39,316 nt of DNA from Archaeoglobales archaeon (GTDB lineage: Archaea > Halobacteriota > Archaeoglobi > Archaeoglobales > Archaeoglobaceae), in contig JASFYJ010000010.1 of NCBI GenBank assembly GCA_030055525.1, forward strand, positions 1 to 39,316, read 5' to 3'. This document shows positions 1-39,316 of this stretch, piece after piece. Under the pieces are notes generated by a model, which ran no database searches, was not told the origin of the DNA, and saw only the letters and a list, made by a program, of their open reading frames with translations. The first letter of the stretch is position 1. Each line of letters begins with the position of its first letter. Both the position numbers and the translations under genes were made by a program.

Positions 1-942
1 TTCGTGGGGATGGTTTATGAAGGTAAATTCGTGATTCCGGGGCTTAGATTTGGAAATGTAGTTATCTTGACTCAGCCAAAGTTTGGTTGTGCGGGAAGTG
101 CTTGCGATGGAAGAGTTTGCAGAATTCTGCATGAGCCAACAATAGCTCCGCCGCATCAATGGCTTGCAGTCTACAGATGGCTAACAAGGGTTTTCAGAGC
201 GGATCTGCTAATCCACTTCGGAACCCATGGCTATCTCGAATTCCGTCCGGGCAAAGGAGTTGGTTTATCGCCAGCATGCTGGCCTGAGATCAGCGTTGAC
301 GATGTTCCGCATGTCTATGTTTATGCGGTCTCAAATCCAATGGAGGGGATGATTGCAAAGCGGAGGAGCTATGCAACAATAATAGACCACCTTTACCCAC
401 CAATGGAGCTTGCTGAGGTCTTTGAAGAACTCGAAAACCTCATTGCACAATACAAGAATGCAGAAAATTTAGGAGAAGTTTCGAGAGCTGAGAAAATCTA
501 TGAAGAAATAATTGAAAAAGCTGAAAAGGCAAAAATAAGATTTCGCAAAGATCGGGCAGTAGAAGATATCCATCACTACCTGAGCGCAGTTAGAGAGACG
601 CAAATTGAATCCGGACTGCATATCTTCGGCAATTTAAGAGAGGAAAAGCTTGCAGATTACATTGCAACAACGATGGCATTCGACACCCACGAGTGTGCTT
701 CGATCAGAAGGGTTCTTGCGGAAGCTCTCGGCTTTAATTACGAGGAGCTTAAACAAAATCCGAGCAAGCTTAACTCTTTGGGAATCACGAATTCTCAAAC
801 CCTCAGCCTTTTGCATAGGCTTGCGGTTAACACGATCAGAAGATTGCTGGAAATGAACGTTGAAGAAGTTGAGCCAGACTTGGTCGAAAAAATTCTCAAT
901 GAGGAGGTGTTAAAACTTGCTAGAATTGAAAAGTTGTTTTAA
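1..942 (+). CDS. cobN: CobN-like chelatase large subunit, first piece (5' end outside window)
   Basis: This is the middle part of the CobN/BchH family, the large subunit that inserts a metal (cobalt in cobalamin synthesis) into a tetrapyrrole with an ATP-driven I/D complex. The frame is open from base 1, so the N-terminus lies outside the window; the GTG at 4 and ATG at 10 are internal codons. Family landmarks are visible: APPHQWLAVYRWL near residue 50, then FGTHGYLEFRPGKG and VSNPMEGMIAKRRSYATII. The frame ends at TAA 940-942, inside what is one continuous protein in typical CobN; the rest follows at once in the next frame. Either the gene is naturally split or one base is extra. Cobalt is assumed; the sequence cannot exclude another metal such as magnesium. 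Confidence 0.88.
   Translation, partial: FVGMVYEGKFVIPGLRFGNVVILTQPKFGCAGSACDGRVCRILHEPTIAPPHQWLAVYRWLTRVFRADLLIHFGTHGYLEFRPGKGVGLSPACWPEISVDDVPHVYVYAVSNPMEGMIAKRRSYATIIDHLYPPMELAEVFEELENLIAQYKNAENLGEVSRAEKIYEEIIEKAEKAKIRFRKDRAVEDIHHYLSAVRETQIESGLHIFGNLREEKLADYIATTMAFDTHECASIRRVLAEALGFNYEELKQNPSKLNSLGITNSQTLSLLHRLAVNTIRRLLEMNVEEVEPDLVEKILNEEVLKLARIEKLF
901..909 (+). promoter_or_regulatory. Strong ribosome binding site before the second cobN piece
   Basis: GAGGAGGTG lies seven bases before the TTG at 917 and matches the archaeal Shine-Dalgarno consensus closely. It sits inside the coding sequence of the first cobN piece, where it encodes Glu-Glu-Val, so the match could also be chance. If used, it would allow coupled translation of the second piece. 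Confidence 0.5.
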
Positions 943-2407
943 GCTTAAAATCGATGATAAGGTCTTAGGGGCTTTTAGACGGGCTTTGGAGATAGCAAAA
1001 AGGATGAAGGCTTTAAAGGAATACGAAAACTTCTTTTTAGCTCTTTCTGGAAACTACGTGGAACCAGGTGCATCAGGTTCTTTAACGAGAGGAAAGATCG
1101 AGATTTTGCCTACCGGAAGAAACTTCTATGGCGTTGACCCAACTGCGTTGCCAACAAGAGCAGCATGGGAAATAGGCGTGAAGACTGCGGAAAAATTGCT
1201 TGCACATTACTTAGAAAAGCATGGAAAATGGCCTGAAAGCGTTGGACACTGGCTTATGAGCATCGATGGCTATAAGGCTGATGGAGAACAACTGGCACAA
1301 ATTCTTTACCTTCTCGGCGTTCGACCAGTCTGGATCAACAACGCTGTAAAGGAAATTGAAGTAATTCCGCTTGAAGAACTTAAAAGGCCGAGAATTGACG
1401 TTTGCGTCAGAATCACTGGAATCGTCAGAGACACTCTGCCAAATTACGCTGATCTTATTCAAAAAGCGGTTGCAAAGATCATCGCCTTAGATGAGCCGTT
1501 GGAGATGAACTTCGTAAGAAAACACTATTTTGAGCAATTGGAGAAGCTTTCAAAGCTTGGAATAAGCGAGGAATTTGCAAAATGCAGAGTTTGGGGGTGC
1601 AAGCCCGGAGCTTACGGAGCGGGAGTTAATTATGCGGTTGAAGCTTCTGCATGGAAAAGCGATGAAGATCTTGCAAAAGTTTGGATTCACTGGAGTGCCT
1701 ATGCTTACGGCGATAAATTCAGGGGTGAATTCTCTCCTGAAGCTTTGATCTTGAATTTAAAAAACGTTGAAGTTATTACAAGGAATCAGATAAGCGATGA
1801 GCATGATTTATTGAACTGCTGTTGCCATTTCTCCTATCAGGGCGGTTTCTACAATGCAGTAAAAGAAATTAAAGGAAAAGAACCCGAGATCGTTGTAGTT
1901 GACACCAGAGAGATGACTAATGCTGAGATCAGAGAGATGAAGGATGAGATCGAAAGGATCGTTAGGGCAAAACTTCTAAATGATCGCTGGATTGAGGAGA
2001 TGAAAAAGCATGGCTACAGGGGGGCTAACGAGTTTTCTAAGAAAATTCTTCACCTCTATGGATGGTCTGCGACGACAAAGCTTGTCGAAGACTGGGTTTT
2101 TGATGAGATCGCTGAAAATTATGTGCTGAACGAGGAGATGAAAAAATTCTTCGTTGAAAACAACGTCTATGCTTTAGAAGAGATCGCAAGAAGGCTTGTG
2201 GAGGCGAAAGAAAGGGGACTCTGGAAAGCGAGCGAAGAAAGGTTAAGAAGGATCAGAGAAATTTATGCTGAGATCGAGGGAATTCTTGAAGAAGATCTCG
2301 TTGGTGACGTTCAGGGTGGAGAAATTAGATTCTTGAATTCTGAAGACGTTGAAGACTGGAAGCAGAATTTGAAGGAATTGGAAAAGGCTTTTGAGGTGAT
2401 AAAATGA
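917..2407 (+). CDS. cobN: CobN-like chelatase large subunit, C-terminal piece
   Basis: This 496-residue piece continues the CobN family right after the first piece. The motif around residues 50-75 (GASGSLTRG, then [12 protein letters not shown] and ALPTRAAWE) is diagnostic for the C-terminal half of CobN/BchH. Further family blocks follow: [31 protein letters not shown] and [13 protein letters not shown]. The frame opens after a stop at 911-913, and the first possible start is TTG 917, preceded by a strong ribosome binding site. It overlaps the previous frame by 26 bases. Removing one T from the TTTT at 937-940 would fuse both parts into one uninterrupted protein, so a frameshift or sequencing error is the alternative. 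Its stop overlaps the next start (ATGA), so translation is probably coupled to the chelatase ATPase. Confidence 0.87.
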
Positions 2408-4263
2408 TCTTTTTCCCATTTTCAGCAATAGTTGGGCAAGATAAGGCTAAGCTTGCCTTAATTTGCAACGCGATCGATCCGACGATTGGCGGAGTTTTGC
2501 TCAGCGGCGATAAGGGCACGGGAAAGTCGACGATGGTCAGGGCTTTTTCACAGGTTTTGCCTGAGATCGAGGTTGTTGAAGACTGTGCATTCAACTGCAA
2601 TCCACACAACATTGCAGATATGTGCGATGCCTGTAGGGAGAGAGCTGAAAGAGGTGAGTTGAGCGTTGCGAAGAGAAAGATGAGAGTTATAGATCTACCG
2701 CTAAGCATAACCCTCGACAGACTTGTTGGGACGATCGAAATCAGCAAGGCATTGAAGGAGGGTATAAGAGCTTTGCAACCCGGAATTCTGGCTGAAGCTA
2801 ACAGAAACATCCTTTACATCGACGAAGTAAATTTGCTTGAAGACTACATCGCAGACGTTTTGCTCGACTCCGCAGCGATGGGCTGGAACTTCGTTGAAAG
2901 AGAGGGAATTTCTTTGAAGCATCCGAGCAAGTTCATACTCGTTGGTTCGATGAACCCAGAAGAGGGAGAACTAAGACCACAGCTTTTGGACAGATTCGGA
3001 ATGTTCGTGGCAATAGAAGCTTCGCAGAACGCTGAAGAAAGAATCGAGATCGTTAAAAGGGTCACAGAATTTCAGAGAGATCCACAGGGTTTTTACGAGA
3101 AATACAGAAAGCAAGACGAAAAGCTGAGAGCTTCGATTGTTAAGGCGAAGGAAATTCTTGGCGAGGTTGAGATCGAAGAAGAGCTTTTGAAACTTCTCGT
3201 TGAAACGATCATACAGCTTGGCATAAAAACGCATAGAGCGGAGATCGCGACTGTTAAAGCAGCAAAAGCAATCGCAGCTTTAGCTGGGAGAAAGAAGGTG
3301 AGCATAGAAGATCTAAACAAGGCTATGGAGCTAACGCTACCACACAGACTAAAGTCGAGACCATTCCAAAAACCTCAGATGCCACAAATACCACAAAGGC
3401 AGGAGAAATTAACAAGCGAACAGAGATCAGAGAACAAGCCAATGGAAAAAGAAAGTATGGTTCAACAAAAGGATCAGAGTTCTGTAGGAAATTCTGAAAT
3501 GAGGTTTGAAGCTGCGAACGTTGAAATCGAAAAAAGATGCTGTAAGGAGGAGGCAAAAAACGCTGGAAACAGAAGTTCAAGGGATTGCAGGCTAACGCTG
3601 ATCGGAAAACCTTTGGGCATTCCCATTTCATATACACTGCCAATTAAAGATGCGAGAGACATAAACCTCTTTGCAACTCTAAACTCTGCAATGCTCAGGG
3701 GATATCCTTTGGAGATAAGGAAGGAGGATATAAGGGTAAATGTGAGAAAGGCGAGGGCTCCAAAGGTAACTGCAATCCTGCTCGACTCAAGCGGTAGCAT
3801 GGCTTTGCAGAAAAGGATAAGCATAGCAAAGGGGGTAGCAAAGAAGATCGTTGAAAACTCTTATAAGCGCAGAGACCTGCTTTCTCTGATCGTTTTTAAT
3901 GGCAATGAAGCAAAGGTAATTGTTAGCCCTACAAGGAAGTATGAGGAGGTTTTTGATGCTATCGAAAACATCCCAACAGGAGGAAAGACTCCTCTTGCTT
4001 CCGCACTTTTCAGACTACTTTGCATCGCAAGAAGTTTGAAGAAAAGGAACATAAAGGTAAACGGAATTCTGATTACTGACGGAAAGGCAAATGTTCCAAT
4101 TTTTGGTAAAGTTGAAGAAGACATAACGAGGATCTGCAATTCTCTTGCAAGAGATGGTGTAAAACTTGAGATCTACGACACAAGAACCAAGGCTTTCGAT
4201 CCTTCGCCAAGCTATATCGAGCTAATTTCGGAAATTACAAATGCACAGATCTTGAGGGTGTAG
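2404..4263 (+). CDS. Chelatase ATPase, fused I and D subunits (AAA+ plus VWA)
   Basis: This is the ATP-driven motor partner of the CobN-type chelatase, with ChlI/BchI and ChlD/BchD modules in one 619-residue chain. The AAA+ part (about 1-320) has Walker A GDKGTGKS at 35-42 and a Walker B region [10 protein letters not shown] near 136-145, plus [20 protein letters not shown] typical of magnesium chelatase I. A polar Gln/Glu/Lys-rich linker follows (about 325-400). The von Willebrand A domain carries the MIDAS motif DSSGSM near 462 and the later TDGKANVP. The ATG overlaps the cobN stop by four bases and has GAGGTGAT before it. Such I/D fusions pair with CobN-like large subunits in archaea. The metal (Co or Mg) cannot be read from the sequence. 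Confidence 0.92.
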
Positions 4264-4264
4264 A

Positions 4265-5194
4265 GTGGAACCCGTAAACTTGGCATACTCAGTAATAACG
4301 ATGGCTATAGCATGCTTTACTGGTGTATTTTTAGCCAACTTAGCCCTTGAATTCGGTTTTGCAAGGCTGATTTCGAAGCCTTTAGCTCCACTAATGAGAT
4401 TTGCAAATCTGCCAACGGTATTCGCAATTCCGGCGATAATTTCAACAGTCGACGTCCGAGGGGGCTTAAGCATCGTGGGTTCTTTAAGGGAAAAGAATGG
4501 AGTTGATGATTCAGCAGTTATTGCCTATAAACTCGTAACAAGACCTTTCTCGACAGTCTTCTTCCTTTTTCGCTATTATTTGCCAGTCTCCATAGCTGCT
4601 TTGGGTCTCTACGTGGGTTCAATCTACATAGTATTAAGCTTCATTTCAGCATTCATCTGCATGCTCATTGGCATTGCTTATGGCAGATTGAAGGTTAAGA
4701 GGAAAGAAATCGAGCTTGAGCTGGATCAGAATTCGAAGAATAGGAACGATGCCATAAAAGCGTCCTTAAAATCCGCCTTTGATATGACCAAAAAGGTTGT
4801 TTTTAGGTATGTGATCATAACTGTCGCCATCTCAGTTCTTTTGCTTTTAGGCTTCTTCGATGCTGTTTCCGAGAACATAGACGTTTACACGAAACAACTT
4901 GGCTTCTCTTCAAACTTCGCAGCTTTGATCTCCATACACATCTTCAGCCCCATGTCCGCTGTGCTTACTGCGGGAGAGTTTTTGAGAAATGGTCTGATTG
5001 ATGTTAAAGAATCTCTAATTGCCCTTTTGATAGGTAGGTTCCTCTTCATAGCCATAATGGATTATCCAAGGCATTCTTTGCCATTCTACGCTTCAATATT
5101 CCCAGTTAAGCTTGCTTCAAAGCTTGTTTTGGCTGGAATTGCTGTAAATGCAATTGCAACGCCTATTTTAGTATTTATTGTTTGGCTCTTCTGA
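4265..5194 (+). CDS. Gate / nucleoside-recognition domain membrane protein
   Basis: This 309-residue polytopic membrane protein has about eight hydrophobic segments. It resembles the nucleoside-recognition (Gate) domain found in FeoB and spore maturation proteins; the stretch STVDVRGGLSIVGSL and repeated Pro/Ser-rich helices fit that family. The GTG start follows the chelatase stop by one base, so it is the last gene of the chelatase operon. Its position suggests a role in moving metal or tetrapyrrole for the chelatase, for example cobalt import. That is inference from context only: no metal-binding motif is obvious and substrates of this family are mostly unknown. Confidence 0.7.
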   Translation: MEPVNLAYSVITMAIACFTGVFLANLALEFGFARLISKPLAPLMRFANLPTVFAIPAIISTVDVRGGLSIVGSLREKNGVDDSAVIAYKLVTRPFSTVFFLFRYYLPVSIAALGLYVGSIYIVLSFISAFICMLIGIAYGRLKVKRKEIELELDQNSKNRNDAIKASLKSAFDMTKKVVFRYVIITVAISVLLLLGFFDAVSENIDVYTKQLGFSSNFAALISIHIFSPMSAVLTAGEFLRNGLIDVKESLIALLIGRFLFIAIMDYPRHSLPFYASIFPVKLASKLVLAGIAVNAIATPILVFIVWLF

Positions 5195-5252
5195 TATCGA
5201 CGCTAATTTTGACATCTAATACTATTGCGTATCTAAGCAATGGGAAAAAGCT

Positions 5253-5786
5253 TCACGGAGCAAACTTTTCCAAAATTTTTTTAAATATATCATATGAAAA
5301 ACTTCTTTTGTAGCATTTGAGTAACTCCTCATCCACTTCGTATCCAAACTTGCGCAGATAAACACAAAACTGAGTTAAATTTGAGGGTTTCGATGAAAAA
5401 TGACTTCTCTCGAAATCTATTAAATAAACTCTATCGGCAACTATTATATGTTTATCCGGATGGTTCATTTCTTCCTTTTGTATCCCCATCATATCGAGCA
5501 GAAAACAAATTTTCAAGCATTCAACAGCTAACCTTAAGTTTATACAATCTCTTATCTTTTTTCCCTCTAAACGTTGCATAACAACTATCAAACTTTCTGG
5601 ATCGATAAAGTATAGCTTTGGAACGAATCCAAAAGGTTGCAAAAGTGTTAAAAATTTTACCTCTTTGTAAAAATTGTATTTGAACTGTTTCTCGAAGAAT
5701 TTCACTGCATAATTTTCTACGAGGTAAACTACGGAATGTCTACCTTTTTTTAATTGCCACTGCAAGTTTTCTGACTTTATCAACAT
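5253..5786 (-). CDS. Small predicted Ser/Thr protein kinase (COG2112-like)
   Basis: A 177-residue minimal kinase-like protein. Kinase marks are visible: a short nucleotide loop (KKGRHSVVYLV, near 13-23), the lysine in YAVKFF, a catalytic-loop variant HPDKHIIV, and the metal motif in YLIDFERS. The pattern HPxxHI followed by IDFER is typical of the archaeal COG2112 predicted kinases related to RIO and lipopolysaccharide kinases. It is the last gene of a four-gene leftward operon and overlaps the BtpA stop by about 47 bases with this start. The exact start is uncertain, since a TTG lies next to the ATG and another TTG sits seven codons in. The target protein or small molecule is unknown. Confidence 0.75.
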   Translation of the reverse strand: MLIKSENLQWQLKKGRHSVVYLVENYAVKFFEKQFKYNFYKEVKFLTLLQPFGFVPKLYFIDPESLIVVMQRLEGKKIRDCINLRLAVECLKICFLLDMMGIQKEEMNHPDKHIIVADRVYLIDFERSHFSSKPSNLTQFCVYLRKFGYEVDEELLKCYKRSFSYDIFKKILEKFAP

Positions 5787-6480
5787 CTATTCTGCCACCT
5801 CTTTTTATATAAGTTCCTACTATAAATCCGTCGCAGTATTCCAAGTACCTTGAGAAATTATCTAATGTTATACCGCTACCAACCAAAATCGGCAGATGAA
5901 TCCTTTTTAAAGCTTCCAAAGTCCTCAAATCTACCTCATAACCAGTAGCGATACCAGTTACAATAACTGCATCGGGCATAGCTCTTTCCACATTTATTAT
6001 ATAATCTTCCAAACTTGCAAAATGGACCGCATGCTTTACATTTAAATCTGCAAAAATCATTGCATTACAGTCGATATTTCTTCTGTACCTCATAACTTCT
6101 GCAGCTCTACCCTCGATCCAGCCTTCTGGGGTTAAACTTGAAAAGAAAAGTTGATTTATCCTCACAAAATCTGCTTTGGATGCCTTTGATACGGCTAATG
6201 CGGCTATTGCATCATTCCTCAAAACATTTACACCAACTCCAATACCGACCTCTCTTCTTATCTCCCTGGCTATCACAGCCATGCATGCAACAACTTCCTT
6301 TCCAACCTCTTTTTGATACGGTACATCCCCGAAGTTTTCTACGATAACTGCATCAGCACCTCCTTCTTCGGCAGCTTTTGCATCTTTTAAAGCAAATTCT
6401 AAGACTTCATCAAAGTTTTTATAGTTCGGAGACCCCGGAAGGGGTTTCAAGTGGATAGCGCATATTAAAACCTTCTCCAT
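5740..6480 (-). CDS. btpA: BtpA family TIM-barrel protein
   Basis: A 246-residue member of the BtpA family. Typical blocks are IHLKPLPGSP at residues 9-18, GGADAVIVENFGDVPY, and a late LVGSGITLDN phosphate-binding-like turn. The founding member affects photosystem I accumulation in cyanobacteria, but archaea have no photosystem and the biochemical role there is not established. The fold is a TIM barrel, so an enzyme or phosphate-ligand binding role is plausible. Its ATG overlaps the end of the DUF504 gene by 16 bases and the kinase gene overlaps its 3' end, so all are probably co-translated. Confidence 0.88.
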   Translation of the reverse strand: MEKVLICAIHLKPLPGSPNYKNFDEVLEFALKDAKAAEEGGADAVIVENFGDVPYQKEVGKEVVACMAVIAREIRREVGIGVGVNVLRNDAIAALAVSKASKADFVRINQLFFSSLTPEGWIEGRAAEVMRYRRNIDCNAMIFADLNVKHAVHFASLEDYIINVERAMPDAVIVTGIATGYEVDLRTLEALKRIHLPILVGSGITLDNFSRYLEYCDGFIVGTYIKRGGRIDVDKVRKLAVAIKKR

Positions 6481-6698
6481 ACAACCACATCTTTGTAATA
6501 TATCTCAACGATTCTATGTACAGGTATCGCAGCCCCGCTTTTTAAATATATGAACTTGTGCCCTATCTTTTCAACATCCTCTCCATAAAATTCAGAGTAA
6601 CCTTTCGGTCTATCTATATACCTTACCTTTACAAAGCGAAAATCGTAAGCTGGATGCCATCTGAACCTGTTTAATATCTCAGAAATACTAGATTTCAT
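6465..6698 (-). CDS. DUF504 / UPF0248 (MJ1316-type) small protein
   Basis: A 77-residue protein of the archaeal DUF504/UPF0248 family. Features that fit are the N-terminal LNRFRWHPAYDF, the central VRYIDRPKGYSEF, and the C-terminal IPVHRIVEIYYKDVVVW. The MJ1316 domain has been proposed to recognise RNA ends in RNA-processing or repair contexts; that is prediction, not proven for this protein. I chose the ATG at 6698, which overlaps the upstream regulator gene by 11 bases; a TTG four codons earlier is possible. It is the second gene in the leftward operon. Confidence 0.82.
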   Translation of the reverse strand: MKSSISEILNRFRWHPAYDFRFVKVRYIDRPKGYSEFYGEDVEKIGHKFIYLKSGAAIPVHRIVEIYYKDVVVWRRF

Positions 6699-7203
6699 CG
6701 TTCTTAGCAAACTCTACAATCTGACCCTTCAGCATAAGTTTCAAGGACCTCTTCGCTACAGATCTTACCAATAGTGGATCCAAGTTTAGACTTTTACAGA
6801 TGTGTGCGACCGAATTTCTGCCAGCGTTTATCTCGGCCTCTATCAGATTTACATACTTCTCAAGTTCATCATCTGGCATGAAGGCGACTTCGAGAACAGA
6901 ATTCAACTCCTTTAGAGACACATAGAAGTTGGCACTTATATGTGTGTAGTTCACATGGTACTCTTTTTCAGGTCTGTTGCTCGGATCAGTTGGCATTCTC
7001 CATCGGACTTCAAGCATTCCAGCATGTTTAAGAATTCTTAGAGCATCAATAAAATTTTCTCCGAACTCCCTTTTTAGCTCCTCTATCGTATACCACTTCT
7101 CTAGCAATGCCGAGTAAATTCTTTTGTACGTTTCTGTAGACAGTAGATGTAATATAGGTATCAGATCGACTATGTCATTTACAAGCTTTGTTCTCTTTAC
7201 CAT
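6688..7203 (-). CDS. Winged-helix (ArsR-like) transcriptional regulator
   Basis: A 171-residue protein with an N-terminal winged helix-turn-helix (residues about 10-75: LLSTETYKRIYSALLEKW, then YTIEELKREF and ALRILKHAGMLEV) followed by a mostly helical C-terminal half of unknown role. I took the ATG at 7203, about 30 bases from a TATA-like AATTATATTTTT at 7229-7240, which fits a nearly leaderless transcript. It leads the leftward operon with DUF504, BtpA and the kinase, and is divergent from nreA. It may control one or both divergent units; that is inferred from position only. Confidence 0.75.
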   Translation of the reverse strand: MVKRTKLVNDIVDLIPILHLLSTETYKRIYSALLEKWYTIEELKREFGENFIDALRILKHAGMLEVRWRMPTDPSNRPEKEYHVNYTHISANFYVSLKELNSVLEVAFMPDDELEKYVNLIEAEINAGRNSVAHICKSLNLDPLLVRSVAKRSLKLMLKGQIVEFAKNDEI

Positions 7204-7227
7204 TGGGTAGGATATTTGCTGGTGCGA

Positions 7228-7281
7228 CAATTATATTTTTCGGAAGGTTGAAAGAATTGAGGATCAAAGTTTTAAATTTTT
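7228..7281. promoter_or_regulatory. Divergent promoter region, HTH operon and nreA
   Basis: Two TATA-like elements face away from each other in the gap. For the leftward operon, AATTATATTTTT at 7229-7240 is about 30 bases from the ATG at 7203. For the rightward genes, TTTAAATTTT at 7271-7280 is about 26 bases from the nreA ATG at 7299, which predicts a leaderless nreA mRNA and decides that start. Confidence 0.55.
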
Positions 7282-7298
7282 GTGGCTTAGAAATGATA

Positions 7299-8504
7299 AT
7301 GGACTCAAAGTTGTGTGTAACCTGCAGAGGTAAATCATTTTGTGGCAAACCCTACTGTCCAATATTGTCTAGCTTAACTGAATCCAAAAAAGAAGAATTC
7401 AATTTAAAAAAAGAGATCTTCGGATCTTCACCGCCCTCGATTTTTATTGGACGTGTGAATTATCCAGAAGTCAGAGCTGGTCCAGCATTGCCGCCTTTTC
7501 TTGGCAACACTTCGATTTACGATTTACCAGAACTTTGGGTTGAAATTCCAATCGAAAAAATTGTTGAAATGAGAAGCTCGCTCATACTTGCAAATTTGAA
7601 TATAAATGTCAGAAACACAAGTTCAAAGGAGGCTCTGCTAATTCAGGAGGTGGCTCTTTACAACAAACCTGTAGAGTTGGAAGTCTCATTCGAGAAGATT
7701 CCAAAACCAAGAATAATTCTAGATGATTTTCATCCTCCGATGGGTCCGTCTGCTCCTGCAAGGCAATTAAGGATCTGCAGTACTCCTAAAGCTCCAGCTG
7801 AAGTTGAAAAAGTTTATGAAGACAGGGAGATGTCTGCAATTGAGGCAATAAAGTATCTCTACGAGAAAGGTATTGCCGTATCTCACATACAGAAGCTCCT
7901 TTCTGCTGGAACGCTGGGGAGAGAGAGAAGATTTGTTCCCACTAGGTGGGCGATTACAGCCGTAGATGACACGATATCCAAACTACTGGTTAGAGAGATT
8001 AAACATTACAATTTAATTGACTCCTATCAGGTATTTGTTTTTGAGAGTTCCAAAAATTTGTTCATGGTGATTTTGATGCCATCGGAATGGAGCTTTGAGT
8101 GGGGTGAAGCTTGGTATCCAAATACAACTTGGAATTTTGGAAACGATGTACTGGTAGATATAGATTGGGAAGGCTACAAAGAAAGAAAAACGTACGCTTC
8201 TACTGGTGGATGTTACTATTCTGCAAGGCTGGCTATTGCAGAGTACCTTAGAAGCGTAAAGAGACAAGCTTCCGCAATAGTTTGGAGAGAGATATATCCT
8301 GGATTTAAAACGGCCATAGGGGTGTGGTTTGTAAGAGAGATGCTTAGAAAATGTTTATCACAAAATTGTGAGTGTTTTGAAGAGCTTAAGGATGCTTTAA
8401 ATTACCTCTCAAACTACTCAAAGTTTGGAGTCTCAAAGTGGGTTGAAAGATCAAAAATTTTGGGTTTTAAAAGAAAACAGGCGAGATTATGGGATTTCAG
8501 CTGA
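7299..8504 (+). CDS. nreA: NreA-type DNA repair protein with zinc motif and PIP box
   Basis: A 401-residue member of the archaeal Nre family, which is linked to DNA damage tolerance in haloarchaea. The N-terminus has a cysteine cluster C6-x2-C9-x5-C15-x4-C20 that should bind zinc. The central part shows family blocks such as GSSPPSIFIGR, GPALPPFLGN and HPPMGPSAPARQL. The last eight residues QARLWDFS form a PCNA-interacting (PIP) motif, as in other Nre proteins. I chose the ATG at 7299 because a TATA box lies 26 bases upstream; an in-frame ATG at 7293 is nearly equal, and longer readings have no support. The stop overlaps the next gene by 16 bases, so the two are probably co-translated. Confidence 0.92.
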   Translation: MDSKLCVTCRGKSFCGKPYCPILSSLTESKKEEFNLKKEIFGSSPPSIFIGRVNYPEVRAGPALPPFLGNTSIYDLPELWVEIPIEKIVEMRSSLILANLNINVRNTSSKEALLIQEVALYNKPVELEVSFEKIPKPRIILDDFHPPMGPSAPARQLRICSTPKAPAEVEKVYEDREMSAIEAIKYLYEKGIAVSHIQKLLSAGTLGRERRFVPTRWAITAVDDTISKLLVREIKHYNLIDSYQVFVFESSKNLFMVILMPSEWSFEWGEAWYPNTTWNFGNDVLVDIDWEGYKERKTYASTGGCYYSARLAIAEYLRSVKRQASAIVWREIYPGFKTAIGVWFVREMLRKCLSQNCECFEELKDALNYLSNYSKFGVSKWVERSKILGFKRKQARLWDFS

Positions 8505-9259
8505 GTTACGTGAATGTAAAAACAGCAATGAGTAAAAGTAACCTCCCCGGTTTGGATTATTCGTTAAATCCGTACATCGGATGTTACCATTCCTGCATCT
8601 ATTGTTACGCTCGGCTTTACTGCAAGCCGGAGATCGCAGAGAGGTGGGGAGAAATTGTGGTTGTCAAAAAGAACATTGTAGAGTTGTTGAAAAAGGAGTT
8701 GCGAGAGAAAAACAGAGGTGTTGTTGGTTTGAGCACGATCACAGACGCTTATCAGCCGATAGAAGCTAAAGAGCTTATAACTAGACAGGTTTTGGAAATA
8801 CTTCTTAAGAACAACTTTTCTGTGAGTATTCAGACGAAGAGTGCTCTATTACTGAGAGACGTTGACCTAATCAGCGAAAACAAAGAAAAGGTCGATGTAG
8901 GAGTTACTATCACTACACTCGATGAGAATTTAGCCAAGTTGATAGAACCGAGAGCTTCAAAACCAGCAGATAGAGTAAAAGTTCTTGAAAAATTATCATC
9001 AGAAAAAATTAAAACTTGGATATTTTTAGGTCCAATAATTCCGGATTTGAATGAGGAGGACATTAAAGCTATAATAGAGATTGCAAAATCAACTAACAGC
9101 TCTCTTTACTACGACAGGTTTCGCATTAAACCTTTCATGAAAACTGGGTTAGTTAAAGAACTTGCAGAAAAATCTAAAAAAGTTGATTGGCAGGAAGTTG
9201 CGCTTAAAATAAGAAAGTTTTGTTGTGATGCAGGAGTTGAGTCAATATCTGCTTTTTAG
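8489..9259 (+). CDS. Radical SAM protein, SPL-like (COG1533)
   Basis: A 256-residue radical SAM enzyme related to the spore photoproduct lyase group. The iron-sulfur cluster motif C32-x3-C36-x2-C39 sits in NPYIGCYHSCIYCYA, preceded by the typical LNPYIGC turn. Later blocks include VGLSTITDAYQPIEA and a run around IQTKSALLLRDVDL. It overlaps the nreA end by 16 bases and so forms a two-gene unit with it. Given that neighbour, a role in repair or modification of nucleic acid is plausible but not shown; most COG1533 proteins have no assigned substrate. Its 3' end overlaps convergently with cbiZ by four bases. Confidence 0.85.
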   Translation: MGFQLSYVNVKTAMSKSNLPGLDYSLNPYIGCYHSCIYCYARLYCKPEIAERWGEIVVVKKNIVELLKKELREKNRGVVGLSTITDAYQPIEAKELITRQVLEILLKNNFSVSIQTKSALLLRDVDLISENKEKVDVGVTITTLDENLAKLIEPRASKPADRVKVLEKLSSEKIKTWIFLGPIIPDLNEEDIKAIIEIAKSTNSSLYYDRFRIKPFMKTGLVKELAEKSKKVDWQEVALKIRKFCCDAGVESISAF

Positions 9260-9834
9260 ATCCCTTCTTGCCATTTTTTAACACTTTCCATCACGCTCTT
9301 CTTAGTTGCCACCCATATGTGCCTTCCGAGTTCTGTAGCATAGCCTGCGTAACGATGCAGATTTCCCCTCTGCGTTGCAACAACCACAACCGCATCGCTT
9401 GTAGTGCCGGTGAAATTGTATCCAAGAGATAAAAGTGCACTGCTTTTAGCTTCAGTTATCGTTATAATTGAGTTTAGGAGTGTTGAACTTTTAACCTTGC
9501 AATCCAGTACTGCTATTATATTTACGGTGCCGATTTTTTCGTTTGGATTTTTTAATCCTGCCGTAGCAAACACTGTAACTTCTCCATCGTTTGAAAAAGC
9601 GTAATCGTCGATGTTCACTGCAGTTAGCATACCAAAGTATTTTTTCAAACCATACTTTTTAGCTACGCTTCTCAAGTATTTCTCTTCATCTTCTATGTAG
9701 TTCTTCACAGTATGGTTGAAGACGTAGTTGACCCTCCTAATTCCGCCATTTATTCCAGTGCTGACACCAAAGAACTTCCCCTTAACTATCAGGGTATCAT
9801 CCGTTAACAAGTATTCGAACCGCTTCAATTGCAT
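9256..9834 (-). CDS. cbiZ: Adenosylcobinamide amidohydrolase
   Basis: CbiZ cleaves the aminopropanol arm from adenosylcobinamide to give adenosylcobyric acid, which lets archaea salvage cobinamide taken up from outside. This 192-residue protein shows family blocks: GVSTGINGGIRRVNYVFNH near residues 24-42, VTVFATAGLKNP, and the late TSDAVVVVATQRG. I chose the ATG at 9834, which is preceded by GAGGGTG; upstream in-frame codons run deep into btuD and lack family similarity. It overlaps the btuD 3' end by 38 bases, so it is the last gene of btuC-btuD-cbiZ. This arrangement joins uptake with salvage. Confidence 0.93.
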   Translation of the reverse strand: MQLKRFEYLLTDDTLIVKGKFFGVSTGINGGIRRVNYVFNHTVKNYIEDEEKYLRSVAKKYGLKKYFGMLTAVNIDDYAFSNDGEVTVFATAGLKNPNEKIGTVNIIAVLDCKVKSSTLLNSIITITEAKSSALLSLGYNFTGTTSDAVVVVATQRGNLHRYAGYATELGRHIWVATKKSVMESVKKWQEGI

Positions 9835-11017
9835 CACCCTCGTTTTTGACGACAACCGAACTTTTGGTGATCGATTCATATACTTCTTCGGCAACCTTTC
9901 CAGCAAAGTTTCTGTATTTGAAAGGATCTTTTTCGATGACAACCAATTTTTTCAACTCTGATGCTCTTTTAGCTGCGAAAAGATTTTTTAAATTCCCTTT
10001 TCCAAGATTTAAATTTGTTAGCACAACAGCGTTTGCTTCCTCAACCAACTTGAGGTTTTTATTATGGTTCTCTTCAGATATTTCGCTAAAAGGTGCTTCG
10101 CATATGACTTCGCATCCTAGATCAACTGCTGTCTCCCAGTCACTGTCAAGTACGTTCAAAACTCCAGCAGAGACCCTGTAGCCCGCTTCCACTAAACTTT
10201 GAATGATAGCAGTACCGCTTCCACCGCCACATATAACGTGGACGTGCTTTCCATTTTTGGAGCTAATAACCTTTGGAGTCACAAAAACGTATTTTCCGAT
10301 CTTCTTCACTATTGAATCGATACCATATATTTCCCTTATAGATTCAGGCGTTAAAACTTCGTCTGCCCTTCCCTCATAGTGTATTACACCGTTTTTGAGC
10401 ATCACTATCTTGTCTGCAAACGTTGCAGCAAGGTTTATGTCATGTAAAGCAACTATCGCTGAAGAACCTTCAACAACTTTGCTTTTAACTAGCCTCATTA
10501 TCTCTATCTGAGCTGAAAGATCAAGATGTGCCGTAGGTTCATCAAGCAGCATGATCTTCGGTTCTTGAGCAAAAAGCCTTGCAAGCATAACCTTCTGCTT
10601 TTCTCCACCGCTCAACTCGTTGAAGACTCTTTCCGCAAAATTTTCAAGATTAACAGCTTTTAGAGCTTTTAAAGCTATATATAAATCCTTTCTAGTGGCC
10701 TTCTTTATTCCGCTAAGATGTGGAGTTCTGCCAAGTAGAACTACATCTATAACCCTCAACTTGGTTTCGGGCACTTCTTGTGGTAGATATGCTGCAATCT
10801 TTGCTATTTCATCGAGATCCATGGATTTTCCATCGTACAAAACAACGCCTTCCATAGGCTTAAGTATTCCAAAGATCGTTCTAAGCAAGGTGGATTTCCC
10901 ACTCCCGTTTGGACCTAAGACTGCCAAAATTTCTCCATTCTCTAGCTTTAAGGTTACATCTTTCAGAATTTCTCTGCTTTTTAGAGATACCTTTACATTT
11001 TGAACTTCCAGCTTCAT
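9797..11017 (-). CDS. btuD: B12/iron-type ABC transporter ATPase with C-terminal extra domain
   Basis: ATPase of a FecCD/BtuC type importer, here most likely for corrinoids because cbiZ follows. The ATPase part (about 1-250) has Walker A GPNGSGKST, the signature LSGGEKQKV, Walker B IMLLDEPTAHLD and the switch histidine in ALHDINL. A second region (about 255-406) begins with a glycine-rich VHVICGGGSGTAI and looks like a nucleotide-binding Rossmann-type domain; such tails occur on archaeal BtuD proteins, and their role is unclear. The ATG overlaps the btuC stop (ATGA). At 406 residues it is much longer than a plain BtuD of about 250. Confidence 0.9.
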   Translation of the reverse strand: MKLEVQNVKVSLKSREILKDVTLKLENGEILAVLGPNGSGKSTLLRTIFGILKPMEGVVLYDGKSMDLDEIAKIAAYLPQEVPETKLRVIDVVLLGRTPHLSGIKKATRKDLYIALKALKAVNLENFAERVFNELSGGEKQKVMLARLFAQEPKIMLLDEPTAHLDLSAQIEIMRLVKSKVVEGSSAIVALHDINLAATFADKIVMLKNGVIHYEGRADEVLTPESIREIYGIDSIVKKIGKYVFVTPKVISSKNGKHVHVICGGGSGTAIIQSLVEAGYRVSAGVLNVLDSDWETAVDLGCEVICEAPFSEISEENHNKNLKLVEEANAVVLTNLNLGKGNLKNLFAAKRASELKKLVVIEKDPFKYRNFAGKVAEEVYESITKSSVVVKNEGDAIEAVRILVNG

Positions 11018-11934
11018 AATCCTCGCCTCAAAACATAGATGAAGAAGGGGGCTCCTATCATTGCAGTCATAGCTCCTACAGGGATCTCTCCACTGGTAGA
11101 GATTCTTGATAGGAGATCAACAAAGGGCATAATTGTCATCCCAAATATTATCGCAGCAGGCAGTAATTTCTGGTGAGATTCCCCGAAGATCAGCCTCATG
11201 GTGTGAGGTACTATAATTCCAACGAAACCTATAACTCCGCAAACCGCTACACTCGCTGAAGTTAAGAGTGAAACCACAGCTATCAGTTCTCTTCTGAACT
11301 TTTCAATGTCTAATCCCAAAGATTTGGCATGCTCATCACCTAAGAGAACTGCATTCAAATTCCATGTGTTTATGATCAGATAAAAAGTTCCAAGTATGAA
11401 TGGGAAAAGAATTATTGTCACCTTCTGCCAAGAAGCTTTCGAAAAACTACCCATAGTCCAGAAAAGTATTTCATGAACGCTTTCTTGAGAAAAGTAGATT
11501 ACTATAGCTGTAAGCCCAGATAAAAAAGATGCAACAGCTATACCTGCTAACAGAATAGCGTAACTCTCCCCACGCTTCCCCAGCCTGTAGACTGCAAAGG
11601 AGGTTAGTAGAGAGGAGACAAAAGCTGCTAGTATGATATTGGATGTAGCTGCAAAACCAATGGATATTGCAATCGCTGCCCCAGCACTTGCAGCGCTTGA
11701 AACTCCCAAGATGTATGGATCAGCAAGTGGATTTCTAAAAAAAGCCTGCATAGCACAGCCCGAAGATGCTAAAGCCGCTCCTACAAGCATTGCTAAGATC
11801 GTCCTTGGCAGTCGGTAATCTAAAGCAAGGCTACGCATTACAGGATCTTCAAAGTCGATGATACCAGCTGGACCAAGAAATACCCCAAGGAACATCGAAA
11901 TTATGCAAAGCAGTATCAGCAGTAGTACTTTCAC
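11014..11934 (-). CDS. btuC: B12-type ABC transporter permease (FecCD family)
   Basis: A 306-residue permease with about nine to ten membrane segments. FecCD family blocks are clear: [17 protein letters not shown], then [19 protein letters not shown], and the late [16 protein letters not shown]. The partners downstream (btuD, cbiZ) make cobalamin or cobinamide the likely cargo. Iron-siderophore or heme permeases look the same, so the substrate is inferred from context. The start is GTG at 11934, giving a slightly short N-terminus for the family. No substrate-binding protein (BtuF) gene is present next to it. A TATA-like element near 11955-11965 could drive the operon. Confidence 0.9.
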
Positions 11935-11974
11935 AAGGTTCGTGAATCTCCAATCAAATAAGTTTTACTCAAAA

Positions 11975-11985
11975 CTTTTTATCTC
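11975..11985 (+). promoter_or_regulatory. Probable TATA box of pyrF
   Basis: CTTTTTATCTC lies about 22-27 bases before the pyrF ATG at 12002. The position fits an archaeal promoter with a leaderless mRNA and supports that start over longer readings. Confidence 0.4.
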
Positions 11986-12001
11986 TAAGTCAAGCTGGTT
12001 T

Positions 12002-12634
12002 ATGAAGAAGTTGATACTAGCCCTTGACATCCAAAATGTTGAGCTAGCTTTAAAAATTGCAAAAAACGTTGCAGAATTCATCGATTTCCTGAAAATAAAC
12101 TACCCACTTACTTTGTCAGCAGGTGTTGGAATTTTAAAGGATTTAGCTAAGATCCGACCAACGATAGCTGATTTCAAAATAGCAGATATACCTTACACGA
12201 GTTCGATGATAGCTGAAACCGCCTTTGAAAACAATGCCTCAGCAGTAATTACTCATGGCTTCGTTGGCAGCGATACAGTTAAAGCAGTGCTGGATGTAGC
12301 GAAAAAATACGGAGGGGAAGTTTACGTTGTAAGTGAACTCAGCAGTCCGGGAGGAGAAGAATTCATGGCTAAGCATTCTATAGAAATAGTTGAGATGGCA
12401 AAAAAAATTGGATGCCATGGAATAATTGCTCCATCAACCAGAATGGAGAAAGTGCGCAAGATCAGGGAAGTAGCGGTAGGTATGAAGGTCTTTTGCCCAG
12501 GTGTGGGCGTTCAGGGGGGAGATATAGAGGTGTTAAAATACTGCGACGGAATTATAGTGGGGAGATCGATATATCTTGCCAAAGATCCACGCGAAGAGGC
12601 AAAAAAGATCAGAAAGATCGTTGATAGTTTTTGA
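12002..12634 (+). CDS. pyrF: Orotidine 5'-phosphate decarboxylase
   Basis: PyrF converts OMP to UMP, the last step of pyrimidine synthesis. This 210-residue protein begins [11 protein letters not shown] and carries the catalytic signature [10 protein letters not shown] near residues 57-66, with the paired Lys and Asp residues expected. The late blocks [10 protein letters not shown] and [11 protein letters not shown] bind phosphate. I chose ATG 12002, about 25 bases past a TATA-like element; longer in-frame readings run back over the promoter and into btuC. Length is normal for archaeal PyrF. It is divergent from btuC. The pathway partner pyrD lies elsewhere in this window (37549-38445). Confidence 0.96.
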
Positions 12635-12767
12635 TTCTGTATCTAACTTGCAGAATTTTTATCTAAATCCTTTTCTTCAATTATTATGTCCCCTCTAAGA
12701 ATTAGAATTTCGAACCATTTGGCTTTTACAGGCATGCAAGGTATTATTTGGGCTAAACCGGAAAAGT

Positions 12768-12777
12768 GTTAAATACT
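12768..12777 (+). promoter_or_regulatory. TATA box of the NADH oxidase-like gene
   Basis: GTTAAATACT with an upstream purine-rich GGAAAAG (possible BRE) is centred about 25 bases before the ATG at 12797. This suggests a leaderless transcript. The rest of the gap 12635-12760 shows no other recognisable element. Confidence 0.55.
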
Positions 12778-12796
12778 TCTTTTCCAAATTTTTGGC

Positions 12797-14104
12797 ATGA
12801 AAGTCTTAATCGTAGGCGGTGGAGCTGCTGGAATGAGTGCGGCGTCGAGAATAAAGGTAATTAAGCCAGAATGGGACGTAAAAGTCTTTGAAGAGACAAG
12901 CCTTGTAAGCCATGCTCCATGCGGTATTCCATACGTTGTAGAGGGAATTAGCAAGGCTGAGAAGCTCGTGTATTATCCGCCCGATTTCTTCAGGAGAGAA
13001 AGGGGGATAGATGTTCGGACAAATGCGAAGGTTGTTGAGGCGGGAGAGGGCTATTTAAGAGTTATAGAGAACGGAAAGGAAAGCAAATATGAGTGGGACA
13101 AGCTTCTGATCGCTACTGGAGCTCTGCCAAAGCTTCCAAAGGTTAGCGGTGTGGAGCTCGAAAATGTGGTAACGATAAGACATCCCGCAAATGCTGAAAG
13201 GCTTAAAAGAATGGTAGATCAGGCTAATAAGATTGTGATCGTTGGCGCTGGTTACATTGGCTTGGAGATGGCTGAAGCCGTCGCAAGTCTTGGAAAGAAA
13301 ACCACGGTTATTGAATTTCTCGACCAGCCATTGCCAAATCTCGACAAAGACATGGCGGAAATTGTTAAGGCTGAGCTCGAAAAGAAAGTTGAATTGAGGC
13401 TTAACGAGGGGGTTAAAGCCTTCGAAGGCAAAGATCGGGTTGAGAGAGTTGTTACGGACAAGGGTAGCTATGAGTGCGACCTTGCAATCGTCGCTACAGG
13501 TGTTAGGCCAAATGTTGAAATTGCCAAAATGCTGGGCTGTAAGCTTGGAGAAACTGGAGCTATTTGGGTTGATGGAAAGATGAGAACAAGCGTTGAAAAC
13601 GTTTTCTCTGCTGGAGATTGTGCAGAAACAAGGCATTTAGTTACTGGAAAAAGAGTCTGGATTCCTCTTGGACCATCTGCGAACAAGATGGGCTACGTTG
13701 CTGGAGTGAACATGGCTGGTGGCGTCTTGGAATTTCCAGGAGTCCTTGGAACCCAGCTAACGAAGTTCTTTGATCTCGAAATAGGTTCCACTGGGCTAAG
13801 CGAGAAAAATGCGAGGGCTGAGGGATTCAATGCCAAGAGTGTGAAGATCAAGGCTAAAACGAGAGTGCATTATTATCCCGGCGCAAAGGACTTAACGCTG
13901 AAGGTTGTTGCAGACAGCGACGGGAGAATTCTTGGGGCTCAGGCAATCGGTGGCGAGGTTGCAATGAGGATCAACGTATTCGCTGCAATGATACAGGCGG
14001 GATTTAAGGCTAAAGACGTCTTTTTCAGCGATTTAGCCTATGCTCCGCCATTGACGCCGATTTGGGATCCGATAATAGTTTCTGCAAGGGCTCTCAGGTT
14101 TTAA
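12797..14104 (+). CDS. NADH oxidase / CoA-disulfide reductase family flavoprotein
   Basis: A 435-residue FAD-dependent pyridine nucleotide-disulfide oxidoreductase of the Nox/CoA-disulfide reductase group. It has the N-terminal FAD motif GGGAAGMSAA (7-16), a single redox cysteine C42 in APCGIPY, the NAD(P)H motif VGAGYIGLEMAEA near 151-163 and the second FAD block NVFSAGDCAE near 272. The C-terminal dimerisation domain is complete. In hyperthermophilic archaea homologues act as NAD(P)H:elemental sulfur/polysulfide or CoA-disulfide reductases, or as NADH oxidases; which applies here is not visible. The 3' end overlaps convergently with the kinase gene by 11 bases. Confidence 0.88.
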   Translation: MKVLIVGGGAAGMSAASRIKVIKPEWDVKVFEETSLVSHAPCGIPYVVEGISKAEKLVYYPPDFFRRERGIDVRTNAKVVEAGEGYLRVIENGKESKYEWDKLLIATGALPKLPKVSGVELENVVTIRHPANAERLKRMVDQANKIVIVGAGYIGLEMAEAVASLGKKTTVIEFLDQPLPNLDKDMAEIVKAELEKKVELRLNEGVKAFEGKDRVERVVTDKGSYECDLAIVATGVRPNVEIAKMLGCKLGETGAIWVDGKMRTSVENVFSAGDCAETRHLVTGKRVWIPLGPSANKMGYVAGVNMAGGVLEFPGVLGTQLTKFFDLEIGSTGLSEKNARAEGFNAKSVKIKAKTRVHYYPGAKDLTLKVVADSDGRILGAQAIGGEVAMRINVFAAMIQAGFKAKDVFFSDLAYAPPLTPIWDPIIVSARALRF

Positions 14105-14666
14105 ACTTCATATCGAGTTGATTCAAAATTTTTTCTATTTCAGCCCTTGTTTCCTCGATTTCTCTGTCAGTTCTAACAATATGCCAGCCGTTGAGAATTT
14201 TCAAGGCTTTTTCTCTCACTTTTCTCAAATCATCGATGTTCTCGAACATCTCTTTGTTTTCCCTACTTGCAATTCTCTGCGCTAAAACCTCCGGTTCAGC
14301 ATCGAGGAAGAACATGTATTCTGAAGTGGGCAAAATGGTTGAGAAGAACTTATAAAGAATTTTTGCAAGCGAAAAGGGCAGATAAAAAACGCCACCGAGA
14401 TAGCGAACAAAGATAACGTTATCCGCTTTTTTATAGTATCTTAGCAAGGAGTTCATCACATCGAGGAAATAGAAGATCGATGCCTTCAGGTGATTGATCT
14501 TTCCTCTGCCTAAAAGGCTCTCTTTTGCCTTTCTACCGAAATAGGAATCGCTTGGATGCGTTCTAACGATAACGCTCTCTCCCATTGCTTTATACCTCTC
14601 AGCTATGAATTTTGCATGCGTATCCTTGCCCGCTCCATCAAGTCCATCGACAACGATGAATCTCAT
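14094..14666 (-). CDS. Thymidylate kinase-like P-loop kinase
   Basis: A 190-residue nucleoside-monophosphate-kinase fold protein resembling thymidylate kinase. The P-loop is GLDGAGKDT (8-16), with Asp in place of the usual Ser/Thr directly after the lysine. The LID-like region has QRIASRENKEMFEN, and a hydrophobic stretch follows FVRYLGGVFYLPFSLAK, longer than in canonical enzymes. Its start overlaps the stop of the lipid-kinase-like gene by four bases. The variant P-loop and that neighbour make me unsure that dTMP is the substrate; an archaeal TMK paralogue acting on another phosphorylated compound is possible. Confidence 0.72.
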   Translation of the reverse strand: MRFIVVDGLDGAGKDTHAKFIAERYKAMGESVIVRTHPSDSYFGRKAKESLLGRGKINHLKASIFYFLDVMNSLLRYYKKADNVIFVRYLGGVFYLPFSLAKILYKFFSTILPTSEYMFFLDAEPEVLAQRIASRENKEMFENIDDLRKVREKALKILNGWHIVRTDREIEETRAEIEKILNQLDMKFKT

Positions 14667-15295
14667 AGCATCACGTAAAGCAAGGCTATTGCGATTGAAA
14701 CGCTCAAATTGTCAAGCCCCTTTGGAGTTATGGCTTCTATGATCGTTGCAATGATTGCGAGAGGTATAATAATAAGGCTAACTTCTCCAATGTAGTAAAG
14801 CTGAATGACCGCAAACATCGCAATGCTTGCCAGAAACATTGCAAGGCTCCCTTCAAGGCTTTTTGTCGCTCCAAAAATGCTGAACTTCCTTTTTCCATAT
14901 TTTGTGCCGATCAGCGAGGCAAAGCCGTCTCCATAGGACATTGCGACGATGCCCATCGAAATCGCATCGCGTCTTTCAAACAAAAAGAATGCAAGGATTG
15001 TCCAAGCGATTGAGTAGTAGAAAAGACCCAAGGCATGTCCAGAGAGCGTTGTTTTGCTTTGAATTCTTATCGGCGAGTATGGGCTCATGAGAAATGTTAA
15101 GATCACAAATGGAAACGCTGCAAGAAAAGTCATCACCTCGCGGGACTCGAAGAAGGGCAAAAGGAAGGCGATGTTGCCAACCATTATGTGCAGAAATTTT
15201 CTACCAATCAGCTCATTTTTTATTGCCCTCTCAGAGACCAGCACGAGTAAGCCTACGTAAACGTAAACTGAAAGCAGGGGAATTAGATCGTTCAT
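14663..15295 (-). CDS. CTP-dependent dolichol/phytol kinase family membrane protein
   Basis: A 210-residue integral membrane protein with six or seven hydrophobic segments. It has the signature of the SEC59/VTE5/eukaryotic DGK1 family: GRKFLHIMVGN near 31-41, then SYGDGFASLIGTKYGKRK and TKSLEGSLAMF. Family members use CTP to phosphorylate polyprenols, phytol or diacylglycerol at the membrane. In archaea the likely substrate is an isoprenoid alcohol such as dolichol or geranylgeraniol, by inference. A TATA-like AAATTTATACT near 15316-15328 precedes its ATG. It forms an overlapping pair with the TMK-like kinase, which hints at two successive phosphorylations. Confidence 0.82.
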   Translation of the reverse strand: MNDLIPLLSVYVYVGLLVLVSERAIKNELIGRKFLHIMVGNIAFLLPFFESREVMTFLAAFPFVILTFLMSPYSPIRIQSKTTLSGHALGLFYYSIAWTILAFFLFERRDAISMGIVAMSYGDGFASLIGTKYGKRKFSIFGATKSLEGSLAMFLASIAMFAVIQLYYIGEVSLIIIPLAIIATIIEAITPKGLDNLSVSIAIALLYVML

Positions 15296-15382
15296 CGCTC
15301 TTGGTTAAGCATGGGAGTATAAATTTTTCCGAATTATGCTCTAAATTCTTTTTAGCATAAAATATAAAATAAAAATTAAAAA

Positions 15383-17472
15383 TTAAGAAAGGCTGTTGAC
15401 ATTAATTTCCGCAATTAGTCTTCCATCTCGGTCCGATTTCCTTTCCACGACTTTTTCAACTCCCCCACGGATTTCAACAACCTCATAACTGTAATCCCAA
15501 CCTATGCCTATTTTCGCAAGCAGAATCTGGTAAAATCCTCCCTGACATTTCGAAGTGTCAATTGTTACAGTCGAGTAAGTCCATGATTTCGTAAAGCTCG
15601 TCTCCTTTGATGGCAACACTTTGCAATCCGCTCCAATATCGTAATAAGTCACGGTATATCTTACGTTGCTTATGGTGTATAAAACGTAGCCATTCGAAGT
15701 CTCTTCCCGCCAAGTTGTCCCAAGGCTGAACTCATGCTTGGGCGTGATCTCTATTTGAGTTGGCATCGAAGCACTGCTAACAAAAATTTGCGCATTAAGG
15801 GAATTTCCAAAGTAAGAATGGGCTTTTCCGAGCGATGACTTCTCTATTGGTCCAGCTATTGAACCTTCAATATTTACCTTAAGATTGTTTTTGCCCACTG
15901 AGTAAGTCTCCGAGAATGAAATTGGGACGCTCTGAGCTTTTATAGCCTTTGCAGTAACGTTAAAAGCAACTTCACTTGCTTTTTCGCCTGAGACAACGAT
16001 GTAGACAGCATCTTTCTCTGAAACCTTGACAATTACAGGGCGATTGGCTGCGTTAATCGTTCCAATCAATTTTTCTTTGCCTCTTTCATTTACTTCAAGC
16101 AGGTAAACCCTCGCTGAAACTTGGCTGTCGATGCCAGAGGTTGCGGTGATCGCTATATCTCGAGACTTCAGCTCCTTCGGCACATCGCAAGTTATGCCAA
16201 CGACTTTGGAAGAATAAGGCTTATCGATTTTTACCTTGACGTCCTTAGAACCACCTTCAGCGGAGAAATGCACCGCAGTGGAGATCATACTTGAAGGATA
16301 AGTGCTGCCAGAAACTTTTATTGGACTATTTTTATTGAATAGCAAGTAATCAATAAACCTCGAATACTCCGTAAGCAGTGAAGACCTGTAGTTCTTAGCC
16401 AGATACTCGTCAAGGGCTTTTTCGACGCCAACTATAGCGTAGCGTTCCTTTACAGCATTCCAAAGTGAGCTGAATTGAACTCCACCTCTTACAAGCCAAT
16501 CGACAAAGAATGCGGTTGCGTATTCGTGGTTTCCGTCGACAGTTGATAGAGGCAATTCAGAGTAGTTCTGCTTTATTCCACTTCCCATCCCACCCGTTTT
16601 AAAAGCAAGTTTGTCAGCTACGTAATCTGCGGTGGCTTCAATCCACCATCTCTGCATGCTCATTCGAAATATGTTCATTTCCTGATTCTGGAAGAGATGG
16701 AAAAGCTCGTGGGCAATTTCGTGCTTTGTTGCGTTATCGCTATAGCTCTTAGTGCTAATTATTATGTTTCCAGTGAATGGAGTGTAGTGAGAATTTCTGC
16801 ATCGATAACGTAAACGGAGATCTTGTTCTTTGGTGGCGTGAAACCCTCTTAGACGTAAATTGTGTAGGCATCTTCAAGAAGCTCTCTAACTTTTGCAACA
16901 TATCCATAAATCTCTCTTGCACCCAAACCCGCAGCTTGCGAGGAATCGTAAAACCTAATCGTAAAATGAGGCGAGGTTGCTACTACGTAGTCTTCAACCC
17001 CTATGAGAGCCCAGAGCGAGAAGTGATCTGTTTTAACAACTATTTTCTTCTCTGCAGTGTCTACTTCGAACGGAACTTCTACGTATACCTTACCAATTTC
17101 ATCGTAGTATGCAACCACGTATTTTTCTTCGAGCGTCTTGTTCGATTTACTTCCTTTTTCCAGTTCTGTAACGTTGAACTCTATTAAAACTGGTTTATTG
17201 AAAGATTCAGCATTTGATAAGAGCTCATATGAAACCAGGACTTTTCCAATCTGTGGTTTTGGAGTTTGAGAAGGTTTGGCTATCTCAACTTTCTGCGTTG
17301 AAGAAAAAGTGCTTTCTGCAATCCTTACCGAGAAAGATCTGTCAGGCAAAGAAATCGTTGCACCTTCTGCAGAGACTTCCTTTGAAACCAAGACTTCCTT
17401 TTGACTTCCGACACAACCGCTTAAGAAAAGAGAAATCACTACGAGTCCCAACAAAACCAGTTCTCTTATCAT
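15383..17472 (-). pseudogene. Disrupted lipoprotein zinc metallopeptidase
   Basis: Reading leftward, residues 1-207 are open from ATG 17472. They contain a signal peptide with lipobox LSGC (Cys near 20), so the product would be membrane-anchored. A TAA at 16849-16851 interrupts TIYV and EGFTPPKNKIS in the same frame, consistent with AAA to TAA. The frame is then lost near 16793-16803, where one base is missing. It resumes through FTGNIIIS and HEIAHELFHLFQ (16688-16723), a zinc HExxH motif, with the downstream Glu in WWIEATADYVAD. A 400-residue beta-rich C-terminal part runs to 15383. The whole gene is 2090 bases, one short of a multiple of three. I read it as one ancestral gene of about 696 residues with two lesions. 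Sequencing error could explain the frameshift, less easily the stop as well. Confidence 0.8.
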
Positions 17473-17585
17473 TCACCCACCTATTGTTGATTTCAAAGCA
17501 TTCGATTTCCGAATACATATACCTTGCGCAGTTGTTCTGGGAATAGAAAACGCAAAGCAAAGTCAATTGCAGTTTTAAAGCCTAA

Positions 17586-17878
17586 TTAAACCAATTTAAC
17601 ACCTCTGGCTTTTGCGATTTCCAGAATTCTTCTATAGCTTTCGTTTTTCGCAATATGGAGGTGCAAAACAATTCCAAGATTCAACAAAGAAATCATTTCA
17701 TCTTCAAGTAATTCAAACCAGTCCAAGTTTTCCCCGGGAACGATCAGAAGATCCAGATCCGATTCATCTGTGACACCAAAACCATCGACGATGGAACCAA
17801 AAACGTAGGCTTCAAGAGCTTTTTCCTTATCGATTCAACGATGTCGGCAACGTCGTTTAAACTCAGAGTTCTGATCAT
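17586..17878 (-). pseudogene. Minimal nucleotidyltransferase (MNT), frameshifted
   Basis: A small nucleotidyltransferase gene of the MNT class. The core motif GSIVDGFGVTDESDLD (Gly-Ser followed by the metal-binding Asp-x-Asp) is clear, followed by LLIVPGENLDWFELLEDE. The start is the ATG at 17878, which overlaps the stop of the upstream small gene (ATGA) and encodes IRTLSLNDVADIVESIRK. The two halves are in different frames: one base is missing at the run of five A (plus strand T 17820-17824). A sixth A would restore one protein of 97 residues ending at TAA 17586-17588. MNT proteins are commonly the antitoxin half of HEPN/MNT pairs. The deletion may be natural or a read error. Confidence 0.75.
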
Positions 17879-18126
17879 ACCAACCCTTTCAAAGCTCTAT
17901 AAACCTCTTCAACGATCTCGATGTCTTTTTCTTCTACACTTACGATCACACCATAATCTCCGATTCCCCTCTTTTTAAGGATCAGGAACGCCTTGTAGGC
18001 ATTTTCAGCCCTTTGAACGTGGAGTTCGTATTCCACAGAAAGAGTTTGCAAAAAATTTATAGATTTTTTTATTTTATTGGTATTTATTGAAGTCAACTTT
18101 TGAACTCGCTTTTTAGAGATAGACAT
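17875..18126 (-). CDS. Small helical protein paired with the MNT gene
   Basis: An 83-residue charged protein, predicted to be mostly helical, with the blocks SINFLQTLSVEYELHVQR and AENAYKAFLILKKRGIGD. Its stop overlaps the start of the nucleotidyltransferase gene by ATGA, so both are likely co-translated, as in two-gene toxin-antitoxin modules. I do not see the RxxxxH motif that marks HEPN toxins, so I do not call it HEPN. It could be a divergent partner or regulatory subunit. A TATA-like TTTTTAAACATG (reading leftward) lies near 18162-18174. Confidence 0.6.
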   Translation of the reverse strand: MSISKKRVQKLTSINTNKIKKSINFLQTLSVEYELHVQRAENAYKAFLILKKRGIGDYGVIVSVEEKDIEIVEEVYRALKGLV

Positions 18127-18311
18127 AGCTTGTTATCATATCTAAATGGGCCTTGGAATAGCATGTTTAAAAATGTTAGGGCGATCGTGATGCTTGACTA
18201 CTGCTCCTGGAAAATATGCTGAAGTGGCTAAAGATCTTAACGACTGCGGGAATGACTATGAAGGGCATAAATCTTTCAGAAATTTTTTAGACCTTCGAGC
18301 CAATAAGTTAT

Positions 18312-19175
18312 GTGAGATATGAAGAACCAGTGTTTCGACCGCCAAGCGAGGCTTACAGCCTAATAATCCAAGCTACAATAGGCTGTTCATGGAATAAGTG
18401 CACATTCTGCGGAATGTATAAAATGAAGAAGTTCCGTGTTCGTGAGCTTGAAGAAGTAAAGGAGGATTTCAGAATTGCAAAGAAGTTATACGGCAACGTA
18501 GAAAGAGTTTTCCTCGCAGACGGTAATGCTTTAACCGCAGAGACTGATTTTCTACTTGAGATCGCAAATTATGCGAACAGCCTTTTCAGGCTTGAAAGGA
18601 TAAGCTGTTACGCAAATCCAATGGATCTGTTGGATAAGAGCAAAGAAGAACTTATAGCACTCAGAAAAGCGGGAATAAAGCTACTATATGTAGGCATAGA
18701 GAGCGGAGACGATGAAATCCTTGCGAAGATCAGAAAAGGTGCAAGCTCTGAGGAAATTTATGAGGCTTGCAAAAAGGCTCATGAATGCGGTTTCGACTTA
18801 TCTGTGACCGTGCTGACTGGTATTGGTGGTAGAGGAAAGATGAGAGACAACGCCATTAACACTGCAAAGCTTTTAAATCGAATTCAGCCTAAATACATTG
18901 GAGTTTTGACCTATATGCCCGTTCCGAACACAGCTCTTTATTTTAAGATAGAAAGAGGAGAATTTGAACTGCCAAATGCCATTGAAAATCTGCAAGAACT
19001 GAGAACGCTCGTAGAGAACCTTGAAGCGAAGACGATCTTTAGATGCAACCATGCTTCAAACTATCTGCCGATCAGGGGAAATCTGCCTGAAGATAAACTA
19101 AAGATCCTGAAAACAATAAACTACGCTATAGCTCACCCTGAAATTCTTAAGCCTGAATGGCTTAGAGGTTTGTAA
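18312..19175 (+). CDS. Radical SAM protein with Cx4Cx2C motif
   Basis: A 287-residue radical SAM enzyme of the COG1032/Elp3-like type. The cluster cysteines are C25, C30 and C33 in GCSWNKCTFCGMYK, so the spacing is Cx4Cx2C and not the standard Cx3Cx2C. Later family blocks are FLADGNALT, the SAM-binding-like YVGIESGDDEILAKIRKG, and VLTGIGGRGK. The GTG start at 18312 is the only sensible one. The gene stands alone, after the MNT region and before a small orphan gene. Substrate unknown. Upstream, 18127-18311 has AT-rich promoter-like sequence and no clear gene. Confidence 0.82.
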   Translation: MRYEEPVFRPPSEAYSLIIQATIGCSWNKCTFCGMYKMKKFRVRELEEVKEDFRIAKKLYGNVERVFLADGNALTAETDFLLEIANYANSLFRLERISCYANPMDLLDKSKEELIALRKAGIKLLYVGIESGDDEILAKIRKGASSEEIYEACKKAHECGFDLSVTVLTGIGGRGKMRDNAINTAKLLNRIQPKYIGVLTYMPVPNTALYFKIERGEFELPNAIENLQELRTLVENLEAKTIFRCNHASNYLPIRGNLPEDKLKILKTINYAIAHPEILKPEWLRGL

Positions 19176-19216
19176 AATCTTTTAAACAAAATTCCGTATC
19201 TCTTTGAGGGGTACTT

Positions 19217-19510
19217 ATGAATGCTCCAGATCTTCTCGATCTTGCCAACCTAGAGAAAATTTACGAAATATTCGAGAAAATTTCGTCCGAATACGACATA
19301 CTCAAAATGGATCAAAAAGATCTTGCAAGCATGTATATTTCAACTATTTGTATAAAAGAACTTTGTAGAGAACTCTTGAGCAAGAAGCTGAAAAAGATTC
19401 GTTTGGGCAATATGGAATTTGACATGAGGGAGGAGGGCGAGATTCTGAAGTTTGAGGGTTTAATCTCTTTGAAGGCCCGTGAAATATTGGTCGAGCTTGA
19501 AATAATTTGA
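19217..19510 (+). CDS. Hypothetical small acidic helical protein
   Basis: A 97-residue protein I do not recognise. It is rich in Glu, Lys and Leu, predicted helical over residues 5-60, with two cysteines in ICIKELC. A GAGGGG sequence before the ATG and a TATA-like TCTTTTAAAC near 19178-19188 support expression. It follows the radical SAM gene by 41 bases on the same strand, so the two could be linked. No catalytic motif is visible. Confidence 0.5.
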   Translation: MNAPDLLDLANLEKIYEIFEKISSEYDILKMDQKDLASMYISTICIKELCRELLSKKLKKIRLGNMEFDMREEGEILKFEGLISLKAREILVELEII

Positions 19511-19675
19511 AGAAGTACATATTCATCTCTAAGAATTCTCAAAAAAACTCTTTTGCTGTTAAGGAACACCTATGGAGCCTATAGAAGTGTATTTAGCAAT
19601 CCACTGTCTTTACAAATTTCAGGAATCTGGACTAGGAGCTTCTAACTCGCCTTCTTATAATATCATCAAAAAATC

Positions 19676-19762
19676 AGGCCAAATCCAGCGCACTACGCTT
19701 TAGCTGAGCTTGATAGAATGGAATTAAGACAGCCATGAATTACAAGGAGAGATGAAAGCAAA
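19676..19762 (+). pseudogene. Relic of a Sir2 (sirtuin) deacetylase gene
   Basis: In one frame the stretch reads RPNPAHYALAELDRMELRQP, then a stop, then ITRRDE. Archaeal Sir2 proteins have at this point a conserved PNxAHxAxAELER helix followed, seven residues later, by ITQNVD. The spacing is kept exactly across the stop codon, so this looks like a short decayed internal piece of a sirtuin gene. The NAD-binding N-terminal motif GAGxS and the catalytic histidine region are not recognisable nearby. Identification is from memory of the family and rests on about 27 codons. Confidence 0.5.
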
Positions 19763-19922
19763 AGTTGTAAAGATAAACCTTGTAGTATATATGCCGATAC
19801 ATGAAAAAGTTTCAAACTACATCATTAAGAGAAGGTCCAGAGAGATTTTAATGAAAATTGTTGAAGAAGTGAAAAACTACGAAAGGCCTGATCTCAAAGA
19901 GATAAGATCTTGCAAAACTTAG
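19752..19922 (+). CDS. Possible 56-residue protein (uncertain)
   Basis: An open frame with an ATG shortly after GGAGAG encodes a basic 56-residue peptide with a hydrophobic start (VVKINLVVYMP) and a helical basic core (SNYIIKRRSREILMKIVEEV). It could be a small antitoxin-like protein, but I recognise no family. It overlaps the Sir2 relic, so it may also be chance. Confidence 0.25.
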   Translation: MKAKVVKINLVVYMPIHEKVSNYIIKRRSREILMKIVEEVKNYERPDLKEIRSCKT

Positions 19923-20166
19923 ATCTCTCGTGGCTTTCAATACCCGTTTTCAGGGTTTCGAGATTGCTACCTTATCTAAAAATACTGCAAATTCAAAAAT
20001 ATAAGCTTTTCTGTTCGCTTTCAGTAACACCAACTGCAGACCTCAAAATTGCATGGGGGTTTAAAAAGGGATGCAGTGATCATATAAGATCGTTGCTTTC
20101 TTCTCAGATCTCGAAACTCCTTCGAGTTTCATCAATCTCCTAGTGCTCCATAGAATCAAGCTAACC

Positions 20167-20220
20167 GCATAAATATAAAGCTTTCTATTGTTAAGATGCA
20201 ATGGAAATGCATAAATACTT
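20167..20220 (+). promoter_or_regulatory. csa3 promoter with repeated GCATAAATA element
   Basis: GCATAAATA occurs at 20167-20175 and again at 20209-20217, exactly 42 bases apart. The second copy is centred about 27 bases before the csa3 ATG at 20242 and should be the TATA box of a leaderless transcript. The first could be a second promoter or part of a regulator site. Confidence 0.5.
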
Positions 20221-20241
20221 GCTCGATGCAGTTAATAATGC

Positions 20242-20868
20242 ATGAAAACTACACTAATAGCAACGCTTGGCTTTGATGAGAAGTTCTGCTATAGGGCGAT
20301 CTTAAGGCATGGAATAAAGGAAGGAGATGAAGTAATTCTCATAACTGCTGAGATCGTTGAAAAGGTTGAGAAAGCTTATGAGTGGATAAAAAGACTTATT
20401 CAGGCGTCTTATTCTGACAAAGTTGCCATTCAGCTGATTCAGGTTGATGTTAAAAGCCCTGTAGAGGCGATAAAGAAGGTTGCGGGATTGCTAAAAGGTG
20501 CTGAGGGAAAAGTCATCGTAAACCTTAGTGGAGGAATGAGGGCTTTGGTTGCAACAGTGCTTTTAGCCTGCTTAGCGAAGCCAAAAGCGAATATTGAGAT
20601 AGAAACCGAGGATTTCTCGAGTTTGCTCGAAATTCCGAGTTCTCTTCTGTTTCTGATAAAGAATGAACCAAGCGAGAACTACATGGAGATACTCATGGCG
20701 ATCAAAAAAGGGCTTAAGACGGTTCATGAAATAGCAAAAACCCTTGGAAAGGATGAGAGCACGATAAGGAGGCAATTGCAGGAACTTGGGAGAATGGAGC
20801 TGATCGTTGCAGAGAAGAGAAAGCCATTGATCGTTAGGCTCACGAACTTTGCGGAGTTATTTGTATGA
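20242..20868 (+). CDS. csa3: CRISPR-associated CARF-HTH regulator Csa3
   Basis: A 208-residue protein with an N-terminal CARF (Rossmann-like) domain and a C-terminal winged helix. The CARF part begins TTLIATLGFDEKFCYRAI and carries the ligand loop VNLSGGMRALVA near residues 93-104. The HTH part has VHEIAKTLGKDESTIRRQL near 158-176. This is the Csa3 layout; Csa3 proteins bind cyclic oligoadenylate and control adaptation or interference genes in archaeal type I systems. Start ATG 20242 fits the TATA box. Its stop overlaps cas6 by four bases. No other cas gene is near. Confidence 0.87.
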   Translation: MKTTLIATLGFDEKFCYRAILRHGIKEGDEVILITAEIVEKVEKAYEWIKRLIQASYSDKVAIQLIQVDVKSPVEAIKKVAGLLKGAEGKVIVNLSGGMRALVATVLLACLAKPKANIEIETEDFSSLLEIPSSLLFLIKNEPSENYMEILMAIKKGLKTVHEIAKTLGKDESTIRRQLQELGRMELIVAEKRKPLIVRLTNFAELFV

Positions 20869-21730
20869 GCTTCTCGCTGAAGTTCACAAAGCTGAAAGCG
20901 AAACTTTACTTCCCGCAGTATCACTTACCATATTGGCTTGGAAACAAATTCCGTGGCGGGTTCGGAGCGGTGCTTGTTAGAGCGATCTGCGGTTACATAA
21001 AGCCCCGCTGTAGCATTTGCAGATCAAGCGAAGATTGCCTTTACTACGTGATCTACGAGAAAGAGAAAAAAAGGGGGGAAAAAGTCAACCTCCGAGACCG
21101 ATCGTTTTTATTCCGCCATTCTTTGCTGAACGTGTTGAGGGCAGGGGAGAAATAGACGTCGAGATAGCACTCTTTGGCGATTTCTATCGCTTTTTACCCC
21201 ACGTGATCTATGGACTGCGTTTTCTCGGAAAACTCGGGTTGAATTCGAACAGCAAATACGAAGTTGTGAGCATAAGAGATGTTTTGAGCGGAAAGGAAAT
21301 TTATGATGGCGAAAAAGTGAGCGTTGAGGGACTTAAAACTGTAGATCTCGGCGAATTGAATCCAAAAAAGCTCGAAGAATTCGTTGTAAGATACCAAACC
21401 CCTATAGAGGCCTCAAGACCGATAAAGCTCGAAGAGCTACTGACGATGATAAGAAGAAGGCTTATTCTTTATGTAAACGAATATGGCACTGGAGAAGTTC
21501 CAGATTTCAATCGCAAGGCTGACATTCTTGAAAATGAATGGAAAGAACACGATCTTCCGCACTATTCAAGAAGAAAAGGGAGGAGAATTTTCCATGCAAT
21601 AACAGGGTTTGCGAAATACGGAATTTATGAGGCAGATGATGACGCGATGAAATTGCTTGCAATTGGCGAGCTTATCGGTGCGGGAGCTAAAGCGAGTTTT
21701 GGAATGGGATTTTTTAAAATTGAAATATAA
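20865..21730 (+). pseudogene. cas6: cas6 pre-crRNA endoribonuclease, frameshifted
   Basis: Cas6 cuts CRISPR precursor RNA within repeats. The first 70 codons (from 20865) show a cysteine motif CSICRSSEDC typical of the Cas6 N-terminal region. The rest is in another frame and includes PPRPIVFIPPFF, a RAMP-like core, and the C-terminal glycine-rich loop GAGAKASFGMGFF that marks RAMP/Cas6. The switch falls in the tract A7-G6-A5 at 21066-21083, and one base is missing (866 bases in total). Adding one base gives a single protein of about 288 residues. It could be a true mutation, a read error in homopolymers, or a site of polymerase slippage. It overlaps csa3 by ATGA. Confidence 0.82.
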
Positions 21731-21986
21731 AGAGAGACTATCTTTTCTTCATAAAGATTTTTTAATCTCAAAGCTTCTGTTGATCGCGGAAATCGTCGTG
21801 CGGAGAAGTGATACATTATAATTTGGTTTTTAGAGCTCAATACAACAAAAATAATATCTAGATACGCAGTGGAATTTATGCTTACGTTGCAAAGAATTTA
21901 CCGAATTCTAGATTTATAAGCTACAAATTTATTTTTAAAATTAAATAAATTTAGTCTATACTAAATTCCCTCTCCAAGATATCTTT

Positions 21987-24179
21987 TTATGCAATTCCAG
22001 TAGTTAGCTTTCTGTAGAGATCTCTGTTTTTCCTCCAGATATCATAGCGATCTATGTGCATCAGCTTCGTCCAGACTGCAACGAAGTCTTTCACAAACTT
22101 CTCTTTTCCATCCATCGCTGCATACACCTCACAAACCGCTCTAAGCTCTTCATGATGCCCAAAGATTAAATCGAATCTCGTCGCTCTCCATTTCAGCTCT
22201 CCGCTTTTTCTGTCGTAGCCCTCGTAGAGATAGCCAAATTCATCCGCTGATCTCCATTCGTTAGCCATGTCGAGCAAGTTAACAAGAACTTCGTTGCTTA
22301 GAACTCCTGGATTCTTTGTAAGCACTCCAAACTCGCTATAGACTGCTCCAAGAGCCCTTATACCCCAGAAAAGAACTATAAGTTCTGGAACGCTAAGCCT
22401 TAGAAGCTGTGCTTTATCGATGAGCATTTCTTCAACTTTTCTTTTCCTATTTATCGAAGCATCGCGGATGTAATTTCTGAAACCACACGCAATTGGCTCA
22501 AGCGCAGACCAGAATTCAAAATCAACCTGCTCCTGCAAAGCATCAACTCTCCCAGGAACAAAGGGAATGCCAACTTCAAAGCCCGCCTTCTTTACGGCTT
22601 CTTCAATTGCAACATTTCCAGCTATCACTATCAAATCTGCTATAGAGACTTTCTTGTTTTCCCTTTCATGCTCAGCATCGAACTCAGCTTTAATCTTTTC
22701 AAGTTTTGCAATAACCTCCGCAAGCTCTTCAGGCTTGTTCACTTCCCAGTTCTTTTGTGGCAAAAGCCTTATCCTTGCCCCATTGGCTCCACCTTTTCTG
22801 TCAGAATCTCTGTAAGTGAGTGCTGATGATAAAGCAACGTAAACGAGCTGTTGAGTACTCAATCCAGAGTTTACCACTTTCTTTTTTAGCTCTTCCACAT
22901 CCCTATCGCTGATCAGCTCGTAATTCCTTGCAGGCAACGGATCCTGCCAGATAAAAACTTCATTTGGCACATCTTTGCCGAGATAGCATTCCCTTGGCCC
23001 CATATCTCGATGAATCAGCTTAAACCAGGCTTTTGCAAAAGCTTCCTCGAATTCTTTCGGATTCTCCAGAAATCTCCTTGCGATCTTAGAATAGATCGGA
23101 TCAAATTTCAACGCTAAATCGGAAGTGAGCATCATCGGTGGATGCTTCTTGTTTGGATCATGAGCATCAGGGATTATAGCTGGAGCGTTCTTTGCAACCC
23201 ACTGGAACTTTCCAGCCGGACTTTTTGTGAGCTCCCATTCGTGCTTGAACAAAAGGTGCAGATACTGAATTCCGAACTTCGTTGGTGTAGGGCTCCAAGT
23301 AAGCTCGAAACCAGAGGTAAACGTATCGGGACCTTTCCCACTTTTGTAGTTGAACCTCCATCCCAAGCCCTGTTGTTCAATTGGCGAAGAGCTCGGATCA
23401 GGGCCAAGAAAAGTATTCGGAGCAGCACCATGGCATTTGCCAAAAGCATGCCCGCCTGCTATTAAAGCAACAGTTTCCTCATCATTCATCCCCATCCTTG
23501 AAAATGCAACTCTTATTTGCTTTGCAGATTCAACCGGATCCGGGTTTCCTTCAGGACCTTCTGGATTTACGTAGATCAAACCCATTTCAGTAGCTGCAAA
23601 AGGTCTTTCCAACTCCCCCTCCCTAAACCGCTCCTTTCCTGAGAGCATTTCAATCTCTGGCCCCCAATCAGCGCTTTCGTCAGGTTCCCAAGCGTCCTCT
23701 CTACCACCAGCAAAGCCAATTGTTTTTACACCCATCGATTCTAAAGCAACGTTTCCAGCTAAAACTATCAGATCAGCCCATGACAGCTTTCTTCCGTATT
23801 TCTGCTTTATAGGCCAGAGCAAACGAATCGCCTTGTCCAAGTTTATGTTGTCTGGCCAGTTTATCCTCGGCGGAAATCTTATTTCTCCACTCCTTGCCCC
23901 ACCTCGTCCATCGAAGATGCGATAACTTCCAGCGCTATGCCAAGCTAGGCGAATGAAAAGTGGCCCATAATGGCCAAAATCAGCTGGCCACCAGTCCTGC
24001 GAGTTGGTCATGAGTTCTTTAAGATCCTTCTTCACAGCTTCCAGATCAAGACTTTCGAACTCCTTAGCATAGTCAAAATCTTCGCCATAAGGATTGCTTT
24101 TTGGGTAATTCTGTCTCAAAATTTTCAAATTAAGCCTTTCAGGCCACCAATCTGTTATCCATCTCTTCCTTTTTTCCAT
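21987..24179 (-). CDS. katG: Catalase-peroxidase
   Basis: A 730-residue bifunctional heme catalase-peroxidase that removes hydrogen peroxide. The N-terminal catalytic half has the distal motif [11 protein letters not shown] (Arg, Trp, His), the adduct tyrosine in [11 protein letters not shown] and methionine in RMGMNDEE, and the proximal heme histidine in [10 protein letters not shown]. The second, heme-free repeat is complete. The ATG at 24179 is preceded by AAGGTGA. It is divergent from a Fur/PerR-type regulator with a palindrome between them, so peroxide- or iron-responsive control is likely. For an anaerobe this is an oxygen-defence gene and is often thought to be acquired from bacteria; that origin is inference. 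Confidence 0.97.
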
Positions 24180-24206
24180 GCTTTCACCTTCTAAACGATG
24201 AATTGT

Positions 24207-24262
24207 TAAGTTTAAAAATATTTCTGTTTAGAAATTATTTCTAACAAGAAAAATATAAAAAC
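24207..24262. promoter_or_regulatory. katG / fur divergent promoter with palindromic operator
   Basis: TTAGAAATTATTTCTAA at 24228-24244 is a perfect inverted repeat (7-3-7). It lies between a leftward TATA-like stretch for katG (around 24211-24222) and a rightward AAAAATATAAAA for the regulator (24249-24260). The location suits a repressor covering both promoters. The sequence resembles but does not equal Fur/PerR boxes of bacteria. Confidence 0.6.
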
Positions 24263-24282
24263 AGACTAACCTAACCTAGCTA

Positions 24283-24660
24283 GTGTGGAAAAATAAAGCG
24301 ATTGAAGCTTTGAAAAATGCGAACCTCAAGTTAACTCCACAAAGACTCAAACTGATTGAAGTGATTGCAGAAATGGGAGAAAAGCATCCAAAGCTTTCCG
24401 AGATCCTCGAAAAAGTTAAAGAAGATTTTCCTACCACAAGCTTTTCCACGCTTTACACGAACGTTCTTACACTAAAAGCTCTCGGATTGATTGATATCTT
24501 TGCAATTGGTGATGAAACAAGAGTAGAGTTGAACTTAAAGCCCCACATCAATGTTTTCGATGGTGAAATCCACGATTTTTGCGATGAAGAGTTGATTAGG
24601 AGAATCGAGGCAAAAATAGGCAAAAAGATCAAATTTGTGCTCGTCATATCTGAGGACTAA
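24283..24660 (+). CDS. Fur/PerR family metal- or peroxide-sensing regulator
   Basis: A 125-residue Fur family regulator. The winged helix is complete: LKLTPQRLKLIEVIAEMG near 15-32 and FSTLYTNVLTLKALGLID near 54-71. The C-terminal dimer and metal domain has the histidines in KPHINVFDGEIHDFCDEEL. The usual structural zinc CxxC pairs are absent and only one cysteine is present. Divergent katG strongly suggests a PerR-like role. The GTG start is about 28 bases from a TATA-like element, so the mRNA is probably leaderless. Confidence 0.88.
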   Translation: MWKNKAIEALKNANLKLTPQRLKLIEVIAEMGEKHPKLSEILEKVKEDFPTTSFSTLYTNVLTLKALGLIDIFAIGDETRVELNLKPHINVFDGEIHDFCDEELIRRIEAKIGKKIKFVLVISED

Positions 24661-24735
24661 AAACTTAAAAACGCAATATGCTGAGGAGTTGACCAATTTA
24701 CCAAAAGTTTAAGCACACTAAGGAATTTTCGAGTT

Positions 24736-25056
24736 ATGCACTGGATCTATCTAGTATTGGCAATCCTCTTTGAAGTTTGCGGAACTACTTGTATGAAACT
24801 CTCGGATGGATTCACAAAAATATTGCCCACAATCTGTGTGGTAATCTTTTATGGCATTAGCTTCACTTTCTTGGGGCTTGCGCTGAAAAGGATAGAGTTA
24901 AGCATAGCCTATGCTATCTGGTCGGGCTTGGGAACTGCATTGATAGCGATAATAGGATTAACCGTTTTAAAAGAAACAATGAATACTTTAAAGCTGATCT
25001 CACTGCTTTTAGTGATCGTTGGAGTCGTTGGGCTAAGGTTAAGCGGTGTAGATTAA
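24736..25056 (+). CDS. Small multidrug resistance (SMR) family transporter
   Basis: A 106-residue protein with four membrane helices, the size and shape of EmrE/Gdx proteins. The essential glutamate E13 lies in LAILFEVCGTTCMKLSDG, matching E14 of EmrE. The conserved helix-3 segment AYAIWSGLGTALIAIIG is present. SMR members export quaternary ammonium compounds or guanidinium using protons; the substrate here is unknown. A TATA-like AAAGTTTAAGC lies about 27 bases before the ATG. Confidence 0.93.
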   Translation: MHWIYLVLAILFEVCGTTCMKLSDGFTKILPTICVVIFYGISFTFLGLALKRIELSIAYAIWSGLGTALIAIIGLTVLKETMNTLKLISLLLVIVGVVGLRLSGVD

Positions 25057-25065
25057 ATAGGGTTT

Positions 25066-25095
25066 CTGACGAAAGCGTCAGCAGTAAAATTTTTA
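25066..25095 (+). terminator. Possible terminator after the SMR gene
   Basis: CTGACG and CGTCAG form a 6-bp stem with an AAAG loop at 25066-25081, followed within a few bases by a T-rich tract. It begins nine bases after the SMR stop. Archaeal termination mainly uses T-runs, so the stem may be incidental. Confidence 0.35.
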
Positions 25096-25208
25096 CAAAA
25101 AAGTTAAAATTTTCAAAAGCTTTAAACGGATCGATGGTGAAAAGGATAAAAGTTAAATATTTAAAAATCCCAAGAAAGCCTTGGTTGAGCTGGACAGAGA
25201 GGTAGCAG

Positions 25209-26585
25209 GTGAAAAATGTGATGGGTCCATTAAAAATCATCTCAATCTGTATGCTCCTGTTCTTGATATCTCCTACAAACGCTTTTCAGATAATTTACGA
25301 GATTCAAGAAGGCAATTTTAGCAAATGTAGCGGAGAAGCAAAATACTTACTGAAGGTTCAGGTATTCACCGAAGAAAACGGTGTTTTAAAACCAAAGGTC
25401 GATAGCATAAAACCCTGCGACCCAGTTTACTGGGGAAGAGTTTTTGATGCAAAAAACAGCATTCTTGAATACTACTTCACAACCATTCCTGAATCTGGAA
25501 GGTTGATACTGGAGGTAGAGTTCTCAAGCGGAGATAGAAAGGTTCTTGAATACCAGCTTGGAAATCAGAACAATCAAAGTAAGGCAAATCTGAGTGAGAA
25601 TCAAATTTACACCTTTTTGATGTTCGAAACAAACTATTTAGTATTTTTTGCTGGTTTTGTACTTTCCATAGCACTTTTTCTCCTGAGAAGGAAAAAATTA
25701 GCGGTTATTGTATTTTTAGCTACGATTATCTTTGCAACGTATCCAGAGGTTGCAAGCTTTTACGGAGTATGCCCGGAGAAGTACAAAATGATAAACGGCA
25801 CATGCGTCTATGCCCTAAATCTCAGCCCGAAAAACGTCGAGTACGAATATTGTCTTTACGGGACTAAGAAAAAACTACAGTTCACTGTTTACGGAGGTCT
25901 TAAAGAGTACTTGGAAGAACAGCCAAGATCTTTCGTATGCAGACCAAGATGTCCAAGTGATGAAGAGATAAGGCTGAAATTTATAAACCAACCGGAACAG
26001 ATGATCGAAATTAAAAAACTTGTTGAAGAGATCCGGAAAATAGCACAGATAAGAGATGAACAAGCAAGAATCGCAATCAACCTGGTCCAACTTATTCCAT
26101 ACGATTACAAGAAGTTGAACGGTAGTGAGCTAAAAGAAAGATATCCGTATGAAGTTCTTTACGATCGGGCAGGAATATGCGGAGAAAAGTCAATGCTTTT
26201 AGCAGCAATTCTAAAAGAACTGGGTTTTGGAGTTGTTTTGCTAGAGTATAAAGATGAAAACCATATGGCTGTGGGAATAAAGTGTCCAAAAGAGTATGCA
26301 AATTATATATACAACAACACCGGATACTGTTTTGTAGAAACGACAGTTCCGAGCATAGTTACCGACAGCAGTGGAGAATACATAGGCGTCGGAAAGCTAA
26401 GATCAATGCCAAAAATATACTTCATTTCAGATGGTTATTCTTTCAATTCTGTCAGCTCAGAATTTCACGACGCAAAAGAGTTTCAAAGGTTGAAAGACCT
26501 AGCTCAGAAAAATAACAACCTGTTGCCCAGCGAGGAATACATGAAATGGAAAAAAATCGTAGAAAAATACTGTATCTTGGAATGA
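25209..26585 (+). CDS. Membrane protein with transglutaminase-like domain
   Basis: A 458-residue protein with a signal peptide or first membrane segment (about 7-25), an outside region, a membrane segment pair (about 138-180), and a C-terminal transglutaminase-like domain (about 280-430). The expected triad is visible: Cys in RAGICGEKSMLLAA, His in ENHMAVGIKC and an acidic residue in CFVETTVPS. Several extra cysteines outside the domain suggest disulfides on the outer face. It could be a protease or crosslinking enzyme or a non-catalytic scaffold; archaeal members are mostly uncharacterised. The GTG at 25209 has GAGGT upstream; an ATG four codons later is the alternative. Confidence 0.75.
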   Translation: MKNVMGPLKIISICMLLFLISPTNAFQIIYEIQEGNFSKCSGEAKYLLKVQVFTEENGVLKPKVDSIKPCDPVYWGRVFDAKNSILEYYFTTIPESGRLILEVEFSSGDRKVLEYQLGNQNNQSKANLSENQIYTFLMFETNYLVFFAGFVLSIALFLLRRKKLAVIVFLATIIFATYPEVASFYGVCPEKYKMINGTCVYALNLSPKNVEYEYCLYGTKKKLQFTVYGGLKEYLEEQPRSFVCRPRCPSDEEIRLKFINQPEQMIEIKKLVEEIRKIAQIRDEQARIAINLVQLIPYDYKKLNGSELKERYPYEVLYDRAGICGEKSMLLAAILKELGFGVVLLEYKDENHMAVGIKCPKEYANYIYNNTGYCFVETTVPSIVTDSSGEYIGVGKLRSMPKIYFISDGYSFNSVSSEFHDAKEFQRLKDLAQKNNNLLPSEEYMKWKKIVEKYCILE

Positions 26586-26749
26586 AGAGCTCAGAAATCA
26601 TCAAACTCTTCTGGACTAATCTTTTTTAGGACTTCAAGCGCTACTACCCATACTGCGGCGTTCATAAAATTTGTTTGAACTCTAATCAAATAAATTTTAC
26701 TGTTTTTGGTTATCGAAAAAAATAAATTTTCCCGTATCACGCATGTTCT

Positions 26750-27124
26750 ATGAAGATAGCTGACGTTATGACAAAGGAAGTTGTTAAAGTTGAACATTCA
26801 ACCAAAGTCATAGACGTTTGCAGAATCATGGGGGAAAGAAAGATAGGAAGTGTCCTAGTCACGAAAGATGGGAAGCCCTACGGGATCTTCACAGAGAGAG
26901 ATCTACTTTCAAAAGTTTTAACTGGCGGAAGTTTAGAGGATGAAGTTTACAAGTACTCCTCAACTCCACTTGTAGTTGTTTCGAAAGATTACGATGTAAG
27001 AGAAGCGGCAAAGATAATGAAGGAAATGAACATCCGAAGGCTTGTTGTGATTGAAAATGAGGAGGTTGTCGGTATTTTCACAGCTTCAGATTTGGTTAGG
27101 TTACTAGGAGAGGGAAGGATATGA
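26750..27124 (+). CDS. Paired CBS-domain protein
   Basis: A 124-residue protein made of two CBS motifs, which form one Bateman module that binds adenine nucleotides. Typical blocks are DVMTKEVVKVE, GIFTERDLLSKVL, MNIRRLVVIENEEVVG and IFTASDLVRLL. It has no attached catalytic domain, so it probably acts as a regulatory partner. A TATA-like AAAAAAATAAATTTT lies near 26716-26731. The stop overlaps the start of the zinc-ribbon gene (ATGA). Confidence 0.9.
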   Translation: MKIADVMTKEVVKVEHSTKVIDVCRIMGERKIGSVLVTKDGKPYGIFTERDLLSKVLTGGSLEDEVYKYSSTPLVVVSKDYDVREAAKIMKEMNIRRLVVIENEEVVGIFTASDLVRLLGEGRI

Positions 27125-27330
27125 ACTGCTCAGTTTGTGGAAAGGAGATTGATGAGAAAAAAGAAGGGGTTATCTGGCGTTACTGTTCTTTCTGCAAGAA
27201 ACCCATATGCTTTGAAGACGTACACTACATAGGAGTTTGGAGACAGGGGCTTTACAAAGACTACGTTGAAGTTCTGCCGATATGTGAAAAATGCATGCCA
27301 AAAAAGAAACCTAAAAGTCCTCTAAGGTAA
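27121..27330 (+). CDS. Small zinc-ribbon protein linked to CBS protein
   Basis: A 69-residue protein with four cysteine pairs or partial pairs: CSVCGKE at 3-9, YCSFCKKPIC at 22-31 and ICEKC near 55-59, a layout for two zinc sites. The ATG overlaps the CBS gene stop, so both are expected to be made together. A partner role with the CBS protein is plausible but the family is unknown to me. The 3' end overlaps convergently with rnhB by 20 bases. Confidence 0.75.
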   Translation: MNCSVCGKEIDEKKEGVIWRYCSFCKKPICFEDVHYIGVWRQGLYKDYVEVLPICEKCMPKKKPKSPLR

Positions 27331-27928
27331 GCTGAGAGATATTAGAAACTGTTTTCCACTTCTTTCTGACTATGGGTGGCAAAAAACCCTTTGATATACA
27401 AGCCTTTAAGTATTCTCTTGTTTTTGGATCGCTAGAATAACCGCTCCCAAAATCGCCAAAAGTCTTTTTCATATTTTCAATCTCTTTTTCCCTTTCAACC
27501 TTTGCGATTATCGATGCTGCAGCTACACTAGCAAATTTATCTTCAGCTTTATGAGCTGCCTCAACTTCCACTCCACAGCTCCTCTTTAATTCTATTGCTA
27601 ATCTTTCTGGAATAACATCGGGACTGTCTAAGTATACTTTTTCAGGTTTCAACCTATTTATAAGCTCCGCATAACAATCTTTGAGCACCTCGTTTATCGT
27701 TTTAAAATTCATAAGTTCATCAAGCTTTTCAGCTTCAACCTTAACCACCTCTATCCTTGCTACTTTATGTATCTCCTCAGCCAGCTCCAGACGTCTTTTA
27801 TGAGACAACTTTTTTGAATCCTTTACTCCAAGACTTTCAAAAATCGAATTTGACGTTGCACAAACACCAGCAACAACCAAAGGCCCTATGACACAGCCTT
27901 TTCCAGCTTCGTCAATACCAGCTATCAT
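27311..27928 (-). CDS. rnhB: Ribonuclease HII
   Basis: RNase HII cuts RNA in RNA:DNA hybrids and starts ribonucleotide excision repair. This 205-residue archaeal enzyme has the catalytic acids in GIDEAGKGCVIGP (Asp5, Glu6), VYLDSPDV, and HKAEDKFASVAAASIIAK. The second glycine-rich position usually occupied by Arg or Gly is Lys in DEAGKG, as in several archaea. The C-terminal QLTLEDF is a PCNA-binding motif. Its ATG overlaps the srp54 stop by four bases. Confidence 0.96.
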   Translation of the reverse strand: MIAGIDEAGKGCVIGPLVVAGVCATSNSIFESLGVKDSKKLSHKRRLELAEEIHKVARIEVVKVEAEKLDELMNFKTINEVLKDCYAELINRLKPEKVYLDSPDVIPERLAIELKRSCGVEVEAAHKAEDKFASVAAASIIAKVEREKEIENMKKTFGDFGSGYSSDPKTREYLKACISKGFLPPIVRKKWKTVSNISQLTLEDF

Positions 27929-29220
27929 ATTCCAATCTTCAAACCCCTTATCGGCAATTTTCCCTTCTTCATTTTCTTCATTACATTTTTCATCGTCTCG
28001 TAGTAGTTCAGAAGTTCCTTTACCTCCTGCTGTGAGGTCCCACTACCTATTGCAATCCTTCTAATTCTTGAAGAATTTATAATCTTCGGATTCAGCAGTT
28101 CTTCTTCTGTCATCGAGTCCATTATAACTTTGAATCTCTTCATCTTCTCCTGAGTCATCTCTAAAACATCACCATCAACCTTCAAACCGCCAAGAGGTAG
28201 CATTTCAAAGATCTTCCTTATAGGACCCATTTTGTTTACGGCTTCGATCTGCTTGTAAATATCTTTCAAAGTAAAGGTGCCCTTCAGGAAAGCTTCAGCA
28301 TTTACTTCTTCTTCCTGCATCACTCTCTCAACCTTCTCCATCAAAGCTCTTATATCCCCCATGCCTAGCAGTCTTGATATAAAACCAGCAGGATCGAAAC
28401 GATCGAGGTCATCAATTTTTTCTCCGTTTCCTATGAAAGCTATTGGAATTCCTATCTCTCTTGCCGCAGAAAGTGCTCCGCCACCTTTCGCTGTTCCATC
28501 AAACTTCGTTATAATTATGCCGTTTATACCTATTGCTTCATGGAAGGCCTTAGCTTCCTTACTTGCCAATTGTCCTATAGCAGCGTCTAGAACAAGTAGC
28601 TTGTATTCGGGGTTTGCAACATCCGCTATCTTCTTCATCTCCTCAATTAGCTCACTCTCAAGGGCATGCCTACCTGCAGTGTCGATAATAATCATATCAT
28701 AGTTTTTAAGTGATTCAAGTCCTCTTTTTACTATTTCTACCGCATTTTTCCCGTTTTTCTCTCCATAAAATCCTACTCCACAACTTTCTGCAAGTTGCTT
28801 GAGTTGATCATAGGCGGCTGGTCTGAAGGTGTCTGCAGCAATCACAGCACTCTTCATACCTTTATCTTTGAAATACTTTGCAATTTTTGCAGCTGTTGTT
28901 GTTTTACCACTTCCCTGCAAACCAACAAGCATTATCTTCGATTTCTTAAGAGGTATTTCAAGTCCCTCGCCAACCCCCTTCAGTAGTTCCTCGTATACGA
29001 TCTTCAATATGTGTTCCTTAGCATTAAGTGTCGGAAGAACTTCTTCACTCGTAGCTCTCTTCTTTATAGCTTCGCTTATCTCCTTAACATGTCTGACGTT
29101 TACATCTGCCTTAATCAAAGCTCTCTGGATATCTTTGACTACCTCTTCGACCAGTTTCTTATCCACAGTTGTGGATCCAAGTATCTTCTTGGCAATATCT
29201 CTGAGCGCTTCTAAAGCCAT
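27925..29220 (-). CDS. srp54: Signal recognition particle 54 kDa GTPase
   Basis: SRP54 binds signal sequences on ribosomes and delivers them to the membrane receptor. The 431-residue protein has the N domain, the GTPase with G1 GLQGSGKTTT near 105, IDTAGRH and TKFDGTAKGGG, and the methionine-rich M domain in the last 130 residues, with SRIRRIAIGSG in the SRP RNA-binding helix. A TATA-like GTTATAAAAT at 29239-29248 sits about 25 bases before the ATG. It is first in a pair with rnhB. Confidence 0.97.
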   Translation of the reverse strand: MALEALRDIAKKILGSTTVDKKLVEEVVKDIQRALIKADVNVRHVKEISEAIKKRATSEEVLPTLNAKEHILKIVYEELLKGVGEGLEIPLKKSKIMLVGLQGSGKTTTAAKIAKYFKDKGMKSAVIAADTFRPAAYDQLKQLAESCGVGFYGEKNGKNAVEIVKRGLESLKNYDMIIIDTAGRHALESELIEEMKKIADVANPEYKLLVLDAAIGQLASKEAKAFHEAIGINGIIITKFDGTAKGGGALSAAREIGIPIAFIGNGEKIDDLDRFDPAGFISRLLGMGDIRALMEKVERVMQEEEVNAEAFLKGTFTLKDIYKQIEAVNKMGPIRKIFEMLPLGGLKVDGDVLEMTQEKMKRFKVIMDSMTEEELLNPKIINSSRIRRIAIGSGTSQQEVKELLNYYETMKNVMKKMKKGKLPIRGLKIGI

Positions 29221-29259
29221 AAATCAAGTTTCAACCAAGTTATAAAATTGTTGGCAAAA

Positions 29260-30084
29260 CTAAAGGTTTGCCGAAATAATTTCCGCAACGCTTATCCTGC
29301 TAAATACCTTCTCAACCGTGTCTGTAGCAATTATATCGCTAATACCGCTACTTAATATCTTTACAGCTGCAAAAGATGCCAAAACAGCATGGACGCATGC
29401 AACTTCGATCTTTTTCGCTCCAAGCCCAAAAATTTGCTTTGCCGCCTCGAGTACGGTACCACCTGTAGAGATTATATCATCTACTATTACGACGTTTTTA
29501 CCTTCTACATCTATATTCTTTGGAGCTATCTCAACTCTGCTTGCATCTATCCTCCTCTTCTCAAGATAATCCCAATCACAGTTTGCAACACTTGCAGCGA
29601 CCTTTACTCTTTCTAACGAACCCTTGTCTGGTGAAAGCATTATCACGTCTCTCGATCTGTAGTATTTTCCTATAAGAGGCATTGCGTCAAGGTTTACTAA
29701 GCTCCTGAAGTGTGATGCTGCATCGCTACTGTGAATGTTGACTGTAATTACCTTTTCGGCGTAGCTCTCTATAATTTTCGCAACGGCCCTTATACTTACA
29801 GCCTCCCCCTGCAAAAATACCTTGTCTTGCCTAGCGTAGCCTGCGTATGGTATTACAGCAATTTTTTTTCCGTTTAAAGCTTCAAGGGCAAGTATGAATG
29901 TGACAAGATCGTCGTTGCTGTTTATACTTCCGACTACTGCATGCTCATTTTCTTTGCTTTCAATTCTCGCATACAACTCACCATCTGGAAATTTTTTGTA
30001 TTCAACACCTGCAAGTTTTAAATTTTTAATTTCAGCTATCCTCTTAGCCAACATCGGCGATGAAGGGCATGCAACGATATCCAT
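29260..30084 (-). CDS. prs: Ribose-phosphate pyrophosphokinase
   Basis: Makes PRPP from ribose 5-phosphate and ATP for nucleotide, histidine and tryptophan synthesis. The 274-residue archaeal-type enzyme has AGYARQDKVFLQGE near 101-114 and the PRPP-binding loop VVIVDDIISTGGT near 208-220. I chose ATG 30084, where the family start DIVACPSSP begins; an upstream in-frame start at 30138 would overlap the SPFH gene's end. Short length is normal for archaeal Prs. Confidence 0.95.
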   Translation of the reverse strand: MDIVACPSSPMLAKRIAEIKNLKLAGVEYKKFPDGELYARIESKENEHAVVGSINSNDDLVTFILALEALNGKKIAVIPYAGYARQDKVFLQGEAVSIRAVAKIIESYAEKVITVNIHSSDAASHFRSLVNLDAMPLIGKYYRSRDVIMLSPDKGSLERVKVAASVANCDWDYLEKRRIDASRVEIAPKNIDVEGKNVVIVDDIISTGGTVLEAAKQIFGLGAKKIEVACVHAVLASFAAVKILSSGISDIIATDTVEKVFSRISVAEIISANL

Positions 30085-30106
30085 AAAAAAAGTTTGGTCA
30101 GAGCTA

Positions 30107-30853
30107 TTAGTTTTTACCCAACAACTTGAAGAACTCAATCGGAATTGGGGCTATTATGGTTGTATTAGGTTCAGATGCTATCTCATTCAGCGTTTGCAGA
30201 TATCTGAGCATCATACCTCCTTCACTTTTAGCTAATATGTCTGCAGCTTCCTTGATCTTCATTGCAGCTTGAAGCTCGCCCTCGGCTCTTATGACCTTCG
30301 CTCTTCTTTCTCTTTCAGCCTCAGCCTGCATCGCCATCACTCTGCGCATCTCCTCAGGTAGCTCAACATCTTTTATCTCAACAGCTGTAACCTTTATCCC
30401 CCAAGGATTTGTGGCTTCATCAATTATCTGCTGCAGCCTAAGGTTGAGCTTCTCTCTTTCACTTAGAAGCTCATCAAGTTCAGCTTGACCAATTACGCTT
30501 CTTAGCGTTGTTTGGGCTATCTGCGCTGTAGCGTATCTGTAATCATAAACTTCTGTTACAGCCTTTGCAGGATCTACAACTCTATAGTATACAACCGCGT
30601 TAACTCTCACAGTTACGTTGTCTTTTGTAACAACCTCCTGTGCTGGAACATCGTAGGTTATAGTTCTGAGATCAACAACAAAGATAGACTCTATGATCGG
30701 TATGATGAAAAACAGTCCCGGCCCCCTCGCTCCTACAAGTCTTCCAAGTCTAAATATTACACCTCTTTCGTACTCCTTTACTATCTTTATCGCCGACGCT
30801 AAAAAGATCAGTAGTATCAGTACTACTCCTATCCAGAGCCATTCAAGATCCAT
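30107..30853 (-). CDS. Stomatin/prohibitin (SPFH) family membrane protein
   Basis: A 248-residue SPFH protein (slipin type): one N-terminal membrane segment (about 4-24), then the band-7 domain with [13 protein letters not shown] and GPGLFFIIP, and a helical C-terminal part with [17 protein letters not shown]. Family members form ring-like membrane scaffolds and are often paired with NfeD proteases; no nfeD is adjacent here. A TATA-like AAAAATATAAACTT at about 30872-30885 precedes the start. Confidence 0.93.
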
Positions 30854-30892
30854 AAGTTCACTTGGTTTTAAAAAATATAAACTTTTTTTAGT

Positions 30893-31450
30893 TTAATCTT
30901 TTCTGTCGAAGAATGGGTTCTTGCCTAAGGCTGCGAGGGGGATCGTTAGAACAATGTCCCCTTTCACGTACCCCAACCTTTTCGCTGCCATACCGGCGGT
31001 GTACATTACTCTGTTATCCAAACCAAAAATGGCTGCCAGCTTTGCAGCCGATCCAATGGCAATTCCAAGATCCATCACTTTAAAAACACACGGCAATACA
31101 TTTTCTCCTTTTTCAATCCTTTCCTGCAAAGCTTTCTGAAAGTCAGCACACGTTTTGTATCCGCAATAGCCACAATTAAGTCCCAGACTCTTCTTTACAT
31201 CAACACCAATAATTAAAACTCCCTCAGCTTTTCTTATGCTATTTGCGTCTCTCCTAAAGACGTGATTGTTTCTTTCCTCAGCGATCTTCTCCATTTCCTT
31301 GCAAAGTTTTTCAACTTCATAGCCGTTTATAAAAACTATGTCTAAAACATCATCCCCCTTCCCCTTTGGCGCAGTTCTTGCAGACTCTGCAAGTATATAC
31401 GCTGCAAACTTTACAGCTTCAGCTCTAAAGCTCTCCTCATTAAAAATCAT
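30893..31450 (-). CDS. DUF2148 ferredoxin-domain protein
   Basis: A 185-residue member of the DUF2148 family. The cysteine cluster CGYCGYKTC near residues 103-111, plus a later cysteine in VLPCVFKVMDLGIA, should bind an iron-sulfur cluster. A second half contains GSAAKLAAIFGLDNRVMYTAG. I chose ATG 31450 because a TATA-like AATATTTTAAAC lies about 25 bases upstream. Function is unknown; the Fe-S site suggests an electron-transfer or sensor role. Confidence 0.85.
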   Translation of the reverse strand: MIFNEESFRAEAVKFAAYILAESARTAPKGKGDDVLDIVFINGYEVEKLCKEMEKIAEERNNHVFRRDANSIRKAEGVLIIGVDVKKSLGLNCGYCGYKTCADFQKALQERIEKGENVLPCVFKVMDLGIAIGSAAKLAAIFGLDNRVMYTAGMAAKRLGYVKGDIVLTIPLAALGKNPFFDRKD

Positions 31451-31508
31451 AAGACCAGTTGTCCTTGGGTTTAAAATATTTGTCGGCAAAATTTAAAAAA
31501 GTGTTTAA

Positions 31509-33758
31509 CTAGATCTTTCTCAGCTTTTCAAGCATTATCTTTCTCTCCACCCTCGCAACCGTCTCCCTTATCCTATGAACAGCATCTGGATTTGCAGATA
31601 CACTATCTATGCCCATCTCGACCAGTTTTGCAACAAACTCCGGATTGCTTCCTGCTTGACCACAAACGGAGGTCTTTACACCATGTTCTTTGCAGATCTT
31701 TATTGTTCTCTCAATCAGCTTCATAACCGCGGGGTGGAACTCGTTGTAAAGGTGAGCTACAAGTTCGTTGTTTCTATCTACAGCCAACGTGTATTGGGTT
31801 AGATCGTTTGTACCTAAACTGACAAAATCTATTCCCTCCTTTATTATGTCCTCGATTATCAAAGCTGCCGCAGGTATCTCTACCATTATTCCAAAATCGA
31901 TTTTATCGATTGGCAAGCCCTCCTCGATTGCGATCTGCTTAGCCCTTCTCACCTCTTCAGGAGAGATTACAAGAGGTAACATTACTCCAATGTTCATAAA
32001 TCCCTCATCGATCAACTTCTTTATTGCTCTGAATTCTGCACGTAGATGTTCTACTTCTATCAGATCCCTTCTTATTCCTCTGTAACCAAGCATGGGATTA
32101 GCTTCTACTGGCTCCTCTTCTCCACCTACCATTGCCCTAAATTCGTCTGTCGGTGCATCTATTGTTCTGATCCATACAGGTTTGGGATAGAACGCTTTAA
32201 CGACTTTTCTAATCTCTTTATACAGTATATCTACATACTTTTCAATTTCACCATCTTTTATAAATTTCATTGGATGTTTCTCTAATCCGAGGACCATGTG
32301 CTCAATTCTGAACAAACCAACGCCATCTGCGTTTGTTTCTCTTGCAACTTTTTCTGCAGCATCTGGAACGGAAAGGTTTACCTTAACTTCTGTTGCCGTT
32401 ATTATAGGTGCAGTAGTGAAAATTTTTGGTTCTTCCTTCCTACCTTCAACTCTGCCAGCGTAAACAATTCCCCTTTCACCATCAACTGTAACGATCATGT
32501 TTTCATTTAGAACCTTTGTAGCGTTTTTGGTCCCAACAACCGCTGGAACACCAAGTTCTCTTGAAACGATTGCTGCATGGCATGTGATTCCACCTTCATC
32601 AGTAACTATCGCAGCAGCCCTTTCCATTGCAGGCACCATGTCTGGAGTTGTCATGGTTGTAACAAGGATGTCTCCCTTTTCAACCTTCGAGATGTCTTTA
32701 ACATCAAAGATTATTCTGACCCTTCCGCTTGCAACACCCGGGGATGCACCTATACCTCTCACCAGAATTTTTCCTGCTGTGGCTACTTCTTCAGTTTTTT
32801 CCTTGGGTTTTATTGTCGTAATTGGTCTAGATTGCACAACAAATACTTTGTTGTTCTCAATAGCCCATTCAACATCCTGAGGAGTGCCATAGTGGTTTTC
32901 TATAGCTTCTCCAACCTCTACGAGCTTTTTTATCTCTTCATCACTCAAAACTCTTTCATTAGCTTTTTTCGGATCAAGTTCTATCTTTACGTTTTTGCCA
33001 TCTTTTCTGGTAATCATCAGTTTCTTTTCTCCAATTTTAATTTCTAAAAGCTTTTTTGAGATCCTATCGTAAACGTAAGTGTCTGGAATCACTAATCCTC
33101 CAACTATCGCCTCTCCTAGTCCAAATACTGCTTCTATTATGCTTTTCTTCTCACCAGTTGTCGGATGGGATGTGAACATCACTCCACTCTTCTCGCTATC
33201 TACCATCTTCTGCACGAGAACGGCTATACTTACATCTTCATGCCTGAAACCCTTCTGTACTCGGTAGTAAATAGCTCTTGGAGTGAAAAGACTAGCCCAG
33301 CAGGCTTTAACTTTTTCAACAACTGAGTCTTCACCGTATATATTTAGATAAGTATCCTGTTGGCCAGCAAAACTTGCATTTGGAAGATCTTCAGCCGTTG
33401 CCGAACTTCTGACAGCTACGTAGACCTCTCTGCCATAATCTTTGCAAAGCTGCCTGTAAGCAGTTCTAATTTCCTTCTCAAGTTCTTCAGGCATTTTTGC
33501 TGAAACTATCAGATTTCTTATCTTTTCCGAAGATTCGTTAAGTTTTTCCAGATCTTCAACTTTTGTATTCCGTAATATATGATAAATCTCATCCTTCAAT
33601 CCGCTAACTTCCATGAACTGTCTGAAACTTTTTGCATCTACAACAAAACCATCAGGTACCGGAACTCCAAGTCTCATCAGTTCACCTAAGTTAGCTGCCT
33701 TACCTCCGACGATGGAGATATCATCCTTGTCAACTTCTTCCAGCCACAGAATTCCCAT
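31509..33758 (-). CDS. ppsA: Phosphoenolpyruvate synthase
   Basis: Makes PEP from pyruvate and ATP, the entry to gluconeogenesis; in archaea it may also work toward pyruvate. The 749-residue protein has the ATP-grasp N-terminal domain (GGKAANLGELMRLGVPVP, then VRSSATAEDLPNASFAGQQ), the phosphohistidine swivel GGITCHAAIVSRELG, and the C-terminal TIM barrel with the catalytic cysteine near the end in TSVCGQAGS. I chose ATG 33758, which has TAGGTGA just upstream; a GTG three codons earlier is less well placed. A TATA-like TTAATAAAT lies near 33790-33799. Confidence 0.96.
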   Translation of the reverse strand: MGILWLEEVDKDDISIVGGKAANLGELMRLGVPVPDGFVVDAKSFRQFMEVSGLKDEIYHILRNTKVEDLEKLNESSEKIRNLIVSAKMPEELEKEIRTAYRQLCKDYGREVYVAVRSSATAEDLPNASFAGQQDTYLNIYGEDSVVEKVKACWASLFTPRAIYYRVQKGFRHEDVSIAVLVQKMVDSEKSGVMFTSHPTTGEKKSIIEAVFGLGEAIVGGLVIPDTYVYDRISKKLLEIKIGEKKLMITRKDGKNVKIELDPKKANERVLSDEEIKKLVEVGEAIENHYGTPQDVEWAIENNKVFVVQSRPITTIKPKEKTEEVATAGKILVRGIGASPGVASGRVRIIFDVKDISKVEKGDILVTTMTTPDMVPAMERAAAIVTDEGGITCHAAIVSRELGVPAVVGTKNATKVLNENMIVTVDGERGIVYAGRVEGRKEEPKIFTTAPIITATEVKVNLSVPDAAEKVARETNADGVGLFRIEHMVLGLEKHPMKFIKDGEIEKYVDILYKEIRKVVKAFYPKPVWIRTIDAPTDEFRAMVGGEEEPVEANPMLGYRGIRRDLIEVEHLRAEFRAIKKLIDEGFMNIGVMLPLVISPEEVRRAKQIAIEEGLPIDKIDFGIMVEIPAAALIIEDIIKEGIDFVSLGTNDLTQYTLAVDRNNELVAHLYNEFHPAVMKLIERTIKICKEHGVKTSVCGQAGSNPEFVAKLVEMGIDSVSANPDAVHRIRETVARVERKIMLEKLRKI

Positions 33759-33863
33759 TGTACTCACCTAATTCAGCTTTCCGTAGGGCTTAATAAATCT
33801 TCTTTCGAAGATCTCGATCGCTGTAAAATCAAAACTAAACCTTTTCAGAAACAAATTAAAAAT

Positions 33864-35330
33864 TTAAACTGTGCAACGTTCTTCGATCATACCTCTTATT
33901 CTTTTATCTCCCTCGCTTATAGCCCAAGTTATGAAGTTCATCAGGAGAGCTCTACTTATGAGCGGCATCTTTGCGAGGTACTCTTTAGATAAATCTATTA
34001 TCCACTTCTTATCGTGTTCCCAGCATTTTGCCAAAAGCTCCCAGTGATAGCTTTTGAGGTCTTCAGCTGAAAATGGTTTCTGATTTCTTAAATTGGACAA
34101 TGGAACGAAGAAAAGTGGAACTATCAAGCTCTTGTACCTCTTAAGCCTGTCCATAAGCTCCACAGTTTTTAGAACATCGCTTTCTTCTTCTCCAGGGAGA
34201 CCAATTATTAGTGTAGCGCACGGAACCCAGTGATTGTCCGCACATATACCAAAACTTTGCTCAACTATATCGCACCATTCCTCAGCTTTAAATGGCAAAA
34301 CCTTTCCAGGCATATGCGCTTCAATAAGCTTAGCACTACCAGTTTCAATTCCCGTTTGTCCAGCGATCCATGGCTGTGCTTTGTTTGGAATGCCTAAAAT
34401 CGTAGATATTTCCTCAACTACCTTCTCTGCTGAAGAAACTGAGGCTAGAGAGAAATGACTTATTCCAACTTTTGAGATCTTTGAAACTTCGCTGAAAAGC
34501 TCGATTACTGCTTTTTCGTTGACTTTCAATCCTTCAGCTTTATACCTCAGCACATCTTCAGCATGCAGGTTAACAAATCCGTTAACTTCCGCATTTATCC
34601 TTACCTCTTTTAAAATATCCTCCAGCGGCCTTGAGCGAAGTTTTTGCAGAGTTGGCTGGCAAAATCTGCAACCCCTCCCGCAACCTCTTGCAATCTCAAC
34701 TATCCCTCCTACGCTGGCTTTTCTTATCACTGGAATGTTTTCTACAACCTCTCCATAAAAAACACCTCTCAGATCTTCACCTTTGAGAATTCTATCGAAA
34801 AGCTGCGGAACAGTTTTCTCCCCTTCTCCAATAACTACAACATCAACTCCTAGTTCCTCTCTAACTTTTTCTTCAGCTAACTGCCAAGCTCCAGCCCCAC
34901 CAACCACTATCTTTGCCTTACCTCTGATTTTTTCTAAAAGATCTCTGAAACAATAGGCATTGAAAGATTCATCTTTTATAAATCCGCTTTTGTTTGCAAA
35001 TGTTGTTGAAGCTGGGCCTAAGCCTAGAGGATCGTTCGTTGTTATACCGACTATCTTAGCCTCTTTTAAATACTTCCCAACTTTTTCTGGCGGAACCACT
35101 GCGACATCCTTTTCACTGAAACCGTAATCTAGAAGAGCTGCTTCAATTTTTCTTGTTCCGTAGGGTGCCAAGAGAGCTTGTCCATCCTTAACTTTAACCG
35201 GTGGACAGATAAATCGGAAGAAGAGTTTCGAGTTTATTAGATTTTTTGGTGCACAACTCATGAATCCCAAAAAAAGAGCCCCATGGTAGTTGCTCATCAG
35301 AGTCCTTTCAGCTGTGAGTAGAATTTTCAT
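33864..35330 (-). CDS. Radical SAM protein with B12-binding-like domain
   Basis: A 488-residue protein of the COG1032 type. The N-terminal region (about 40-200) resembles a cobalamin-binding Rossmann domain with IVVGGAGAWQLAEE and VVVIGEGEKTVPQLFD. The radical SAM core has CGRGCRFC (Cx3Cx2C) around residue 217, then SLASVSSAEKVVEEI and GQTGIETGSAKLIEAHMPG. The C-terminal tail is specific to this subfamily. A TATA-like CATATATG at 35353-35360 is about 27 bases before the ATG. Substrate unknown. It is divergent from a small HTH gene, which could be its regulator. Confidence 0.85.
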   Translation of the reverse strand: MKILLTAERTLMSNYHGALFLGFMSCAPKNLINSKLFFRFICPPVKVKDGQALLAPYGTRKIEAALLDYGFSEKDVAVVPPEKVGKYLKEAKIVGITTNDPLGLGPASTTFANKSGFIKDESFNAYCFRDLLEKIRGKAKIVVGGAGAWQLAEEKVREELGVDVVVIGEGEKTVPQLFDRILKGEDLRGVFYGEVVENIPVIRKASVGGIVEIARGCGRGCRFCQPTLQKLRSRPLEDILKEVRINAEVNGFVNLHAEDVLRYKAEGLKVNEKAVIELFSEVSKISKVGISHFSLASVSSAEKVVEEISTILGIPNKAQPWIAGQTGIETGSAKLIEAHMPGKVLPFKAEEWCDIVEQSFGICADNHWVPCATLIIGLPGEEESDVLKTVELMDRLKRYKSLIVPLFFVPLSNLRNQKPFSAEDLKSYHWELLAKCWEHDKKWIIDLSKEYLAKMPLISRALLMNFITWAISEGDKRIRGMIEERCTV

Positions 35331-35409
35331 GTAGTGTAGGAAGTAATCACAGCATATATGTGTTTCGAATGCTTATCACGTGAGAAACCGATATATCTAT
35401 AAACATCCC

Positions 35410-35733
35410 ATGAAAAGAAGGTATGTGTTGCAAGAAGTGGTGGAGATACTTGAAAAGTTTAGATTCACACCTTCGGATCTTAAGATATACTCCTTGCTAC
35501 TCAGTAAAAAAGAGATGAGTGTAAGCGAGATCGCAAGAGAGTTAAACCTTTCAAAAAGGTTCGTTAGAGATAGATTGAAAGAACTTTGCAAAAGAGGAAT
35601 TATAAGAAGAAAGCTAGTTGAGAAGGGCTGGATAGGATATATATATCTCGCAGAAAGCCCGAAAACTGTTCTATCGAACATCAAAAAGCAGCTAATTAAT
35701 GAGATTGAGCAGCTGGAAAGTAGCATCGAGTGA
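35410..35733 (+). CDS. TrmB-like winged-helix transcriptional regulator
   Basis: A 107-residue DNA-binding protein. The winged helix covers residues 15-75, with EMSVSEIARELNLSKRFVRDRL as recognition region (trimmed) and GIIRRKLVEKGW as wing, followed by a short helical tail ending in EQLESSIE that may dimerise. I chose ATG 35410. A TATA-like GATATATCTATAAAC at 35390-35404 lies very close, so a later start (GTG 35425) is possible. Divergent from the radical SAM gene and possibly regulating it. Confidence 0.7.
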   Translation: MKRRYVLQEVVEILEKFRFTPSDLKIYSLLLSKKEMSVSEIARELNLSKRFVRDRLKELCKRGIIRRKLVEKGWIGYIYLAESPKTVLSNIKKQLINEIEQLESSIE

Positions 35734-36030
35734 TGATAGAAGCTAAAATAAAAAATTTAAATTTTCAAAGTTGTAATTGCATGCATGTTTGGATTGCTGT
35801 TGCCGTCTCTATTACCTATCTTATTCCCTCTACTTTGGGTTTTGTTTGCGAAATAATAATGCCGCTAATTCTTTTCGCCACTTCTTAACTCTTCTCCCTA
35901 AAGTTGTCCGAAAAGATCTTGCTGTCATTTTCAGCAATATGGCGGCTGTGAGTGCATATGTTCTAAGGAAAGTTTGATTTCTATTTAAACTTAGCAAAAG
36001 CCAGATATATACAGAGGACAAAAATTAGAT
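35734..36030. other. Gap between the HTH gene and dapF
   Basis: About 300 bases. It has several overlapping short open frames that encode hydrophobic peptides (for instance a 23-codon frame at 35785-35856), none with recognisable similarity. The right end holds the dapF promoter: GATATATAC at 36004-36012 is about 23 bases before the dapF ATG. I see no RNA gene. Confidence 0.5.
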
Positions 36031-36834
36031 ATGCGCTTCGTGAAGATGCACGGCAACGGTAACGATTTTGTAATGTTTGATGAATTCTATAAAATTCTTG
36101 TACCAGAAAAGGAAAAACCTGCTTTTGTTAGAGCCATCTGTCACAGAAACTTTGGAGTTGGGGGAGATGGAGCTATATTCGTCCAAAAATCGAATATAGC
36201 AAATGCAAAATTCAGATACTTCAACAGCGATGGTAGTGAGGCAGCGATGTGTGGAAATGGTATAAGATGCTTTGCAAGATATGTCGTTGAAGAAGGCTAC
36301 GCCAAAGAAGGAAGAGTCAAGGTGGAGACACTAGCAGGTATTATAGATATAGACGTCTGGAAAGATAGAAGATGGTGGATCAGAGTAAACATGGGTAAAG
36401 TGGATTATCTATGGTGCAGAGAAATGGAAATTAATGGTAAAAGATACGTTGTACATGCAACGAAAGCTGGTGTACCGCATGCGGTTATATTCGTTGAAGA
36501 TCTAGATTTTGAAATAGTTCCAGATGCAAGGATAATTCGCTACCACAGCCTTTTCCCAGAAGGGACGAATGTGAATTTTGTTAAGGTCGATGGGAAAAAA
36601 TTATACATAAGAACCTACGAGAGGGGTGTGGAAGCTGAGACGCTGAGCTGTGGAAGTGGCAGTGTAGCCTCAGCTTTTGTTGCGAGAAAATTAAGTTTAG
36701 TTGATGAGGTTGTTGAGGTTCAAACAAAAGGTGGTATTCTAATCGTCGAATTGAAAGATACAGCCTACATGATCGGATCTGCAAACAGAGTTTTTGAGGG
36801 AGAGATCAGAGAAGATGAGCTCCATAAGATTTGA
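36031..36834 (+). CDS. dapF: Diaminopimelate epimerase
   Basis: DapF interconverts LL- and meso-diaminopimelate in lysine synthesis. The 267-residue protein has the N-terminal KMHGNGNDF, the first catalytic cysteine in EAAMCGNGIRC, and the second in ETLSCGSGSVA, where Ala is more usual before the Cys. The PF01678 two-domain length is normal. The ATG is a plausible leaderless start downstream of a TATA box. It overlaps the next gene by about 20 bases, so both are linked. Confidence 0.95.
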   Translation: MRFVKMHGNGNDFVMFDEFYKILVPEKEKPAFVRAICHRNFGVGGDGAIFVQKSNIANAKFRYFNSDGSEAAMCGNGIRCFARYVVEEGYAKEGRVKVETLAGIIDIDVWKDRRWWIRVNMGKVDYLWCREMEINGKRYVVHATKAGVPHAVIFVEDLDFEIVPDARIIRYHSLFPEGTNVNFVKVDGKKLYIRTYERGVEAETLSCGSGSVASAFVARKLSLVDEVVEVQTKGGILIVELKDTAYMIGSANRVFEGEIREDELHKI

Positions 36835-37573
36835 AAATAGGGTTGTTTTAGCTCCGATGGCTGGATTAAACAATGCAGAGTTTTGCAACAAGCAAAAAGC
36901 TGCTGCTTTGGTCATTCTTGGAGGATTCAATGCTGACGAGGAAACTTTAAAAGCTGCAAAAAAGGTTACTAAGAGGGGTAGAAAAGAGTTCATCTTCGAT
37001 GACCCGATTGATGGGATCGAAGAGGAGATAAAAAATCTTAAAAAGAGTATATTTGCTGTTAATGTGCGTTCAGCGACAATTGAAGGGTACTTAGAAGCTG
37101 CAAGAGTTGTAGCAGATTATAAAGGAATCTTTGAAATTAACGCTCATTGCAGACAGCCAGAATTTCTAGAAATAGGGTGTGGAGAAGCCCTGCTTTACGA
37201 CAAAAAAAGATTAGTAAATATAGTAGAAAAAGTGTCAGAAATAACGATAACCTCGGTGAAGATCAGAGCAGGACATAAAATAGATTATGAAGAGATTTGT
37301 AAAAGTATTTTTAATGCGGGAGCAAAAATTTTACACGTAGATGCGATGATTCCCAATGCTGGATGTGATCTAATTTTAATACAAAAACTTTCCAGATTTG
37401 GATTTTTGATTGGAAACAACTCTTTTGTCGATGCAAAAAGCGGTGAAAATTTTATAAAGGCAGGAGCAAAGATGGTCTCAGCTGCCAGAGCTGTTTTATC
37501 AAAGGAAAAATTTTTCGAGGAGGTTCTTAGGGAGAGTGCTTTGCTTTCTCAACCTGTTGAGCTGAAATTATGA
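36815..37573 (+). CDS. Archaeal nifR3-like TIM-barrel protein
   Basis: A 252-residue TIM-barrel protein related to dihydrouridine synthases (the archaeal nifR3-related group). Blocks include VVLAPMAGLNNAEF at the N-terminus, FEINAHCRQPEFLEIGCGEALL in the middle (trimmed) and KIRAGHKIDYEEI. The APMAG and NAHC-like positions match FMN-binding barrels, with a cysteine near the usual catalytic one. It is shorter than true Dus enzymes, and its role is not known. I chose ATG 36815 inside the dapF end; an earlier in-frame start at 36794 would overlap further. Converges with pyrD by 25 bases. Confidence 0.8.
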   Translation: MSSIRFENRVVLAPMAGLNNAEFCNKQKAAALVILGGFNADEETLKAAKKVTKRGRKEFIFDDPIDGIEEEIKNLKKSIFAVNVRSATIEGYLEAARVVADYKGIFEINAHCRQPEFLEIGCGEALLYDKKRLVNIVEKVSEITITSVKIRAGHKIDYEEICKSIFNAGAKILHVDAMIPNAGCDLILIQKLSRFGFLIGNNSFVDAKSGENFIKAGAKMVSAARAVLSKEKFFEEVLRESALLSQPVELKL

Positions 37574-38445
37574 GCTCTACCGATCAGGTCTTGAATAGTA
37601 GTATTTTCGATCCTTAAAAAAGCATTTAAGCTCTCTTGAATGCTATACATTACTTTTTTGCTTAAAAAGAGAGCGGAGCCCAGTTCTACACAAGTAGCTC
37701 CAGCAAGGATAAATTCCAAAACATCTTCAAAGTTCGTGATTCCTCCACACCCTATTATGGGAACTTCGATGTTTTTGTAGAGTTCATATACACACTTCAA
37801 AGCTATTGGCTTTATCGCCGGCCCACTGACTCCACCGCTAACGTTATTTAAAATGGGCCTCTTGGAAATTATATCTATTTTCATGCCTGGCAAGGTATTA
37901 GTTATCACTATTCCATCGACGCCGGATTTTTCAAGTTCTTTTGCAAGTTCTAGATATCTGTGCATTGCAGAGATCTTCGCAAAAACTGGTTTTTCAGTTA
38001 CCTCTTTCATTCTTCTGATCACATTTTTAGCAAGCTCTAAATCACTTCCAAGATCGAATCCAGCACCTTTAACATGAGGACAGCTCATGTTTACTTCAAA
38101 AGCATCAACAAAATCAAAAATTTGTGTTAAATTTGCAAATTCATCTGCTGAATAACCATACAAGCTAACAAAAAGGGCTGCATTTTTATTGTATTTTTTG
38201 AGTTCTTTTGCAAAATCCTCTGCTGATGGGGATGCCAATCCAACTGCATTCAATAGTCCGCATTTCCAATTAATTACCGTTGGATTCTTGTAACCCTCTC
38301 TTTTTTTAATTCCAACAGATTTGGTAACAACAGCGCCAGCATATTCGGATAAGACATTTAACGTAGAGATCGAACTTCCAAGTATTCCACTTGCAAGTAT
38401 CAAAGGATTTTTTAGTTTTAGACCGGCCAACTCGACTTCGAGCAT
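37549..38445 (-). CDS. pyrD: Dihydroorotate dehydrogenase (class 1B type)
   Basis: Oxidises dihydroorotate to orotate in pyrimidine synthesis with FMN. The 298-residue barrel has LKNPLILASGILG, the active-site cysteine in EVNMSCPHVKGAG, and the phosphate loop GGVSGPAIKP and GCGGITNFEDVLEF. The class 1B type normally pairs with PyrK; no pyrK is in the window. The ATG is about 25 bases from TATA-like sequence at 38466-38478. Confidence 0.95.
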   Translation of the reverse strand: MLEVELAGLKLKNPLILASGILGSSISTLNVLSEYAGAVVTKSVGIKKREGYKNPTVINWKCGLLNAVGLASPSAEDFAKELKKYNKNAALFVSLYGYSADEFANLTQIFDFVDAFEVNMSCPHVKGAGFDLGSDLELAKNVIRRMKEVTEKPVFAKISAMHRYLELAKELEKSGVDGIVITNTLPGMKIDIISKRPILNNVSGGVSGPAIKPIALKCVYELYKNIEVPIIGCGGITNFEDVLEFILAGATCVELGSALFLSKKVMYSIQESLNAFLRIENTTIQDLIGRAHNFSSTG

Positions 38446-38465
38446 CGATCTTGCTAAGCTACATA

Positions 38466-38478
38466 CTATAAAAAATTA
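38466..38478 (-). promoter_or_regulatory. Probable pyrD TATA box
   Basis: On the minus strand the stretch reads as TAATTTTTTATAG, centred about 25 bases before the pyrD ATG at 38445. The same T-run could also end a leftward transcript of the GC-rich segment next to it. Confidence 0.45.
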
Positions 38479-38479
38479 A

Positions 38480-38536
38480 TCAGGGTGGAGCCGGACGGTA
38501 TCACAGCGTCGCACTGCGAAGCTCCCCGTCCCGTAG
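38480..38536 (-). ncRNA. Candidate structured RNA (GC-rich, strand uncertain)
   Basis: This segment is far more GC-rich than its AT-rich flanks and full of complementary arms. GGACGG (38493-38498) pairs with CCGTCC (38526-38531), enclosing a hairpin with AGC-TCGC-ACT-GCGA-GCT arms (38505-38523). A second pair, GGAGC (38487-38491) with GCTCC (38521-38525), interleaves with the first and would give a pseudoknot or alternative fold. I prefer the minus strand: TTAAATTTTTC-like promoter sequence at about 38556-38567 lies about 25 bases upstream, and a T-run at 38471-38476 follows as a terminator. I recognise no RNA family; it is not a tRNA. Confidence 0.45.
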
Positions 38537-39195
38537 ATAGTAATAGCATTTGAAGAAAAATTTAACTGTTGCCTTTTCGTACACAACTATAGCTAAAAAG
38601 AGACAAAAACGTCTACAGCCTTTTTCTAAGCCCTTAACCATGTAAGTAACGATCTCTATTTTATAAACTCAGACGTCTTTTTCATTCGAAGATCTTAGAA
38701 AAATTAAAGAAGAGAAATTCGTACTAGTTGTTGATGAGTCAAAAATTGGGAAAAAGAAATGAAGGTGATTGCAGAAATTAGTAGAATTCTGAAGAGTGGA
38801 AAACATATAGACCCAGAGGTTGCAACAGAAGATTACATTGGCTTTTCAAAAATACCAAAAATGCTTAGAAAAACTTTTAGATTGCGTTAAGAGAGCGATA
38901 ACTCTTCTTGGTGATACTCGATTTTATGAATAAGTTTTTCAGCTATATGTTCATTCTGTTGGAGATATACTTTGCATATCAACGGAAAGTTACATTAATA
39001 GAGGTTGACTCATATAATGCCGGCAATTGCGAGAGAAATTTTCAAAAATATAAAGTGGCAAAATAGTGCTACTAAGATTATAAATAAAATTAAAATATAC
39101 AATTGTTTTTAATTAACTACAGATAGGTAATTAAGTATAGATACTTTTTATTTTAGACATCTACCCGCAGACACATTCATTTTAGGAGGGATTTT
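38537..39195. other. Gene-poor stretch with decayed fragments
   Basis: About 660 bases with no intact conserved gene. One short piece (about 38683-38760, +) reads KFVLVVDESKIGKK, similar to a block of ribose-5-phosphate isomerase A, but stops close on both sides. Another run (about 38860-38930, +) reads CLEKLLDCVKRAITLLGD in one frame and looks like a broken helical protein. From 39110 on it is the leader of the next gene, with TAATTA/TAATTA inverted elements at about 39113-39136 and a TATA-like ACTTTTTATTTT. Confidence 0.5.
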
Positions 39196-39316
39196 ATGAA
39201 TCAAGAGTTTGTAAACGCCCTCGCAGACCTGAATGAAGAGAAAACAATAGAACTAACGAAAAAGAGGCTAGAGAAAGAGAGCCCGTTCGAGATACTTAAC
39301 GACATTAGAAAAGCAA
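39196..39316 (+). CDS. Methyltransferase cognate corrinoid protein, partial
   Basis: The first 40 codons of a protein resembling MtbC/MttC/MtmC-type corrinoid proteins: the N-terminal helical cap with NALADLNEEKTIELTKKRL and then ESPFEILNDIRK. The rest, including the DxHxxG cobalamin-binding motif, lies outside the window. AGGAGGG lies six bases before the ATG, a strong ribosome binding site, so this mRNA has a leader, unlike many neighbours. Such proteins carry methyl groups from methylamines or related compounds to coenzyme M or tetrahydromethanopterin. The exact substrate is unknown. Confidence 0.72.
   Translation, partial: MNQEFVNALADLNEEKTIELTKKRLEKESPFEILNDIRKA

Follow-up and report, generated by a model that had tools for sequence, protein, structure and literature searches.

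Genomic context of the GC-rich element

The stretch of DNA analysed here, which we call the window, is one whole contig of 39,316 bases from a genome of 1.56 Mb in 16 contigs. It contains a GC-rich element flanked by pyrD on one side and by a 700-nt stretch without long open reading frames on the other (Table 1). At 38480-38539 the GC content is 63%, and in the neighbouring 60-nt intervals it ranges from about 28 to 43%. An earlier note on this DNA had described a GC-rich, self-complementary segment with two interleaved helices and an inner hairpin, and this description was borne out: all three pairings are present on the minus strand (GGACGG/CCGUCC, GGAGC/GGCUCC and UUCGC-AGU-GCGA). The promoter-like element and the downstream T-run that the same note placed on this strand are also found there (TTAAATTTTT at 38565-38556 and T6 at 38475-38470), and the T6 run extends into the TATA region of pyrD, in agreement with its statement that the segment runs into the pyrD promoter. 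Predicted folding energy did not single out the segment (z = -0.26 on the plus strand and -0.63 on the minus strand), and 76 and 51 of 200 shuffles, respectively, were as stable. Here GC content appears to have pointed to an RNA where folding energy gave no sign of one. A tRNA search of the window returned no tRNA.

About 550 nt at 38640-39190 lack long open reading frames and read like decayed genes; one fragment in this region, LVVDESKIGKK, is reminiscent of ribose-5-phosphate isomerase, and another, MKVIAEISRILKSGKHIDPEVATEDYIGFSKIPKMLRKTFRLR, had no Pfam match. A 13-nt inverted repeat (GACAAAAACGTCT / AGACGTCTTTTTC) lies at 38602-38614 and 38671-38683, its halves 56 nt apart, and these sequences near the RNA gene are possibly remnants of insertion-sequence ends. 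At 39197-39316 a gene begins that has a weak match to a B12-binding (corrinoid protein) domain (PF02607, E 5e-4) and is cut by the contig end. On the other side, SKYB32, a MAG of the same genus, shares the gene order dapF - TIM-barrel protein - pyrD. The gene upstream of pyrD differs between the two genomes, which places the window's element at a junction that has been rearranged.

Table 1. Positions of the predicted RNA, its parts and the adjoining gene in the window
Feature	Positions	Strand	Basis
Conserved core: predicted kink-turn hairpin and 10-nt tail	38483..38531	-	80% identical to SKYB32 homolog; 10 differences, compensatory or unpaired
Basal stem P2, 5' strand, GGACGG (homolog GGGCGA)	38526..38531	-	Two fully compensatory pairs
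Basal stem P2, 3' strand, CCGUCC (homolog UCGCCC)	38493..38498	-	Pairs with GGACGG
Predicted kink-turn, non-bulged strand GGAGC: G-U partner, GA, C-stem start	38521..38525	-	GGAG invariant in both sequences
Predicted kink-turn, bulged strand GC-UGU-GA-U: three-nucleotide bulge, then GA	38500..38507	-	Homolog AC-UAU-GA-U; C-stem pair C-G to U-A
Apical hairpin UCGC-AGU-GCGA, U-C mismatch below	38509..38519	-	Stem invariant, loop varies
Tail GGCUCCACCC	38483..38492	-	Complementary to own-genome 16S rRNA 894-903 and 23S rRNA 1393-1402
U6 run, possible terminator	38470..38475	-	Sequence; homolog has UUUUU directly after tail
TTAAATTTTT, weak promoter-like element, centre about 29 nt upstream of P2	38556..38565	-	Sequence only
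pyrD (dihydroorotate dehydrogenase), next gene downstream	37549..38445	-	PF01180, E 4e-65; start at 38445

A predicted kink-turn RNA with one homolog

The most likely product of the GC-rich segment is a small structured RNA read from the minus strand, whose conserved part comprises the core at 38483-38531 and perhaps a few flanking bases more. From 5' to 3' this RNA would consist of a 6-bp stem, a G-U pair, a kink-turn (GGA/UGA), a short stem with a UCGC-NNN-GCGA hairpin, the tail GGCUCCACCC and a U-rich end. We favoured the minus strand because it carries the kink-turn consensus, the invariant G-U pair and the rRNA-complementary tail. In the published kink-turn consensus, tandem G-A pairs flank a bulge of three nucleotides (PMC7991803, PMC5539422), and by this consensus both the window sequence (G-GA-GC / GC-UGU-GA-U) and its homolog (G-GA-GU / AC-UAU-GA-U) are predicted to form one. 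The TTAAATTTTT box could serve as the promoter of the RNA, which would weakly suggest a 5' end close to the hairpin; given the AT-rich context, such a box is likely to occur by chance.

A BLAST search among 40 relatives recovered one true homolog (E 2e-6), in SKYB32 (G002). Its neighbours are a small zinc-ribbon gene and, in convergent orientation, argF; this locus is unrelated to that of the window, and the two copies have no conserved protein-coding neighbour. The cores differ at 10 positions over 49 nt. Six of these differences combine into three fully compensatory exchanges, two in the basal stem (A-U to G-C, G-C to A-U) and one in the stem next to the kink-turn (C-G to U-A), with no one-sided change and no broken pair; the remaining four fall in the loop, in the kink-turn bulge and at a single bulged base. 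Random placement of 10 changes gave an equally good outcome in 0.04% of trials, for a structure that was fixed beforehand but drawn with both sequences in view. Sliding the pairing partner yielded 0-1 compensatory exchanges, compared with three in the real alignment, and a pair-shuffle control, which is a weak one with only two sequences, did as well in 71 of 500 cases. Since two homologs are known, the covariation support amounts to one pairwise comparison. Proteins encoded in the two genomes have diverged (67% identity for pyrD and 76% for argF, a 24-33% amino-acid difference) and the RNA flanks, including the 5' flank, gave no convincing alignment, which argues that the core is under selection.

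The conserved pairing that the earlier note had proposed to look for in relatives is thus present in one homolog of the same genus, and its proposal of a new structured RNA gains support. Rfam had no match to the window, either at the gathering score or with the E threshold relaxed to 10, and only chance-level matches to the SKYB32 homolog. We consider it likely that the element is an RNA, and probably a small RNA of a new kind.

Further searches found no additional homolog in the other eight genomes of the genus, the remaining family members (a total of 55 genomes) or 393 genomes of the phylum, nor in viral contigs. In a GTDB-wide pattern scan SKYB32 was the sole true match; the other 18 matches were bacterial, and one of them forms the basal stem, by chance. 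A family-wide search for TGAT...GGCTCCACC likewise found the hairpin formed only by the two known copies. Covariance-model matches in three genomes (G022, G009 and G021) and in more distant ones were rejected as lying inside open frames or being plain inverted repeats. A 22-nt exact match to the RNA region in a remote member of the phylum (L003:1501-1522) was taken as chance; it falls in an open reading frame that, judged by eye, encodes a MarR-like regulator.

The interleaved helices are mutually exclusive

The earlier note had also suggested that the two interleaved helices form a pseudoknot or a switch between two folds. The helix of fold A (GGACGG at 38531-38526 with CCGUCC at 38498-38493) overlaps the second helix (GGAGC/GGCUCC), and the two are separated by 0 nt on both the 5' and the 3' strand sides. 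With both connecting loops of 0 nt, the helices are mutually exclusive and a pseudoknot is sterically excluded. At 37 C the window RNA is predicted to populate fold A at 23% and fold B at 73%, and the SKYB32 homolog to populate fold A at 94%. Because the homolog favours fold A, in which each of the three compensatory exchanges lies, a switch is not supported as a conserved feature.

The tail is complementary to ribosomal RNA

The tail is invariant in both copies and is their longest invariant stretch. Its complement, GGGTGGAGCC, occurs three times in the 1.56-Mb genome: in this RNA, in 16S rRNA (894-903, followed by UG-CGGUUUAAUU) and in 23S rRNA (1393-1402, followed by G-UC-GGUGACG). The core recurs in 23S rRNA at 2263, with a 9-nt match in the window species and an 11-nt Watson-Crick match in SKYB32, where the 10-mer is found only in the RNA and two 23S sites (the 16S gene is incomplete on the examined rRNA contig stretch). 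These two far-apart 23S sites share the sequence GUGGAGCCGUYGRUGA (at 1393 and 2263 in the window species, L042, and at 1350 and 2232 in SKYB32, L043), so one tail could address both. The tail:rRNA duplex was calculated at -21 to -24 kcal/mol at 37 C and about -10.5 to -12 at 75 C.

At all rRNA sites the base just 3' of the duplex is a U, as the H/ACA register would have it: U904 in 16S rRNA (10 bp), and U1404 (11 bp) and U2272 in 23S rRNA with one basal P2 pair open. Taken by itself, the rRNA match is only moderately improbable, as 7-8% of whole-RNA dinucleotide shuffles reach 11 nt and 2-7% of shuffled tails reach an rRNA match of 10-11 nt. The invariance of the tail, its placement right after the stem and the U that follows add weight beyond what these shuffle figures express. 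Matches of 9 nt outside rRNA all lie inside open reading frames, none of them common to both genomes, and a search for targets among 30 tRNA genes gave nothing convincing.

Possible functions of the RNA

We propose that a stand-alone minus-strand gene yields an RNA of roughly 50-75 nt, consisting of a kink-turn hairpin and a single-stranded tail. L7Ae would bind the kink-turn, the tail would base-pair with rRNA or its precursor, and the RNA would serve either as an H/ACA-like guide with one arm or as a chaperone of rRNA. A kink-turn RNA that binds rRNA through its tail, in either capacity, is the best single reading that the sequences suggest, at somewhat less than even confidence and with a tentative mechanism. 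The narrower version of it, a reduced guide with a predicted L7Ae-bound hairpin and a single 3' tail directed at 16S U904 and the two near-identical 23S sites, we regard as unlikely. Such a one-armed form would do without the 5' guide, the lower stem and the ACA box, and would be known from two species of one Archaeoglobaceae genus. Cbf5 (TIGR00425) is encoded in 10 of 10 genomes of the genus (E 2e-163 in the window's own genome), and the machinery for pseudouridylation therefore exists. If rRNA is bound via the single tail, the RNA would show that an H/ACA guide can work with very few of its parts; alternatively, it would reveal that Archaeoglobales have kink-turn RNAs acting as rRNA chaperones.

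The evidence for the structure far outweighs that for rRNA binding, and the tail match, at a p of about 0.02-0.08, might be fortuitous. The hairpin would then be a protein platform (for L7Ae, for example) and the tail would have another task. Against such a coincidence, the tail is the very stretch that is conserved at greatest length, and its 10-mer complement is otherwise confined to rRNA in both genomes; we give the chance match about one part in four of our belief. In that case the element would still be an undescribed conserved small RNA of a poorly studied genus.

Trans-acting antisense sRNAs usually consist of a hairpin, a free tail and a U-run, and this RNA has all three. The complement of its tail, GGGUGGAG, includes GGUG and GGAG, so that CUCCACC could pair with a Shine-Dalgarno-like sequence of an mRNA and block translation. 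Neither genome has a 9-nt match at a translation start, and with the non-rRNA matches unshared and inside reading frames we find this reading improbable.

Several features recall a canonical H/ACA guide RNA, which has two guide arms, a lower stem and an ACA box. The upper stem would contain the kink-turn, in which GGAG and NNNGAU are invariant in both homologs and the C-stem pair is compensated. Six base pairs, the G-U pair and two G-A pairs make nine layers from the pocket to the second G-A pair, or ten with the bulged base; archaeal H/ACA RNAs have about 10 stacked layers over this distance, with a range of 8-13 (PMC4652768). The 3' guide is in register, directly 5' of 16S U904. The homolog has AUA 15 nt after the stem, where the window copy has AAU, and the window copy is without an ANA box at 14-16 nt. 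At 16S U904 the 5' guide forms no more than 2 bp in the window copy and 0 bp in the homolog, and a bipartite target search of 16S and 23S rRNA found no U that fits both arms. A lower stem of 7-9 bp is not above shuffled flanks (p 0.13 and 0.32), and a long stem that would enclose the element (GCUAUUACUAU/AUAGUAUGUAGC), considered and rejected, is not above chance and is absent from the other copy. The Rfam scan for H/ACA or other families that the earlier note had recommended matched no family, as described above. Since neither a 5' guide arm nor a lower stem was found, we did not file the RNA as H/ACA. It resembles an H/ACA-like guide in which several defining features fail, and a full H/ACA guide seems to us quite improbable. 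A box C/D guide was also rejected: the RNA has RUGAU only instead of the box C sequence RUGAUGA, and the box D sequence CUGA follows the tail in the window copy where the homolog has CUUU.

The position of the element, on the same strand as pyrD and 38 nt upstream of its start, raises the question of a cis-acting leader, attenuator or switch, and the earlier note had suggested an influence on this gene. The U-run overlaps the pyrD TATA region, and two folds compete in the window RNA. The homolog, which is convergent to argF, does not favour the second of them, and none of the nine other genomes of the genus, SKYB32 included, has the element at its pyrD locus. A conserved role of this kind is very unlikely, and we do not consider pyrD part of the function of the RNA. 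The overlap of the U-run with the TATA region does make local transcriptional interference possible, as an incidental effect at the window locus alone and without conserved function.

Hardly credible is a short coding sequence, a 27-codon minus-strand frame from an ATG near 38549 to a TAG near 38466 that is open in the window and has a matching open stretch in the homolog (GRGxSQxD..I..GSTL), as the homolog has a stop and no ATG, GTG or TTG ahead of the conserved part, and third positions hold 4 of the 10 differences, about the number expected by chance, while all 10 fit the RNA structure.

Comparison with known RNAs

The preferred reading, a kink-turn RNA whose tail would bind rRNA, has its closest parallels among the RNAs described in PMC4652768. 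These also have a kink-turn hairpin without a stable lower stem and a 3' single-stranded, rRNA-complementary segment right after the stem, and in some of them the ACA/ANA box is degenerate or absent. They also have a 5' guide segment, whereas the 5' flank here is neither conserved nor target-complementary, and the hairpin here, unlike theirs, may begin almost at the 5' end. The Archaeoglobus fulgidus H/ACA sRNAs Af4, Af46 and Af190 (cited in PMC4652768) come from the same organism family and likewise combine a kink-turn with rRNA targeting, but they fit the canonical fold families and have two guide arms, a lower stem and an ACA box. Their reported targets (S1004, S1167, L2601 and L2639; cited in PMC4652768) include none that resembles the tail-complementary sites by position, in numberings that are not aligned.

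Methanosarcina mazei sRNA162, reported to target mRNAs (PMC3510493), is similar in joining a structured RNA to a free base-pairing region; here, in contrast, no mRNA target of 9 nt or more lies near a start codon. The stem, three-nucleotide bulge and tandem G-A pairs also recall the archaeal kink-turn RNAs bound by L7Ae, among them unassigned sRNAs from the S. acidocaldarius RIP-seq (PMC5539422). L7Ae binding of the RNA described here is a prediction, and its likeness to those RNAs is one of build.
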